Origin: Desulfurivibrio dismutans
Lineage (GTDB): Bacteria; Desulfobacterota; Desulfobulbia; Desulfobulbales; Desulfurivibrionaceae
Reading direction: 5' to 3'
Assembly: GCF_029210385.1 (NCBI RefSeq)
Contig: NZ_JARGDQ010000011.1
Span: forward strand, 1-64,000
Length of the DNA stretch: 64,000 nt
In this document: positions 1 through 64,000 of the stretch, piece by piece
Layout of the letters: each line of letters opens with the position of its first letter
Position numbering within the stretch: position 1 is the first letter of the stretch
Notes under the pieces: model-generated
The model's input: the letters and a program-made list of their open reading frames with translations, nothing else
What the model was told of the DNA's origin: nothing
The model's database searches: none
Translations under genes and position numbers: made by a program

Positions 1-1
1 A

Positions 2-664
2 GATTTCCCGGTTCTAACAACCGTAAAGCTGAAGGAAATGCTCGACGAGGGCAAGGGCGGCTTTTTCTTAATTGACACTCGTACTATTCCCGAATTCGAG
101 GAGGCTCACATCAAAGGGGCGATTAACATTCCTGAAAAGAGCTTCAAAGCAAATGCCGAAAAAATCCTGTCCGACAAAGATGCTTTACTCATCATGTACT
201 GCAGCGGGGTAAAGTGCGGAAAAAGCAGAAGAACAGCTAAGGTAGCGACCCAAATGGGTTACAGCAACATCATGATTTACGACGATGGCTTTCCGGTCTG
301 GGAAGAAAAAGGTTATGACTTCGTTCCCGGCCCCAGCTACGAGGCAAAGATTGCAACATCCATGATCAGCCCCGGCGAACTCAAGAAGATGATTGATTCC
401 GGCGCTCAAAACCTGTTGATCATCGATGCCAGAGATGAATCGGAATACAAAGATGGACACATCCCCACCGCCATCAACATTCCGGCCTCCACCATAGCTT
501 CCAAGCAGGATATTCTTCCTAAGGACAAGACTCTGGTCATCTACTGCAATGCCGGCAGCAGAAGCTACATGGCCTACCGACGCCTCATGCGGATGGAGTA
601 CAAAAATCTCCGCCAGACCCTCTTTGCCGATTGGCAGGCCGTCGGCCTGCCGGTAGCCAAGTAG
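2..664 (+). CDS. Tandem rhodanese-domain protein (5' end cut by window)
   Basis: The reading frame is open from base 2, and the upstream codons (FPVLTTVKLKEMLDEG) look like the start of a rhodanese domain. The ATG at 38 is therefore probably internal and the gene begins outside the window. Two rhodanese domains follow one another. The first has the active-site region MYCSGVKC and the second has IYCNAGSRS, each with the cysteine that would carry a persulfide. Each domain also has the usual DxR/E...GHIPxAINIP pattern. Likely role: sulfur transfer or sulfur-compound handling. No signal peptide can be judged because the N-terminus is missing. It converges on the nfo locus downstream. Confidence 0.85.
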   Translation, partial: DFPVLTTVKLKEMLDEGKGGFFLIDTRTIPEFEEAHIKGAINIPEKSFKANAEKILSDKDALLIMYCSGVKCGKSRRTAKVATQMGYSNIMIYDDGFPVWEEKGYDFVPGPSYEAKIATSMISPGELKKMIDSGAQNLLIIDARDESEYKDGHIPTAINIPASTIASKQDILPKDKTLVIYCNAGSRSYMAYRRLMRMEYKNLRQTLFADWQAVGLPVAK

Positions 665-684
665 CCCCGCCAAACAACACCACC

Positions 685-734
685 GCCCACTCCATCGCCA
701 AGGCCCTCCTCGCTGAGTTGGCGGTGGAGTGGGC
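685..734. terminator. Hairpin between convergent rhodanese and nfo genes
   Basis: A 15-bp inverted repeat (GCCCACTCCATCGCC at 685-699 and its near-complement at 720-734, one G-T pair) encloses a 20-nt loop. It begins 21 bases after the rhodanese stop, between two convergent genes. There is no long T tract, so it could be a weak bidirectional terminator or an mRNA 3'-end stabiliser. Confidence 0.5.
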
Positions 735-816
735 AGTCGCACTACCACTAGCATCTGCAAACCATCTGGCAGCCTGAGAAGCTCGCCGCCAAGGCACTGA
801 TCACCACCCTGGATGG

Positions 817-1661
817 TTATTTATCAATCAACGTATAGAGCAGCTTGATCTCCTCGGGCCAGAGAGTTTCGTCGATGGTCTCCAGGATCAGGGGGATCTC
901 GTCGAAGCGGAGGTTGTTCATCAGGTAACGGAAGACGTTGAGGCCCAGGTTGCCCCGGCCCAGGTTGGCGTGGCGGTCCACCTTGGAGCCCATGGTGCTC
1001 TTGATATCGTTGAGGTGCATCCCCCGCAGGTACTTGAAGCCGACAACCTGCTCGAACTCGGCAAAGACCGCCGCGCAGCTCTCCTCAGTCCGCAGGTCGT
1101 AACCGGCGGCCAAGGAGTGGCAGGTATCGAGGCAGACTCCCACCCGGCTCTGGTCGCTCACCCCGGCAATGATCGCCGCCAGATGTTCGAAGCGGTAGCC
1201 GACATTGCTGCCCTGGCCGGCGGTGTTCTCGATCACCGCCGTCACCCCGACGGTTTGCGCCAGGGCTTGATTGATCGACTCGGCCACCCGCTGTAGGCAC
1301 TCCTCCTCGCTGATCTTGCCCAGATGGCTGCCGGGGTGGAAGTTGAGCAGCTTGAGGCCCAGTTGCTCACAACGCCGCATCTCATCAAGAAAGGCCCTCC
1401 GGGATTTAGCCAACCCCTCGGGTTCGGGATGACCCGGGTTGATCAGATAGCTATCGTGGGCCAAGACCAGCTCCGGGGCAATCCCGACCGCCGCCAGGTT
1501 CTCCTTGAAGGCGGCGATGGTGGCCCCATCCAGGGGTTTGGCCTGCCACTGGGCTGGTTTTTGGTAAAGAGGGCAAAGGCGGTGGCCCCGATCGCCCGAG
1601 CATTGAGGGGGGCATTCTGCACCCCGCCGGCGGCGGAGACATGGGCGCCGATATATTTCAT
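817..1661 (-). pseudogene. nfo: Deoxyribonuclease IV (AP endonuclease), frameshifted
   Basis: Endonuclease IV cuts DNA 5' to abasic sites in base-excision repair. The N-terminal part (start at 1661; [24 protein letters not shown]) and the C-terminal part ([69 protein letters not shown]) are both highly typical and carry the metal-ligand motifs. They lie in different frames. The join is at a GGG run at 1551-1553 (CCC in the coding sense); one extra C would restore CAG-CCC-CAG-TGG (QPQW) and a continuous 281-residue protein, close to E. coli Nfo (285). This is either a recent single-base deletion or a sequencing error in a homopolymer. The N-terminal start has a GGAG ribosome site. Confidence 0.85.
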
Positions 1662-1796
1662 TCTTTTCTCCAGGCGGTTAAGCTCAATTCAGGTTTTACT
1701 GCGGCAGTGCGATCCGGATAGTAGCCGCATGATTTCCAAGGCGCAACAACCAACAACCCCGCTGCCTTTCACAACAGCAAAAGGAGTTCGACCCGC

Positions 1797-2792
1797 ATGA
1801 ATGTTGCCGATATTATCAAACAATCCCTGGACGGCATCCCCTGTCGCCCTGAACAGACCCTTTTTCTGCTCTCCCTGCCCGCCGATGCCCCGGAAACCTA
1901 CCAGGTAATGGCCGAGGCCCGCCGCCTAAGTCGGGAGCTTACCGGCGACCGGGCCGAGGTCCACGGTCAGTTCGCCCTCAATCTGGCGCCCTGCCGGGCC
2001 AACTGCCTCTTCTGCTCCTTTGCGGCCTGCAACAAAATTTTTACCAAAGCCAGCAAAATCTCACCAGAAGAGGCGGTTTTATCGTCCCGTCACCTGGAGG
2101 AGTTGGGCTCCAGCGCCATCTACATGATGGCCACCGACAATTTCCCCTTTGCCGAGACCATCGCAATGGCCCGCGAGATAAAAGCCGCCCTCAAGCCGGA
2201 GACCATGCTGATCGCCAATGTGGGCGATCGCACCCCGGCCGAGGCCAGAGCAATGAAGGAGGTCGGCTTCTCCGGGGTTTACCACGCCTTGCGCCTGGGC
2301 GAAGGGCGTCAGACCGGGATCGACCCCCAGGTTCGGCTGGCCAGCCTGCGGGCCTTTCAGGAAGCCGGGCTGACGGTGGGCACCTGCGTTGAACCAATCG
2401 GCCCGGAACATAGCAACGAGGAGCTGGCCGAGCGGATCCATTTCACCGCCGAGTTGAACCCCGCCTTCAGCGGCGCGGCGCGGCGGATCTCGATTCCCGG
2501 CACCGAACTGGCGGAAAAATACGGAATGATCAGTGAGCTGCGGATGGCCCAGGTGGTGGCGATCACCCGCCTGGCCTTGCCCCGGACGGTATTGGGCAAC
2601 TGCACCCACGAACCCACCCTGCTGGCGGCGGCGGCCGGAGCCAACCTCTTCTGGGCCGAAATCGGGGCCAACCCCCGCGATATCAAGGAGAAGACTGAAG
2701 ATGGCAGGGGCTTTACCGTACCCAAATGCCGGGAGATGTTTCTCGATGTCGAATTCGGAGTGCTGGAAGGCCCCTCACGCTTCTTCAGGTAG
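1797..2792 (+). CDS. Radical SAM protein, BioB/HydE-like
   Basis: The 331-residue protein has the radical SAM cysteine triad C-x3-C-x2-C in CRANCLFCSF (near residue 68) that binds a [4Fe-4S] cluster and S-adenosylmethionine. The fold signature resembles biotin synthase/HydE-type enzymes (GVYHALRLGEG, a C-terminal GANLFWAEIGANPRD segment). No biotin, hydrogenase or thiamine gene is adjacent, so the substrate cannot be inferred. It diverges from nfo, and its TAG stop overlaps a shortened palindromic element. Family-level assignment is firm; the reaction is unknown. Confidence 0.75.
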   Translation: MNVADIIKQSLDGIPCRPEQTLFLLSLPADAPETYQVMAEARRLSRELTGDRAEVHGQFALNLAPCRANCLFCSFAACNKIFTKASKISPEEAVLSSRHLEELGSSAIYMMATDNFPFAETIAMAREIKAALKPETMLIANVGDRTPAEARAMKEVGFSGVYHALRLGEGRQTGIDPQVRLASLRAFQEAGLTVGTCVEPIGPEHSNEELAERIHFTAELNPAFSGAARRISIPGTELAEKYGMISELRMAQVVAITRLALPRTVLGNCTHEPTLLAAAAGANLFWAEIGANPRDIKEKTEDGRGFTVPKCREMFLDVEFGVLEGPSRFFR

Positions 2793-2832
2793 GCATTCAG
2801 CAGCACCGCAAGTTTGCGGTGCCATTCAGGGA
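2789..2832. repeat. Shortened GTAA-palindrome element at a stop codon
   Basis: The sequence begins GTAGGCATTCAGCAGCACC and has a 9-bp perfect hairpin (GCACCGCAA / TTGCGGTGC, 2803-2822). It resembles the outer arm of the 108-bp palindromes elsewhere in the window (for example at 32529) but lacks the GTAC core. The TAG of the radical SAM gene lies inside its first five bases. Confidence 0.5.
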
Positions 2833-3276
2833 CGTGGTCACCACCCCGACGATCCGACCATCGACCAGATCGACCAGTGTAAAATTGTCACAGTGTCCGA
2901 AGTGCTCCGAGAGCCGTGCTGACAAGCCGCCGGGATTATTGGTGAGAATGGCCCCGTCGACCGTTTATTGTGAGCATATGTCAATGTTAGGAAACCAAAG
3001 AATAGTTGTCGTGTAAAATCTGGTCATATGCACAAAAGCCCCGTTCATGGTATCGGCAAAGTCGATACCATGGTTCAAGATAATCAATATTAACTATTAG
3101 ACAAGCGGCGGTAACCAAGGCATAGTTGTTGCCGTTTTGTTTTGTCCGGCCGTTAGCGGGCGGTCACCCTATTACCCGGAGAATCCATCCATAAGCACCC
3201 AAAGAAAATTGCCTTCATCCAGTGCATGGCGGTGGCCAAGGCCTTGGGTAAACCGGGCGAAAGCTGAGGGACGACC
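2833..3276. other. Gene-poor stretch with a hairpin and a coding fragment
   Basis: No convincing full gene is seen here. A perfect 10-bp inverted repeat (CATGGTATCG ... CGATACCATG) lies at 3046-3072. A stop-flanked open stretch ending TGA at 3265-3267 encodes HKHPKKIAFIQCMAVAKALG plus a few residues, in a frame different from the next gene. It looks like the surviving C-terminal end of a lost gene, possibly a former partner of the RelE-like gene, but I do not recognise the family. Confidence 0.4.
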
Positions 3277-3819
3277 ATGGGGCAACAAATTTACCAAACC
3301 AAAGGCTTTGTGCGCCAACTGGAGAGGCTGCGCCGTTCGAGCCGCAAAGGCGTGATGGCAGTGGACCAGGCGGTGGAGATTATCGCCCTGTTGAACGATG
3401 AAACCACCCCTCTGCACCAACGCTGGCGCAAGGAGACCAAATTTGGCGAACAGCGTTTAAGCGACTGCCGCAAATACGATTTGGGCGGGGGCTACCGTAT
3501 GATAACCGTTCTTGGCGACGGCTGCCTGATCCTGGCCTGGATCGGCAGCCATGACCAGTGCCATTACTGGTTGGAAAAACAGCTGAAAGACCCCATTGAT
3601 CCGGAGGCCGTAAAAAGGGCCGGCCGGGTTTTCGTCGGGAGCCAGGAAGGGAAAGGCCAACCGCTTGCCGAGGAGAGTAAAGAAGATCCCCCTGAAGAAG
3701 ACCCATATGAAGCGGCCCTGTTGGAGCGAATCGACCAAGAGACTTTACGCTATGTATTTCGCGGCCTTTGCCGGGAGAACAGTGCTGTTGATCCCGGCCC
3801 CAATCAACCCCAACCCTGA
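3277..3819 (+). CDS. RelE/ParE-like domain protein, unassigned
   Basis: This 180-residue protein has a central segment (RLSDCRKYDLGGGYRMITVLGDG...LAWIGSHDQCHYWLEKQ) that resembles the beta-sheet core and terminal strand of RelE/ParE-superfamily toxins. It is longer than a usual toxin (80-110 residues), with an acidic, low-complexity tail after about residue 125. No complete antitoxin lies upstream, only a short fragment ending 9 bases before its ATG. It ends 11 bases before the IscA-like gene, which suggests co-transcription. The toxin assignment is by resemblance only; it may be a domesticated or orphan domain. Confidence 0.5.
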   Translation: MGQQIYQTKGFVRQLERLRRSSRKGVMAVDQAVEIIALLNDETTPLHQRWRKETKFGEQRLSDCRKYDLGGGYRMITVLGDGCLILAWIGSHDQCHYWLEKQLKDPIDPEAVKRAGRVFVGSQEGKGQPLAEESKEDPPEEDPYEAALLERIDQETLRYVFRGLCRENSAVDPGPNQPQP

Positions 3820-3830
3820 GGAACAAAAAA

Positions 3831-4178
3831 ATGTTGACCGTAACCCCCGTAGCCATGGACAAACTCAAGGAGTATCTGGCGCAAAACAAGATCGACTCCC
3901 CCATCCGGGTAATGACCCAAAGCAGTTGCGCCGGCACCAGCCTGGGGCTGGTACTGGACGAAACCGCCAACAGTGATCAGGTTCACAGCCTGGATGGTCT
4001 GGTGTTCCTGACCGACCGCGGCCTGCTGGACGACACCGGTGCCATCACCATCGACTTCAAGAAGGCGGAAGCCTCGGGTTGCGGCTGCGGCGGAGGCGGC
4101 GGTTTTGTCATCAGCTCGGAAAAACCCCTGAGCAGCAGCGGCTGCGGCAGTTCCTGCGCCAGTGGTTGCGGCTGCTGA
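3831..4178 (+). CDS. HesB/IscA-like protein with Cys/Gly-rich tail
   Basis: The 115-residue protein starts with an IscA/HesB-type fold (MLTVTPVAMDKLKEYLAQ). It has SSCAGTSLGLVLDE near residue 33 and then two extra cysteine clusters: SGCGCGGGGG near residue 85 and SSGCGSSCASGCGC at the C-terminus. Classical A-type Fe-S carriers have one Cys and a C-terminal CGCG; here the tail carries six cysteines. Related HesB-like proteins in sulfate reducers and their relatives can carry selenocysteine at the SSCAG position; here it is an ordinary Cys codon. Probable role: iron-sulfur or metal handling, not demonstrated. Confidence 0.75.
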   Translation: MLTVTPVAMDKLKEYLAQNKIDSPIRVMTQSSCAGTSLGLVLDETANSDQVHSLDGLVFLTDRGLLDDTGAITIDFKKAEASGCGCGGGGGFVISSEKPLSSSGCGSSCASGCGC

Positions 4179-4197
4179 GGCAAGACCAGGCGCCGAC

Positions 4198-4218
4198 CCG
4201 GCGGCGGGGGCCCGCCGG
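4198..4218. terminator. Hairpin after the IscA-like gene
   Basis: A 7-bp GC stem (CCGGCGG / CCGCCGG) with a 7-nt loop lies 20 bases after the stop codon. No T run follows, so termination strength is uncertain. Confidence 0.4.
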
Positions 4219-4296
4219 ATTAGCAAAATCTATTTGACCGTGCCGTGGCTATTGCTTTAGCAGCGCCGCTGGATTTTAAAACAAGAGGCTTAAACC

Positions 4297-4389
4297 ATGT
4301 CGGAGGAGCAGGAAGATTGGGCCGAGGCGGCCCGTTGCTACCGGCAGGCCCTGGAATTATGTTTGCGGACGGGAATGGAGCAGATTGCG
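4297..4389 (+). pseudogene. TPR-repeat protein fragment
   Basis: An ATG-started stretch encodes EDWAEAARCYRQALELC and a few more residues, matching one tetratricopeptide helix pair. The similarity stops abruptly near 4390, where unrelated sequence (the HicB relic on the other strand) begins. It is best read as a truncated remnant of a longer gene, not a functional 85-residue protein. Confidence 0.4.
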
Positions 4390-4419
4390 AAGTGGCCAAG
4401 AAGTCGCTTATTTCCTCAA

Positions 4420-4563
4420 TCAATTCGCGTGGGCTGTGATCTGCTCCGCCAGCAAATCAAGCACCCAAGCATTTATACTTTTTCCGTGGGCCGCCGCTTG
4501 CACCGCGAGCTGTTCATGGAGCGCGGGCGGAATGCGCAAATTGAATTTGCCTGAAAAATATTT
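4420..4563 (-). pseudogene. HicB-family antitoxin C-terminal remnant
   Basis: On the minus strand one frame ending in TGA (4420-4422) reads YFSGKFNLRIPPALHEQL, then AVQAAAHGKSINAWVLDLL and a short tail. This is the ribbon-helix-helix C-terminal module typical of HicB antitoxins, which bind DNA and neutralise HicA RNase toxins. The upstream pseudo-RNase H half and any hicA are missing; the similarity ends at about 4563, where an HsdR-like fragment starts on the other strand. No usable start codon is visible, so it is a relic. Confidence 0.6.
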
Positions 4564-4646
4564 TCCTGGACCAGCGCATCCAGTCCATGGCCGAGTTCAA
4601 GCAGATCATCGGCCGGGGCACCCGGATCAACGATGACTACAACAAG
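4561..4646 (+). pseudogene. Type I restriction HsdR fragment
   Basis: About 27 codons in one frame encode DQRIQSMAEFKQIIGRGTRI and then NDDYNK. This is the conserved motif VI region of the SF2 helicase in the HsdR subunit of type I restriction enzymes. Nothing else of hsdR is present: the match stops where the IS91-type transposase remnant begins. It shows that a restriction locus once lay here or was captured by transposition. Confidence 0.55.
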
Positions 4647-5492
4647 CCAGAAGTCGGTTATTCCCGATGTAGTGGAAGCCTTCCGCCAATGCGGCGATCT
4701 ATATGTGGTGCCGAAGGTGGACCTCGCGCCACTGGCCGAACTGTTTCGGGCCAAGGTCCTGACGCTGCTCAAGAAGGAAGGCCGGATCGACGACGCCCTG
4801 ATCGCCAACCTGCTTACCTGGCGGCATAACTCCGGTTTTTCGGTGCATAACGGGGGGCGGCTGGCCCGCGACGATGAGGCCGGCCGGGAGGCCCTGGCCC
4901 AGTACATCATCCGCAACCCTTTTGCGGTCAGCAAGATCACCTATAACCCGGTCAGCGGCATGGTTATCAACAAATCCAAGCCGACCCCGTCGGGCAGTAA
5001 AGGCGGCCGCAGGAACTTCCAGGTCTTCAGCGCCACCGAGTTCACCGCCGCCATCACCCAGCACATCCCGGAGAAGTCGTTCCAACTGGTGCGCTACTAC
5101 GGCTGGTACTCGAACCGGGGCCGGGGAGGGAGGGCAAACCGCCAAGCCGATGCCGCCGCCCAGTCTCCACCCCCGGCCGAGGTGGAAGTGCTGAACGTAT
5201 CCGACTACCGACCCCGCAAGATTCCGTCCCCGACCTGGCGGGAGTGCATCAAGAAGGTCTGGGAGATCGATCCGCTCACCTGCCCTAAATGCGGCGGGGA
5301 GATGAAGATCATCAGCTTCATCACCGAGGCGGCGATCATCCGCCGGATTCTGGAGCATCTGGGATTATGGACGGTCAAGAAGCCAAAGCCAGCGGCGCCC
5401 CACCAGCCCTTGACCGTGAAAGGCGATATGAACCGTTCGACGATGGCTGGTCTCAGTATGAAGAGCATGATGAGCCGTTGGTCACGGTGTAG
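4633..5492 (+). pseudogene. IS91-family transposase, 5'-truncated and frameshifted
   Basis: From about 4657 the translation matches the C-terminal half of IS91-type (HUH/Y2) transposases: LTWRHNSGFSVHNGGRLARD, AQYIIRNPFAVSKITY, FQLVRYYGWYSNRGRG and a terminal zinc module CPKCGGEMKIISFI. The N-terminal zinc domain and HUH region are absent; the gene is cut where the HsdR scrap begins. Near 5380-5400 the frame shifts: the normal tail (RERRYEPFDDGWSQYEEHDE, stop at 5490-5492) is in the next frame, while the original frame runs on as nonsense to 5550. It cannot encode an active enzyme. Confidence 0.75.
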
Positions 5493-5628
5493 CAGGGGGG
5501 GGAGGGGCTGGGGCCTGTTTTTTGCGAGGGGATTCAGGCGGCTGGGGTAGTGCATGCTCTTTTGCCGGTCGCTGGTGCAAGATGCGGGAATCTTCCGAAA
5601 TCAGGCTGTTTTGGGGGTGGATTTTTCG

Positions 5629-5657
5629 TTGACATGCCGGACGGCAACCGTTATTGA
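5629..5657 (+). promoter_or_regulatory. Candidate sigma-70 promoter for the GGDEF gene
   Basis: TTGACA (5629-5634) and TATTGA (5652-5657) are separated by exactly 17 bases. They lie about 115 bases before the chosen start of the response regulator gene and just downstream of the IS91 remnant. Confidence 0.45.
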
Positions 5658-5773
5658 CAAAAGTGTCGGCTTTTGAGGGGCAAGTTGCACGGGGTATTCG
5701 CTGATGCCCCTTTTTTGCCAGGGTCGAGAAAAGCAACTTCCTATCACCTCGGCCGTTGGGGGACAAAAGGGTT

Positions 5774-6715
5774 ATGTGTATTAAGCAACCCAGAATCCTG
5801 GTAGTTGATGATGAGGTCACCAATATCGAGCTGCTGGCCGAGGTTTTCAGCGACGATTACGAGGTGCTGTTCGCCACCGGTGGAGCCAAGGCCCTGGAGC
5901 TTGCGGCCCAGGCCCGGCCCGAACTGATCCTGCTGGACGTGGTGATGCCGGGGATGGACGGCTTCGAGGTTTGTTCCCGGCTCAAGGCTGAACGGATTAC
6001 CGCCGATATTCCGGTGATCTTCGTCACCGGCATAGGCGACCAGCAGGCCGAGGTCCGAGGGCTGGAGTTGGGGGCCGCCGATTACGTCACCAAACCTATC
6101 AATCCACCGGTGGTCCGGGTGCGGGTCCGCAACCAGATCGAACTCAAGCAGGCCAGAGACCAACTGGTGCGGCTGGCGGTCACCGACGGCCTCACCGGCC
6201 TGGCCAACCGCCGTCACTTCGACGAAGCCCTGCAGCGGGAGTACGCCCGCCAGATGCGCGCCGGCGGCGATCTTTCCCTGCTGCTGCTGGATATCGACTG
6301 TTTCAAGCTTTACAATGACAATTACGGTCATCTCAAGGGAGATGACTGTTTGCGCGAACTTGCCCGGGTGCTCACCGCAACCTTCAGCCGGGCAACCGAC
6401 CTGCCGGCCCGTTACGGCGGCGAGGAGTTCGCCTGCATAATGCCCGACACCGACGCCGCCGGCGCCCTGCAGATGGCCCATCGAATTCGGCAGGCGGTGG
6501 CGGACTTGCGGATTTCCCACGGCCATTCCCCGGTTGCCCCTTACATCACGGTGAGCATCGGGGCGGCCACCGGCCCTTGCCACCATCAGCAATCTGCCCT
6601 CCATCTTATCGCCCGAGCCGATGAACAGCTCTACCGGGCCAAGGAAGCCGGCCGCAACCGAGTCTGTCAGGATGCCGCCGGCGATGACGCTTCCGCTTCC
6701 CCGACCGACTGCTAG
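5774..6715 (+). CDS. Response regulator diguanylate cyclase (PleD-like)
   Basis: A receiver domain (residues about 7-122; acidic VDDE, phospho-acceptor Asp55 in LLDVVMPG, Lys in TKP) is joined to a GGDEF domain (about 135-300) with the active-site GGEEF at 215-219. The inhibitory I-site RxxD (RATD, 206-209) is spaced as in PleD. It should make cyclic di-GMP from GTP when phosphorylated. I chose the ATG at 5774 because a purine-rich AAAAGGG precedes it; an in-frame TTG lies at 5756. The downstream hybrid kinase begins 14 bases after its stop, so the two are probably a signalling pair in one transcript. Confidence 0.88.
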   Translation: MCIKQPRILVVDDEVTNIELLAEVFSDDYEVLFATGGAKALELAAQARPELILLDVVMPGMDGFEVCSRLKAERITADIPVIFVTGIGDQQAEVRGLELGAADYVTKPINPPVVRVRVRNQIELKQARDQLVRLAVTDGLTGLANRRHFDEALQREYARQMRAGGDLSLLLLDIDCFKLYNDNYGHLKGDDCLRELARVLTATFSRATDLPARYGGEEFACIMPDTDAAGALQMAHRIRQAVADLRISHGHSPVAPYITVSIGAATGPCHHQQSALHLIARADEQLYRAKEAGRNRVCQDAAGDDASASPTDC

Positions 6716-6729
6716 CAGGACAGGTTCCC

Positions 6730-10815
<4,086 letters not shown>

Positions 10816-10981
10816 TCCGTAACTATCCAGCTCATGCCGAGGGTAACTGTTCAGCAGCAGGTGATAAGTGTTCGCAAAGAGAATAAGCGGCGAGGCGTTG
10901 ATCACCCACTCTCCTCGCCGGTCGCCAAAGCCTGGCGCAAGGCATTGACCTTTGTTTCATGGGAGCCGGGAGGGGGCGGGG

Positions 10982-11239
10982 TTAGGCCAGCAGTTCGTCC
11001 TTCTCCTGGTCGCTGCATTCCAGGCTGTAGTAGGCCAGGTAAACGGTGCGCACCCCGGGGATGTCTTTCAGGCCGTCCAGGGCCGCCTTGACCTCCTTGG
11101 CATGGTCACGCTCGATCAGGAAGACGATCTTGACCCCTTGGGCCTCGGTGACCTCGATCCGCTCCGCCGCTAGGGTGGCCTTTACCTGCTCCAGTTCATT
11201 TTCTTCGTTTACTTCCACATAGCCGCTGGCTACCAGCAT
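10982..11239 (-). CDS. napD: NapD chaperone for periplasmic nitrate reductase
   Basis: The 85-residue protein (start MLVASGYVEVNEENELEQVK) matches the small ferredoxin-fold NapD, which binds the twin-arginine signal of NapA and holds it in the cytoplasm until the molybdenum cofactor is loaded. The start at 11239 is supported by an AAGGAG site; the frame continues further upstream but overlaps napH. It is the last gene of the minus-strand nap cluster, 32 bases after napH. The C-terminus (SLECSDQEKDELLA) is unremarkable. Confidence 0.8.
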   Translation of the reverse strand: MLVASGYVEVNEENELEQVKATLAAERIEVTEAQGVKIVFLIERDHAKEVKAALDGLKDIPGVRTVYLAYYSLECSDQEKDELLA

Positions 11240-11271
11240 GGTTATACTCCTTGGCGCGCGGTGGGCGCCGG

Positions 11272-12120
11272 TTATTTGAGACTCATTCCAATCAGTTTGC
11301 CCTTGTGGCGGCAGCCCTCGATACAGCGGCCGCAGTAGATGCAGTTGGGGTCGCGCAGCTTGCCCCGGTCCAGGTGACGGACGATCTTTACTCCCATGTA
11401 GCATTTGTGCTCGCATAACTCGCAGCCCTCACAGTCGCCCTGGTCGAAGCGGAGCTTGAGCAGACTGACCCGGTTGAACAGCCCGTAGGTTTTGCCCACC
11501 GGACAGAGTACCCGGCACCAGAGCCGGGGGTAGAAGTAGTGCAGCATCAGCAGGGTCAGCAGGGTCAGCAGCGACCAGGCGACCATCGCCGGCTCCACCG
11601 GCAGGTCGCGCGCCAGAAAGACGCCGCCGGCGATGGCCCGGAAAAAGTTAGTCAGGTGCGACAGGTAGTTGGTGAACAGCGGCAGGCTGAACAGCAGGGC
11701 CAGCAGCAGCAGGCCGCCGGCCAGCCAGTAGCCGACCCCGGGCGACAGGGGCAGTTTGACCGGCCTCTGGTCGCCGGGCCGCAGTTTGTCCACCAGGGAA
11801 AAGAGCAGGTCCATGGGGCAGACCCAGCCGCAAAAGGCGCGGCCCAGCACCAGGTAGAGCAGGGCCACCGGCAGCACCGCGGTAAGCAGGGTCAGGCCGA
11901 CCCCTTTGGCCGCCGCCGAGACTTCGAAAAAGGCAAAGACATCCAGCAGCTTGATACTCTCCAGCAGAGTGGAGCCGGAAAGACTGCCCACCAGCAGCCG
12001 AAGTTCAAAATACTGCAGCATGAAGAGGGCCAGGATGGCCAGCATCACCGAGCGCCGCAGCAGGGTCCAGGGGATGGCCCGGCCGCTGGCGGGAGTGGTT
12101 GGGGGGGAAGCTTTTTGCAT
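11272..12120 (-). CDS. napH: NapH-type membrane ferredoxin (quinol oxidation)
   Basis: The 282-residue protein has four or more membrane helices. It carries the paired cytoplasmic motifs FCGWVCP (near residue 97) and CRVLCPVGK (near residue 205), then two C-terminal [4Fe-4S] sites (CEGCELCEHKC and CIYCGRCIEGC). In other nap systems NapH works with NapG to pass electrons from menaquinol or ubiquinol toward NapA. No napC is present nearby, so NapGH is the probable quinol route here. It lies 80 bases after napG. Confidence 0.88.
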   Translation of the reverse strand: MQKASPPTTPASGRAIPWTLLRRSVMLAILALFMLQYFELRLLVGSLSGSTLLESIKLLDVFAFFEVSAAAKGVGLTLLTAVLPVALLYLVLGRAFCGWVCPMDLLFSLVDKLRPGDQRPVKLPLSPGVGYWLAGGLLLLALLFSLPLFTNYLSHLTNFFRAIAGGVFLARDLPVEPAMVAWSLLTLLTLLMLHYFYPRLWCRVLCPVGKTYGLFNRVSLLKLRFDQGDCEGCELCEHKCYMGVKIVRHLDRGKLRDPNCIYCGRCIEGCRHKGKLIGMSLK

Positions 12121-12200
12121 GTTGCTAACCGTTTGTTTCCAGGTATGGCCGACGGGTAGCCGGGTCGGTTACTTTTGCCGCCGGCCTTCTCTTTCCATGG

Positions 12201-12977
12201 TTACCGGTATTCCCGTTCCACCAGCCGGCCACGGGCCATGATCTCCGGCAGATTGCGACCGTAAACCATCTCGTAGCGCTCTTCACCGGATATGTGCAGG
12301 GTTTGGTCCACTTCCGCAAGGTAGTCGTCCTTGAGGGCGGCGTAAATTTCCGGGGTCACCACCTTCACCGCCGAGCCGCCAAGGGGGCAGTACTTCACGC
12401 ACAACCCGCAGCCGACGCACTTTTCATTGATGTAGGGCTGATTGCCCCAGGCCCCGTAGTAGAAATCAAACACCGAGGCGCCCAGCGGGCAGGCCTTGCT
12501 GCAGGAGAGGCAGACATCGCCGTTCCAGCCGAAGCAGAGCTTGAGGTCAATCAGGGCAATACCCATCTTAACCGCCGGTTTTTCCACCGGCTGCAAAGCC
12601 CCGGTGGGGCATTGGTCCGGGCACTCCATGCACAGGGTGCAGGGAAAATCCCGCATGTCCTTGATGTAGGGGGTGGCGCCCTGGCGACCGTGGCGGGGGC
12701 CGGCCATGGCGATGGCGTCGTAGCCCATGGTGTGGCAGACATTGAGACAGGCCCCGCACCCGCTGCACCGGCTCCGGAACTCCCGCCCCGGCCGGGCGCC
12801 GGGTGGCCGTACCAGGCCGGTTTCGGCAATCTCCGGCAGGGGGCTCAAGTGCCGCTCGGCCGCCGCCGCTTGCCGCCGCCGGGCATCTTCCCGCAGCAGC
12901 AGGCCGCTGCCGCCGGCCACTCCCGCCGCCCCGGCGGCCGCCGCCACCTTCAAAAAAGCTCGCCTGTTAAGTCCCAT
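12201..12977 (-). CDS. napG: NapG-type periplasmic ferredoxin
   Basis: The start chosen at 12977 gives a 258-residue protein with a twin-arginine signal (NRRAFLKVAAAAGAAG). Four cysteine clusters for [4Fe-4S] centres follow: CSGCGACLNVCHTMGYD, CTLCMECPDQCPTG, CLSCSKACPLG and CVGCGLCVKYCPLGG. The frame stays open for 45 more codons upstream, but those would put the Tat signal inside the protein. NapG is exported by Tat and takes electrons from NapH. The gene is separated from napA by about 315 bases that hold a palindromic element. Confidence 0.88.
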   Translation of the reverse strand: MGLNRRAFLKVAAAAGAAGVAGGSGLLLREDARRRQAAAAERHLSPLPEIAETGLVRPPGARPGREFRSRCSGCGACLNVCHTMGYDAIAMAGPRHGRQGATPYIKDMRDFPCTLCMECPDQCPTGALQPVEKPAVKMGIALIDLKLCFGWNGDVCLSCSKACPLGASVFDFYYGAWGNQPYINEKCVGCGLCVKYCPLGGSAVKVVTPEIYAALKDDYLAEVDQTLHISGEERYEMVYGRNLPEIMARGRLVEREYR

Positions 12978-13182
12978 AATCACACCATCAGCAAAAAAGG
13001 CGGGCGGGAAAAGCCCGTCAAACCAACTTTTCCCGCCCGCCAAGGGAGGAGCATATAAAAAACACCCGGCATTGTCAGCGTCGCAAAAAACGGCGCCGCT
13101 GACGGGGCACACCTTGTAACTGATTGTTTACATTGCCGAACAACCTGTTTGGCAGGCTTTGGCGAGATTGTCAACCTCGCCG

Positions 13183-13290
13183 GTAATCGCGTCGCAGTGC
13201 CGCAGATTGCGGCAAGCGACCCGGCGCCGCGTACCCCAGGTACGCAAGCCGGGTCGATCGCCGCAAGGTGCGGTGCTGCGGCGCGATTAC
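13183..13290. repeat. 108-bp GTAA-palindrome element (napA 3' end)
   Basis: Near-perfect inverted repeat with ends GTAATCGCG ... CGCGATTAC, arms containing TTGCGGCAAGCGACCCGG and its complement, and a GTACCCCAGGTAC centre. It starts two bases after the napA stop and lies inside the nap cluster before napG. A structured RNA here could protect the napA message or reduce transcription into napGHD. Confidence 0.85.
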
Positions 13291-13292
13291 CA

Positions 13293-16200
13293 CTAAGCAA
13301 TGATGGGGCCGGGAACTGCTTGCGCCTGTTCCCGAATGGTGCCCTTGCTCAGTTTAACCGAGAACATCTTGTAATCCATCTGGAAGCTCAGCGGGTCAAA
13401 GTGCTCGTTCATGATCATGTTGACCAGCTTGTACTCGTCGAACCAGGGGATAAAGACGTAATCGTGGCGCGGGCCGCCGGTGGCCCGGGCGACATCCAGC
13501 ACCTTGGCCGGCAGTTCGATTTTACCCCGGCGGGACTCGACGATCACCGAGTCACCCTCGCGGATGTTCAGTTTGTCCGCCAGTATGGAGTTGAGCTCCA
13601 CGTAGGCCTTGGGCACCGCCCGGGAAAGCTCGGTCACCCGGGTGGTCATGCTGCCGGTGTGCCAGTGTTCCACCACCCGGCCGGTGCAGGCGCCGTAAAC
13701 ATAACCGGTGGTATCGTACATCACCAGCCGCGAGCCGTCGTCCTTGATGAACTCTTCCTTGTGGTTCTGGATGTCGGCGGGGCTGAAGACGATGCTCTTG
13801 AGCGCCTTGACGTCGCGCTCGGGATCACCCACCACCTTGACGGTGTAACTGGTCTTGACATCGAAGGGGGCGACACTGGTTTCGTTGACCTTCTCCGCGT
13901 TGAAGGCCCGTTCCACCACGTCCACGGTGTTGTACTTGGCGAACTTCTTGCCGTCGAACTTGCAGGCCCACCAGGGGTTGGCCCAGATGATGGCCCGGCC
14001 GTCGAAGCCCGGCACCTTGTGGCCTTTGGGGTGATCGATAAAGCCGTTGATGAAGGCGTTGGAGTTGTAGAAGCTGGCGTACCAGCCCTCCGGCACGTTC
14101 TCCCGCCGGTGGTAGTCGGTGTCGGCCTGCATGGCGGCCAGGTTTTTCTCCAGCCACTGCCCATACACCGGGTTGATGGCCTTCTGGTTGCCCAGGTAGG
14201 CGTTGGTGGCCCGCTCGATCATGGTGTCGTAGGGATAGGAGTAGACGATCCGCGACTCGTACTTGTCGTACCGGGCCTTCATGACGGGGTCGGTATGGAC
14301 GTCGGCGGGGAAGGGAATCCGGTAGCCGTGGTTGCGTTTGAGCAGAATGTCGCGGTTCATGCCGGTGAAGTTGTAACCGGTACCGCCGGACAGGGTCTGC
14401 AGCTCTTCCCAGATGTTGCTGGAAAACTCGCGGTTCCACTCCTTGGTCTTGGCGGCGGCCACGGTCTTCTTGAGCCAGTCCGTCCCGTCATATTCCGTCG
14501 GCCAGAACTGGGAGACGTGGCCCTTGGGCACCAGCCCCTTTTCCTCCAGCCGGCGTGCCAGGCAGGCAAAGATGGTATGGTCGGCCATGGTGTCGCCGTA
14601 GGGCTCGATCACCTGCTTGATGATCTGGTAGCGCCGCTCCAGGTTGCCGAAGATGAACTCCTTCTCGTACCAGCTGGAGGCCCCCAGCACCACGTCGGAG
14701 ATGGTGGTGGTGGCGGTGGGGAAGGATTCCATGGTGACGGTGATGGGCCAGCTGCTGCCCTTGCTTGCCGCTCCCATGGCCTGGCGGTAGGGCCAGGAGT
14801 AGGCCAGCGACTGGCCGGGGTTGACGCAGGCCACGAACTGCACCTTGATCTGGCCCGAGGCCAGGCGGCGGAACATCTCCTGGGTATGCGGCCCGGGCTG
14901 ATGATGAATCTTGATCTTATCGGTTTCCGCCTGGATCACCGCGTCGGATTCACCGCGTTTTTTCAGGTAGGCCGCCGAACGGTCCTTCCAGATCTTTTCC
15001 ACCTGGCCCCGGTGGATGGGGTTGGCCACGATCCGACCGTAAGGCAGGGCGTGACACAAGGCGCCCGGCGCCCGGATACCGCCGCAGGCGTTGGGCTGGC
15101 CGGTGAAGCTGAAGGAGTGGCGACCGGGCTTGGAGGTCTTGCCGGTGATCAGGTTGAGCATGTGCAGCGAGGCGTTGGTCCAGGTGCCCTGCACCTTTTG
15201 GTTAACCCCCATGCACCAGACCGAAGTGGTGTAACCCTTGGCAAACCACTCGGCGGCCAGCCGGATGGCCGCCGCCCCACTGATCTTCTTCCAGGTCCGG
15301 GTGTCGCGGTCGTAGAGCAGCGGCGACTCACCTTCAAAGATGATGTCGGCGACCTTGTCCGGGTTGTAATCGGTGAGAAACTCCAGGAACATGGCAAAGC
15401 CCTTGTAGAGGTCGGCCATGATCTCGTCTTCCGAATCGTACTTTTTCTTCAGATTGGGATAGACCGCCCGCTTGAGCCCCATGGAGTGGCTCATGTCGTG
15501 GGTGGTGCCGCGGATGCCGCCGTACTCGGTCTTGAGCCAGGTCTTTTTGACATCCTCATGGATGCCGAAGTTGGCATGCCGCTCGATGAACTTGCGGTCA
15601 AGATAGTTCCAGTCGGCGCTCACCGTGCCCTTTTCCACGTCGTGCTCGGCGTTGTCCATTTCATGGGCGATGACATAGGCCATGGAGTTGAGCAGGGCCA
15701 GGTCGCGGCCGGTGGCAAAGGGCAGCCACAAATCGGCGATGGTGCCGGAGCGGGTCTTGCGGGGGTCGGCCAGGATCACCTTGACCTTGTCCGGATTTTT
15801 CTGCTTCACCGCCGCGATCCGGTTGAAGGGAATGGGGTGGGCCTCGGCGGTGTTGCTGCCGATGAGGAAAAAGGTGTCGGCGTGTTTGTTGAAATCAGGA
15901 TCCGGTACGTCCAGGTCGTCGTAGGAGCCGTAGGGCTCGTCCTTGCCGAAGGTGTAGAGGTAGCCCACCACCGCCGAGGCCATGCAGGTCCGGGGCTGGC
16001 CTTCAAGAGCGTTGTTGGCCATCATGCCGCCGCCCTTGAAGGTCTTGTTCATAATATGGGTCTCTTCGGTGCCCAACTGGCCGCTGCCGTAATAGGCGAC
16101 GCTGTGCTTGCCGTTTTCTTTCACGGTCTTTTCCACCGCGCCGGCCACGAACTCGATGGCGTCTTCCCATGGCACCAGGGTGAAGTTTTCTTTAAGGTCC

Positions 16201-16628
16201 ACTTCCGAAGGTTGGAGGCCTTTGGGGTCCTTGGTGGTGATGCCGTCACGGACCCGAGGTGAGTTGACCAGGTCGGGCTTGCCGGTGGCCGGGTTAATCC
16301 ACTCGTTGCGGATCAGGGCCCCTTTGGGTCGGTCCTTGTACTCGATGGCCTTGTGCAGGTAAAAACCCTTGGTGCAGAGCACCCCGCGGTTGACCGTACT
16401 CTGCATGTCGCCCTTGAGGGCGATGATCTTGGTGGCGTTGCCGGCGGCGTCCACCTGGGCGTCGCAGACGATGGTGCAGCCCACGGCGCAGTAGCGGCAC
16501 TGGCCGACGGGAAAGGTTTTAACCGAGTTGGCGGCCACGGCCAGGCTGGGGTCGATCTGGACCCCGGCGGCGGTAGCGGCGGCGGCAATGGCGCTGGCTC
16601 TGAGAAAACTTCTTCTGCTGATCTGCAT
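13293..16628 (-). CDS. napA: Periplasmic nitrate reductase-like catalytic subunit, long form
   Basis: The 1111-residue molybdopterin oxidoreductase has a twin-arginine signal (SRRSFLR). A [4Fe-4S] motif is formed by Cys44, Cys47, Cys51 and Cys85 (CRYCAVGC ... GVLCTKG). The likely Mo ligand is Cys215 in EGQPRTCMASAVVGYLYTFG, matching NapA and not the Asp of NarG. Further cofactor-binding motifs follow (FFLIGSNTAEAHP, VWCMGVNQKVQGTW, GRHSFSFTGQPNACGG). It should reduce nitrate to nitrite in the periplasm. It is much longer than E. coli NapA (about 830). The Fe-S spacing to the fourth Cys is 33 residues against about 27 in E. coli. No napB follows. Confidence 0.85.
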   Translation of the reverse strand: MQISRRSFLRASAIAAAATAAGVQIDPSLAVAANSVKTFPVGQCRYCAVGCTIVCDAQVDAAGNATKIIALKGDMQSTVNRGVLCTKGFYLHKAIEYKDRPKGALIRNEWINPATGKPDLVNSPRVRDGITTKDPKGLQPSEVDLKENFTLVPWEDAIEFVAGAVEKTVKENGKHSVAYYGSGQLGTEETHIMNKTFKGGGMMANNALEGQPRTCMASAVVGYLYTFGKDEPYGSYDDLDVPDPDFNKHADTFFLIGSNTAEAHPIPFNRIAAVKQKNPDKVKVILADPRKTRSGTIADLWLPFATGRDLALLNSMAYVIAHEMDNAEHDVEKGTVSADWNYLDRKFIERHANFGIHEDVKKTWLKTEYGGIRGTTHDMSHSMGLKRAVYPNLKKKYDSEDEIMADLYKGFAMFLEFLTDYNPDKVADIIFEGESPLLYDRDTRTWKKISGAAAIRLAAEWFAKGYTTSVWCMGVNQKVQGTWTNASLHMLNLITGKTSKPGRHSFSFTGQPNACGGIRAPGALCHALPYGRIVANPIHRGQVEKIWKDRSAAYLKKRGESDAVIQAETDKIKIHHQPGPHTQEMFRRLASGQIKVQFVACVNPGQSLAYSWPYRQAMGAASKGSSWPITVTMESFPTATTTISDVVLGASSWYEKEFIFGNLERRYQIIKQVIEPYGDTMADHTIFACLARRLEEKGLVPKGHVSQFWPTEYDGTDWLKKTVAAAKTKEWNREFSSNIWEELQTLSGGTGYNFTGMNRDILLKRNHGYRIPFPADVHTDPVMKARYDKYESRIVYSYPYDTMIERATNAYLGNQKAINPVYGQWLEKNLAAMQADTDYHRRENVPEGWYASFYNSNAFINGFIDHPKGHKVPGFDGRAIIWANPWWACKFDGKKFAKYNTVDVVERAFNAEKVNETSVAPFDVKTSYTVKVVGDPERDVKALKSIVFSPADIQNHKEEFIKDDGSRLVMYDTTGYVYGACTGRVVEHWHTGSMTTRVTELSRAVPKAYVELNSILADKLNIREGDSVIVESRRGKIELPAKVLDVARATGGPRHDYVFIPWFDEYKLVNMIMNEHFDPLSFQMDYKMFSVKLSKGTIREQAQAVPGPIIA

Positions 16629-16678
16629 GTTGATCCTCCTCCCAATATGGATGCGGGTTATGTACGGACAGTAGTGGT

Positions 16679-17221
16679 TCAGCGGTCGGACTTCAGGGTG
16701 ACCCCGGCTGCCCCGATCTCGTCGCCGATGGCGGAGTAGTCACCGTTAGCTGCCACCGCCATTACCGTAATGCTGACATCCGGCCCCGGCTCGGGCCGCC
16801 GCCAGAATTGCCACCAGGGTCCGGACTCGCCCGGCGCCTGCCAGGAAAAAGACCAGGAGCGGCGGTGGGAGCCTTCCAGGGTATGGGTGAGGATGCCGTC
16901 GACGATCTGGGTGTGGGTCCGATCCTCAATGATCATCGTTCCGCTGGAAGCCTGGATGGCAAAACCGCCCTGCTGTTCACCCAGGCTCTCCAGGGTGGAG
17001 TCCAGCTTCAGGGTAAAGGTGTAGGTTTGGCCGGGGCGGTAGGAATCAGGCAGGTTGCTGAGTTTGATCATCTCGGGCTGCATGGGCCCGGGATGGCAAC
17101 TCATGCATTGAAAACTGGGGGCGCTGTTGGCGAAACCGTGGGCCGGTGGCGGCGCCTGCAGGGTCGCTCCCATGGCCACGGTGGCCGCCAGAGTGCAGGG
17201 TAAAAGCATTTTCTTGAGCAT
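16679..17221 (-). CDS. Exported monohaem c-type protein at head of nap cluster
   Basis: The start at 17221 has an AGGAGG site six bases upstream (a second ATG at 17224 is adjacent). A signal peptide (MLKKMLLPCTLAATVAMG) is followed by one haem motif, CMSCH, near residue 40. The rest is a beta-rich domain (YRPGQTYTFTLKLD, GGFAIQASSGTM, SWQAPGESG) resembling Reeler/choice-of-anchor V domains seen in predicted extracellular cytochromes. Its place as first gene, 50 bases before napA, suggests it passes electrons to NapA in place of the missing NapB, or anchors the complex. That role is inference. Confidence 0.6.
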   Translation of the reverse strand: MLKKMLLPCTLAATVAMGATLQAPPPAHGFANSAPSFQCMSCHPGPMQPEMIKLSNLPDSYRPGQTYTFTLKLDSTLESLGEQQGGFAIQASSGTMIIEDRTHTQIVDGILTHTLEGSHRRSWSFSWQAPGESGPWWQFWRRPEPGPDVSITVMAVAANGDYSAIGDEIGAAGVTLKSDR

Positions 17222-17224
17222 CAT

Positions 17225-17569
17225 CCACCTCCTCTCCTTAAAACAGGGTGTTTTTGTGGGGAAAGTACCGGCAGCCGGCATTTTCCCGGGGTCGGCGGTC
17301 CGCTGAGGGACCGGATTTGCTGTTTGTAATCAGTTGTCCCGACTTGCGGATGGAGCAGCCTAAAATCATCTTTATTCTGGCAAGATGGCTTAAACCTGCG
17401 ACGTCTGGAGTTGTACCACATGCCATGTAAAGTTGAGGTAAATGAATTACAAAAAAACAATTGACTCCAGCGGTGGGCGTTGCCCGCTGCCGGTGGGCTT
17501 TGACGTCGCCGCCGCCGTCCCGCCGGTCATGCTTTTGCGTTGCAAATAGCGCCGGAAACGGTTATTTCC
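17225..17569. other. Divergent control region between nap cluster and mtaB
   Basis: This 345-base gap must hold the nap promoter on the minus strand and the mtaB promoter on the plus strand. I looked for an FNR-type site (TTGAT-N4-ATCAA) and a sigma-54 site and found no convincing match. Short GC palindromes (for example CCGGCAGCCGG near 17269) are present but not distinctive. Confidence 0.35.
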
Positions 17570-18949
17570 ATGGCCATGGTCGGGCAACAGTCAAAAGGTA
17601 AAAAACGGGTGGCGGTGACGACCCTGGGGTGCAAGGTCAACCAGTATGAATCCGCCGCTTTTCTCTCTGAGCTGGCTGGTCGGGAAGAGGTGGAAATCGT
17701 TCCTTTCACCGAGGCCGCCGAGGTTTATGTGATCAACACCTGCGCGGTAACCGCCCGGGCCGGCGCCCAGTCCCGCCAGTTGATCCGCCGGGCCGCCCGG
17801 CAGCGCGGCAGCCGCCTGGTGGTCACGGGCTGCTACGCCCAAGTGGCCCCCCAGGAGGTGCTGGAGCTCACCAGTCATCCCCTGTGCATCGTCGGCAACA
17901 GCCACAAAAATCAAGTTACCGAGGCGGTGTTGGCGGCGGCGCCCTGCGATCTGGAGATGTACCTGGCCGACATGGCCGCGTGCCGGGAGGTGGCGCCCCT
18001 GCTGGTCCGCGGACCCGGGTCGCGGACCCGGGCGGTACTGAAGGTGCAGGACGGTTGCAGTCAGCGCTGTTCATATTGTATTGTGCCGATCAGCCGGGGA
18101 CCCAGCCGCAGTGTGGTGCCGGAATTGGTTTTGGAGCAGGCGGAGGTCTACGCCGAACATGGTTATCGGGAGGTTGTGCTCACCGGCATTCATCTGGGCC
18201 ATTACGGTTTCGATCTGCAGCCGACCCGGTCCCTGGTCGGCCTGCTTGAAAAACTGCTGGCCCGGCGGCTGCCGCTGCACTATCGTTTGAGTTCGTTGGA
18301 GTCCCGGGAGGTCACCCCCGAGTTGCTGGAGTTGATGGCCGCCGAGGAGAGCCTGCAGCCCCACTTGCATATCCCTTTGCAAAGCGGTGATGATCGGATT
18401 CTGGCGGCCATGAACCGGCCCTACCGACGGCATGATTTTGCCGCCGTGATCCGCCGCTGCGCCCAGGTGCTGCCCGCCGCCGCCATCGGGGTCGACGTGC
18501 TGGCCGGTTTTCCCGGCGAAGATGACGAGGCTTTCCACAACACTCTGGCTTTGCTGACCGAGCTGCCGGTGAGCTATCTCCATGTTTTCCCTTATTCGCC
18601 GAGGCCCGGCACCCCGGCGGCCAAGCTGCCGGAGCAGGTGCCGGAGAAGGTGAAGCAGCGCCGGACGGCCAGGCTGCGGGCCCTGGACCGGCAGAAAAGG
18701 GCGGAGTTTTACCGCCGCCACTTGGGTAGCGTGCGGCCGGTGCTGGTGGAGGGTGGTGATAAGGATAATGCGGCCGGCCGGCGGGGGTTCACCGACAATT
18801 ACGTGCCGGTGCTGCTGCCCCCCGGGGCGGCGGAGAGCAACCGAATTATCCGGGTGCGCCTGGCGGAACTGGCCGAGGACGGGGTGCGAGCCGTGCCGGT
18901 GGTCGAGGGCAACGAAGAAAATGGCGGCAGTGGAGCGGGGGTGGCCTGA
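17570..18949 (+). CDS. mtaB: tRNA t6A37 methylthiotransferase MtaB
   Basis: Radical SAM enzyme that adds a methylthio group to t6A at position 37 of tRNAs reading ANN codons. The N-terminal UPF0004 domain has cysteines in TLGCKVNQYES, NTCAVTARAG and TGCYAQ, binding an auxiliary cluster. The radical SAM triad is CSQRCSYC. HIPLQSGDD and the late FPYSPRPGTPA segment are typical. The ATG at 17570 is preferred over a TTG at 17540, which would add ten residues; neither has a strong ribosome site. Its TGA overlaps the ATG of cinA by one base. Confidence 0.88.
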   Translation: MAMVGQQSKGKKRVAVTTLGCKVNQYESAAFLSELAGREEVEIVPFTEAAEVYVINTCAVTARAGAQSRQLIRRAARQRGSRLVVTGCYAQVAPQEVLELTSHPLCIVGNSHKNQVTEAVLAAAPCDLEMYLADMAACREVAPLLVRGPGSRTRAVLKVQDGCSQRCSYCIVPISRGPSRSVVPELVLEQAEVYAEHGYREVVLTGIHLGHYGFDLQPTRSLVGLLEKLLARRLPLHYRLSSLESREVTPELLELMAAEESLQPHLHIPLQSGDDRILAAMNRPYRRHDFAAVIRRCAQVLPAAAIGVDVLAGFPGEDDEAFHNTLALLTELPVSYLHVFPYSPRPGTPAAKLPEQVPEKVKQRRTARLRALDRQKRAEFYRRHLGSVRPVLVEGGDKDNAAGRRGFTDNYVPVLLPPGAAESNRIIRVRLAELAEDGVRAVPVVEGNEENGGSGAGVA

Positions 18950-20223
18950 TGCGGGGGGAGATAATCGCCATCGGAGATGAACTGACCACCGGCCGGATTC
19001 TCAACTCCACCAGTTGCTTCGCCGCCGGCCGGCTGTTTGCCGCCGGTTACGAGGTGCCAGTGCTGACCACCATCAGCGACGACCTGGAACTGATCAGCGA
19101 AAACCTGCTCCAGGCCTTGGCCCGTTCCGATTTTGTCATCGTCACCGGCGGTTTGGGCACCACCAGCGATGATCTGACCAACGAAGCGGTTTCCGCCGCC
19201 CTGGCCCGACCGACTACCTTTTATCCGGAAATTCTGCGTAAAATTCAAGCCCACAGCGAACATCTCTCGCCCCGGGCCCGGGCCTCGCTGGAAAAACTGG
19301 CCTGGTTGCCCGACGGCGCCCACGCCCTGCACAGCGAGGCCAAAAGCGCGGGCTATTTTCTGGTCCACGAAGGCAAACCGGTGTTTTTTCTGCCCGGGGT
19401 CCCCCACGAGATGCGGGAGTTGATGGTGGAAGCGGTACTGCCCCGCTTGACGGTCTGGGACGGCAAACCGGCCCGGCGGGTGAGGCAGCGGGTGTACCGG
19501 GTCAGCGGCCCCGGCGAGGCGGAAATCAACCAGCGGCTGGCCGATTTGGAAGACCGTGACGAGCGGGTCAGGATCGGCTATTATCCGGTTTCCCCCGAGG
19601 TCCAGGTCAGCCTGACGATCTCAGCCGGCAGTCGGGCTGAAGCCGATAAACTGCTGGCCGATTTTGACCGCGAGATCAAACGGCGGTTGGGGCATGATAT
19701 CTACGGCCTGGATGAAGACAGCCTCGAAGAGGTGGTGGGGAAGCTTTGCCGGGAGCGGGGCTTACGCCTGGCAGTGGCCGAATCCTGTTCCGGGGGCCTG
19801 ATCGCCGCTGCCATTACCCGGGTGCCCGGCTCGTCGGACTATTTTGTGGGCGGGGTGGTGGCTTACAGCAATGAACTCAAGGAGAAGCTGCTGGGCGTAG
19901 CCGGCGGCACCCTTACCGCCCAGGGGGCGGTAAGCGGGGCGGTGGCCAAAGAGATGGCCTCCGGGATCCGCCGACTGACCGGCGCTGACCTGGCCCTCTC
20001 CGTCACCGGCATTGCCGGCCCCGGTGGCGGCAGTGATGAGAAGCCGGTGGGTACCGTTTATGTCGGCCTGGCCACGGCCAGTGGCGTCCGGGCCGAACTT
20101 TTCACCTTAACCGGCAAGCGCGGCCAGATTCAGGAAACCACCGCCCATCGGGCATTGGACCTGCTGCGCCGCCAGCTTTTACCGACCGAAGACAGCAGAC
20201 CAAAAGGAGAAGGACATGGCTAA
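18949..20223 (+). CDS. cinA: CinA family, NMN amidohydrolase / MoaB-like
   Basis: The 424-residue protein has an N-terminal MoaB/MogA-like domain ([41 protein letters not shown]). Its C-terminal CinA domain ([55 protein letters not shown]) is the nicotinamide-mononucleotide deamidase in characterised members, used in NAD recycling. The gene overlaps recA by eight bases. cinA-recA linkage is common in bacteria, often with damage or competence control. Confidence 0.9.
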
Positions 20224-21331
20224 CGTGGCAGTGGAAAATAAGGGAAAAACCCTGGACAGCGCCATTTTTCAGATTCAGAAGCAGTTCGGCAAAGGCTCCA
20301 TCATGCGTTTGGGGGCCGATGAACGGGTGGCGGTGCCGGCCATTTCAACCGGCATCTTGAGCCTTGATATCGCCACCGGCATCGGCGGTATTCCCGGCGG
20401 CCGGATCACCGAAATATACGGCCCGGAGTCGTCGGGCAAGACCACCCTGGCCCTGCAGATCATCGCCGCGGCCCAGCGCCAGGGGGGGGCGGTGGCCTTT
20501 ATCGACGCCGAGCACGCCCTGGACGTGACCTATGCCGAGCGGCTGGGGGTCAACGCCGATGATTTGTTGATCAGCCAGCCCGACTATGGCGAGCAGGCCC
20601 TGGAGATTACCGAAATCCTGATTCGCAGCGGGGCGATGGACGTCATCGTGGTGGACTCGGTGGCGGCCCTGACTCCCAAGGCGGAAATCGACGGCAATAT
20701 TGGCGACTCGCATATGGGCCTGCAGGCGCGGCTGATGTCCCAGACCATGCGTAAACTGGCGGCGATTCTGCAGCGGACCAATACCGCCATCATCTTCATC
20801 AACCAGATCCGCATGAAGATCGGGGTGATGTTCGGCAACCCGGAGACCACCACCGGCGGTAATGCGCTGAAGTTCTACAGCTCCATGCGCATCGATATCC
20901 GCCGCATGGCGGCGATCAAGGACGGTGAGGAGGTGATCGGCAACCGGGTTAAGGCCAAACTGGTGAAAAACAAGGTGGCCCCGCCTTTCAAGGTGGCCGA
21001 GTTCGACATCATCTTCGGCGAGGGCTCTTCCCGGGAGGGCGATCTGCTGGACCTGGCGGTTAACCAGAATATTATCGACAAAAGCGGCGCCTGGTACTCC
21101 TACAACGGCGAGCGCATCGGCCAGGGGCGGGAGAACTCCAAGCAGTTCATGCGGGAACACCCGGAGATGACCGACGAAATCGAGCGCAAGGTGCGCCTGG
21201 GGTTTGGGTTGCCCATGCCCGGTGAAAGCCGGGATCAAGCGACCGGCGAGGCAGCAGCGGCCGGCGACGGTTCCGAGGCTGCCGCTCCCGGCAAAGCCGT
21301 CAAGGCCGTTAAAAACACCAAAGCGGAATAA
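20216..21331 (+). CDS. recA: Recombinase RecA
   Basis: The 371-residue protein is full length and intact. It coats single-stranded DNA, drives strand exchange and triggers LexA self-cleavage. The Walker A motif is GPESSGKTT (residues 69-77); Walker B is in [18 protein letters not shown]. Loop L2 region ([22 protein letters not shown]) and the C-terminal domain are typical. The tail after residue 340 is Ala/Lys-rich and variable. It overlaps cinA; no recX follows, alaS being next. No clear LexA box was found because the start lies inside cinA. Confidence 0.96.
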
Positions 21332-21386
21332 GCCGGTTTTTGCGAAGCCATCACATATCAATGAACTTTTGATCGGTATTAATTAA

Positions 21387-24026
21387 ATGAACGGCAACCA
21401 AATCCGGGAAAAATTCCTGCAATATTTTACCCAGCGGGGCCATACCCTGGTGGAAAGCTCGCCGCTGGTTCCCCACGACGATCCCACCCTGCTTTTCACC
21501 AACGCCGGGATGGTCCAGTTTAAAAAGGTGTTTACCGGCGAGGAAAAACATGATTATTCCCGGGCTGTTACCTGCCAGCGCTGCGTGCGGGCCGGCGGCA
21601 AACACAACGACCTGGACAATGTCGGTTACACCGCCCGCCACCACACATTTTTTGAAATGCTGGGCAATTTTTCCTTTGGCGACTATTTCAAGGAAGAGGC
21701 CATCCGCCTGGCCTGGGACTTCCTCACCAAGGAGATCGGGTTGCCGCCGGCAAAGCTCTGGGTGTCGGTTTACCAGGAAGACGACGAGGCCTACCGGATC
21801 TGGGAGCAGGTCGAGGATCTGCCGCCGGGGCGGATCGTTCGTCTGGGCGAGAAAGACAACTTCTGGGCCATGGGCGACACCGGCCCCTGCGGGCCGTGCT
21901 CGGAAATCCATATCGACCAGGGCGAGGCGGTCCCCTGCCACGAAGACAACTGTGGGGTGGACTGCGACTGCGACCGCTTCCTCGAGATCTGGAACCTGGT
22001 TTTTATGCAGTACGAGCGGGACAGCCAGGGTAACCTCACCCCCCTGCCCAAGCCCAGCATCGACACCGGCATGGGGCTGGAGCGGGTCGCCGCCGTGGCC
22101 CAAGGCAAGTTCAACAACTACGATTCCGACCTTTTTCAGCCCATCATCCAGCGCACCTGCGCCCTGGCCGGGGTGACCTACGGGGAAAATGCCCGTACCG
22201 ATACGGCCCTGCGGGTGATCGCCGATCATGCCCGGGCCACCACCTTTCTGGTGGCCGACGGAGTGTTGCCTTCCAACGAGGGGCGGGGTTATGTGCTGCG
22301 ACGGATCATGCGCCGGGCGGTGCGTTTCGGACGGACCATGGGGTTGACCGAGCCTTTCCTGGGCGTGGTTTGCGCCGAAGTGGCCGAGAGCATGGGTCAG
22401 GCCTGGACCCATCTGGGTGAAAGCCGGGAACTGCTGGCCAAGGTGGTCCGCCATGAAGAAGAACGTTTCCTGGAAACCCTGGATCACGGCCTCGGGTTGC
22501 TGGCCGGTGAAATTGAGCGCCTGCAGGGTGAAGGGATTAAAACCATCACCGGCGATTTTATTTTCAAGCTTTACGATACCTACGGGTTTCCGGTGGACAT
22601 CGCTAAAGATGTGGCCCAGGAAGAGGGACTGAGCGCCGATGAAGAAGGTTTTGCCGCCGCCATGGCCCGCCAGCGGGAGCAGTCCCGCAAGTCCTGGAAG
22701 GGTGGAGGCCTGGGCGAGTTGGGATCTGGCATTAGAGAACTGCTGGAGCGTGGGGTGCGGAGCAAGTTTGTCGGTTATGAAACCCGGCGGCACCACGCTT
22801 CACTGCTGGCCGTGCTCGACGAACAGGGTGAGCTTCTCGATGAAGCCGGGGGCGGCAATTTAGTAAGCCTGGTCTGCGATGAAACTCCTTTTTACGCCGA
22901 AGCCGGCGGCCAGGTGGGCGACTGGGGAGAAATCGCCGGGGTCCACGGCCGGGCCAGGGTGCTCAATACCCTTAAGGTTGGCGATCAACTGGTGGTGCAC
23001 CAGGCCGAAGTGGTTGACGGCGCCCTGAAGGCCGGAGAGGAGGTTCTGTTGGCGGTGGCGGAAGGCCGCCGCCGCCGGATCGCCGCCCATCATACCGCCA
23101 CCCATCTGCTGCATGCTGCTCTGCGCCGGATCCTGGGGGAGCACGTCAAGCAGGCCGGTTCCCTGGTGGATGCCGAGCGCCTGCGTTTTGATTTTACCCA
23201 TTTCTCTCCTCTGAGCCGGGAGGAGATCCGCCGGTTGGAAGAACTGGTCAACGAAGAGATTCGGGCCAACACCCGCCTGGAAGTGGCCAATCTGGCCCGG
23301 GAAGAGGCCCTGCAAAGCGGCGCTGCCGCCCTGTTCGGCGAGAAATACGGCGACACGGTGCGGGTGGTGGCGGTGGGGGATTTCAGCAAGGAACTCTGCG
23401 GCGGCACCCATGTGGGCGCCACCGGTGAGATCGGCCTGTTTAAAATTATTTCTGAAAGTGGTATTGCTGCCTCCACCCGCCGGATTGAAGGCTGCTGCGG
23501 TGGGCCGGCCCTGGCCCAGGTCCATGCCCTGGAAGAGGAGGTGCAGCAGTGGGCCGCCCGGCTGAAAACCACCCCGGTCGAACTGGGGGGGCGGCTCGAT
23601 AAACTGCTGAACCGCCAGAAAGAGCTGGAGCGTAAACTGGCTGAACTGGCGGCGCTGGCCTCCCGCTTCGATGCTGAATCGGTCCTCAGGCTGGCCGCGG
23701 AAGTCAACGGCATCAAGGTGGCAACCTGCCGGGTGGAGGCCGATTCGGTCAAGACCCTGCGCGAGGCCGGCGATAAACTGCGGGATAAAATGGGCAGCGG
23801 CATTGCGGTGCTGGCCGCTGAACCGGAGGGCAAGGTCAGCCTGCTGGCTCTGGTCAGCAAAGATTTGACCGCCCGTTACCGGGCCGGCGATATTGTCAAG
23901 CAGGTGGCCCAACTGGTGGGGGGCAGCGGCGGCGGTCGGCCAGACATGGCCCAGGCCGGCGGCGGCAACCCGGAAAAAATCGACGCCGCCCTGGCCGCGG
24001 TGCCGGGCATTGTGGCCGAGCTGTAA
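21387..24026 (+). CDS. alaS: Alanyl-tRNA synthetase
   Basis: Class II synthetase of 879 residues. The catalytic core has the motif 1 region (FTNAGMVQFKKVFTG), motif 2 (RHHTFFEMLGNFSFGDYFK) and motif 3 (GMGLERVAAV). The editing domain has the zinc-type HHTATHLLHAALR and CGGTHVGATGEIG motifs, which clear mischarged Ser/Gly. The C-terminal DHHA1/C-Ala region ends GGRPDMAQAGG. Its start ATG has only a weak ribosome site. It follows recA by 55 bases, as in many bacteria. A repeat of family 2 begins directly after the stop codon. Confidence 0.96.
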   Translation: MNGNQIREKFLQYFTQRGHTLVESSPLVPHDDPTLLFTNAGMVQFKKVFTGEEKHDYSRAVTCQRCVRAGGKHNDLDNVGYTARHHTFFEMLGNFSFGDYFKEEAIRLAWDFLTKEIGLPPAKLWVSVYQEDDEAYRIWEQVEDLPPGRIVRLGEKDNFWAMGDTGPCGPCSEIHIDQGEAVPCHEDNCGVDCDCDRFLEIWNLVFMQYERDSQGNLTPLPKPSIDTGMGLERVAAVAQGKFNNYDSDLFQPIIQRTCALAGVTYGENARTDTALRVIADHARATTFLVADGVLPSNEGRGYVLRRIMRRAVRFGRTMGLTEPFLGVVCAEVAESMGQAWTHLGESRELLAKVVRHEEERFLETLDHGLGLLAGEIERLQGEGIKTITGDFIFKLYDTYGFPVDIAKDVAQEEGLSADEEGFAAAMARQREQSRKSWKGGGLGELGSGIRELLERGVRSKFVGYETRRHHASLLAVLDEQGELLDEAGGGNLVSLVCDETPFYAEAGGQVGDWGEIAGVHGRARVLNTLKVGDQLVVHQAEVVDGALKAGEEVLLAVAEGRRRRIAAHHTATHLLHAALRRILGEHVKQAGSLVDAERLRFDFTHFSPLSREEIRRLEELVNEEIRANTRLEVANLAREEALQSGAAALFGEKYGDTVRVVAVGDFSKELCGGTHVGATGEIGLFKIISESGIAASTRRIEGCCGGPALAQVHALEEEVQQWAARLKTTPVELGGRLDKLLNRQKELERKLAELAALASRFDAESVLRLAAEVNGIKVATCRVEADSVKTLREAGDKLRDKMGSGIAVLAAEPEGKVSLLALVSKDLTARYRAGDIVKQVAQLVGGSGGGRPDMAQAGGGNPEKIDAALAAVPGIVAEL

Positions 24027-24027
24027 G

Positions 24028-24156
24028 TTTTGCGGCGCCGACAACTTTGATAATCTCGCAAAAACCAGCCAAACGTGTTGGTCGGCAACGTGAAAACGAG
24101 CAGCACGCAAAGCGTGCCCAGTCGGCGCCGCGGCTTTTTGCGGCGCCGACAACTTT
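24028..24156. repeat. Repeat family 2, copy A (after alaS)
   Basis: A unit of 108 bases is bounded by 21-base direct repeats (24028-24048 and 24136-24156, containing GCGGCGCCGACAACTTT). The interior matches copy B at 41917-42032 over most of its length (shared blocks CTCGCAAAAACC, CGTGTTGGTCGG, CAAAGCGTGCCC, GTCGGCG). It starts one base after the alaS stop. Function is unknown. Confidence 0.7.
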
Positions 24157-24190
24157 AGGTGGGCTGTAAAAAAAGTCTATAAAAATAATA

Positions 24191-24246
24191 TTGACAGGGT
24201 TTTTTTAATGGATTAGAACGCCAATTTGTTTGTGAATGACCATTCA
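24191..24246 (+). promoter_or_regulatory. atp operon promoter with TetR-like operator
   Basis: TTGACA (24191-24196) and TAGAAC (24214-24219) are 17 bases apart. About 14 bases after the -10 box lies the perfect palindrome TGAATGACCATTCA (24233-24246), which would sit just past the transcription start. Palindromes of this TGAATG-N2-CATTCA form are typical TetR-family operators. No TetR gene is in the window. Confidence 0.5.
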
Positions 24247-24339
24247 TTTTCAAGCGTGGAATGGACCCGGCGCGAATAAAGGGGTCAACCCCCCTTGCGG
24301 TCGCGCTTTACCGACAGTCAGTGAAGAGGAGCCAGCCAT

Positions 24340-24765
24340 ATGATCACCATAGACATGACCATGCCGCTGCATTTAATCAGCATTCTGCTGTTGGCCGTCA
24401 TCCTCAATATCATTCTCTACCGCCCCATCCGCAATATCCTCGAACAGCGCCAGGCAAAAATCTCCGCGCTCAACGTCGATATTGAAAAATTTGAAAAAAA
24501 CCGGCAGCAGCGCCTGGAGGAGTTTGAGCGCAAGCTCCAGGAAGCCCGCAGTAAAGCCAAGGGTGAATTTGAGGCGTTGAAGAGCGCCACCCAGGCTGAA
24601 AGCAGCGAAAACCTGGCTGCTTTGCGCAGTGAAGTGGAAGGCGCCAAAGCCGGTCAACTCAAGGAAATCGAAAGTCAGTTCGCCACCGCCCGCCAGGAAC
24701 TGCAGGGCCAGGTAAGTGCCTTTGCCGGTGCGATGGCGGCCAAGGTTCTGGGGAGGGCTCTGTAA
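24340..24765 (+). CDS. atpF': F-type ATP synthase subunit b'
   Basis: The 141-residue protein has one N-terminal membrane helix (MPLHLISILLLAVILNIILY) followed by a charged coiled coil (IRNILEQRQAKISALNVD and onward). With the second b-type subunit it forms the peripheral stalk that holds F1 against F0. Paired b and b' genes are found in phototrophs, aquificales and many deltaproteobacteria. A GAGGAG site precedes the ATG, and the TAA overlaps the start of the next gene by one base. The a and c subunit genes are not adjacent. Confidence 0.88.
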   Translation: MITIDMTMPLHLISILLLAVILNIILYRPIRNILEQRQAKISALNVDIEKFEKNRQQRLEEFERKLQEARSKAKGEFEALKSATQAESSENLAALRSEVEGAKAGQLKEIESQFATARQELQGQVSAFAGAMAAKVLGRAL

Positions 24766-25340
24766 TGCGACAACTGAAAGCTAAACACGGGGTGGCGTTG
24801 CTGGCGGCGGGACTGTTGATGGTCGCCGCGACCTCGGCTCAGGCGGCGGATATTGGCCCGGAGAAGGTCTGGGATCTTTTTTATCGGGTGCTCAACTTTG
24901 CCGTGCTGATGTTCATCCTGGTTTATTTCCTCAAAAAGCCCATCGTCAATTTTTTCGGCAACCGGCGGGAGTCGATACGGGCAGAGTTCGAGGAGTTGGA
25001 GGCTAAGCGGCAGGAAGTGGAGCAGGCTTATAAGGAAAGTGAGGCCAAGATGGCCGCCTTGGAAGGCTCGGCCCAAGAGATCGTGGCCGAAGCGGTGCGC
25101 CAGGGTGAAGCCGAGCGGGAGCGCATTCTGGCCGAAGCCGAGCGGGCGGCGGAAAATATGAAGCGCCAGGCGGAAATGGCGGTCCAGCATGAACTGGCGG
25201 TGACCACCGCCCGGTTGCGGGCCGATATTTCCGAGGAAGCCGCTAAGGCGGCGGAAGAGCTGGTGCGCAAAAACCTGCAGCCGGCCGATGAAGAACGGAT
25301 GATTGCCGGCAGTCTTGACCGGGTGGGAGGTGTCCAGTGA
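24765..25340 (+). CDS. atpF: F-type ATP synthase subunit b
   Basis: The 191-residue stalk subunit opens with a signal-like hydrophobic leader (GVALLAAGLLMVAATSAQAA) and then has the membrane helix (NFAVLMFILVYFLKKPIVNF) and a long charged coiled coil. The leader is extra compared with E. coli AtpF (156 residues) and suggests cleavage or a second membrane contact. It overlaps atpH by four bases, indicating translational coupling. Confidence 0.9.
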   Translation: MRQLKAKHGVALLAAGLLMVAATSAQAADIGPEKVWDLFYRVLNFAVLMFILVYFLKKPIVNFFGNRRESIRAEFEELEAKRQEVEQAYKESEAKMAALEGSAQEIVAEAVRQGEAERERILAEAERAAENMKRQAEMAVQHELAVTTARLRADISEEAAKAAEELVRKNLQPADEERMIAGSLDRVGGVQ

Positions 25341-25882
25341 AAAATACCGTGCTGGCCAAACGTTACGCCAAGGCTCTCTTCGCCGTAGGTAAGGAAGACG
25401 GGGCCTTTGCCGACTATGCCAAACTGCTCAACGAGCTGAGCGAACTTTACACCGGGCTGCCCGAAGTGCCCGACGCCCTGACCAACCCCCTTTACCCCGA
25501 GGATGTCCGTCTCAAGGTAATGGAGAGTCTGGCCCGAGCCCTGCAGGCGCCGCCGGTGATGGTTAACTTCTGCAAACTGCTGGTGGAGAAAAATCGGGCC
25601 GGTATCCTGCCCGAAATCGCCCAAGTCTACCAGGAGATGCTGGACCAGGAAAACAACGTTGTACGGGGCATGGTGACGTCCGCCACCGAGCTGCCCCCGG
25701 AAGTGAACGCCAAGATTAAGGCGACCATGGAAAAACTCACCGGCAAGCAGGTCGAGCTAGGCAACAGGATCGACCCGGCCATCATCGGCGGGATGGTGGC
25801 CAAAGTGGGTGATTTGGTGCTTGATGGCAGCATTAAGTCGCAACTTGCAGGGTTAAAGGAATCGATCAAGGGGAGAGAATAA
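25337..25882 (+). CDS. atpH: F-type ATP synthase subunit delta
   Basis: The 181-residue subunit (KNTVLAKRYAKALFAVGKED at the N-terminus, TSATELPPEV and IDPAIIGGMVAKVGDLVLDG near the C-terminus) joins the peripheral stalk to the top of the alpha3beta3 head. Its length is normal and no defect is visible. It overlaps atpF and ends three bases before atpA. Confidence 0.93.
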   Translation: MKNTVLAKRYAKALFAVGKEDGAFADYAKLLNELSELYTGLPEVPDALTNPLYPEDVRLKVMESLARALQAPPVMVNFCKLLVEKNRAGILPEIAQVYQEMLDQENNVVRGMVTSATELPPEVNAKIKATMEKLTGKQVELGNRIDPAIIGGMVAKVGDLVLDGSIKSQLAGLKESIKGRE

Positions 25883-25885
25883 ACG

Positions 25886-27409
25886 ATGCAGATCAAAGCC
25901 GAAGAAATCAGCCAGATTATCAAGGGTCAGATCCAAGACTATGAAGCCAAGGTCGACCTGAGTGAAACCGGGACCGTGCTCTCGGTGGGTGACGGTATCG
26001 CCCGTGTGTACGGGGTGGAAAACTGCATGGCCATGGAGCTGCTGGAGTTCCCTGGTAACATCCTGGGGGTGGCTCTTAACCTGGAGCAGGATAACGTCGG
26101 TTGTGCCGTCCTCGGTGATGTTCGCCACATCAAGGAAGGCGACATTGTCAAGCGTACCGGTCGGATCGCCGAGGTACCGGTGGGCCCCGAGATGCTGGGC
26201 CGGGTGGTGGACGGGGTGGGCAGCCCCATCGACGGTCAGGGTCCCATTACCGCTAAGGAAACCCGTAAGATCGAGGTGGTGGCCCCCGGCGTTATCGCCC
26301 GTAAGTCGGTCCACGAGCCCTGCTACACCGGATCTAAAGCGGTGGACGCCATGACGCCGGTGGGCCGGGGCCAGCGTGAGCTGGTCATCGGTGATCGCCA
26401 GATCGGTAAAACCGCCCTTTGCGTCGACGCCATCCTGGCCCAGAAAGAAACCGACATGCATTGCGTGTACGTGGCCATCGGCCAGAAGAAATCCACCGTC
26501 GCCTTGGTAGTCGAGATTCTGCGCCAGCACGGGGCCATGGAGTACACCACCGTGGTGGCCGCCTGTGCTTCCGATCCGGCGCCGATGCAGTACATCTCGG
26601 CCTTCGCCGGAACCTCCATGGGCGAATATTTCCGGGATAACGGCAAGCATGCCCTGATCATTTACGACGACCTTTCCAAGCAGGCGGTGGCCTATCGCGA
26701 ACTGTCGCTGCTGTTGCGGCGGCCGCCGGGACGTGAGGCCTTCCCCGGCGACATCTTCTTTAACCACTCCCGGCTGCTTGAGCGTTCCTCCAAGCTGAAC
26801 GACGAGCTCGGTGCCGGTTCGCTTACCGCCCTGCCGATTATTGAAACCCAGGCCGGTGACGTTTCCGCCTACATCCCCACCAACGTAATCTCCATTACCG
26901 ACGGTCAGGTGTACCTGGAACCCAACCTGTTCTTTGCCGGGGTGCGGCCGGCCATCAACGTCGGCCTTTCGGTTTCCCGGGTTGGTGGTGCGGCCCAGGT
27001 CAAGGCCATGAAACAGGTGGCCGGCACTCTGCGCCTGGATCTGGCGCAGTATCGGGAACTGGCGGCTTTTGCCGGTTTCGGTTCCGATCTCGACGCCGCC
27101 ACCCAGGCCCAGCTTACCCGCGGCGCCCGGCTGGTGGAGATCCTTAAACAGCCCCAGTACCAGCCGCTGCCCATGGAAAAACAGGTTGCCATCATCTTTG
27201 CCGGTACCAAGGGCTATCTCGACAAACTGCCCTTGGAGTCCGTGGCCGACTACGAGGCCCAGCTTTTTGACTACATCGAAAAGAACGATCCCACCGTGTT
27301 CGATGACCTCAAGAGCAAGCAGGAAATCGACAGCGACCTCGAGGCTAAGATGCGCAAGGCCCTGGATGCCTTCGGCGAATCCTTCCAGGCCGCACTGGGT
27401 GTGAAGTAA
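25886..27409 (+). CDS. atpA: F-type ATP synthase subunit alpha
   Basis: The 507-residue non-catalytic nucleotide-binding subunit has P-loop GDRQIGKT at 169-176 (most bacteria have GDRQTGKT). [16 protein letters not shown] is the Walker B region and [18 protein letters not shown] is a signature stretch. The C-terminal helical domain is complete. It forms the catalytic head with beta. Confidence 0.96.
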
Positions 27410-27448
27410 ATCCATCACGATTAAGAGCCGGTTCAAGGAGGGGCTTTT

Positions 27449-29811
<2,363 letters not shown>

Positions 29812-29906
29812 GACCAGCTGCGCCTCAGGCGGGATAAGCGCCGGAGCCCGGTCGGCACACAACAAATAGGCTGCGCAAACCAAGTATAGCAGGCGAGGAA
29901 AAGTAC

Positions 29907-30323
29907 ATGGCGACACAGATCCAACTGGAAGTGGTGACCCCCAAAGGCGCGGTAATCAGCGAGCAGGTGGACATGGTTACCGCTCCCGGTTATGCCGGGG
30001 TATTCGGGGTACTGGCCAACCATGCCCCGCTGCTCAGCACCATAAAGATCGGCACCTTGGTTTATAAAAAAGATGGGCAGGATGCAGTGCTCATGATCAG
30101 TGGCGGTTTTTGTGAGGTATCCAACAACAAGGTAACCATCTTGGTTGAAAGCGCCGAAAAGGGCGCCCAGATCGATACCGAACGGGCATTGCGGGCCAAG
30201 GAGCGCGCCGAAAGGCGTTTGGCCGAGGCCACCGCCCAACAAGAGAGGATTGATCGGGCCCGGGCCGAGGCTGCCCTGCAGAGGGCCCTGGCCAGACTCA
30301 AGGCCGCAGGTAAGCTGTCCTGA
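29907..30323 (+). CDS. atpC: F-type ATP synthase subunit epsilon
   Basis: The 138-residue subunit has an N-terminal beta sandwich ([38 protein letters not shown]) and a two-helix C-terminal domain ([16 protein letters not shown]) that can extend into the head and block ATP hydrolysis. It sits on the rotor with gamma. It is the last gene of the operon and is followed by a strong terminator. Confidence 0.93.
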
Positions 30324-30348
30324 GCGAGTGGTCCTACAGAAAAGATTA

Positions 30349-30382
30349 AGCCGTCCCGGTTATACACCAGGGCGGCTTTTTT
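30349..30382 (+). terminator. Intrinsic terminator of the atp operon
   Basis: An 8-bp stem (AGCCGTCC pairing with GGGCGGCT, one G-T pair) with a 13-base loop is followed by six T residues. It lies 26 bases after the atpC stop. Confidence 0.85.
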
Positions 30383-30473
30383 GTGGACTTGTCATGGCGG
30401 CCAGCAGTATCAAGGTAGCTTTCACCGGCGTAGCATGCCAGCCATCGGCCAATGGCCAGGCGTTCAACCCTAC

Positions 30474-30947
30474 CTAGTTCTTCGGGCTGAGGTTGGCCTC
30501 GACCACGAAGCTGCCGTCGGCGGTTTCAAAGGGAATAACCACCGTCGGGTCGCTGGAGTAATTGGAGATCTCAACCCCTTTGCCCACCACCATGGTGGGC
30601 GTGGCCAGGTCGAACTTGTGGTTGATCTTGGCCAGTTCCGCCTTGGCTCCGCCACAGATCATATTGGTTATCTCGCCCACCGCGTCCACCACCTCGTCGT
30701 CGATTTTGCTTTTGGGCGGTTCCATCAGCATGTTGGCGACGATCTGGAGTATGGCCTGGCCGGTAAAACTGACGATCATGGAGCCGCTGATGGTTTCCGA
30801 ACTCATCCCGATCACCCCGGTGACCTCGCCGTAAGCGCTGCGATTTTTCTTGACGTGCGGAGCCCCGGCCTTGACTTTGGTCTGGGCCATGGTCTCTATG
30901 ACATTTTTGGTGGCCTTAAGAAAAGGGTTGATCAACTCGGCTTTCAT
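30474..30947 (-). CDS. CheX-like chemotaxis phosphatase
   Basis: The 157-residue protein matches the CheX/CheC fold. The active-site motif GEITNMICGGAK (Glu and Asn spaced as in CheX) would remove phosphate from CheY-P. The N-terminal part (MKAELINPFLKATKNVIETM) is typical. I chose the ATG at 30947; a longer frame exists but has no better ribosome site. No chemotaxis genes are nearby, so its partner response regulator is unknown. It converges on the atp terminator and diverges from the gltA-like gene. Confidence 0.82.
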   Translation of the reverse strand: MKAELINPFLKATKNVIETMAQTKVKAGAPHVKKNRSAYGEVTGVIGMSSETISGSMIVSFTGQAILQIVANMLMEPPKSKIDDEVVDAVGEITNMICGGAKAELAKINHKFDLATPTMVVGKGVEISNYSSDPTVVIPFETADGSFVVEANLSPKN

Positions 30948-31134
30948 AATTAAAAAACTCCATCGGAGAATGTGGAAGGCGTTTACCAACTGCTTAAATT
31001 GGTCGGGCGTGGCTGTTTTGTCAAGTATTTTTAACGAGAAACTGCGTTAATAACGGATCAGTCTCCGGGCCGGCCCCGGAGGTGAGGCTGACCGACAATT
31101 TTTATTTAACCCATATCTGGAGGGAAGCAATACA

Positions 31135-32532
31135 ATGGATGCAAAGCAGCGGATGGCAATTCCTCGCCAGCAACCCAGGGAGTTGCCGGTGTCTGAACGG
31201 ATCAATAATTTTGACGAAGTGGTATTTGGCTATGATGATGAAATGGCCTGCCGCGAAGCCGAGCGATGTCTGCAGTGCAAGAAGCCCAAGTGCCGGGAAG
31301 GCTGCCCCATCCACAACGATATCCCCGGTTTTGTCCGTATGATTCGCGAGGGCAGGATTGAAGAGGCCTACTGGCTGGACCGCCAGACCAACACTCTGCC
31401 GGCGATCTGCTCTCGGGTGTGCCCCCACGAATTCCAATGTGAAGGTCACTGCGTGTTGGGGAAAAAGGGGGATCCGGTGGCCATCGGCATGCTGGAACGA
31501 TATATCGTCGACTGGATGGTCAGCCACGGCAAAAACATGTTGCAGCCCTGCGCCCTGCCCAACGGCCGCAAGGTGGCCATTGTCGGTTCCGGGCCAGCCG
31601 GCATGTCGGTGGCCCACTACCTGGCCAAGGAAGGTTATGCCTGTACCATTTTCGAAAGCCTGCCGCTCAACGGCGGTATGCTCACCGTGGGCATTCCCCC
31701 GTATCGACTCCCCCGTGCCGTAATCGCTGCCGAATTTGAGGCGTTGCGCAACTGCGGGGTGGAAGTGATCTCCGGGGTGACCATCGGCCAGGATAAAACC
31801 CTGGCCGACCTGAAGGACGAGGGCTTTGAGGCGATCTTTCTGGGGCCGGGCGCCCATGTCAGCCGCAAGCTGGGGGTGGATGGCGAAGAGGTGGAAGGGG
31901 TGATCCACGGGGTGGATTACCTGCGTCGGGTCAACCTGGGCGAAAACCTCAACCTGGGTGAAAACGTGGTGGTGGTTGGCGGCGGTAACGTGGCCATCGA
32001 CTGTGCCCGGACCGCTTTGCGGACCGGCTCCAAAAACGTCTTCATCCTCTATCGCCGCGGCCGGGATGAGATGCCGGCCTCCAGGGCCGAGATACATCAC
32101 CTGGAGGAAGAGGGGGTAAGAATTGAAACCCTGGCTGCGCCGGTCAAGGTGCACGGGGAAAACGGCCGCTTAAAGAGCATCGAGTGCATCCGCATGCAGC
32201 TTGGCGCCTGCGACGCATCCGGCCGTTGCCGCCCCGAACCGGTGGAGGGCAGCAATTTTACCATCGATGCCGACGCGGTGATCCCGGCCATCAGCCAGGA
32301 TGTCGACGTCACCGCCGGCCGCGGCCTGGACCTGGCGCTGAGCCGCTGGGGCACCTTCGAGGTGGACGAGGTAACCCTGCAGACCACGGTACCCTGGGTT
32401 TTCGCCGCCGGCGACGCGGTCCTGGGCCCCCAGACCGTGGCCAAGGCCGTCTTCCAGGCCAAGGAAGCCGCCGAATCAATCCACCGCCTGCTCCAGGGCA
32501 AGGACCTCAAACAAGGCCGCATCACCACGTAA
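31135..32532 (+). CDS. gltA: Glutamate synthase small subunit-type NAD(P)H flavoprotein
   Basis: The 465-residue protein has an N-terminal [4Fe-4S] dihydropyrimidine-dehydrogenase-type domain (CLQCKKPKCREGCPIHNDIP, CSRVCPHEFQCEGHC). FAD-binding (GSGPAGMSVAHYLAKEGY) and NAD(P)H-binding (VVVGGGNVAIDCARTALRTG) Rossmann motifs follow. The family includes the homotetrameric GltA/GltB small subunit and NfnB of electron bifurcation. No NfnA-type partner and no large GOGAT subunit is adjacent, so the physiological reaction is open. GGAGG precedes the start. Its stop codon TAA lies inside the terminus of a palindromic element. Confidence 0.8.
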   Translation: MDAKQRMAIPRQQPRELPVSERINNFDEVVFGYDDEMACREAERCLQCKKPKCREGCPIHNDIPGFVRMIREGRIEEAYWLDRQTNTLPAICSRVCPHEFQCEGHCVLGKKGDPVAIGMLERYIVDWMVSHGKNMLQPCALPNGRKVAIVGSGPAGMSVAHYLAKEGYACTIFESLPLNGGMLTVGIPPYRLPRAVIAAEFEALRNCGVEVISGVTIGQDKTLADLKDEGFEAIFLGPGAHVSRKLGVDGEEVEGVIHGVDYLRRVNLGENLNLGENVVVVGGGNVAIDCARTALRTGSKNVFILYRRGRDEMPASRAEIHHLEEEGVRIETLAAPVKVHGENGRLKSIECIRMQLGACDASGRCRPEPVEGSNFTIDADAVIPAISQDVDVTAGRGLDLALSRWGTFEVDEVTLQTTVPWVFAAGDAVLGPQTVAKAVFQAKEAAESIHRLLQGKDLKQGRITT

Positions 32533-32635
32533 ACGTCCAGCAGCACCGCAGGTTCGGGCGAGCAGGCAGGCTTGCGTACTGGAGTACGCGGCACCTCCCT
32601 GCTTGCCCGAACCTGCGGCACTGCTGAACGTTTAC
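32529..32635. repeat. 107-bp GTAA-palindrome element (gltA 3' end)
   Basis: Ends are GTAAACGTCCAGCAG and CTGCTGAACGTTTAC; the inner arms contain CCGCAGGTTCGGGC and its complement and a TGCGTACTGGAGTACGCGG centre. The gltA TAA is bases 2-4 of the element. A likely transcript-end hairpin. Confidence 0.85.
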
Positions 32636-32724
32636 GCCCCATTGTTACCGTTTTGGTGTTGAACATGATCAGGTTATTGGCGCTGCTAGGCGGGATCTGA
32701 ACCAGACCAAACGCCCCCACGCAG

Positions 32725-32831
32725 GTAAACGCGCGGCAGTACCACAGGTTGCGGCAAGCGGCCCGTCTTGCGTACCCCAGGTACGCAAGACGGGCCGATC
32801 GCCGCAAGATGCGGTGCTGCCGCGCGTTTAC
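32725..32831. repeat. 107-bp GTAA-palindrome element (amiC 3' end)
   Basis: Ends are GTAAACGCGCGGCAG and CTGCCGCGCGTTTAC, with arms GGTTGCGGCAAGCGGCCCGTC / complement and centre GTACCCCAGGTAC. On the minus strand its GTAA supplies the TAA stop of the amidase gene. With the previous copy it fills most of the 295-base gap between the convergent gltA-like and amiC genes; the remaining 89 bases show nothing notable. Confidence 0.85.
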
Positions 32832-34603
32832 CGGCCGGCCAGGCTCAGGTTGGTGGCATACTGCTTGACCCCGCCGGCAATCCCCTGCACCAGGCGGGCC
32901 AGATAGCGCTCATCGCTGAGCAGGCGCTCTTCCTCGGGGTTGCTCAAAAAACCAACTTCCAGCAGCAAGGCCGGCATTCGGGCCCCGATCAGCACCACAA
33001 AGGGTGCCCGACGCACTCCCCGGTCCTCGATCTTCTCGCCGTAAGCCCCACGCATGGTGTTCATGGTGGTCTGGTGAACAAACTCCGCCAACTGTTGGGA
33101 CTCCTGCAGCTTGGCGTGGTTGAGCAACTCCTGGACAATGCCCTGCAACTCGCCGAAACTGCGGGCTGAGGAGGCGTTTTCCCGGGCTGCCACCCGCATG
33201 GCATGATCGTCGCTGGCCACCACATCCAAAATATAGGTTTCAACCCCCCGCGCCTGGCGATTGGCGGCGGCGTTGACATGCACCGATATGAAAAGGTCGG
33301 CCCCGTGGCTGTTGGCGATGGCGGTGCGCTCTTCCAGGGGCAGGAAAATATCCCGGTCGCGGGTCAGGATCACTTCGTGGCCCAGGCGGCGCAGTTCGGT
33401 CGCCAGCAGGCGCGAGATCCGCAGGTTGACATCCTTTTCTTTGATGCCTGAAGGGCTGATGGCCCCCGGGTCCCTACCGCCATGGCCGGGGTCAATAACA
33501 ATGCGCCGGACGCCCATGCCCAACTGCTGGGCCAGGGACAGGCTGTCGCCGGTGGCGGGGCGGGCCATCACCGGCGGCGGGTCTGGCAGTGGCGGCAGGG
33601 TTGGAACCGGTTGGCCGATGAGGTCGATTACCACCCGGTGCGGATTGTCCAGGCTGAACACCTTGTAATCATCGAGCCGGGTCTGGGTGTCTAAAATCAA
33701 GCGCACGCCGCCGGCGGCCGTTTCGGTATGCTGGATCTGTTTCAGCAGGCCGTCGGCCACTTGCTTTATCGGGCTGCCGATCCTGGGGCTTAGCCGGGCG
33801 CCGTCCAGGTCCAGGTAGAGCCGTTGGGCGCTGTCGCCGTTTTCCCGCAGGTGACTGCGGAAGTTCAGCGGCGACTCGGTTTCGACCACCACCCGGGTAT
33901 AGCTGTCGCTGGACCAGTACCGCACCGGCATAACCGCGATCCGCTCTTCGCCGTTGGGCGCCCGGTCGACGGTGCGTCGGGCTTGCTCAATTTTCCCCCT
34001 GGACGCAACGGCCTGCTTATACTTGCCGTCGGCCCGGATTACCGGTTTACCGCCACTGTCGACTTTGGCGCGGTCGGCATCAGGACGGATGCTCGCCAGC
34101 ATGGCCCGGGCTCCTGCGGCCATGTCACCGGTGGGGTAAAGTTTCAGCAGCCGACCGAGGATCTGCTCGGCCCGTTGCCGGTCCTGCCGTTCATAGAAAA
34201 AAATATGGGCCACGTAGAACAGGGCGTCGTCGGCCAGGGGATGGTCGGGATAGAGGCCCTGAACGTCTTGCAGGCTGGTTACCGCCTCGGCCAGATCCAG
34301 AGGTATTCCGCTGCGGCGATACATTTGATGGTAGAGGTTGCCTAGCAGGTAAAGGCTTTTGGGCCCAACCGCCTGCCGGGCCTGCTGCCGGTGCAGTTGC
34401 TGCAGGGCCGCTGCCGCCCGCTGCCAGTTCTCACGTGCGTCTCCCGCCTCGGTGTTCATCAGCCGCTGGTAATAGCCGTGCAGCCGCTGAAACTGCTCTT
34501 CGGGGTCGACTCCGGCCGCCGCCGGCGACGCCACCAGCAACCCCAGCAACAAAACCGGCAGCCAACACAACCCAAAGTTATAAAAGAGGCGATAGTGTTT
34601 CAT
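32828..34603 (-). CDS. amiC: N-acetylmuramoyl-L-alanine amidase (AmiC type)
   Basis: The 591-residue exported enzyme has a signal peptide ([17 protein letters not shown]) and a TPR-like helical region (about 40-160). An AMIN domain follows (about 220-330; [26 protein letters not shown]). The Amidase_3 zinc domain has [15 protein letters not shown], a conserved Glu in [12 protein letters not shown], and [18 protein letters not shown]. It cleaves the peptide from the glycan during cell separation. The extra TPR segment is longer than in E. coli AmiC. It overlaps mutS by four bases. Confidence 0.9.
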
Positions 34604-37227
34604 ATCATCTGCTTTACTTCGTAAAGGAGTTTCAGGGCCTCAAGCGGCGCCAGGTTATCAGGGCTGATTTCCGCCAGTCGGCGGCGCAGGGGGTCGTCCT
34701 CACCAAACAGCCGTAACTGACTGGGTTTGCCGTTCTCCTCCGGCGCCATCATTCCGGCGGCAATCCGGGGTCGTCCCTGGCGGTTGAACTCGCCCTGCTC
34801 GATATTATGCAACAACTCTTTGGCTCTGGCAACCACGGTGGCCGGTACCCCGGCCAGGGCCGCCACCTGGATGCCGTAGCTGCGGCTGACTCCGCCGGGC
34901 AGCAACTTGTGGAGAAAAACGATGGTGTCGTTCCATTCCCTTACCGCGATATGGTAATTGTGAATCCGCGGCTCGGTGGTCGCCAATTCGGTCAGTTCAT
35001 GGTAATGGGTGGCGAACATGGTCTTGACTCCCCGGCCCTCTTTTTGCACCAGGGCTTCGGCCACCGCCCAGGCGATGGCCAGGCCGTCGAAGGTGGAGGT
35101 GCCCCGCCCGATTTCATCGAGGATCACCAAGCTTTGCGGAGTGGCGTTGTTGAGAATATTGGCGGTTTCGTTCATCTCCACCATGAAGGTGGACTGACCC
35201 CGCCTGAGATCGTCCATGGCCCCCACCCGGGTAAAAATTCGGTCCACCACCCCGATGGCGGCTTCCGCCGCCGGCACGAAGCCGCCCATCTGCGCCATCA
35301 GGACGATCAGGGCGGTCTGGCGCAACACCGTGGATTTACCGGCCATGTTGGGTCCGGTGATGATCATCACTTCTTTTTCGTCCTGGTCCAGGTGTACATC
35401 ATTGGGGACGAAACGGTTCGGTGGCAGGTTCCGTTCGATCACCGGGTGGCGCCCTTCGGTGATCTTGATTTCCGGCCCGGCATTGACCTCCGGGCGGGTG
35501 TAACGGAACTGTGCTGCGCCCCGGGCCAGGGCCGCCAGCATGTCGATCATCGCCAGGCAGGAGGCGCTTTGCATGATGCGTGAACCGGCCGCCGCTACCT
35601 GATCGCGGATTTCGCAGTACAGCTGGTACTCAAGTTCCAGGCGTTTTTCCTCCGCCCCGCTGACCTTGCTTTCAAACTCCTTGAGTTCCGGGGTAATGAA
35701 GCGCTCGGCGTTGACCAGGGTCTGCTTGCGGATGAAGTCATCCGGCACCTCCGCCAGCTTGCCCCGGCTGACCTCGAGATAATATCCGAACACCTTGTTG
35801 AAGCCCACCTTGAGGTTAGCAATACCGGTGCGTTCCCGCTCCCGCGCCTCCAGCCCGGCAATGAGCTGCCGGCCGTCGCGCTGAATGGCGGTGAGTTCAT
35901 CAAGTTCGCCGTTGAACCCGGGTTTGATCAGGTTGCCTTCCCGCAGGCCGGTGGGGGCGTCGTCGCGAATGGACGCAGTGAGTAGCTGGTGCAGGTCGGT
36001 CAGATCGTCGATGGCGTCTCGCAACTCCCCCAGCAGACCGTCATGATCCGCCAGCAGCTGCTTGATGGGGGGCAACTGACCGAAAGAAACGCCCAGGGCG
36101 TTCAGGTCCCGGGCGTTGGCGCGGCCCAGCACCGCCCTGCTGTTGAGCCGTTCCAGGTCATAAACGGTGTTCAGGGCTTCGTCCAGCCGCCGGCTCAGGT
36201 CCGGGGCGGTCATCAGTTGTTCTACCGCGTCCAGCCGCCGGTTGATGGTCCGGACATCCTTCAGGGGGGAAAGCAGACTTTTCTTCAGTTGCCGGGCGCC
36301 CATGGGGGTACGGGTCAGGTCCAGGGCCGCCAGCAGGGATCCCTCCCGCCGGCCATCGCTGATGGCGGCGGTAAGTTCCAGGTTGCGCCTCGAGGCCTCG
36401 TCCAGCAGCAGCACGTTTTCATGCTCGATGGGTCGCAGCTTCTCGAGATGGCGCAATTCGTTTTTCTGGGTTTCCTGCAGATAACTGAGCATCGCCCCGG
36501 CCGCACCCAGACCGGCCTGGAAATGGTCACAGCCGAAGCCGGCCAGGCTGGCGGTTTGAAAATGCTCCAGCAATCGTTCTCGGCCCCGGTGGGGCAGGAA
36601 CTCCTCGGTCGGGCGGGAAGTCAGGCAACAATGGGGCAGCCGGGCGGCAAGCACCTCCGGAGCCTCCCCCCACGTGTCGCCGTACTGGTGATCAGCCGCA
36701 GAGGCCAGTAAAATTTCCGAGGGGTTAACCCGGCTCAGCTCGTCCAGCAGTTCATCTTCGCCGGCAAATTCTCCGACGGCGAACTCGGCGGTGGAAAGAT
36801 CCAGCAGGCTGAGGCCGAAAAGCTTGTCATGCCGGGTGATGGCGGCCAGAAAGAGGTTTTCTTTATCCTCCAGCAACTGTTCTTCCAGTACCAGGCCGGG
36901 GCTGACCACCCGTACCACCTCGCGGCGGACCAGGCCTTTGGCTTGGGCGGGATCTTCCATCTGTTCACAGATCGCCACCCGTTTGCCGGCTTTGATCAGT
37001 TTGGCCAGGTAGGAGGAGGCGGAGTGGTAGGGCACCCCGCACATGGGAATCTTCTCCTCGTCAGCCTTGTTGCCGCGGGCGGTCAGGGTGATGCTTAAAA
37101 TTTTGGCAGCTTCCACGGCGTCGTCGAAGAACATCTCGTAGAAGTCGCCCATCCGGTAAAAAAGGATGGCTTCCGGGTGCTGATTCTTGATCTCCAGATA
37201 CTGCTGGAGCATGGGGGTGATCTTCAT
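34600..37227 (-). CDS. mutS: DNA mismatch repair protein MutS
   Basis: The 875-residue mismatch-recognition ATPase has the N-terminal mismatch-binding domain with the Phe wedge and Glu ([15 protein letters not shown]). The connector, core and lever domains are complete. The ATPase has Walker [11 protein letters not shown], Walker B ([15 protein letters not shown]) and FATHYHEL. The C-terminal tail is complete ([14 protein letters not shown]). MutL is not nearby. It is the penultimate gene of a long minus-strand block. Confidence 0.96.
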
Positions 37228-37285
37228 CGCTTATCCGCGGCGGTGGTGTCGTGGCTGATCACGGCGGTCGGAGTGGGGTTAAGGG

Positions 37286-37603
37286 TCACCGGCGATCCGG
37301 AGCAAGGCCGGCTTGGTGCAAAGCACCGGCGGCTTGCGCCCGGTCAATACCTTCCAGGCGAAATACTTTGTCGCGGCTGCCGGCCCCTTTCACCAGGCGG
37401 ACGGCGCTTTTGGGCAGTCCGCAAACCCCGGCCAGAAAGGCCACTAAAGCGACGTTGGCCTTGCCGTCCACCGGTGGGGCAGCTACCGCGATTTTCAGCG
37501 CCTGGCCGTAAACGCCGCGCAACATGGTCCGGGCCGCTCCGGGCTGGGCGCGAATATGGACAAGTACGGCCCGGTCGTCTTCGGTGCGGCGCAAACAGTC
37601 CAT
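37286..37603 (-). CDS. yggU: UPF0235 / DUF167 protein (YggU)
   Basis: A small 105-residue protein with the family signature VHIRAQPGAARTMLRGVYGQ, KIAVAAPPVDGKAN and a final VKGAGSRDKVFRLEG. The biochemical role of the family is not established. It lies between divIVA and mutS; yggT and yggU occur close together in many genomes, as here with divIVA between them. Confidence 0.85.
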   Translation of the reverse strand: MDCLRRTEDDRAVLVHIRAQPGAARTMLRGVYGQALKIAVAAPPVDGKANVALVAFLAGVCGLPKSAVRLVKGAGSRDKVFRLEGIDRAQAAGALHQAGLAPDRR

Positions 37604-37614
37604 AGGTTTTATGG

Positions 37615-38505
37615 CTAGGGTTTCCGCTCCGGCTCCGGTTCGTCGTCAATGCTGATCACCGGCTCCAGGCCCTGGTCATCTCCTGCCCTGGCGTCGTTAT
37701 CTTCTTCGTCCAGCGGGTCTTCCAGGCTGAAAACCAGATCGCCGTCGAGATCCGGCAGGGTATTGCCGTCGGCGCCAACCTCCTCTCCGGCCCCGGTTTC
37801 AAAAATGGCGGCGGTGGAGAGATCTTCGCCGGTCAGGTCCTCGGCGGAAAGATCTTCAATTCCGTCCGGATCGGGGGCCGGCTTCTTTTCTTCTTTAAGT
37901 GGGGGCAGCAGGTCGTCGGTCAGTTCAATGTGTTGATAAAGATCGCTGGCCGCCCCCGCGGACATTGCCCCCGCCCCCGTAGCCGCCGTTGCCACTCCGG
38001 TCTCTGCCGCCGTCGTCGGCTTGCCAACGGCCGGGGTCTCGCGATGGACGGGCGCCGGACGATCGGCCGCCTCGGGGTCAAGTTTGGCCAGGTAGGACTC
38101 CAGCAGCATGCGCACCTCGTCGCGGACCCGGTCTTTAATGCCTCGGAGTCGATCCAGTTCGCGCTCCAAATCGGAAATTTCCCGGCTGGCGCTTTCCTCC
38201 AGTTCCTTGGCCTCCTGCCGGGCCTTGGTCAGCACCTCCCGGGACTCCTCCCGGGCCTTTTCTTTCATCTCCTGGGCCACGTTCTGCGCCGACAGAATGG
38301 CGCTCATGGCGGTTTTCTCCTGGCGTTTATAGGCTGCCACCCGCCGTTCGGCGGTATCCAGCCGTTCTTTCAGCTCCTTGTTTTCCTCGCTGAGCTTCTG
38401 CACCGTGGCCGCCACCTGCTCCAGGAAGTCGTCCACCTCTTCGGTGTCAAATCCCCTTAAACGAACATGAAATTGCTGGTTTTGAATGTCTTGGTGATCA
38501 AGCAT
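37615..38505 (-). CDS. DivIVA-domain coiled-coil protein
   Basis: The N-terminal DivIVA motif (QQFHVRLRGFDTEEVDDFLE) is followed by a long coiled coil to about residue 150. The tail (about 160-296) is acidic, Ala/Pro-rich and of low complexity. DivIVA-type proteins bind curved membrane and organise poles or septa in Gram-positive bacteria; the function of deltaproteobacterial versions is not established. It lies 30 bases after yggT, as in Firmicutes-like ylm gene order. Confidence 0.85.
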   Translation of the reverse strand: MLDHQDIQNQQFHVRLRGFDTEEVDDFLEQVAATVQKLSEENKELKERLDTAERRVAAYKRQEKTAMSAILSAQNVAQEMKEKAREESREVLTKARQEAKELEESASREISDLERELDRLRGIKDRVRDEVRMLLESYLAKLDPEAADRPAPVHRETPAVGKPTTAAETGVATAATGAGAMSAGAASDLYQHIELTDDLLPPLKEEKKPAPDPDGIEDLSAEDLTGEDLSTAAIFETGAGEEVGADGNTLPDLDGDLVFSLEDPLDEEDNDARAGDDQGLEPVISIDDEPEPERKP

Positions 38506-38535
38506 GGCGCGATCTCCTTATTTAATTGGTGGTCA

Positions 38536-38835
38536 CTATCCGAAGGCCCGGGCAAGTTGCTGCAGGGTCGGAACCAGGAAGCTTTGCAGGAAGATGATGC
38601 CCAAAATCAATACCAGGGGGGCAAAATCGAATCCGCCCATCACCGGCAGGTAGCGGCGGATGACGCGCAGGGGTGGTTCGGTGATCTCGTAGAGAAAGCG
38701 GACAATGGGGTTGTACTGGTCGGCATTGACCCAGGAGATGATCACCCGGCCAAGGATCACCCAGATGTAAACGCTGAACACGACGTTGATAACCCCGGCC
38801 AGGGCGTTGAGGAAGTTGCTGATAATAAACATCAA
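38536..38835 (-). CDS. yggT: YggT family membrane protein
   Basis: The 99-residue protein has two membrane segments (ISNFLNALAGVINVVFSVYI and FAPLVLILGIIFLQSFLV) around the conserved RVIISWVNADQYNPIVRFLY and TEPPLRVIRRYLP motifs. The family is associated with cell division or osmotic adaptation, with no defined reaction. It precedes divIVA. Confidence 0.88.
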   Translation of the reverse strand: MMFIISNFLNALAGVINVVFSVYIWVILGRVIISWVNADQYNPIVRFLYEITEPPLRVIRRYLPVMGGFDFAPLVLILGIIFLQSFLVPTLQQLARAFG

Positions 38836-38850
38836 AAATCTCCTTGACGG

Positions 38851-39279
38851 TTACTGATGACAATCGGCCTGAAAACAGGAAAAAAGTTGGCGACGCTCTT
38901 CCACCGTTACCTGACAGTGTTCCATGGTGCCATCGTCGGCGGCGTAAGCAGCCCCGGCGGCTTGTTCGCCCTTTTCTCTTTTGTCATTTTGCTCCGGTAA
39001 AAGCAGTGCCGACGGCTGGGTTGAGTCTTTCCTGGCCGGGGCGGGCGGTTGCCAGCTCGTGGCCGCGGGGGTAAGCTGCAGCCCCGGGGGGGCGATTTGC
39101 CGACTCAGTAAGGCCAGGAAATGCTGAAGCTGCGGTTCACCGAGCCCTTCCTGCAGCAGCACCAGGCCACCGGGCAGGGAAAACACTTGCAGCGGCCTTG
39201 CTGCCGCCTCTCGGCGGACCTGCTCCAGAAAAAAACCGGCATCATTTGCTTCCCGGGCTTGATCCATGTGCCGTGACAT
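38851..39279 (-). CDS. Hypothetical protein between metG and yggT
   Basis: This 142-residue frame starts four bases after the metG stop and ends 15 bases before yggT, fitting a tightly packed operon. The first 70 residues look folded ([40 protein letters not shown]); the rest is Ala/Pro/Gln-rich and ends with three cysteines. I do not recognise the family. It is likely a real gene because of its spacing, but no function can be offered. Confidence 0.5.
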   Translation of the reverse strand: MSRHMDQAREANDAGFFLEQVRREAAARPLQVFSLPGGLVLLQEGLGEPQLQHFLALLSRQIAPPGLQLTPAATSWQPPAPARKDSTQPSALLLPEQNDKREKGEQAAGAAYAADDGTMEHCQVTVEERRQLFSCFQADCHQ

Positions 39280-39283
39280 CTCG

Positions 39284-40816
39284 TTACTTTTTGTCCTTTG
39301 TTTTAATCCGGGGAAACATGTTTTCCCCCAGATTAATAGCGCCGCCCACCGGCAGCAACCCCCATTTTTGCTGCGTGGCCAATTCGGTCTCCGGCTCCAG
39401 CCCTAAAGCGAGGGCCATTTTTCCCGCCGCCGCTGGCATCACCGGGCGCAAGGCGCAATTAATCAGGCGCAGGGTTTCCAGCAGGGTATTGAGCACCGTG
39501 GCCAGCCGCTCGGCCTGGGCCGGATCCTTGGCCAGTTCCCAGGGGGCGTTGTGGACGATATAACGGTTGGCCCGGCCGATGACTTCCCACACCGCTTCCA
39601 GGGCCTGGCGAAAGGACCAGGCGCGCATGTGCCGCCGGTATTCTTCCAGCATTGCCAGGGCGGCGTCCCGCAACTCCCGGTCCTCGTCGTTCAGCGGCCC
39701 CGGCGCCGGCACCCGGGCCTCGGCGAAATTTTTGACCATGGTCAGACTGCGGGCAAAGAGGTTGCCCAGGTCGTTGGCCAGATCGGAGTTACGCCGGGCC
39801 AGCACCGCCTCATCGGAGTATGATGAATCCAGGCCGAAAGACATCTCCCGCAGCAGGAAATAGCGGATGGTGTCGGCCCCGTACGCGGCCACCATCTCTT
39901 CCGGTCGCACCACGTTGCCGATGCTTTTGGACATCTTGGTTTCGTTGACGTTCCAGTAGCCGTGCACATGCAGCCGCCGGTAGGGTTCCAGTCCCATGGC
40001 CTTGAGCATGGTGGGCCAGAAGATGGCATGGGGCTTTAAAATGTCTTTGGCGATCAGGTGTTCGGCGCCGGCCCAGCGGCGGGCGAAATTCGGGCCGTCG
40101 GGGTAGCCGATGCCGCTGACGTAGTTGATCAGGGCGTCAAACCAGACATAGGTGACAAACCGTTGGTCAAAGGGTAGCGGAATCCCCCAGGAGAGGCGGC
40201 TGACCGGGCGGGAAATGCAGAGATCATCCAGCGGTTCACTCAGAAAGGAGAGCACCTCGTTGCGGTAACGCTCCGGGGTGATGAACTCCGGGTTGGCCTT
40301 GATGTGGTCAATGAGCCATTGCTGGTAACGGCCCATGGCAAAAAAATAGTTCTGTTCGGCCACTTGCTCCGGGGCGGTAAGGTGATCGGGGCACTTGCCG
40401 TCAACAAGTTCCTTTTCGGTCAGGAACCGTTCGCAGCCCTTGCAGTAAAGACCGTCGTAATCGCTGAAATAGATATCACCCCGATCGTAGACCTGTTGCA
40501 GGATCTGCTGTACCGCCGCGATATGCTGCGGGTCGGTGGTGCGGATGAAGTTGTCCGGCTCCACCAGCAGCGGCGGCCAGGCGTCCCGGAACATGGCGCT
40601 GATCCGGTCCACATAATCACGTACTTCGGCGCCGGCCGCTGCCGCTGCCTGGGCGATTTTGTCGCCGTGCTCGTCGGTGCCGGTCTGGAAAAAGACCTTG
40701 CGGCCGTCCAGGCGGTTGAAGCGGCTGACGGTGTCCGCCACCACCGCCGTGTATGCGTGGCCAAGGTGGGGCTGGGCGTTGACGTAAAAAATGGGGGTAG
40801 TCAGATACAGGCTCAT
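39284..40816 (-). CDS. metG: Methionyl-tRNA synthetase
   Basis: Class I synthetase of 510 residues. HIGH-type HLGHAYTA lies near residue 18 and KMSKSIGN near residue 300. The zinc-knuckle insert has CKGCERFLTEKEL...GKCPDH (one knuckle). It charges tRNA-Met and initiator tRNA. The protein ends after the anticodon-binding domain and lacks the C-terminal tRNA-binding (EMAP-like) extension seen in E. coli. Its start overlaps the stop of ricT. Confidence 0.95.
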   Translation of the reverse strand: MSLYLTTPIFYVNAQPHLGHAYTAVVADTVSRFNRLDGRKVFFQTGTDEHGDKIAQAAAAAGAEVRDYVDRISAMFRDAWPPLLVEPDNFIRTTDPQHIAAVQQILQQVYDRGDIYFSDYDGLYCKGCERFLTEKELVDGKCPDHLTAPEQVAEQNYFFAMGRYQQWLIDHIKANPEFITPERYRNEVLSFLSEPLDDLCISRPVSRLSWGIPLPFDQRFVTYVWFDALINYVSGIGYPDGPNFARRWAGAEHLIAKDILKPHAIFWPTMLKAMGLEPYRRLHVHGYWNVNETKMSKSIGNVVRPEEMVAAYGADTIRYFLLREMSFGLDSSYSDEAVLARRNSDLANDLGNLFARSLTMVKNFAEARVPAPGPLNDEDRELRDAALAMLEEYRRHMRAWSFRQALEAVWEVIGRANRYIVHNAPWELAKDPAQAERLATVLNTLLETLRLINCALRPVMPAAAGKMALALGLEPETELATQQKWGLLPVGGAINLGENMFPRIKTKDKK

Positions 40817-41916
40817 TACTCGCTTCCGGATTTACTGTTTTTGGGGGTGGCATTGGGGCGCGACGGCGAGGAGTGTCGCCGGCCGCGTTCGCTTTTTTTG
40901 CGCTCCCCCGCCTTGTTGTCGGTCGCCGCCTGCTCCGGCCCGGGCTTGCCGCCGCCCTTTACCGGCTCGCAGCGCCGCCACTCGCTGGCCTGCCAGATTA
41001 TCTTTCGTTCCGGCTCTTCAAGGTCGCAGGCTTCGACATTTTCTTCCAGGATGTTCAGCTTCAGCACTTTGAACTGGCGGCCATCCAGGCTGACGATTTT
41101 GCCCGCTTTGGGCATCTGGCGGCGCATTTTCTGGTAGGTTTCAAACTCGTAGGTCAGGCAGCAGAGCAGCCGGTTGCAGATTCCGGAAATCTTGGCGGGG
41201 TTCAGCGGCAGGCCCTGTTCCTTGGCCATCTTGATGGACACCGGGGCAAACTGGTTGATAAACGAACTGCAGCACAACTCCCGGCCGCAGCAGCCCAAAC
41301 CTCCGATCATTTTGGTTTCGTGCCGGACCCCCACCTGGCGGATTTCAACCCGGGTGCGGAACTCCTGGACCATGTCTTTGACCAGTTCGCGAAAATCCAC
41401 CCGGTTCTCGGCGGTGAAGTAGAAGATGATCTTGCCACCGTTGAAAAAGCGTTCGGCCCGGATCAGCTTCATGGGCAGACCATGTTTGCCGATCAGTTTT
41501 TGGGCCAGGGCAAAATCTTCCTTTTCCCGCTGCAGCAGGCTGCGGTATTTTTCCTGTTCCTCCGGGGAGGCTCGCCGGACCACGGTGGGAGTAACCCGGG
41601 ACGAGGTCCGGTCTTTTTTCCCTTCGTGGTTTGCTTTTTGCCCCTTGTCGTCTTTGGCGGAATGGCCTTGGGGCTCTTCGGGGCCGGGTGCTGCGGGCTG
41701 GTCAAGATCGGGGCGCTCGGCGGGTATCTGGCTGATAATCACTGCCGGCTCCAGGCCGTGATCGGTCTGCAGCATAACCACTTCGTCCCGCCGCAGGTCG
41801 GTAAACCGGCTGATGGCCGTAGCTGGCTGGTCGCTGGGGCGAAAGCGGACAGTGCAGCAGTGTGGCAGCATGGGCGCCGCCGGCGCAGGTGAAGGTTGAG
41901 GGCTGGCGTTTTCCAT
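40816..41916 (-). CDS. ricT: PSP1-domain protein (RicT/YaaT-like)
   Basis: The PSP1 core (about 130-300) has KLIRAERFFNGGKIIFYFTA, NRVDFRELVKDMVQEFRTRV, the cysteine set GGLGCCGRELCC and CNRLLCCLTYEF, and PKAGKIVSLDG. In Bacillus the homologue is part of an Fe-S-containing complex (with YlbF and YmcA) that guides RNase Y. Long low-complexity tails are present at both ends. A family-2 repeat ends directly at the start codon and supplies its weak GAGG ribosome site. The holB-ricT-metG order is also found in Firmicutes. Confidence 0.88.
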   Translation of the reverse strand: MENASPQPSPAPAAPMLPHCCTVRFRPSDQPATAISRFTDLRRDEVVMLQTDHGLEPAVIISQIPAERPDLDQPAAPGPEEPQGHSAKDDKGQKANHEGKKDRTSSRVTPTVVRRASPEEQEKYRSLLQREKEDFALAQKLIGKHGLPMKLIRAERFFNGGKIIFYFTAENRVDFRELVKDMVQEFRTRVEIRQVGVRHETKMIGGLGCCGRELCCSSFINQFAPVSIKMAKEQGLPLNPAKISGICNRLLCCLTYEFETYQKMRRQMPKAGKIVSLDGRQFKVLKLNILEENVEACDLEEPERKIIWQASEWRRCEPVKGGGKPGPEQAATDNKAGERKKSERGRRHSSPSRPNATPKNSKSGSE

Positions 41917-42032
41917 AAGTTTGACAACCTCGCAAAAACCGCCAAGCGTGTTGGTCGGTAGTGCAAAAACAAGCAGTTACAAAGCGTGCCCGGTCGGCGG
42001 CGCAGCTTTTGCGACGCCGACAAGTTTGACAA
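41917..42032. repeat. Repeat family 2, copy B (holB-ricT gap)
   Basis: A 105-base unit is bounded by the direct repeat AAGTTTGACAA (41917-41927 and 42022-42032). The interior aligns with copy A after alaS. It fills the gap between the holB stop (42040) and the ricT ATG (41916), touching the latter. Confidence 0.7.
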
Positions 42033-42039
42033 GATACCA

Positions 42040-43326
42040 TTAAAGGAGGTCAAAGAAAAGCACTTCGCAGACCAGGGTGCGATTGCAGTTGCGCCGCAGC
42101 CGGCTTTTAGCCCGGCGCAGATGCTGGCGGCAGCGGCCCAGCGCGGCTGTGTCCCGCCGGCCCGCCGCCGCGCTCAGCAAAGGCAGAAGATCACGGTTGA
42201 TAAGCTTCGACGCCTTGATATCCGGCTGGTTCGACTGGCGATAACCGTCCAGCAGTGACAGGTCGTGGTAGCAGGAGGCCAGCAGGTCTATAAAGTCTTC
42301 CAGTTCATCTTTAAGTTGGGCGCAGCGTTCGGCCCAGTACAACACCACGGCGGTGGCCGCCGGCTCTTCGGGCCGCAGGTTCAGCAGGGCATCCAGTACC
42401 TCCCGGCGCAGGGCCAGAAACCCCTTTTGCTGCAATTGCCGGGCGCGGCCCAGGCTGCCTTCGGCCACCGCCGCCAGGGTTAGGAACTCTTCCGGCAATG
42501 GTGGGTCTTGCCGGCGGTTTTGGGGCGCCTGGCGCCCGCCGGTCTCCGGATCTGACTTTAACAGGGCCAAGGCCAGGGTCTCCGTCGGCAGGGGAAAAAA
42601 CGGAATGACCTGGCAGCGGGAAAGGATGGTGGGAAGAATGCCGCCGGCCTCGTCGCCGGTAAGGATCAGGATGGTGTCGGCGGGCGGTTCCTCCAGCACT
42701 TTGAGCAGGCTGTTGGCCGCCTCCCGCCGCATGGTATGAACTTCGCCCAACAGCACCACCCGGCGACCGGCCTCCATGGGCGGATACTGCAGGGATTTTT
42801 TGATTTCCCGCACCTGGCCGATCTTGATTCCCGCCCCTTCGGGCATAATCTCCAAAAAATCAGGGTGGTTGCCGGAGGCAAACTTACGGCAGGAAGGACA
42901 AAGCCCGCAGGCCTCCAGGGGGTCGGGGCGCCCAGTTGGCACGGCAGCGTCACCATGCAGCGGTGGTGCAGATTCGGGCAAGCGGTCCGGCGCCGCGTAC
43001 CCCGGGTACGCAAGCCGGTCCGATCGCCCGAAGATGCGCTCAGTTGGCACGGAAGCGTAACCGTGCAGCAGTGGTGCAGATTCGGGCAAGCGGTCCGGCG
43101 CCGCGTACCCCGGGTACGCAAGCCGGTCCGATCGCCCGAAGATGCGCTGCTGCTGCACGGTTACGCAATTTAATGCGGCGGCCAGGGCCCGTGCTGCGGT
43201 TTTTTTGCCTATTCCTTCCGGACCTCGGAAAAGGTAGGCGTGGGCCAGCCGGTCGCCGGTCAGGGCCCGGCGCAGCATCTCTTTGGCCTGGTCTTGGGCG
43301 ATGATTTGGGAGAAGGGGATCAGCAT
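42040..43326 (-). CDS. holB: DNA polymerase III delta' with palindrome insertion
   Basis: Clamp-loader subunit of 428 residues. AAA+ P-loop region RGPEGIGKKTA is at 34-44, the zinc module is C140, C143 and C146 (ACGLCPSCRK) with C54 as the likely fourth ligand, and the sensor region reads NSLLKVLEEPP. Typical proteins are about 330-350 long. The excess is a 72-residue insert (about 61-132) made of two 36-residue repeats beginning RIFGRSDRLAYPGYAAPDRL, encoded by a duplicated palindromic element. The insert lies between the first Cys and the other three, in a surface loop, and the frame is preserved. It is probably still functional. Confidence 0.88.
   Translation of the reverse strand: MLIPFSQIIAQDQAKEMLRRALTGDRLAHAYLFRGPEGIGKKTAARALAAALNCVTVQQQRIFGRSDRLAYPGYAAPDRLPESAPLLHGYASVPTERIFGRSDRLAYPGYAAPDRLPESAPPLHGDAAVPTGRPDPLEACGLCPSCRKFASGNHPDFLEIMPEGAGIKIGQVREIKKSLQYPPMEAGRRVVLLGEVHTMRREAANSLLKVLEEPPADTILILTGDEAGGILPTILSRCQVIPFFPLPTETLALALLKSDPETGGRQAPQNRRQDPPLPEEFLTLAAVAEGSLGRARQLQQKGFLALRREVLDALLNLRPEEPAATAVVLYWAERCAQLKDELEDFIDLLASCYHDLSLLDGYRQSNQPDIKASKLINRDLLPLLSAAAGRRDTAALGRCRQHLRRAKSRLRRNCNRTLVCEVLFFDLL
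42933..43164. repeat. GTAA-palindrome element, tandemly duplicated inside holB
   Basis: A complete 108-bp palindrome (43057-43164; ends GTAACCGTGCAGCAG / CTGCTGCACGGTTAC, centre GTACCCCGGGTAC) is preceded by a second copy. The repeat unit (42933-43040 and 43041-43148) is exactly 108 bases and the two copies differ at four positions. It is in frame within holB on the minus strand. Confidence 0.95.
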
Positions 43327-43334
43327 GGGTGCTG

Positions 43335-44459
43335 CTAGCCAAACAGGGTTTTTTGGCGGGGGTCAACGAGGTCGGCGGGGGGATTAGGCTCGGGTGGCGG
43401 CGGTTGGGGCGGGGCAGTGGCTCTGGGCGCGCCCCCTTTTTTCCTGGGTTGCGGTCGGGGGATTGCGGGCGGTTCATTATCCGGTGCAAGCTCCTGGGCC
43501 GGGCCGGGCAGATAAAGAAAACGCTCCAGGTTGCGCTGGTAGTCGCTCCACTGGTAGCCTGGCTCGGTGGTTTGCCGGTTTAAACGGTGAAAGTAGTTTG
43601 CCTTGGCATCCAGGTTGTCGAGGAAATGCAGGATGAAGGCCTCCTGCATCATGGGCAGTGTGGGGGAGCCGTATTCGTGGTGGCCGTGGTGGCTCAGCAC
43701 CAGGTGTTGCAGCCGTTCCAGCAGCTCAGGGGGGAAATCTTCGATGGCCGCCGCTTTTTCCCCGATCAGTTCGGCCCCGATTACCAGGTGACCCACCAGC
43801 CGTCCCCGGTTGCTGTAGCCAAAGGGGAACTCCCGGTAGGTCAGCTCATCGGTTTTGCCCAGGTCGTGGAGCAGTGCCCCGGACAGCAGCAGGTCGGCGT
43901 CGATGCCGGGATAGAGACGGCTGACCGCCTCGGCCAGCCGGGTTACGGCCACCGTGTGTTCCAGCAGGCCGCCCAGATAGGCGTGATGCATGCTTTTGGC
44001 GGCCGGTGCGGTGATGAAGCGCTGATAGAACGGGCGGTCGGCAAAAAAAGCGGCCAGCAACCGGCGCAAAGGAGGGTTTTGCACCACGGCCAGCAGCCGC
44101 TGGAGTTCTTCCTCCAGTTCCCGGCGGTCAAAATCGCCGCTGGGCATGAAATCCGCCGGGTCGACGGTCGCCGGATCCACCGGGCTGATCCGGTTGATTT
44201 TCAGTTGCGGGCTGCCCTGGTAGCTGTCACCATGGCCGTTTACCTGGATATAGTTGCCTGGTTGGCAATAGGGGGCCAGGGCTTCGGCGTCGTCCCACAC
44301 CGGGCCGCCGATCTCGCCGCTTTTGTCCAGCAGCTTCAGGCGCAGGAAAGGCTTGCCGGCCCGGGTCTCGCCCCGGCTCAGTTCCTTGACCAGGAAAACC
44401 CCGTCCACCGCCTGACCTTCTTTGATTTCGGCAATTAAAAGCCCTTTCTCGCCATTCAT
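43335..44459 (-). CDS. OB-fold/HD-domain 3'-5' exoribonuclease (YhaM-like)
   Basis: The 374-residue protein has an N-terminal OB fold (DGVFLVKELSRGETRAGKPF, GEIGGPVWDDA) and an HD hydrolase domain. The HD domain contains HHAYLGGLLEHTVAV, LLHDLGKTDEL, LVLSHHG and DNLDAKANYFH. This architecture matches YhaM/CbfA-type nucleases that trim RNA or single-stranded DNA. The C-terminal 65 residues are Pro-rich and disordered. It precedes holB by eight bases. Confidence 0.85.
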   Translation of the reverse strand: MNGEKGLLIAEIKEGQAVDGVFLVKELSRGETRAGKPFLRLKLLDKSGEIGGPVWDDAEALAPYCQPGNYIQVNGHGDSYQGSPQLKINRISPVDPATVDPADFMPSGDFDRRELEEELQRLLAVVQNPPLRRLLAAFFADRPFYQRFITAPAAKSMHHAYLGGLLEHTVAVTRLAEAVSRLYPGIDADLLLSGALLHDLGKTDELTYREFPFGYSNRGRLVGHLVIGAELIGEKAAAIEDFPPELLERLQHLVLSHHGHHEYGSPTLPMMQEAFILHFLDNLDAKANYFHRLNRQTTEPGYQWSDYQRNLERFLYLPGPAQELAPDNEPPAIPRPQPRKKGGAPRATAPPQPPPPEPNPPADLVDPRQKTLFG

Positions 44460-44486
44460 AATCCTGATTCCTTCAGTAATTGTAAC

Positions 44487-44588
44487 GTAACCAATTCACC
44501 GGGTTTGTCCCGTAAGCAGTCACGGAATGCCGCATTTTCGGGCAAACCGGGCAGGTCGCCCGAAAATACGGTGTTACTGCATGGTTAC
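44487..44588. repeat. Diverged GTAA-palindrome element (purL 3' end)
   Basis: Left end GTAACCAATTCACC and right end GCATGGTTAC, with a strong internal hairpin (GCATTTTCGGGC ... GCCCGAAAATAC, 44531-44570). It shares the GTAA/TTAC ends and the TTCGGGC / GCCCGAA arms with the other copies but has a different centre. Its last C is the third base (on the plus strand the first) of the purL TAG codon. Confidence 0.6.
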
Positions 44589-47578
44589 TAGAAGGCGAGC
44601 GTGTGCTGCCAGCTCCGTTTCAGGTCTTCCGTCCGCTCCACCAGCACCGTTTCGCCATTGAGGCCGCTGACCCGCAGTACCGGTTCCGAGGTCACCACCC
44701 CAATGCGGCTGCATTCGGCTCCGGCCATGGTCTGTTCAAACTCGTCGGCGTCGGCTGGGGCGACGGTGACCAGCAGGCGGCTGGCGCTTTCGGCAAAGAG
44801 CAGTACGTCGTCGCGGTACACCCCTTCAGCAAGAGCCAGCCCCAGGTCGATGTCCAGTCCCAGATTACCGGCAAAAGCGCACTCCGCTGCCGCTACCCCC
44901 AGGCCGCCGTCGGAGAGATCGTGGGCCGAGGCCACCAGACCCCGGGTCATGGCCTGGTGCAGGGCCTCGTAACGCCGGCGGGCGGCTACGGGGTTGACTT
45001 TGGGCACGTTGTTGCCGATGCCGCCCAGGCGGGCGGCGTACTCCGAACCGCCCAGTTCATCATAGGTTGTGCCCAGCAGGTAGACCAGGTCGCCGGATTT
45101 TTTGGCGTCCATGGTCACCGCTTTATTGACGTCGGCGATCTTGGCCACCACCGAAAAGAGCAGGGTGGGGGGGATCGAGATTTTGACGTTGTTCATCATG
45201 TAATCGTTTTTCATCGAGTCCTTGCCGGAGATGCATGGGACTCCGAAAGCCACGGCGCAGGCGGCCAGGGCCTGGTTGGCCCGTACCAGCTGGGCCAGCT
45301 TGTAGGGTCCGTCCGGGGTTTTTTCGGACTGCACCGGATCGCACCAGCAGAAGTTGTCCAGCCCGGCCATGTGATCAAGCCCCGCCCCGGTGGCCACCGC
45401 GTTGCGGATGGCTTCATCGACGGCGCAGGCGGCCATGTGATAAGTGTCGATATCGGAATACTTGGGGCAGATGCCGTGGGCGATTACCAGACCCTCGGAG
45501 GCATCAAGCTGCGGCCGGATAACCGCCGCGTCGGACGGGCCGTCGTTTTCCGCCCCGGTCAGCGGCTTGACCACACTGCCGCCCTGGACCTCGTGGTCGT
45601 ACTGCCGCACCACGTATTCCTTGCTGCAGACGTTGAGCCGGCCCAGCAGGCCGTGGAGTTCCTCGCCCAGGTTGGGCGCCGCCGGCAACTCCAGTTCGGG
45701 GTGGATCGGCGGGGTCCAGCGGGCGGTGAGCTGCATGGGGGGCAGACCGTGGTGGACAAAATCCATGTCCAGGCAGGCCACCGTCTGTTCCTGGTACAGC
45801 ACATGGAACTTGCCGGAATCGGTAAAGGTGCCCAGCACCGTGGCTTCCACTTCCATGCGCCGGCAAAGGGCCAGGAACTCTTGGATTCTGGCCGGCGGCA
45901 CCGCTAAAGTCATCCGTTCCTGGGCCTCGGAAATCATGATCTCCCAGGGCTGCAGGCCCGGGTACTTGAGCGGCGCCTTGTCCAGGTGCAGTTCAAAACC
46001 GCCGGTGTCTTCGGCCATCTCGCCCACCGAGGAAGAGAGGCCGCCGGCGCCGTTGTCGGTGATGCAACTGTAAAGCCCCAAATCACGGGCTTTGAGCAGG
46101 CAGTCGAACATCCGTTTTTGGGTGATGGGGTCGCCGATCTGTACCGCCGTGGCCGGCGAACCTTCGTGCAGCTCTTCCGAGGAGAAGGTGGCCCCGTGGA
46201 TGCCGTCCTTGCCGATGCGGCCGCCGGTCATGACAATCAAATCCCCGGGATTGGCCTTTTTGTGTTCCGAGGGCTGGCCGCCCACCAGGGTCGGCATGAT
46301 CCCCACCGTGCCGCAGAAAACCAGGGGCTTGCCAGCGAAGCGGGAATCGAAGACCAGCGAGCCGTTGACCGTTGGAATACCGCTTTTGTTGCCGCCGTGC
46401 TCCACTCCCTGGCGCACCCCTTCAAGGATCCGCTTGGGATGCAGCAGTCGGGCCGGCAGCGGGTCTTCGTAAAAAGGTGAGGCAAAGCAGAAAACATCGG
46501 TGTTGGCGATCAGTTTGGCCCCCATGCCGGTGCCGAACGGGTCGCGGTTGACCCCGACGATGCCGGTCAGTGCGCCGCCGTAAGGGTCCAGGGCCGAGGG
46601 GCTGTTGTGGGTTTCCACTTTGAAGGCGATGTTCCAGTCCTGGGTAAAGCGAATGACCCCGGCATTGTCCTTGAATACCGACAGGCACCAGTCGTTATCT
46701 CCCATCTGGCGGCGAATTTCGGCGGTGGGCGCCCTGATGAAGGTGTCGAACAGGCTGTGAAAAACGGTTTTTTCACCGCTGACGGTGTCTTCGTAGCTGA
46801 TTTGGGCGTTGAAGATCTTGTGCTTGCAGTGTTCCGACCAACTCTGGGCCAGCACCTCCAGCTCCACGTCGGTGATCTTTTCCCCCAGCCCCAGCCCGCG
46901 CCGCTGTTCAATGACCGGCGGGTCGGCAAGGTGGTCCCGGATTACCTGCATCTCTTCCAGGCCCAGGGCCAGCACTCCATCCCGACTGATTTGCAGCAGG
47001 GTCTCGTCGCTGACATTGAGGTCGATTTCCGCTACCCGCCACTGGTCGCCGCCGGTTACTCGCGGGGCGTGGGCCGGCACCCCGCCCTGGTCGACAAACT
47101 CCCGGTGATCAAGAATGGTGAACCGCTCGATCAGTTCATTGGCCAGTAGCTTGGCGGCGATAATTTCCACCTGCCCCCGGGTCAGCTCACCCTGCAGCAG
47201 ATACTGCATGGAGGTATAAACCGCCTCCTGGTCGTTCAACGGGCGGCCCAGCAGCAGAGCCAGGGCCTGGCTGGCGGTACGGCCTTCGTTGTCGGTAACG
47301 CCGGGGCGGTAACCCACCTCGATGCACCAGTCAAAGGCCAGTTCCTGGCGCCGGGCCAGGGAATCCAGGGCGTAGTCCTGGGTCACTGGGTCGCAGTACG
47401 GGCCGGCGGCCGCGGCCTGGAGCTGTTCCGGGGTGATGTCCGCTTCCACGGTGAAAACCTTGATGGTGCGAACTTCCTCCACCGCCAGTTGCAGGTCGGC
47501 AGCGATCCGTTTGCGGGTCGCCTGGCCAAAGGAATCGTTAATCCGGGTTTTCAGGCCAACCTCGATGCGGGCAAGCAT
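44588..47578 (-). CDS. purL: Phosphoribosylformylglycinamidine synthase, PurS-PurL fusion
   Basis: The 996-residue synthetase subunit makes formylglycinamidine ribotide from FGAR and ATP in purine synthesis. The first 85 or so residues (MLARIEVGLKTRINDSFGQA, VKVFTVEADI-like strand) resemble PurS. The body has AQSWSEHCKHKIF, AFKVETHNSPSALDPYGGAL, TDNGAGGLSSSVGEMAED, VRQYDHEVQGGSVV and HDLSDGGLGVAAAECAF. No glutaminase (PurQ) domain is attached at the C-terminus, so ammonia must come from a separate PurQ not in this window. Confidence 0.9.
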   Translation of the reverse strand: MLARIEVGLKTRINDSFGQATRKRIAADLQLAVEEVRTIKVFTVEADITPEQLQAAAAGPYCDPVTQDYALDSLARRQELAFDWCIEVGYRPGVTDNEGRTASQALALLLGRPLNDQEAVYTSMQYLLQGELTRGQVEIIAAKLLANELIERFTILDHREFVDQGGVPAHAPRVTGGDQWRVAEIDLNVSDETLLQISRDGVLALGLEEMQVIRDHLADPPVIEQRRGLGLGEKITDVELEVLAQSWSEHCKHKIFNAQISYEDTVSGEKTVFHSLFDTFIRAPTAEIRRQMGDNDWCLSVFKDNAGVIRFTQDWNIAFKVETHNSPSALDPYGGALTGIVGVNRDPFGTGMGAKLIANTDVFCFASPFYEDPLPARLLHPKRILEGVRQGVEHGGNKSGIPTVNGSLVFDSRFAGKPLVFCGTVGIMPTLVGGQPSEHKKANPGDLIVMTGGRIGKDGIHGATFSSEELHEGSPATAVQIGDPITQKRMFDCLLKARDLGLYSCITDNGAGGLSSSVGEMAEDTGGFELHLDKAPLKYPGLQPWEIMISEAQERMTLAVPPARIQEFLALCRRMEVEATVLGTFTDSGKFHVLYQEQTVACLDMDFVHHGLPPMQLTARWTPPIHPELELPAAPNLGEELHGLLGRLNVCSKEYVVRQYDHEVQGGSVVKPLTGAENDGPSDAAVIRPQLDASEGLVIAHGICPKYSDIDTYHMAACAVDEAIRNAVATGAGLDHMAGLDNFCWCDPVQSEKTPDGPYKLAQLVRANQALAACAVAFGVPCISGKDSMKNDYMMNNVKISIPPTLLFSVVAKIADVNKAVTMDAKKSGDLVYLLGTTYDELGGSEYAARLGGIGNNVPKVNPVAARRRYEALHQAMTRGLVASAHDLSDGGLGVAAAECAFAGNLGLDIDLGLALAEGVYRDDVLLFAESASRLLVTVAPADADEFEQTMAGAECSRIGVVTSEPVLRVSGLNGETVLVERTEDLKRSWQHTLAF

Positions 47579-47659
47579 GCTGGGCTCCTTGGCAAATTTT
47601 ATAATTTATTGTTAATGGCGCCGGGCCAGAATCACCGGCTGGAACGTTTACCGATTTTC

Positions 47660-47810
47660 TTAACCGTTCACCAGGGCCAACAGAGTGTCGATTTAACGGG
47701 CTGTAAACGTTCAGCAGTGCCCCAGATTCGGGTAAGCAGCCAAGCGCCGCGTACCCCGCGTACGTAAGCTTGGTTGATCACCTGAAGGTGGGGTGCTGCT
47801 GAACGTTTAC
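47660..47810. repeat. GTAA-palindrome element with left extension (upstream of tRNA-Gly)
   Basis: The 108-bp core (47703-47810) has ends GTAAACGTTCAGCAG / CTGCTGAACGTTTAC and centre GTACCCCGCGTAC. A 43-base left extension starts TAACCGTTCACCAGGG and ends TAACGGGCT. The same extension, at the same distance, precedes the copy at 56039. The rest of the purL-tRNA gap (47579-47954) holds only the tRNA promoter. Confidence 0.85.
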
Positions 47811-47907
47811 CGATTTTCGTTGGCACGACAATATAACGCATCAGATTTTTTTTGCCCGGACCTTTTTTGCCCGGCCGTGATTACCATCGTTCCCGTTGCC
47901 GCCACCC

Positions 47908-47935
47908 TTGACAAGTTCGCAAAAATCTGTATATT
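47908..47935 (+). promoter_or_regulatory. tRNA-Gly promoter
   Basis: TTGACA (47908-47913) and TATATT (47930-47935) are 16 bases apart and end 19 bases before the mature tRNA start. The -35 and spacer (TTGACAAGTTCGCAAAAATC) also resemble the left end of repeat family 2. Confidence 0.6.
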
Positions 47936-47954
47936 CGTTGCCATCAGGAAGAGG

Positions 47955-48030
47955 GCGGACATAGCTCAGCTGGTAGAGTACAAGCTTCCCAAGCTTGGTG
48001 TCGCGGGTTCGAATCCCGTTGTCCGCTCCA
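47955..48030 (+). tRNA. tRNA-Gly (CCC anticodon)
   Basis: The 76-base cloverleaf has acceptor stem GCGGACA/TGTCCGC, D loop AGCTCAGCTGGTAGAG, anticodon stem-loop CAAGC-TTCCCAA-GCTTG with anticodon CCC, T arm GCGGGTTCGAATCCCGT and an encoded CCA. It reads GGG glycine codons. Confidence 0.95.
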
Positions 48031-48032
48031 GG

Positions 48033-48055
48033 TCCCCCATTAAGGGGGCTTTCTT
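48033..48055 (+). terminator. Hairpin after tRNA-Gly
   Basis: CCCCC and GGGGG pair around ATTAAG directly after the CCA end and are followed by CTTTCTT. A second hairpin-plus-T-run lies further on at 48138-48161. Confidence 0.5.
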
Positions 48056-48137
48056 GATCGCCGGCGGGCGGTGTGAGATTGTCGTTTCACCGTCTGCTGT
48101 TTTTTCAGAGCCGCCCGGGTCGGGTGGAATTTTGAAA

Positions 48138-48161
48138 GTGGGCCGCAAGCCCGCTTTTTTT
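48138..48161 (+). terminator. Intrinsic terminator downstream of tRNA-Gly
   Basis: GTGGGC pairs with GCCCGC (one G-T pair) around a four-base loop and is followed by seven T residues. It should end the tRNA transcript ahead of the rimP unit. Confidence 0.65.
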
Positions 48162-48182
48162 GTTTTGGTAACCTGATTTTGG

Positions 48183-48342
48183 TTAACAGCCCGTTGAAAA
48201 ACGGGCTGTTAGCGGCCCCATGGATGGGCCGCCGAATTCATTGGCACTGAAAGTGGCAATGAATTCGTGAGGTTGGCCAAAGCCATCTTTGGCCAACCGT
48301 TAGTTGAAAAAGCCAGGGATGGCTTTTTCAACGGACTGCTAA
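48183..48342. repeat. MITE-like element upstream of rimP (five hairpins)
   Basis: Terminal inverted repeats of 19 bases (TTAACAGCCCGTTGAAAAA at 48183-48201 and its complement with two mismatches at 48324-48342) enclose a chain of hairpins at 48185-48210, 48212-48232, 48234-48266, 48271-48298 and 48303-48332, most of them perfect. TGG flanks both ends. It ends 15 bases before the rimP start. Confidence 0.65.
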
Positions 48343-48356
48343 TGGAGTTAAGGTGT

Positions 48357-48830
48357 ATGTCGGCGGGAGAATCCGAATCAGCTTTGGTCCGTCGTCTCCA
48401 TGAGCTGCTGGAGCCGGTGGTGCTGGACCATGGTCTCGATCTGGCGGAACTACAGTTCCGCCGCGAGGCGCCGGGTTGGGTGCTGCGTCTGATCATCGAT
48501 GCCGATGACGGAGTCAGCATCGACGACTGCGCCCGGGTCAGCCGCGAGGTTTCGCATCTACTGGAGGTTGAGGATCCCATTGAGCAGGCCTTCAGCCTGG
48601 AGGTTTCCTCCCCGGGGTTGAATCGCCCCCTGAAGCGCGAACGTGACTATTTTCGCTGCCGGGGCAAGATGGCCAAAATCGTCTGCCGGGAAAAAATTGA
48701 TGGGCAGAATGTGGTTATCGGTCGCCTCGGCGAGTTGGAAAACGGCGATATTGTGGTGGAAACCGAAACCGGTCCGGTTCGGGTGCCGCTGGCGCAAGTC
48801 AGCCGTGCCCGTCTGCTGGTTGAATGGTAA
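48357..48830 (+). CDS. rimP: Ribosome maturation factor RimP
   Basis: The 157-residue protein assists 30S subunit assembly. Key stretches are ELLEPVVLDHGLDLAELQFR, LRLIIDADDGVSIDDCARVS and VSSPGLNRPLKRERDYFRC, followed by the SH3-like C-terminal domain. The start at 48357 (after AAGGTG) gives the normal family length; the frame is open upstream but those codons lie in the hairpin element. It leads the classical rimP-nusA-infB operon. Confidence 0.9.
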   Translation: MSAGESESALVRRLHELLEPVVLDHGLDLAELQFRREAPGWVLRLIIDADDGVSIDDCARVSREVSHLLEVEDPIEQAFSLEVSSPGLNRPLKRERDYFRCRGKMAKIVCREKIDGQNVVIGRLGELENGDIVVETETGPVRVPLAQVSRARLLVEW

Positions 48831-48866
48831 TTGTATAACGTTTAAAGATTGTTAGACATCCAAGTA

Positions 48867-49021
48867 TGATGACTTCACAAAAAGTCATCATCGCGCCCAT
48901 GGACGGGCGCGCAAGTCAATAGCTTGCTTTGTAAACTGTTGATTTGTAAGGAAAGCTGAAACGGCGTTTTCGCTTTCCGGGGAGCAAAAAGTCCATGGAC
49001 GGACTTTTTGCGAATTCATCA
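48867..49021. repeat. MITE-like element between rimP and nusA
   Basis: The ends TGATGACTTCACAAAAA and TTTTTGCGAATTCATCA are inverted repeats with two mismatches. AGTA flanks the element on both sides (48863-48866, 49022-49025), like a target duplication. Internal hairpins lie at 48867-48890, 48892-48911, 48950-48978 and 48984-49011 (perfect 11-bp stem). Two of them share the loop sequence CATGGAC, and the element upstream of rimP has CATGGAT. Confidence 0.65.
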
Positions 49022-49037
49022 AGTATGGAGTTGGCAA

Positions 49038-50468
49038 ATGATATCCGAACTTAAGAGAATCATCGATCAGATCAGCCGCGACAAGGGCATTAACCGCGAT
49101 CTGCTTATTGAGGCCATTGAAGAGGCGGTGATGAGCGCGGCCAAGAAGAAATACGGCCATCGCCGCGAGATCGAGGCCCGCTATAACGACGAGTACGGCG
49201 AGATCGAGCTCTTCCAGTTTCGCACCGTGGTGGACGAGGTGACCGACGAGCAGACCGAAATCTCGCTCATCGACGCCAAAGAGCTGGACTCGGAAGTGGA
49301 GATGGGCGATGAGCTGGGCAGCAAGATGGACTCCGCCGCCGACCTGGGCCGGATCGCCGCCCAGTCTGCCAAGCAGGTCATTATCCAGAAGATGAAGGAA
49401 GCGGAAAGCGATGTGGTTTTCGATCTCTTCAAAGAGCGCAAGGGGGATATCGTCAACGGCATTGTGCAGCGCTTTGAACGGGGCAACATGATCGTCAACC
49501 TGGGTCGGACCGACGCTATTTTGCCTTCTCGTGAGCAGATGCCCCGCAAGTCTTACCGTCAGGGCGACCGCATCCGCGCCTACCTGCTGGATGTCCGCCA
49601 GTCCTCCAAAGAGCCGCAGCTGATTTTGAGCCGCACTTGCAACGAATTTCTCACCAAACTGTTCACCATGGAAGTGCCGGAGATCGCCGAAGGCATCGTC
49701 AAGGTCATGGGGGTGGCCCGGGAACCGGGCTCCCGGGCCAAGATCGCCGTAAGCTCCACCGAGAGTGACGTCGATCCGGTGGGCGCTTGCGTGGGGATGA
49801 AGGGTTCCCGGGTCCAAAATGTGGTGCAGGAGTTGCAGGGTGAGAAGATCGATATCGTGCCCTGGAGCCCGGACCCGGCCCGTTTTGTCTCCAATGCCCT
49901 GGCCCCGGCTCAGGTCTCCATGGTGGTGGTGGATGAGGAAAACAACACCTTGCTGGTGGTGGTGCCCGACGACCAGCTCTCGCTGGCCATCGGCCGCCAG
50001 GGCCAGAACGTGCGGATGGCCTCGGCCTTGCTGGGCTGGCGGATCGACGTTAAGAGCGAAACAAAATATTCCCGCTCCATCGAAGATGGCTTCCAGTCCC
50101 TGCTCGATGTCGAAGGGATAACCGAAAAGCAGGCGGAGAAGCTGTACGACAGCGGGGTCGCCTCGGCCGCCGAGCTGGCGGCGGCGGACCCGGCCGAAGT
50201 GGTGGCCACCCTGGGCCTGGAAGAGCCCGAGGCACAAGCCCTGGTAACGGCGGCGGCCCAGGTGGCGCCCCGGGAAGAAGATGAGCAGGCGGTCGCCGGC
50301 GGCGCCGAAGCGCCACCGGCCGCGCCGGATCCGGAAGCGGTCGCGGAGACTGTGCCGCCCGAGGAAGTTAAGCCTGCCAGCGAAGAGAACGCCGACAAAG
50401 ATCCCGCCGGTGAAGAACCCGCGGGTGAATCGGTGCCGTCGGAGGATGACAGTGACAAGCGTTCATGA
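49038..50468 (+). CDS. nusA: Transcription termination/antitermination factor NusA
   Basis: Start at 49038 (GGAG upstream; MISELKRIIDQISRDKG) gives 476 residues. Domains: N-terminal RNA-polymerase-binding domain (1-125), S1 domain (about 130-200; GIVQRFERGNMIVNLGRTDA), two KH domains (about 200-345; VGACVGMKGSRVQNVVQEL, SLAIGRQGQNVRMASALLGW) and a helix-hairpin-helix repeat (VEGITEKQAEKLYDSGVAS). The last 60 residues are acidic and disordered. No ylxR or L7Ae-like gene separates it from infB. Confidence 0.94.
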   Translation: MISELKRIIDQISRDKGINRDLLIEAIEEAVMSAAKKKYGHRREIEARYNDEYGEIELFQFRTVVDEVTDEQTEISLIDAKELDSEVEMGDELGSKMDSAADLGRIAAQSAKQVIIQKMKEAESDVVFDLFKERKGDIVNGIVQRFERGNMIVNLGRTDAILPSREQMPRKSYRQGDRIRAYLLDVRQSSKEPQLILSRTCNEFLTKLFTMEVPEIAEGIVKVMGVAREPGSRAKIAVSSTESDVDPVGACVGMKGSRVQNVVQELQGEKIDIVPWSPDPARFVSNALAPAQVSMVVVDEENNTLLVVVPDDQLSLAIGRQGQNVRMASALLGWRIDVKSETKYSRSIEDGFQSLLDVEGITEKQAEKLYDSGVASAAELAAADPAEVVATLGLEEPEAQALVTAAAQVAPREEDEQAVAGGAEAPPAAPDPEAVAETVPPEEVKPASEENADKDPAGEEPAGESVPSEDDSDKRS

Positions 50469-50639
50469 TATACTGACCCGTTTGATAAAAAGCGATTAGG
50501 AAGTGGCGTAAAAGTTGGTGCCAGGAAAGTTGGCGCATGGTTACGATGGTCACGAAAGTTGCGGTACGCAGGGCGGTGAGCAAACCGCCCCGACCGGGAT
50601 ATTGACGAAGAGTCGGAAGATTCTCTTCGGGAGTATGGA

Positions 50640-53372
50640 ATGAAGAAAGTTCGCGTATACGAGTTGGCCAAAGAAGCAGGGCTGGAAAATAAGGCGCTGG
50701 TGGCCCGTCTGCAGGATGATGGGTACCAGGTGAAATCCCACAGCTCCACCCTGACCGAGGATGAGGCCAGGGAGATTCGCGTTAAGCTTGGACTGTTGCA
50801 GACGGAAACCAAGGAAAAAAGGATCCAGGACCAGGGGCGCCGCACCATTATCCGCCGCCGCAAGGCGGTGGTGCCGCCACCGGAAGAGCCGGCGGCGATG
50901 GAAGAAGCCGCGCCGGCGGATGTGGCACCGGAAAAACCGGCCGAGCAGGAAATGGCCGCCGCCCCGGTGGTCGAGAGCCCCGCACCGCCGGAAGGCGCCG
51001 CTCCCGAGACGCCGCCCGAGGCTCCGGCCAAAACTACGGAACTACAGCCGGAAGCTGCCGCCGAAGATCAACCCGTCCCGGCGGCGGCCAAGGATGACCA
51101 AAGCCCGGCCACCCCACCGGCCGAGGGTACGACCCCGCCGGCCGAGGCCGAGGAATCGCCGGCCGCGCCGACCACGGCCGCCCCCGTCGCGGAGGCCGAG
51201 GCCCCGGCGGCGGAAAAAGCCGCAGAAGCTGCGGAAGCTCCGGAACGCAAGGGTCTGGCCCGGGTGATCAAACGGGCGGCCATTACCATCACCCCCACCC
51301 CGGACGAGCGCCCCCGACCCCGCAAGCCGGAGAAAAGCAAAAAACCGGCCCCGGTGGCCGGGGCACCCGATCCTGATGATGCCGCCGGTAAAAAGAAAGG
51401 CAAGCGATTCGTTAAGTTCACCCCGGAAGCTGATCGGGGTCCGGCCAAGAAAGGAGTGGTGGGCAAACGCAAGCGCAAGGCTGAAGTGGTGGCCGAGGAT
51501 TTCGACGAACTGGGTCTGGTGCCGGCCGGGGTACGCCTGGGCCGGGGTGGCCGGGGCGGCGGCAAACGCAAACAGCAGCAGCATGATAAACCTCAGTTTG
51601 CCGCCGAAACCAAGGCCATTAAAAAAAGAATCACCGTCTATGAAACCATTTCGGTGGGTGATCTGGCCCACCGCATGGGCGCCAAGGCCAACGAGGTGAT
51701 CGCCAAACTGATGGGGCTGGGGGTCATGGCTACCGTCAACCAGGCCATGGATTTCGATACCGCCGGCCTGGTGGCAGCCGAATTTGGTTACGAGGTGGAG
51801 CAGGGCAAAACCGAAGAGCAGACCATTCTCCACCTGGAAGAAGAGGAAGGCGGCGGCGAACTCAAGCCGCGCCCGCCGGTGGTCACCGTCATGGGCCATG
51901 TCGATCACGGCAAGACCTCGATTCTGGATGCCATCCGCAAAACCGACGTGGCCGAAGGTGAGGCCGGCGGCATTACCCAGCATATCGGGGCCCATTATGT
52001 CCGGGCTCCCCAGGGGGAAGTGGTCTTCCTCGACACCCCCGGCCATGAGGCCTTTACCGAGATGCGTTCCCGCGGCGCCCAGGTCACCGATATCGTGGTG
52101 CTGGTGGTGGCCGCCGACGATTCGGTGATGGATCAGACCCGGGAGGCCATCAACCACGCCCGGGCCGCGGGGGTGCCGATTCTGGTCTGCATCAACAAGA
52201 TCGACAAAGAAAACGCCGACCCGCTGCGAGTTCAGCGTGAACTGGCGGATCTGGGGCTGATGAGCGAAGAGTGGGGCGGGGATACCATTTACTGTGAAAC
52301 CTCCGCCAAGGAGGGTATCGGGATCTCCGCGCTGCTGGACAGCATTCTGCTGCAGTCGGAAATGCTGGAACTCAAAGCCGATCCCCAGCGCCACGCCAAA
52401 GGTCACGTGGTGGAGGCCCAGTTGCACAAAGGCCGTGGCCCGGTGGCCACGGTACTGGTCCAGCAGGGCACCCTGCGGGTGGGTGATGCCTTTGTGGCCG
52501 GCCAGTTTGCCGGCAAGGTCCGCTCCCTGATCAACGACAAAGGTGAGCAGGTGCAGGAGGCCGGGCCCTCCATCCCGGTGGAAATCCAGGGTTTGAGTGG
52601 TGTGCCCCAGGCCGGCGACGAATTTGTCGTGGTCCGGGACGACAAGATGGCCAAAAGCGTCGGCGCCGAGCGGCAGCTCAAGATGCGGGAAAAGGAACTG
52701 GCCACCGACAGCAAGATCTCCCTGGAGAACCTTTTCGACCGCCTGCAGGAAGGCGAGGTCAAGGAACTGATGGTGGTCCTGCGGGCCGACGTGCAGGGCA
52801 CCCTGGAGGCCTTTACCTCCTCGTTGGAGCAGCTCTCCACCGACAACGTCAAGGTCCGGGTGCTCAACTCCGGCACCGGTACCATCACCGAATCCGACGT
52901 ACTGCTGGCTGCCGCTTCCGAAGCACTGATCATCGGCTTCAACGTCCGGCCCAATGCCCGGATCCAGGAACTGGCCAAGCGGGAAAAGGTGGATATGCGT
53001 TTTTACGACGTCATCTACCACGCCCTTGAGGACATTAAAAAGGCCATGGAAGGATTGCTGGAGCCGGAGTTTGTCGAAGATGTCATCGGCACGGCCGAGG
53101 TGCGCCAGACCTTCCATGTCTCCAAGGTGGGCACCATTGCCGGCTGTTACGTCACCAATGGCAAGGCCGAGCGTAACGCCAAGGTACGGCTGTTGCGCGA
53201 CGGGGTGGTGGTGCACACCGGCCAGCTCACCTCACTCAAGCGCTTCAAGGACGACGCCAAGGAGGTGGCCAGCGGGTACGAATGCGGTATTTCGCTGCGC
53301 AACTTTAACGACATCAAGGAAGGCGACGTATTTGAATTTTTTGTCATGAAGGAAATCCAACCGGAGCTGTAA
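50640..53372 (+). CDS. infB: Translation initiation factor IF-2
   Basis: The 910-residue GTPase brings initiator tRNA to the 30S subunit. The N-terminal IF2_N motif ([20 protein letters not shown]) is followed by a long Ala/Pro/Glu- and Lys-rich linker (about 70-320) and a second IF2_N ([20 protein letters not shown]). The GTPase domain has [21 protein letters not shown] and NKIDKENAD. Beta-barrel and C-terminal fMet-tRNA domains are complete. The 171-base gap after nusA shows no small gene. Confidence 0.95.
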
Positions 53373-53373
53373 G

Positions 53374-53787
53374 ATGAGTGCCGCCCGTCGTAAAGCCGTT
53401 GTCCCCCCCCTGCCGGGCCTCCCGGTCCGTTCCGGCAAACGCCGCCCGGACCGGATCGCCGACGAGATCCGCCAGGAAGTGGCGAGCCTGCTGGTGAGCA
53501 AGATCCAGGATCCCCGGGTGGTCAAGGTGACCATTTTGCGGGCCACGGTGACCCCCGATCTCAGCCAGGCGCGGCTTTACTACAGTGTTTTTGACGAGAC
53601 CGTCGCCGCCGAAGCGGCCAAAGGTCTGGAAAGCGCCAAGGGCTTCATCCGGCGCAGCCTGGCCAAAAATCTGGCCCTGCGGGTGGTGCCGGCCCTGATT
53701 TTCGAGCGGGATCGCTCACTGGCCGAACAGGAAAAACTGGAGAGAATCTTCCAGGAAATCAACGCCGAGGAAGATGAACGGGAATGA
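53374..53787 (+). CDS. rbfA: Ribosome-binding factor A
   Basis: The 137-residue cold-shock assembly factor has the KH-like core DRIADEIRQEVASLLVSKIQ, DPRVVKVTILRATVTPDLSQ and ARLYYSVFD. The C-terminal part (VVPALIFERDRSLAEQEKLE) is typical. It starts one base after infB and overlaps nrnA by four bases, so translation is coupled. Confidence 0.93.
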   Translation: MSAARRKAVVPPLPGLPVRSGKRRPDRIADEIRQEVASLLVSKIQDPRVVKVTILRATVTPDLSQARLYYSVFDETVAAEAAKGLESAKGFIRRSLAKNLALRVVPALIFERDRSLAEQEKLERIFQEINAEEDERE

Positions 53788-54764
53788 ACACATTGCCGGT
53801 GATGGAAATAGCCGAGGTCTTGCAGCAGGCCCGGCGGGTACTGGTGCTGACTCACGTCCACCCCGACGGCGATGCTTTGGGCTCGCAGCTTGGTCTGGGG
53901 ATGGTCCTGCGGGGTATGGGCAAAGAGGTTTGCCTCTTCGGTGAGGCGGAGGTTTCCCACCTCTACGACTTTCTCCCCGGCGCCGGGGAGATCACCACCC
54001 AGCTGCCCGATCTTACCGCGTTCGACTGCGCCGTCGCCCTTGATTGCGGCGATGCTCATCGCCTGGGTGAAAACATGACCGCGCTGCTGGCCATCAAGCC
54101 CTTCCTGGTGCTTGATCACCACGCCGGCCACCAGGATTTTGGCGACCGGCGCTGGGTTGACCCCCACCGGGCCTCCACCGGGGAAATGGTTTACGACCTG
54201 GCGATGGCCCTGGCGGCGGAGATTTCCCCCGAGGCCGCCTACTGCCTCTATACCGCCATTGTCTCCGATACCGGTTCTTTCAAGTATTCTTCCACCACCG
54301 CCGAAACCTTCCGGGTGGCCCGGGAACTGGTGCTGAAGGGCGTCAAACCGGCGGAGGTGGCGGGCAAACTGTTCGATAACTACAGCCTGGCCCGGCTGCG
54401 GCTGTTTCAGCGGGTGCTGGAAGGACTGAGTCTGCACTGCGGCGGCCGTATCGCCCTGATCAGCGCCCCCCAGCGTTTCTTTGCCGAAACCGGGGCCGCA
54501 CCCCAGGATACCGAAGGTTTTATCAACTACCCCCGGGCCCTTACCAGCGTTAAGGTGGCGGCCTTCCTGAAAGAGGCGGAAGCCGGCATGGTTACAGTCA
54601 GCCTGCGTTCCAAGGGGTCGGGTTACGATGTCTCCAGGGTGGCGGCCATGTTCGGTGGCGGCGGCCACCGTAACGCCGCCGGCTTCAAGCGATTCGATAC
54701 CTCCATTGAGCAACTCTCCGGCGAGCTTTTGCGGGCCCTGGAACCCGTGGTGGAAAAGTGCTGA
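53784..54764 (+). CDS. nrnA: DHH/DHHA1 phosphoesterase (NrnA-like)
   Basis: The 326-residue protein has DHH-family metal motifs (LTHVHPDGDALGSQL, ALDCGDAHR, LVLDHHAGH) and the DHHA1 motif MFGGGGHRNAAGF. NrnA degrades nanoRNAs of 2-5 nucleotides and dephosphorylates pAp. Its place between rbfA and truB is common in bacteria with this operon. The stop overlaps the truB GTG start. Confidence 0.9.
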   Translation: MNTLPVMEIAEVLQQARRVLVLTHVHPDGDALGSQLGLGMVLRGMGKEVCLFGEAEVSHLYDFLPGAGEITTQLPDLTAFDCAVALDCGDAHRLGENMTALLAIKPFLVLDHHAGHQDFGDRRWVDPHRASTGEMVYDLAMALAAEISPEAAYCLYTAIVSDTGSFKYSSTTAETFRVARELVLKGVKPAEVAGKLFDNYSLARLRLFQRVLEGLSLHCGGRIALISAPQRFFAETGAAPQDTEGFINYPRALTSVKVAAFLKEAEAGMVTVSLRSKGSGYDVSRVAAMFGGGGHRNAAGFKRFDTSIEQLSGELLRALEPVVEKC

Positions 54765-55522
54765 ATGGGGCTGTGCTGCCGGTGGATAAACCGGCGGGGC
54801 CGTCATCCTTTCGCATGGTGCAACTGGTACGGCGGGCCACCGGTATCAAGAAGGTCGGCCACGCCGGCACCCTGGACCCCTTTGCCTCCGGCCTGCTGCT
54901 GATCTGCATCGGCCGCCCGGCCACCCGCCTGGTTGATCGCCTGATGGTCGGCGACAAGGAGTATGAAGCCACGGTGCAGTTGGGTGTGGCCACCACCACC
55001 CATGACCCGGAAGGGGATATCCTGGCGCATCACCCGGTCACGGCAAGCCACCTCAGCGGCCTGGAAGAGGCTTTGCAATCCTTCCGGGGCGAGTTGTGGC
55101 AGAGCCCACCGGCCTTTTCCGCCGCCAAGCACCAAGGTAAACCCCTTTACAGCTACGCCCGTCGGGGCGAGATGATCAGCAAGCCGCCCCGCCGGGTGCT
55201 GGTCCATGAACTGCGACTGATCGAACTGGACCGTCGGCAGGGCCGGGCGGTGCTGCGGGTGCGCTGCAGCAAGGGTACCTACATCCGCAGCCTGGCCCAC
55301 GACCTGGGGCAAAACCTGGGCTGCGGCGCTCATTTGGCGGCCTTGCGCCGCTTGGCCAGCGGGGATTTCCAGGTGGAGCAGGCCCTGCCCGGCGAGCGTT
55401 TGCTGGAACCCGAGGCCGCCGCCGCTCTTGCCGCCCATGCCCTTGAGTTACCGGAAGTCGAAGCCCGGCTGCAGGGCAACGCCCAGGTCGAACCCCACCA
55501 GGGCCAACTACTAAAACCTTGA
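54758..55522 (+). CDS. truB: tRNA pseudouridine-55 synthase
   Basis: A GTG start at 54758, overlapping the nrnA stop, gives 254 residues. The sequence LPVDKPAGPSSFRMVQLVRR, the catalytic Asp in HAGTLDPFASGLL, and RVRCSKGTYIRSLAHDLG are diagnostic. It makes pseudouridine in the T loop of tRNAs. The C-terminal PUA-like tail is short. Confidence 0.92.
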   Translation: MLNGAVLPVDKPAGPSSFRMVQLVRRATGIKKVGHAGTLDPFASGLLLICIGRPATRLVDRLMVGDKEYEATVQLGVATTTHDPEGDILAHHPVTASHLSGLEEALQSFRGELWQSPPAFSAAKHQGKPLYSYARRGEMISKPPRRVLVHELRLIELDRRQGRAVLRVRCSKGTYIRSLAHDLGQNLGCGAHLAALRRLASGDFQVEQALPGERLLEPEAAAALAAHALELPEVEARLQGNAQVEPHQGQLLKP

Positions 55523-55658
55523 CGGTCGGGGCGGATTTGAGTATGTAGAGCTAGGCGTTAGTTGTTAGTTGTTAGTTGATTGTTGCGCCGTTAAGTAGGA
55601 ATGGCCGGTAACCGCTGACCATCTCCCGAATGTTTAATTTTTTTTAAGGAGTTTCATC
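55523..55658. other. truB-rpsO gap with GTTAGTT tandem heptamers
   Basis: Starting at 55557 the sequence has about three copies of GTTAGTT. The rest is A/T-richer than its surroundings and leads to the rpsO ribosome site. No promoter was recognised with confidence. Confidence 0.4.
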
Positions 55659-55928
55659 GTGACCCTGACAGTTGAAGACAAACAGGCCATTATGGCCGAA
55701 TACGGCACCCACGACAAGGACACCGGTTCGCCCGAGGTACAGGTCGCCTTGTTGAGCGCCCGGATTACCTACCTGACCGAGCACTTCAAGGTTAACAAGA
55801 AAGATCACCACTCCCGGCGGGGCCTGCTCAAGCTGGTCGGCCAGCGCCGCCGCCTGCTGGATTATGTAAAAAACCAGGATGTTGAACGGTATCGTAATCT
55901 GATTCAGCGCCTGGGCATCCGCAAGTAA
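55659..55928 (+). CDS. rpsO: 30S ribosomal protein S15
   Basis: The 89-residue protein starts with GTG (AAGGAG eight bases before) and contains [40 protein letters not shown] and [13 protein letters not shown]. It binds 16S rRNA helices 20-22 and usually controls its own translation. A strong terminator and a palindromic element separate it from pnp. Confidence 0.96.
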
Positions 55929-55954
55929 TACTGAGCCGGGATGCCGCGATGGGG

Positions 55955-55994
55955 GGGGGTCAGGTCTGTGCAAGATCTGACCCCCGTGTTTTTT
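55955..55994 (+). terminator. Intrinsic terminator after rpsO
   Basis: A 13-bp stem (GGGGGTCAGGTCT with AGATCTGACCCCC, one G-T pair) and a five-base loop is followed by GTG and six T residues. Confidence 0.85.
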
Positions 55995-55995
55995 G

Positions 55996-56146
55996 GTAAC
56001 TGTTCACCAGGCCGATAACCAATCGATTATAACGGGTCGTAATCGTTCAGCAGTGCCGTAGATTCGGGCAAGCAGCCGGGCGCCGCGTACTCCGCGTACG
56101 CAAGCCCGGCTGATCGCCCGAAGATGCGGTGCTGCTGAACGATTAC
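55996..56146. repeat. GTAA-palindrome element with left extension (rpsO-pnp)
   Basis: The core (56039-56146) has ends GTAATCGTTCAGCAG / CTGCTGAACGATTAC and centre GTACTCCGCGTAC. The 43-base left extension begins GTAACTGTTCACCAGG and ends TAACGGGTC, paralleling the copy upstream of tRNA-Gly. It lies in the leader of pnp, where RNA structure controls PNPase in E. coli. Confidence 0.85.
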
Positions 56147-56228
56147 GTTTTTGTGTAGGTCGCATTTCAAGGGAGATACGACCTAAGCTGTATGCCAAGG
56201 AATAAGGAAAAGGAAGGATAAGGAAAAC

Positions 56229-58343
56229 ATGGAAAAGAAAGTAAGTATTGAACTTGCCGGCAGAAACCTCACCATCGAAACCGGTCGTTTGGCCAAGCAG
56301 GCCGGCGGCTCGGTGTTGGTAACCTACGGCCAGAGCGTGGTGCTGGTTACCGCCACCGCCTCCCGCGAGCCCAAGGATAATCTCGATTTTCTGCCGTTGA
56401 CCATCGAATATCAGGAGCGCTTCTACGCCGTCGGTCGGATTCCCGGCAGCTTCTTCCGCCGTGAAATCGGCCGCCCCACCGACAACGAAACCCTGGCCTG
56501 CCGGATCATCGACCGCCCCCTGCGGCCGCTGTTCCCCGCCGGTTACCGCCATGAAACCCAGATTATCGCCACCGTGCTCTCCGCCGACCAGGAGAACGAT
56601 CCCAGCCTGATGGCCATGCTGGGCGCCTCGGCGGCCCTGGGCGTCTCCTCCATTCCCTTTCTTGGTCCCATCGCCGGGGTGCGGGTGGGCATGGTGGACG
56701 GCGAGTATGTCCTCAACCCCACCCAGGAGCAGCGCAAGAACTCCACCCTGGACCTCATCGTGGCCGGCAGCAAGCAGGCGGTGGTGATGGTGGAAGGCGG
56801 GGCCGCCAGCCTCTCCGAGGAGGAGGTCAAAAACGGCATCTTCTTCGCCCACGAATCCCTGCAGCCCCTGCTGGCCATGCAGGATGAACTGCAGGCGGCG
56901 GCGGGCAAGCCCAAGATGGAGGTGCCGGCACCCAAGGTGGACGAGCAGTTGCGCCAGCGAGTGCACGAGCTGGCCGCCGACGACATGCGCCGGGTGATCA
57001 CCACCATCGACAAACAGGAGCGGGGCGAAGCCGACGCGGTACTGACAGATAAGGTGCTGACGGCTCTCGAGGAAGAACTGGCCGCCGCAGCCGGTGACGA
57101 GCTGCCGATCAAGCTGAAGGAAGCCAAGGGGCATCTCAAGGATCTCAAGAAGCAGATGATCCGGGAGCGCATTACCAAAGAACGGGTGCGGATCGACAAC
57201 CGCCGGCTGGATGAGGTACGGCCCATCAGCAGCGAGGTGGGGGTGCTGCCCCGGGTGCACGGTTCGGCGCTGTTTACCCGCGGCGAGACCCAGGTCATGG
57301 TCAGCGCCACCCTGGGCAGCGGCGAGGACGAGCAGCGCATTGAATCTTTGAGCGGCATGTCGTTCAAGCCCTTCATGCTGCACTACAACTTCCCCCCTTA
57401 CTGTGTCGGCGAGGTGCGTTTCCTGCGTGGCCCCAGCCGACGGGATATCGGCCACGGCGCCCTGGCCGAGCGGGCCATCCAGGCGGTGCTGCCGGATGCC
57501 GAGAGCTTTCCCTACACCATCCGGGTGGTCTCCGAGGTACTGGAATCCAACGGTTCCTCCTCCATGGCCACCATTTGCGGCGCTTCCCTGTCGCTGATGG
57601 ATGCCGGGGTGCCGTTGCAAAAACCGGTGAGCGGCATAGCCATGGGTTTGATCAAGGAAGGCGACGACATCGCCGTCCTTTCCGACATCCTGGGCGATGA
57701 AGATCACCTGGGCGACATGGACTTCAAGGTGGCCGGTACCGAAGACGGCATCACCGCCCTGCAGATGGACATCAAGCTGGAAGGGGTGTCCCGGGAGATC
57801 ATGAGCCAGGCCCTGAACCAGGCCCGGGAAGGGCGGCTGCACATCCTGGGCAAAATGAAGGAGGCCATCGACGCACCCCGCAGCGACGTGCCGGCCCATG
57901 CCCCCAAGATGTTCAGCATCACCATCAACCCGGACAAGATCCGCGACCTCATCGGCCCCGGCGGCAAGGTGATCAAGGCCATCACCGCCGAGTACGGCAT
58001 CAAGATGGATGTCACCGACGACGGTAAGGTCAAGATCTTCGCCCCCTCCGGCGAGATCGCCGAGAAGGTCAAGGAAGAGGTGCTGAGCCTCACCGCCGAG
58101 GCCGAGGTGGGCAAGGTGTACAAGGGTGTGGTCCAGAAGATCATGGACTTCGGCGCCTTTGTCCAGATCCTGCCCGGCACCGACGGTCTGGTGCATATCT
58201 CCGAGCTGGAGCATCAGCGGGTCAACAAGGTCACCGACGTGCTCAACGAGGGCGACGAGGTGATGGTCAAGGTCCTGGAGATCGATTCCCGGGGCAAAAT
58301 CCGGCTGAGCCGCAAAGCTTTGCTGAATGAGGATAAGTCCTGA
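56229..58343 (+). CDS. pnp: Polyribonucleotide nucleotidyltransferase (PNPase)
   Basis: The 704-residue phosphorolytic exoribonuclease has two RNase PH-like domains (FYAVGRIPGSFFRREIGRPT; RGETQVMVSATLGSGEDEQR), a KH domain (INPDKIRDLIGPGGKVIKAI) and an S1 domain (YKGVVQKIMDFGAFVQILPG). The catalytic Asp region SDILGDEDHLGDMDFKVAG is intact. Its stop overlaps the proposed CTG start of the M16 protease gene. Confidence 0.96.
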   Translation: MEKKVSIELAGRNLTIETGRLAKQAGGSVLVTYGQSVVLVTATASREPKDNLDFLPLTIEYQERFYAVGRIPGSFFRREIGRPTDNETLACRIIDRPLRPLFPAGYRHETQIIATVLSADQENDPSLMAMLGASAALGVSSIPFLGPIAGVRVGMVDGEYVLNPTQEQRKNSTLDLIVAGSKQAVVMVEGGAASLSEEEVKNGIFFAHESLQPLLAMQDELQAAAGKPKMEVPAPKVDEQLRQRVHELAADDMRRVITTIDKQERGEADAVLTDKVLTALEEELAAAAGDELPIKLKEAKGHLKDLKKQMIRERITKERVRIDNRRLDEVRPISSEVGVLPRVHGSALFTRGETQVMVSATLGSGEDEQRIESLSGMSFKPFMLHYNFPPYCVGEVRFLRGPSRRDIGHGALAERAIQAVLPDAESFPYTIRVVSEVLESNGSSSMATICGASLSLMDAGVPLQKPVSGIAMGLIKEGDDIAVLSDILGDEDHLGDMDFKVAGTEDGITALQMDIKLEGVSREIMSQALNQAREGRLHILGKMKEAIDAPRSDVPAHAPKMFSITINPDKIRDLIGPGGKVIKAITAEYGIKMDVTDDGKVKIFAPSGEIAEKVKEEVLSLTAEAEVGKVYKGVVQKIMDFGAFVQILPGTDGLVHISELEHQRVNKVTDVLNEGDEVMVKVLEIDSRGKIRLSRKALLNEDKS

Positions 58344-59617
58344 TCCAGCAAACTACACTGGCCAATGGAGTGCGGATCGTCACCGAGGCCACCCCGTCGC
58401 GGGTGGCCTCGGTGGGGTTCTGGGTGCAGGTAGGGGCCCGGGACGAGCACGATCTGACCAACGGCTGTTCCCATTTTGTCGAGCACATGCTCTTCAAGGG
58501 CACCCAGCGGCGGGCGGCTCACCAGATCGCCCGCGAGTTTGATGTTATGGGTGGCACCGCCAACGCCTTCACTTCCACCGAAGCCACCTGTTATCACGCC
58601 ACGGTGCTGGCCGAACGACTGCCGCAACTGGTGGACCTGCTCACCGACATGGTGCTCAACTCCAACTTTGCCCCGGCCGAGGTGGAGCATGAACGGGAGG
58701 TGATTCTGCAGGAAATCGCCATGGTGGAAGATACCCCCGACGACCTGGTACACGACCTGTTCAATCGCCAGTTCTGGGGCCGGCATACCCTGGGTAACCC
58801 GGTCCTGGGGCTGCCCCGGGTGATCGGCGCCCTTCCTCCAGGTCATATCCGCGACTTCCATCGCCGCCATTATCAACCTTCTCGGATCGTCATCGCCGCC
58901 GCCGGTCAGGTGGATCACCAACATTTTTGTGAACTCTGCCGACAGGGCTGGGACCAGCTCGCCGCCGGCGGCAGTGTTTCCGGCGGTCCTGATTTTTCCC
59001 GCCAGCCGCCGGTGCGGCCCCAGCCCAGCCGCCAAATTATCAACCGCGATCTGGAACAGGCCCACCTGGTGTTGGGGGTCAGCGCCCCGGCGGAAAACGC
59101 CCCCGAGCGTTATGCCCTGCACCTGCTTAACACGGTGCTGGGCGGCAACATGAGTTCCCGACTGTTCCAGGAAATCCGGGAAAAGCGGGGGTTGGCCTAC
59201 GCCGTCTTTTCTTATGTCAACTCCCACAGCGACAGCGGCGCCCTGGCCATTTATCTGGGCATTGATCCCCGGGCCGCCAACGAGGCCCTGGCGGTGGTGG
59301 GACAGGAGGTCCGCCGCCTGGGCCAACAGCGGCTCAGCGACGAGGAACTGGCCGAGGCCCGCGATTACGCCCGGGCGGTGATCCTGCTGGCCGAGGAGAA
59401 TATGGAGAGCCGGATGGCCCGCCTGGCCCGCAACATCATCACCCACGGTCGCCCTCTGCCCCTGGAGGAGATCCTTGGCGCTCTCAAGCGGGTCAGCGCC
59501 GAGGATATCCGGCAACTGGCGACGGAGCTCTTTGCCCGCCCCCTGAGCGCCACTGCCCTGGGGCCGGTGGCCGAGGACGACGAAGAGGCGCTGGACTGGC
59601 GCGCCCTGGATGGCTGA
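58340..59617 (+). CDS. M16 family zinc peptidase
   Basis: An insulinase/MPP-like protease with the inverted zinc motif HFVEH (in NGCSHFVEHMLFKGTQRRAA) and the distal Glu in HEREVILQEIAM. The C-terminal half has RGLAYAVFSYVNSHSDSGAL. The usual N-terminus is xIQxTxLxNGVRxVTE. Here that sequence is encoded from a CTG at 58340 (seven bases after AGGA), overlapping the pnp stop. The first standard start is a GTG at 58370, which would remove the conserved first strand. The pnp-M16 order is common in proteobacteria and Firmicutes. Confidence 0.85.
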   Translation: MIQQTTLANGVRIVTEATPSRVASVGFWVQVGARDEHDLTNGCSHFVEHMLFKGTQRRAAHQIAREFDVMGGTANAFTSTEATCYHATVLAERLPQLVDLLTDMVLNSNFAPAEVEHEREVILQEIAMVEDTPDDLVHDLFNRQFWGRHTLGNPVLGLPRVIGALPPGHIRDFHRRHYQPSRIVIAAAGQVDHQHFCELCRQGWDQLAAGGSVSGGPDFSRQPPVRPQPSRQIINRDLEQAHLVLGVSAPAENAPERYALHLLNTVLGGNMSSRLFQEIREKRGLAYAVFSYVNSHSDSGALAIYLGIDPRAANEALAVVGQEVRRLGQQRLSDEELAEARDYARAVILLAEENMESRMARLARNIITHGRPLPLEEILGALKRVSAEDIRQLATELFARPLSATALGPVAEDDEEALDWRALDG

Positions 59618-59629
59618 AAGGTAGACCTT

Positions 59630-60463
59630 ATGCCCGAGGGAACTGACGCCGGCGGCCACCTGCAAGAGCTGTTTTTTTGCGTACTGGGCGGCGGCAGCAA
59701 GGGTAATGCCACTTACGTGGAAGCCGGTGCGACCCGGCTGCTGATCGATGCCGGTTTTTCCGGCCGGGAAATCGAAACCCGGCTGGACGCCTTGGGCATC
59801 GACCCGGCCGGGCTCACCGCCATCCTGCTTAGCCATGAGCACGGCGACCATATCCGGGGAGCGGGGGTGCTGTCGCGCCGCTATCATCTGCCCCTGTACG
59901 CCAATCGCCCTACTTTGCAGGCGGCGGCCAAAGGCTTGGGTAGTCCCGCCGCCGTCCATGAGTTCACTTCCGGCGCTGCTTTTTACTGCGGGGATCTCCG
60001 GATTCACCCCTTCGCCGTTTCCCACGACGCCGCCGAACCGGTGGGTTTCCTGCTGGAGGCCGGCGGCCTGCGGCTGGGTCACTGCACCGACCTGGGCATG
60101 GTCTCCCGCCTGACCCGCCACCGCTTAACCGGTTGCCACGCCCTGGTGCTGGAATGCAACCACGACCCGGAGATGCTGGCCGCCGGCCCGTACACCCCGG
60201 CCCTGAAGCAAAGGGTTCGTTCCCGCCACGGCCACCTGGCCAACCACGAAGCCGCCGAACTGCTGACGGAACTGCTTCATCCGGGCTTAAGTCAGGTGGT
60301 TCTGAGTCATCTCAGTGAAACCAACAATACCCCCGAACTGGCCGCCCAGGCCGTCCACGCCGCCTTGGCCGCCATCACCCATCATCCCCACCAGCCTCAA
60401 CTGACCATCGCCTGCCAGCAAAAAGGCAGCAAGCTCTGTCGCCTGGCCACCAACAGTAAATAA
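59630..60463 (+). CDS. MBL-fold metallo-hydrolase (YycJ/WalJ-like)
   Basis: The 277-residue protein opens with FFCVLGGGSKGNATYVEAG, a signature of the YycJ group. The metal motif HEHGDH follows in LLSHEHGDHIRGAGVLSRRY, with further ligands in FAVSHDAAEPVGFL and LECNHDPEML. YycJ-type enzymes act as 5' exonucleases in some bacteria. It follows the M16 gene by 12 bases and is the last gene of the plus-strand block. Confidence 0.85.
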   Translation: MPEGTDAGGHLQELFFCVLGGGSKGNATYVEAGATRLLIDAGFSGREIETRLDALGIDPAGLTAILLSHEHGDHIRGAGVLSRRYHLPLYANRPTLQAAAKGLGSPAAVHEFTSGAAFYCGDLRIHPFAVSHDAAEPVGFLLEAGGLRLGHCTDLGMVSRLTRHRLTGCHALVLECNHDPEMLAAGPYTPALKQRVRSRHGHLANHEAAELLTELLHPGLSQVVLSHLSETNNTPELAAQAVHAALAAITHHPHQPQLTIACQQKGSKLCRLATNSK

Positions 60464-60487
60464 ACCCCGAGGCGATCCCCAAGAAGA

Positions 60488-60561
60488 TAAAAGCCAGTCA
60501 GCACCGCAGGTTGCGGCAAGCGGGCCGATCGCCGCAACCTGCGGTGCTGACTGGTTTTTAT
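60488..60561. repeat. Short GTAA-type palindrome acting as bidirectional terminator
   Basis: A nearly perfect stem of about 30 bp (AAAAGCCAGTCAGCACC with GGTGCTGACTGGTTTTT at the ends, GGTTGCGGC / GCCGCAACC inside) and a 13-base loop. Poly-A on one side and poly-T on the other fit a two-way terminator between convergent genes. It has the CAGCACCGCAGGTTGCGG arm of the larger family but lacks the GTAC centre. The TAA of the response regulator gene overlaps its right end. Confidence 0.85.
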
Positions 60562-61991
60562 GGGTCGTCCAGGCGGCGGTAAAGGGTGCGCCGGCCGATG
60601 CCCAGGATTTGGGCGGCCCGACGTTTGTTGCCGTCCACTTGTTCCAGCACCAGACGGACGTAGCGGTTGGCCACTTCTTCCAGCGAGGGCAACTCACCCG
60701 GATCGTCCGGCGACTCCGGCAGCATTTGCCGGGTCAGGCCGGCCGGGTCGCCGGGGTGGCTTGCTCCTGGCCAATCCTCCTCGCCGTTAAGCCGGCCGTT
60801 GTTGGTGCCCCGCCGTACCCGTTCCGGCAGGTGTTCCAGGCCGATCTCCCGCCCCGGGCAGAAGGCCACCGCCCGCTCCATGGTGTTTTTCAGTTCCCGC
60901 ACGTTGCCGGGGAACGTATAACGGCGCAGGCGGGCCAGGGCGTCGGGGGAAATGCTGCGGGCCGGGCGGTTCATTCTGGTGGCGAACAGATCGATGAAAC
61001 GGGCGCAGAGCAGTTCCAGGTCGTCTCCCCGCCGGCGCAGGGGCGGCACCTCCAGGCGGAAGGTTTCCAGGCGGTAATAAAGATCCTCCCGGAAACGGCC
61101 TTCCCGCACCTCTGCTTCCAGATCCCGGTTACCGGCGGCGATAATCCTTACATCCACCTGCTGTTCCCGGTCGGAACCCACCGGCCGCAGACGGCCGTCC
61201 TGCAGGATGCGCAGTAGCTTGGCCTGCAGGTTCAGGGGCAATTCACCGATTTCATCCAGCAGCAGGGTGCCGCCCTGGGCCTCCAGGAATAGCCCCTGCC
61301 GGGGTCTTTCCGCCCCGCTGAAGGCTCCGGCGGCGTGCCCGAAAAACTCACTTTCCGCCAGTTCGGCGGGAATGCCGGCACAGTTGACGGCAATCATCTT
61401 GCTGGCGGCGCGGGAACTCTCGGCGTGCACCGCCCGGGCCACCAGCTCTTTTCCCACTCCGCTTTCGCCAGTAATCAGTACCGGGCCGCCGGCCGCCGCC
61501 ACCTGGCCGATGGCGGCAAAGAGCCGGCGCATGACGCCGCTGCGGCCGATAATGCCGTGGAAATCCTCCTCCCCGCGCCCCAGCAGTTCCCGGAAATGCT
61601 CCACTTCCCGGCGTAGCCGCCGGGTTTCGAGCGTCCGCTTAAGGCACAGCAACAGATGATCCAGGTCCAAAGGCTTGGTGAGAAAATCATCGGCCCCCTT
61701 TTTCAGGGCCTCCACCGCCTGGGGGACGGTGCCGAAGGCGGTGATGATAATCAGCGCCGGCCGGGGCGGCGGCAGGGCGGCGAGCCGCTCCAGCAGCTCC
61801 AGGCCGTCGGGGCCGGGCAGGCGCAGATCGCTTAGCACCAGGTCCGGCTGCCAGCTCTGCACCAGGGCCCAGGCCGTCGGCACATCGCCGGCGCTGCGGA
61901 CCCTGAATCCGGCGTCGGTCAGCTCTTCACCAAGCAGCTCGCGCAGCCCCCGGTCATCTTCAACAATTAATATTTTTTCTGTTGTGTCCAT
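60558..61991 (-). CDS. Sigma-54-dependent response regulator (NtrC family)
   Basis: The 477-residue activator has a receiver domain (acidic EDD 11-13, Asp55 in SDLRLPG), a sigma-54 AAA+ domain and a C-terminal Fis-type helix-turn-helix (NKRRAAQILGIGRRTLYRRL). The AAA+ domain has Walker A GESGVGKE, the sigma-54 contact GAFSGA in place of the common GAFTGA, and LDEIGELPLNLQAKLL. It should switch on sigma-54 promoters when phosphorylated by the upstream kinase. A palindromic element lies between the two genes. Confidence 0.93.
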   Translation of the reverse strand: MDTTEKILIVEDDRGLRELLGEELTDAGFRVRSAGDVPTAWALVQSWQPDLVLSDLRLPGPDGLELLERLAALPPPRPALIIITAFGTVPQAVEALKKGADDFLTKPLDLDHLLLCLKRTLETRRLRREVEHFRELLGRGEEDFHGIIGRSGVMRRLFAAIGQVAAAGGPVLITGESGVGKELVARAVHAESSRAASKMIAVNCAGIPAELAESEFFGHAAGAFSGAERPRQGLFLEAQGGTLLLDEIGELPLNLQAKLLRILQDGRLRPVGSDREQQVDVRIIAAGNRDLEAEVREGRFREDLYYRLETFRLEVPPLRRRGDDLELLCARFIDLFATRMNRPARSISPDALARLRRYTFPGNVRELKNTMERAVAFCPGREIGLEHLPERVRRGTNNGRLNGEEDWPGASHPGDPAGLTRQMLPESPDDPGELPSLEEVANRYVRLVLEQVDGNKRRAAQILGIGRRTLYRRLDDP

Positions 61992-62022
61992 ATTTTTTGG
62001 TACATCCAGCTCATTCTGGCAC

Positions 62023-62131
62023 GTAACTGTTCAGCCGTGCCCCAGGTTGCGGTAAGCCAGGTCGGCGAAGCGTACATCAGGTACTCAAGCCGACCTGATC
62101 GCCGGAAGATGGGGTGCTGCTGGACAGTTAC
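62023..62131. repeat. 109-bp GTAA-palindrome element between kinase and regulator
   Basis: Ends GTAACTGTTCAGCCG and GCTGGACAGTTAC, arms with GGTCGGC / GCCGACC, centre AGCGTACATCAGGTACTC (more diverged than other copies). It sits inside a two-gene operon and could lower read-through or separate the stabilities of the two messages. Confidence 0.75.
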
Positions 62132-62180
62132 ATTTTTTGTAACCTTTTGCTCCCGGCCAGGCTCAACGGGCTGCCACCGT

Positions 62181-63668
62181 TTACTGATTTTCACCCGGCA
62201 GGTGCAAGGTGAAGCTGGCGCCACCGAGTTTGCTGCGGCCGATTTCGATGCCGCCGCCGTGCTCCTGCACCGCGCTGTGGACCACCGCCAGGCCCAGGCC
62301 GGTGCCGTGACCCACCTCCTTGGTGGTAAAAAAAGGCTCAAAAAGGCGGGAGTGCAGTTCTTCGGCCACGCCCGGGCCGTTATCCTCGACGGTGAAACCA
62401 GCCTGCTGATCGTCACCGAACCAGGTGAGGCGAACCAGGGGCGGGGAAGTGGGGGCGGCGCCCTCGAAGGCCTGGACCGCATTGAGCAGCAGATTGGCCA
62501 GAGCTTGTTCCATGCGGATGGGGTCCAGCCGCAGGCGGGGCGGCGGCTGCTTACCCGCCAGGACCAGTTCGACTTTTGCCGCGGTGGCCTGTTCCCGCAC
62601 CTGGTCGGCGGCGTTGCCGGCGATCAGGGCGGCGTCCACCATTTTGCGCCGGGGTTGCCGGTCCTGGTTGGTACGGCCGAAATCCAGCAACTGGCGGACA
62701 ATATGACTCATCCGTTCCACCGCCCGGCGGATTTCCTGAAAAGCGGCGGCGTTGTCCGGGTTCTGCTCCCGGCGCAGCATCCGCTGTGCCTTGCCGGCCA
62801 CCAGGCTCAGTGGGGTGCCCAGTTCATGGGCCACCCCGGCGGCCAGACCACCGATGGCCGCCATTTTTTCCGACTGCCGCAGTCGCTCTTCCAGTTGCCG
62901 CTGTTCCGCCCGCTGGCGGGCAAGTTGCGCCTCCCCCGCGGCGATGCTGTCCAGCATGTTGTTCATCCCCACCGCCAACTGGCGAATCTCGGTGGGGCCA
63001 AGGGGGGTTGCCCGATGCCGTCGTTCGCCGGCGGCAATGCGGGCCATGCTTTCCACCAGGGCGGTAAGATGGGCGCCGATGATCCGGTGGTGGGCAAAGA
63101 GCACCAGCCCCAGCAGGGTCAGGCTGAGCAGGCTGAGCAACAGCAGGGCCCGGTGGCGGGCCTGCATGATATCGTCCTTGAACTGACTGCCGTCCCGCGT
63201 GAGCTGCAGCAGCCCCAGGGTGCGACCCACCGAATCGCTCAGCGGCACGAAATAGGAATAAACCTCTTCCCCGTCGGCTTCATCGTAGCCGCCCAGGCGA
63301 TCGCCCTCGGCGGCCAGTTGCACCAGTTCCCGTCGCTGTACTTCCGGTTCCGTCGGCCCGCTGGCCGCCACCTGGCGTCCTTCTCGGTCGTAGACATAAA
63401 CCCCGTATACCTCGCTGAAACGAAAGGCGGAAGAGAGGGTGCGGTCCAGGCTGCGCTGGCGCTCAAATTCCAGGGCGTGCTCCAGGGGGCCGCGGATGGC
63501 CCGGGCGATCAGCTCGATGTCTTTCTGCATCTGTAATTCCACCCGGTTCTCCAGACCCCGCAGGCCGGAGAGCGAAGCCGCGCCCAGCAGCAGCAGCAGG
63601 GGGAGCACCAGAAATAGAATTAGGGTAAGGCGCAGGCTGAAACCGCGCTTGAGCCATGCTTGTGTCAT
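62181..63668 (-). CDS. Membrane sensor histidine kinase (NtrB type)
   Basis: The start at 63668 (GGAGG seven bases before) gives 495 residues. A first membrane helix (LTLILFLVLPLLLLLGAASL), a periplasmic region of about 155 residues, a second helix (ALLLLSLLSLTLLGLVLFAH) and a HAMP segment lead to HisKA (AAGVAHELGTPLSLVAGKAQ). The ATPase is complete (NLLLNAVQAFE, DNGPGVAEEL, GHGTGLGLAVVHS). It should phosphorylate the downstream sigma-54 regulator. The signal sensed is unknown. Confidence 0.92.
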   Translation of the reverse strand: MTQAWLKRGFSLRLTLILFLVLPLLLLLGAASLSGLRGLENRVELQMQKDIELIARAIRGPLEHALEFERQRSLDRTLSSAFRFSEVYGVYVYDREGRQVAASGPTEPEVQRRELVQLAAEGDRLGGYDEADGEEVYSYFVPLSDSVGRTLGLLQLTRDGSQFKDDIMQARHRALLLLSLLSLTLLGLVLFAHHRIIGAHLTALVESMARIAAGERRHRATPLGPTEIRQLAVGMNNMLDSIAAGEAQLARQRAEQRQLEERLRQSEKMAAIGGLAAGVAHELGTPLSLVAGKAQRMLRREQNPDNAAAFQEIRRAVERMSHIVRQLLDFGRTNQDRQPRRKMVDAALIAGNAADQVREQATAAKVELVLAGKQPPPRLRLDPIRMEQALANLLLNAVQAFEGAAPTSPPLVRLTWFGDDQQAGFTVEDNGPGVAEELHSRLFEPFFTTKEVGHGTGLGLAVVHSAVQEHGGGIEIGRSKLGGASFTLHLPGENQ

Positions 63669-63678
63669 CGTTAACCTC

Positions 63679-63725
63679 CATAATGATTCATGCGCCATTA
63701 TGACACATTGAGGCCATGGGGTCAA
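63679..63725 (-). promoter_or_regulatory. Promoter and inverted repeat upstream of the sensor kinase
   Basis: On the minus strand TTGACC (63725-63720) and CATAAT (63702-63697) are 17 bases apart. The inverted repeat CATAATG ... CATTATG (63679-63685 and 63696-63702) overlaps the -10 box and the expected start, so it could bind a regulator. Confidence 0.5.
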
Positions 63726-64000
63726 ACCCAGGGGGAAGTCTGGGTAGGTTGTTTTTTATACCGCTCAAACAATACGATATACAAAGACCAAAGAAAAAAG
63801 GAGGGACTTGTCAACGTTGGCATCGTGGTTGCAACTAATCAGGGCAACCAACGCGGCGCGGGGTGGCGAATCGCAGACCAGGCATGGTCCGGTCAGCTTC
63901 CCGGCGGCGAATAGAAGCGGTGCCAGCGCCAACGTTTCATGGGAAACGCTCGGAGCGAGTGCCGGAACCATGGCCCCAAAGGGTCAAAAGTACTTTTCAG
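63726..64000. other. Window end, unresolved
   Basis: No gene is assigned. A plus-strand frame without stops runs from about 63800 to the window end and reads WLQLIRATNAARGGESQTRH, later NRSGASANVSWETLGASAGT and, at an ATG at 63969, MAPKGQKYFS. GGAGGG lies at about 63801. It may be the start of a gene continuing outside the window, or a structured leader (GGTTGC / GCAACC can pair near 63826-63849). I do not recognise either. Confidence 0.3.

Follow-up and report, generated by a model that had tools for sequence, protein, structure and literature searches.

A probable IS66-type MITE inserted in frame, and later partly duplicated, within holB of a Desulfobulbia genome

Small palindromic mobile elements lying in frame within essential genes are best known from Rickettsia and from REP-rich genomes. 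The Rickettsia palindromic elements (RPEs) are palindromic inserts found in frame in unrelated conserved genes (PMC10969869). REPs with GTAG or CGTC ends are described with a location at gene 3' ends, termini that supply stop codons and occasional inserts in replication, repair and tRNA-synthetase genes (PMC3733652), and IS66 with GTAAGCG ends and 8-bp repeats (PMC11946415). In the locus described here the same in-frame outcome is produced by a family that bears clear hallmarks of a transposon, in free-living sulfur-cycle bacteria, and the inserts hit the replication clamp loader and a tRNA synthetase. We consider it likely that an IS66-type MITE inserted in frame in holB and later underwent a partial tandem duplication. 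The window, that is, the whole 64,000-nt stretch analysed, corresponds to C3:1-64000 of G000, whose genome of 2.84 Mb is assembled in 33 contigs.

The holB insert and its tandem duplication

HolB scored 187.4 bits and so passes the NCBIfam holB cut-off of 180.6 bits (TIGR00678), with the match divided into two stretches, one starting only at residue 137. Right after the Cys54 codon the protein reads V T V Q Q Q R I F G R S ... H G Y, and the frame is free of stops through the insert, as the first-pass annotation had stated when it placed a palindromic mobile element, subsequently duplicated, between Cys54 and the CxxCxxC part of the zinc module. Base comparison and alignment with relatives bear out that placement: none of the 30 relatives readable across the site carries the element (28 holB loci in one comparison plus G003 and G005; a further locus, L059, is truncated, and G001 was left out because its gene is broken at a contig end). 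An old protein domain was rejected, the repeat being about 90% identical to the intergenic DNA copies and the relatives being without the element.

By hand count, Cys54 is 84 residues from the ACGxC motif in HolB versus 9 in G002, which may be D. alkaliphilus; the previously estimated excess of about 72 residues is real, but the net count against G002 is 75. The same linker has 15 residues in G003, 29 in G004 and 7 to 8 in the other readable relatives (hand count); such variation in length between species makes it plausible that an insert would be tolerated there. The 29-residue linker is common to G004 (L033) and SJBG01000003.1 (L256), with no similarity to the element seen, and from this linker the site seems to accept inserts. 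The AlphaFold2 model of HolB, built from 8 sequences, is weak overall (mean pLDDT 67, pTM 0.51), with pLDDT below 50 at residues 64-134 and moderate values elsewhere. Foldseek matched this model to clamp-loader subunits, among them delta' of E. coli (1a5t, E = 6e-10), the TM-scores being low. Judging from the prediction and from the linker lengths of relatives, the insert probably forms a disordered loop that is tolerated rather than useful, and the HolB protein carrying it is presumably made and working.

Table 1. Features of the holB locus and full-length copies of the element in the window
Feature	Position	Strand	Details
holB, DNA polymerase III subunit delta'	42040..43326	-	ORF 428 aa; NCBIfam TIGR00678; Pfam PF13177 in two stretches
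Cys54 codon, first cysteine of zinc module	43165..43167	-	directly precedes insert; coordinates by hand
Intact 108-bp hairpin core of the MITE, GTAACC...GGTTAC	43057..43164	.	covariance model 122.0 bits; fold
GCGC opening the duplicated tract, inside element	43144..43147	-	recurs at 43036-43039 and 42928-42931; coordinates by hand
Tandem unit A, first in gene	43036..43143	-	repeat finder; base comparison
Tandem unit B	42928..43035	-	103/108 bases identical to A; repeat finder; base comparison
Second, imperfect hairpin from tandem duplication	42949..43056	.	one outer arm is spacer sequence; 77.7 bits; base comparison
CxxCxxC (Cys140, 143, 146), remainder of zinc module	42889..42909	-	3' of insert; invariant alignment columns
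Copy 2 bp from gene 3' end	13183..13290	+	
Copy at stop codon of left convergent gene	32529..32635	-	offset -4
Copy at stop codon of right convergent gene	32725..32831	+	offset -4
Other copy	47703..47810	+	43-nt tail 47660-47702; 8/8 target duplication 47652-47659 and 47811-47818 (flanks by hand)
Intergenic copy	56039..56146	+	
Other copy	62023..62131	+	short tail, 8/8 direct repeat

The intact hairpin has its model strand on the plus strand, and the side that is usually gene-sense reads with holB. The fold of 43055-43166 has a predicted energy of -92.1 kcal/mol (z = -12.2), and none of 200 shuffles was as good. The repeat finder returned 108-nt direct repeats, 95% identical, at 42928-43143. 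These units are offset by 17 nt from the hairpin, so that what had been described as two copies of an element are indeed 108-nt duplicates but not independent elements, the unit being a shifted tract in which most of the hairpin is joined to 17 nt of flanking sequence. A base-by-base count gives five differences between the two units rather than four (CTG/CCG, CAC/CAT, TAC/GAC, TCC/GCC and GAG/GGG). All five fall in the final 31 nt of the unit, three of them in the outer arm that the second hairpin retains. That the duplication is recent, as had been proposed, is not shown by these data. The duplicated tract, present twice, starts at a GCGC within the hairpin and stops before a GCGC in the flank, and these limits leave the second hairpin without one outer arm. 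On the sequence evidence, then, the hairpin, the absence of the element from relatives and the shape of the duplication are established, as are the further copies, family ends and target duplications described below.

In the sequence of events that we propose, an IS66-type MITE of about 130-155 bp, consisting mostly of the 108-bp hairpin, would have inserted into the holB linker between the first and second zinc cysteines. With a remaining length divisible by three and no stop in the holB frame, delta' would still have been made, with an extra loop. Later, tandem duplication of the 108-nt tract between the GCGC tetranucleotides, which we propose as its microhomology, would have added 36 more residues. 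We infer that the holB copy arrived by transposition. A target duplication was not found at this copy, which is absent from the 26 listed copies that have one (see below). On the 3' side of the hairpin there is a weak 14-nt trace of the short (25-nt) tail, as good a match being found in 2.8% of 500 shuffles; when the 43-nt tail was sought at this copy, 64% of shuffles were as good.

The element family and its mobility

That the palindrome also occurs at intergenic sites of the window was confirmed by six other full-length copies, starting at 13183 to 62023 (Table 1). In the convergent gene pair with copies starting at 32529 and 32725, each gene stops in the TAA of its own copy and the hairpins face each other in opposite orientation. 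Two shorter hairpins, at 44512-44588 (77 nt) and 60487-60561 (75 nt), match the ends of the covariance model but have the inner part missing; from their sequence these are possible deletion derivatives of the element. A known RNA family was rejected as an explanation, since the only match in the window at Rfam gathering scores is a tRNA.

The covariance model (R1) matches at least 150 copies in G000 at E <= 0.001, one of them partial, and at least 150 in G002; because all 150 scored G000 candidates match at that threshold, chance is excluded. An alignment of 39 copies from G000 and G002 has 109 columns with 96.3% of cells paired, and changes on both sides were seen at 21 of 45 pairs, compared with a mean of 9.9 in 500 shuffles and at most 10 with slid partners. 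In a class-wide search under tighter filters, in which 15 candidates were scored for each genome, R1 matched 152 of 257 genomes and 54 of 69 genera, the weak matches among which may include long chance hairpins. Twenty strong loci from 18 genomes agree in sequence, in their GTAA...TTAC ends and in being about 108 bp long.

Many copies carry a tail of 25 or 43 nt on the gene-sense side, ending in GTTAC, and the 8 bases preceding the hairpin are repeated after the tail. The terminal inverted repeats begin GTAA, the tail end being GTAACTATCCAGC or GTAACCGTTCACC when read on the opposite strand. Right after a TTAC-like end, 26 of the 150 G000 copies listed have a direct repeat of at least 7 of 8 bases; in 50 flank shuffles the mean was 0.48 copies and the maximum 2. 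Eighteen loci were examined from 30 fetched in G051, G060 and G176, and 11 of them have a 7/8 or 8/8 target duplication, two with identical flanks. In G003, 10 of 14 copies examined are identical over 108 bp and have different flanks. Taken together, the tails, the target duplications and the identical G003 copies identify the element as a MITE that duplicates 8 bp of its target. The hairpin by itself was rejected as the transposition unit, no listed copy having a target duplication less than 16 nt from the hairpin. The sum of hairpin, tail and 8 bp is divisible by three in 15 of the 26 listed copies with a duplication. Since these copies belong to two related subfamilies and the figure may be due to chance, we do not claim that insertion is in frame by design. 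A length of this kind would help in-frame survival.

PF03050 genes were found in 10 of 38 relatives. The IS66 locus of G028 has ends reading GTAACTGTTCAGGTCA and an 8/8 duplication, and the encoded protein passes the NCBIfam cut-off for an IS66 transposase. With this transposase as the query, relatives were found in 17 of 257 class genomes (E <= 1e-60), and 20 of 30 loci of that clade have GTAA-type ends together with an 8/8 target duplication, mostly GTAACTA(T/C)(T/C)CA... The closest correspondence is in G051, where a MITE end (L351, L353) reads GTAACTATCCAGCTTGCGC and its 19 first bases are identical to those of the resident IS66 end; the remaining G051 MITE copies have at most 16 bases in common with it. 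At E <= 1e-60, G000-G004 yielded no member of the clade, and, with the clade in 17 of 257 genomes versus the MITE model in 152, most MITE genomes are without a detected clade member. The sole IS66 gene of G000 (C3:89957-90826) has GTAAGCGCTCA ends, in full GTAAGCGCTCAGCA and GTAAGCGCTCAATG, which are similar to the MITE ends but not the same, and its best end pairing gave a target duplication of 0/8. The source IS66 may have been lost, or a different IS66 may act. From these shared ends, IS66-type transposases probably move the element, and the element is best regarded as a new IS66-type MITE family. A search of the open-licence literature, to the extent that its text was available, returned no IS66-derived MITE of this kind and none such from Desulfobulbia.

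A RAYT/REP origin was also considered and rejected: 34 of 38 relatives have PF01797 genes, the presence of which bears no relation to copy number. There were no R1 copies at three RAYT-type loci (L216, L223, L225) or at two IS200-type loci, and two further PF01797 matches in G000 have no listed R1 match within 5 kb.

Placement at gene 3' ends and competing readings

Genes were called with our own codon-usage script rather than a standard caller, in 94 stretches around model matches; in the window the script gave 88.7% coding and the expected holB neighbourhood. The usual place of the element is at gene 3' ends, not in coding sequence. Of the 150 G000 copies listed, 97 lie within 12 bp of a gene 3' end, and of the 95 listed copies that abut just one gene, 93 point the same way. 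The GTAA of the element supplies the TAA stop of 41 gene ends, at 40 of the 143 intergenic copies listed. Random placement in the same gaps (1000 rounds) gave 32 of 143 copies at 3' ends (maximum 46) compared with 96 observed, and 1.4 TAA-stop copies (maximum 6) compared with 40. Again among the 150 listed, 9 of 26 copies with a target duplication are at 3' ends versus 88 of 124 without one (p = 0.0007), which suggests retention, or decay of the mark, at gene ends. Nine of 11 aligned G002 loci, chosen for matching flanks and compared by eye, are also occupied in G000. In G002, the glycogen debranching protein GlgX has a C-terminal tail formed by reading through a copy (L064, G002:C1:560366-560473).

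These placement data, the sites shared with G002 and the both-sided changes in the pairing would all suit a hairpin that is a long-resident 3'-end module, no longer mobile, whose holB copy arose through recombination or template switching. We regard this as unlikely, however, since the fresh target duplications and identical copies speak for recent movement. In addition, the 58 G000 copies of exactly 108 bp have 88 G.T and 41 A.C mismatches on the model strand, so that A.C mismatches outnumber G.U wobbles by 88 to 41 on the gene-sense strand, which argues against selection on an mRNA hairpin. Nor is there a T-run 3' of the hairpin on that strand, for which reason an intrinsic terminator was rejected. 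A more tentative extension of the IS66-type reading is that the whole class keeps the MITE hairpin as a gene-end cassette, set in one orientation right at the stop codon and often supplying it, its tail and target duplication decaying while pairing is preserved by compensating changes, and that the inserts in holB and ileS are stray products of this process. We think this possible but lean against it, its odds being held down because the mismatch strand asymmetry opposes selection on the sense mRNA.

The likeness to RPEs was drawn on the basis of the in-frame peptide in holB, and this outcome is seen a second time in ileS, where the gene around the copy at C29:20535-20641 has NCBIfam TIGR00392 as its best match, the fragment scoring below the full-length cut-off. 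The copy lies just before the WTTTPWT motif (L161, L226) and is not present at that site in G002, G001 or G009; the two halves flanking the site are only 15 nt apart in G003 and 21 nt apart in G004. Its outer arm, CCGAACCTTTTC, matches host sequence at the empty site of G002, CCGAATCTTTTC, and the other arm is the complement, as if one hairpin arm had been copied from the target. A family membership with the Rickettsia elements did not hold, given the IS66-type ends and 8-bp target duplications. A Rickettsia-like element whose spread depends on in-frame protein insertion would account for the stop-free inserts in both genes and for a core length that is a multiple of three, but we consider it extremely unlikely. 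Only five of the 150 G000 copies listed are inside genes, and only the two holB hairpins and the ileS copy, or two insertion events, are flanked left and right by coding-like sequence; the copies at C28:47492 and C33:49511 lack such flanks and resemble C-terminal run-ons. The ileS copy also differs from the holB copy in both frame and orientation. Tandem 108-bp hairpins are hard to assemble, and the assembly has 33 contigs, so the holB duplication, as distinct from the element, might be thought an artefact. We find this very improbable: the units differ at five bases, one slippage explains both junctions, and another tandem array of the element occurs at C31:106227-106574 in the same genome. 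An IS66-type MITE that inserted in frame and was then partly duplicated is the reading we prefer.

Comparison with known systems

Because empty sites and both young and old copies can be read in one class, the spread of the element, its bias toward stop codons and its absorption into proteins are testable. What is unusual is its close and orientation-specific association with stop codons, which is known in kind from REPs (PMC3733652). The element resembles REP/RAYT palindromes in its location at 3' ends, its stop-supplying termini and its occasional inserts in replication and tRNA-synthetase genes, but REPs measure 20-40 bp and carry a GTAG or CGTC foot, whereas the element is 108 bp with a GTAA foot and 8-bp target duplications. 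Like RPEs it is palindromic and lies in frame in unrelated conserved genes; RPEs are often inside ORFs, compared with two loci among the 150 copies listed here. The closest likeness is to IS66 and IS-derived MITEs, with which it shares GTAA ends, 8-bp target duplications and a short non-coding unit, as well as the 19 end bases identical to those of the resident IS66 in G051. It differs from them in that no cognate IS of the matching clade was found in this genus and in that 108 of its approximately 130-155 bp form a single hairpin, the length of which is kept across the class.
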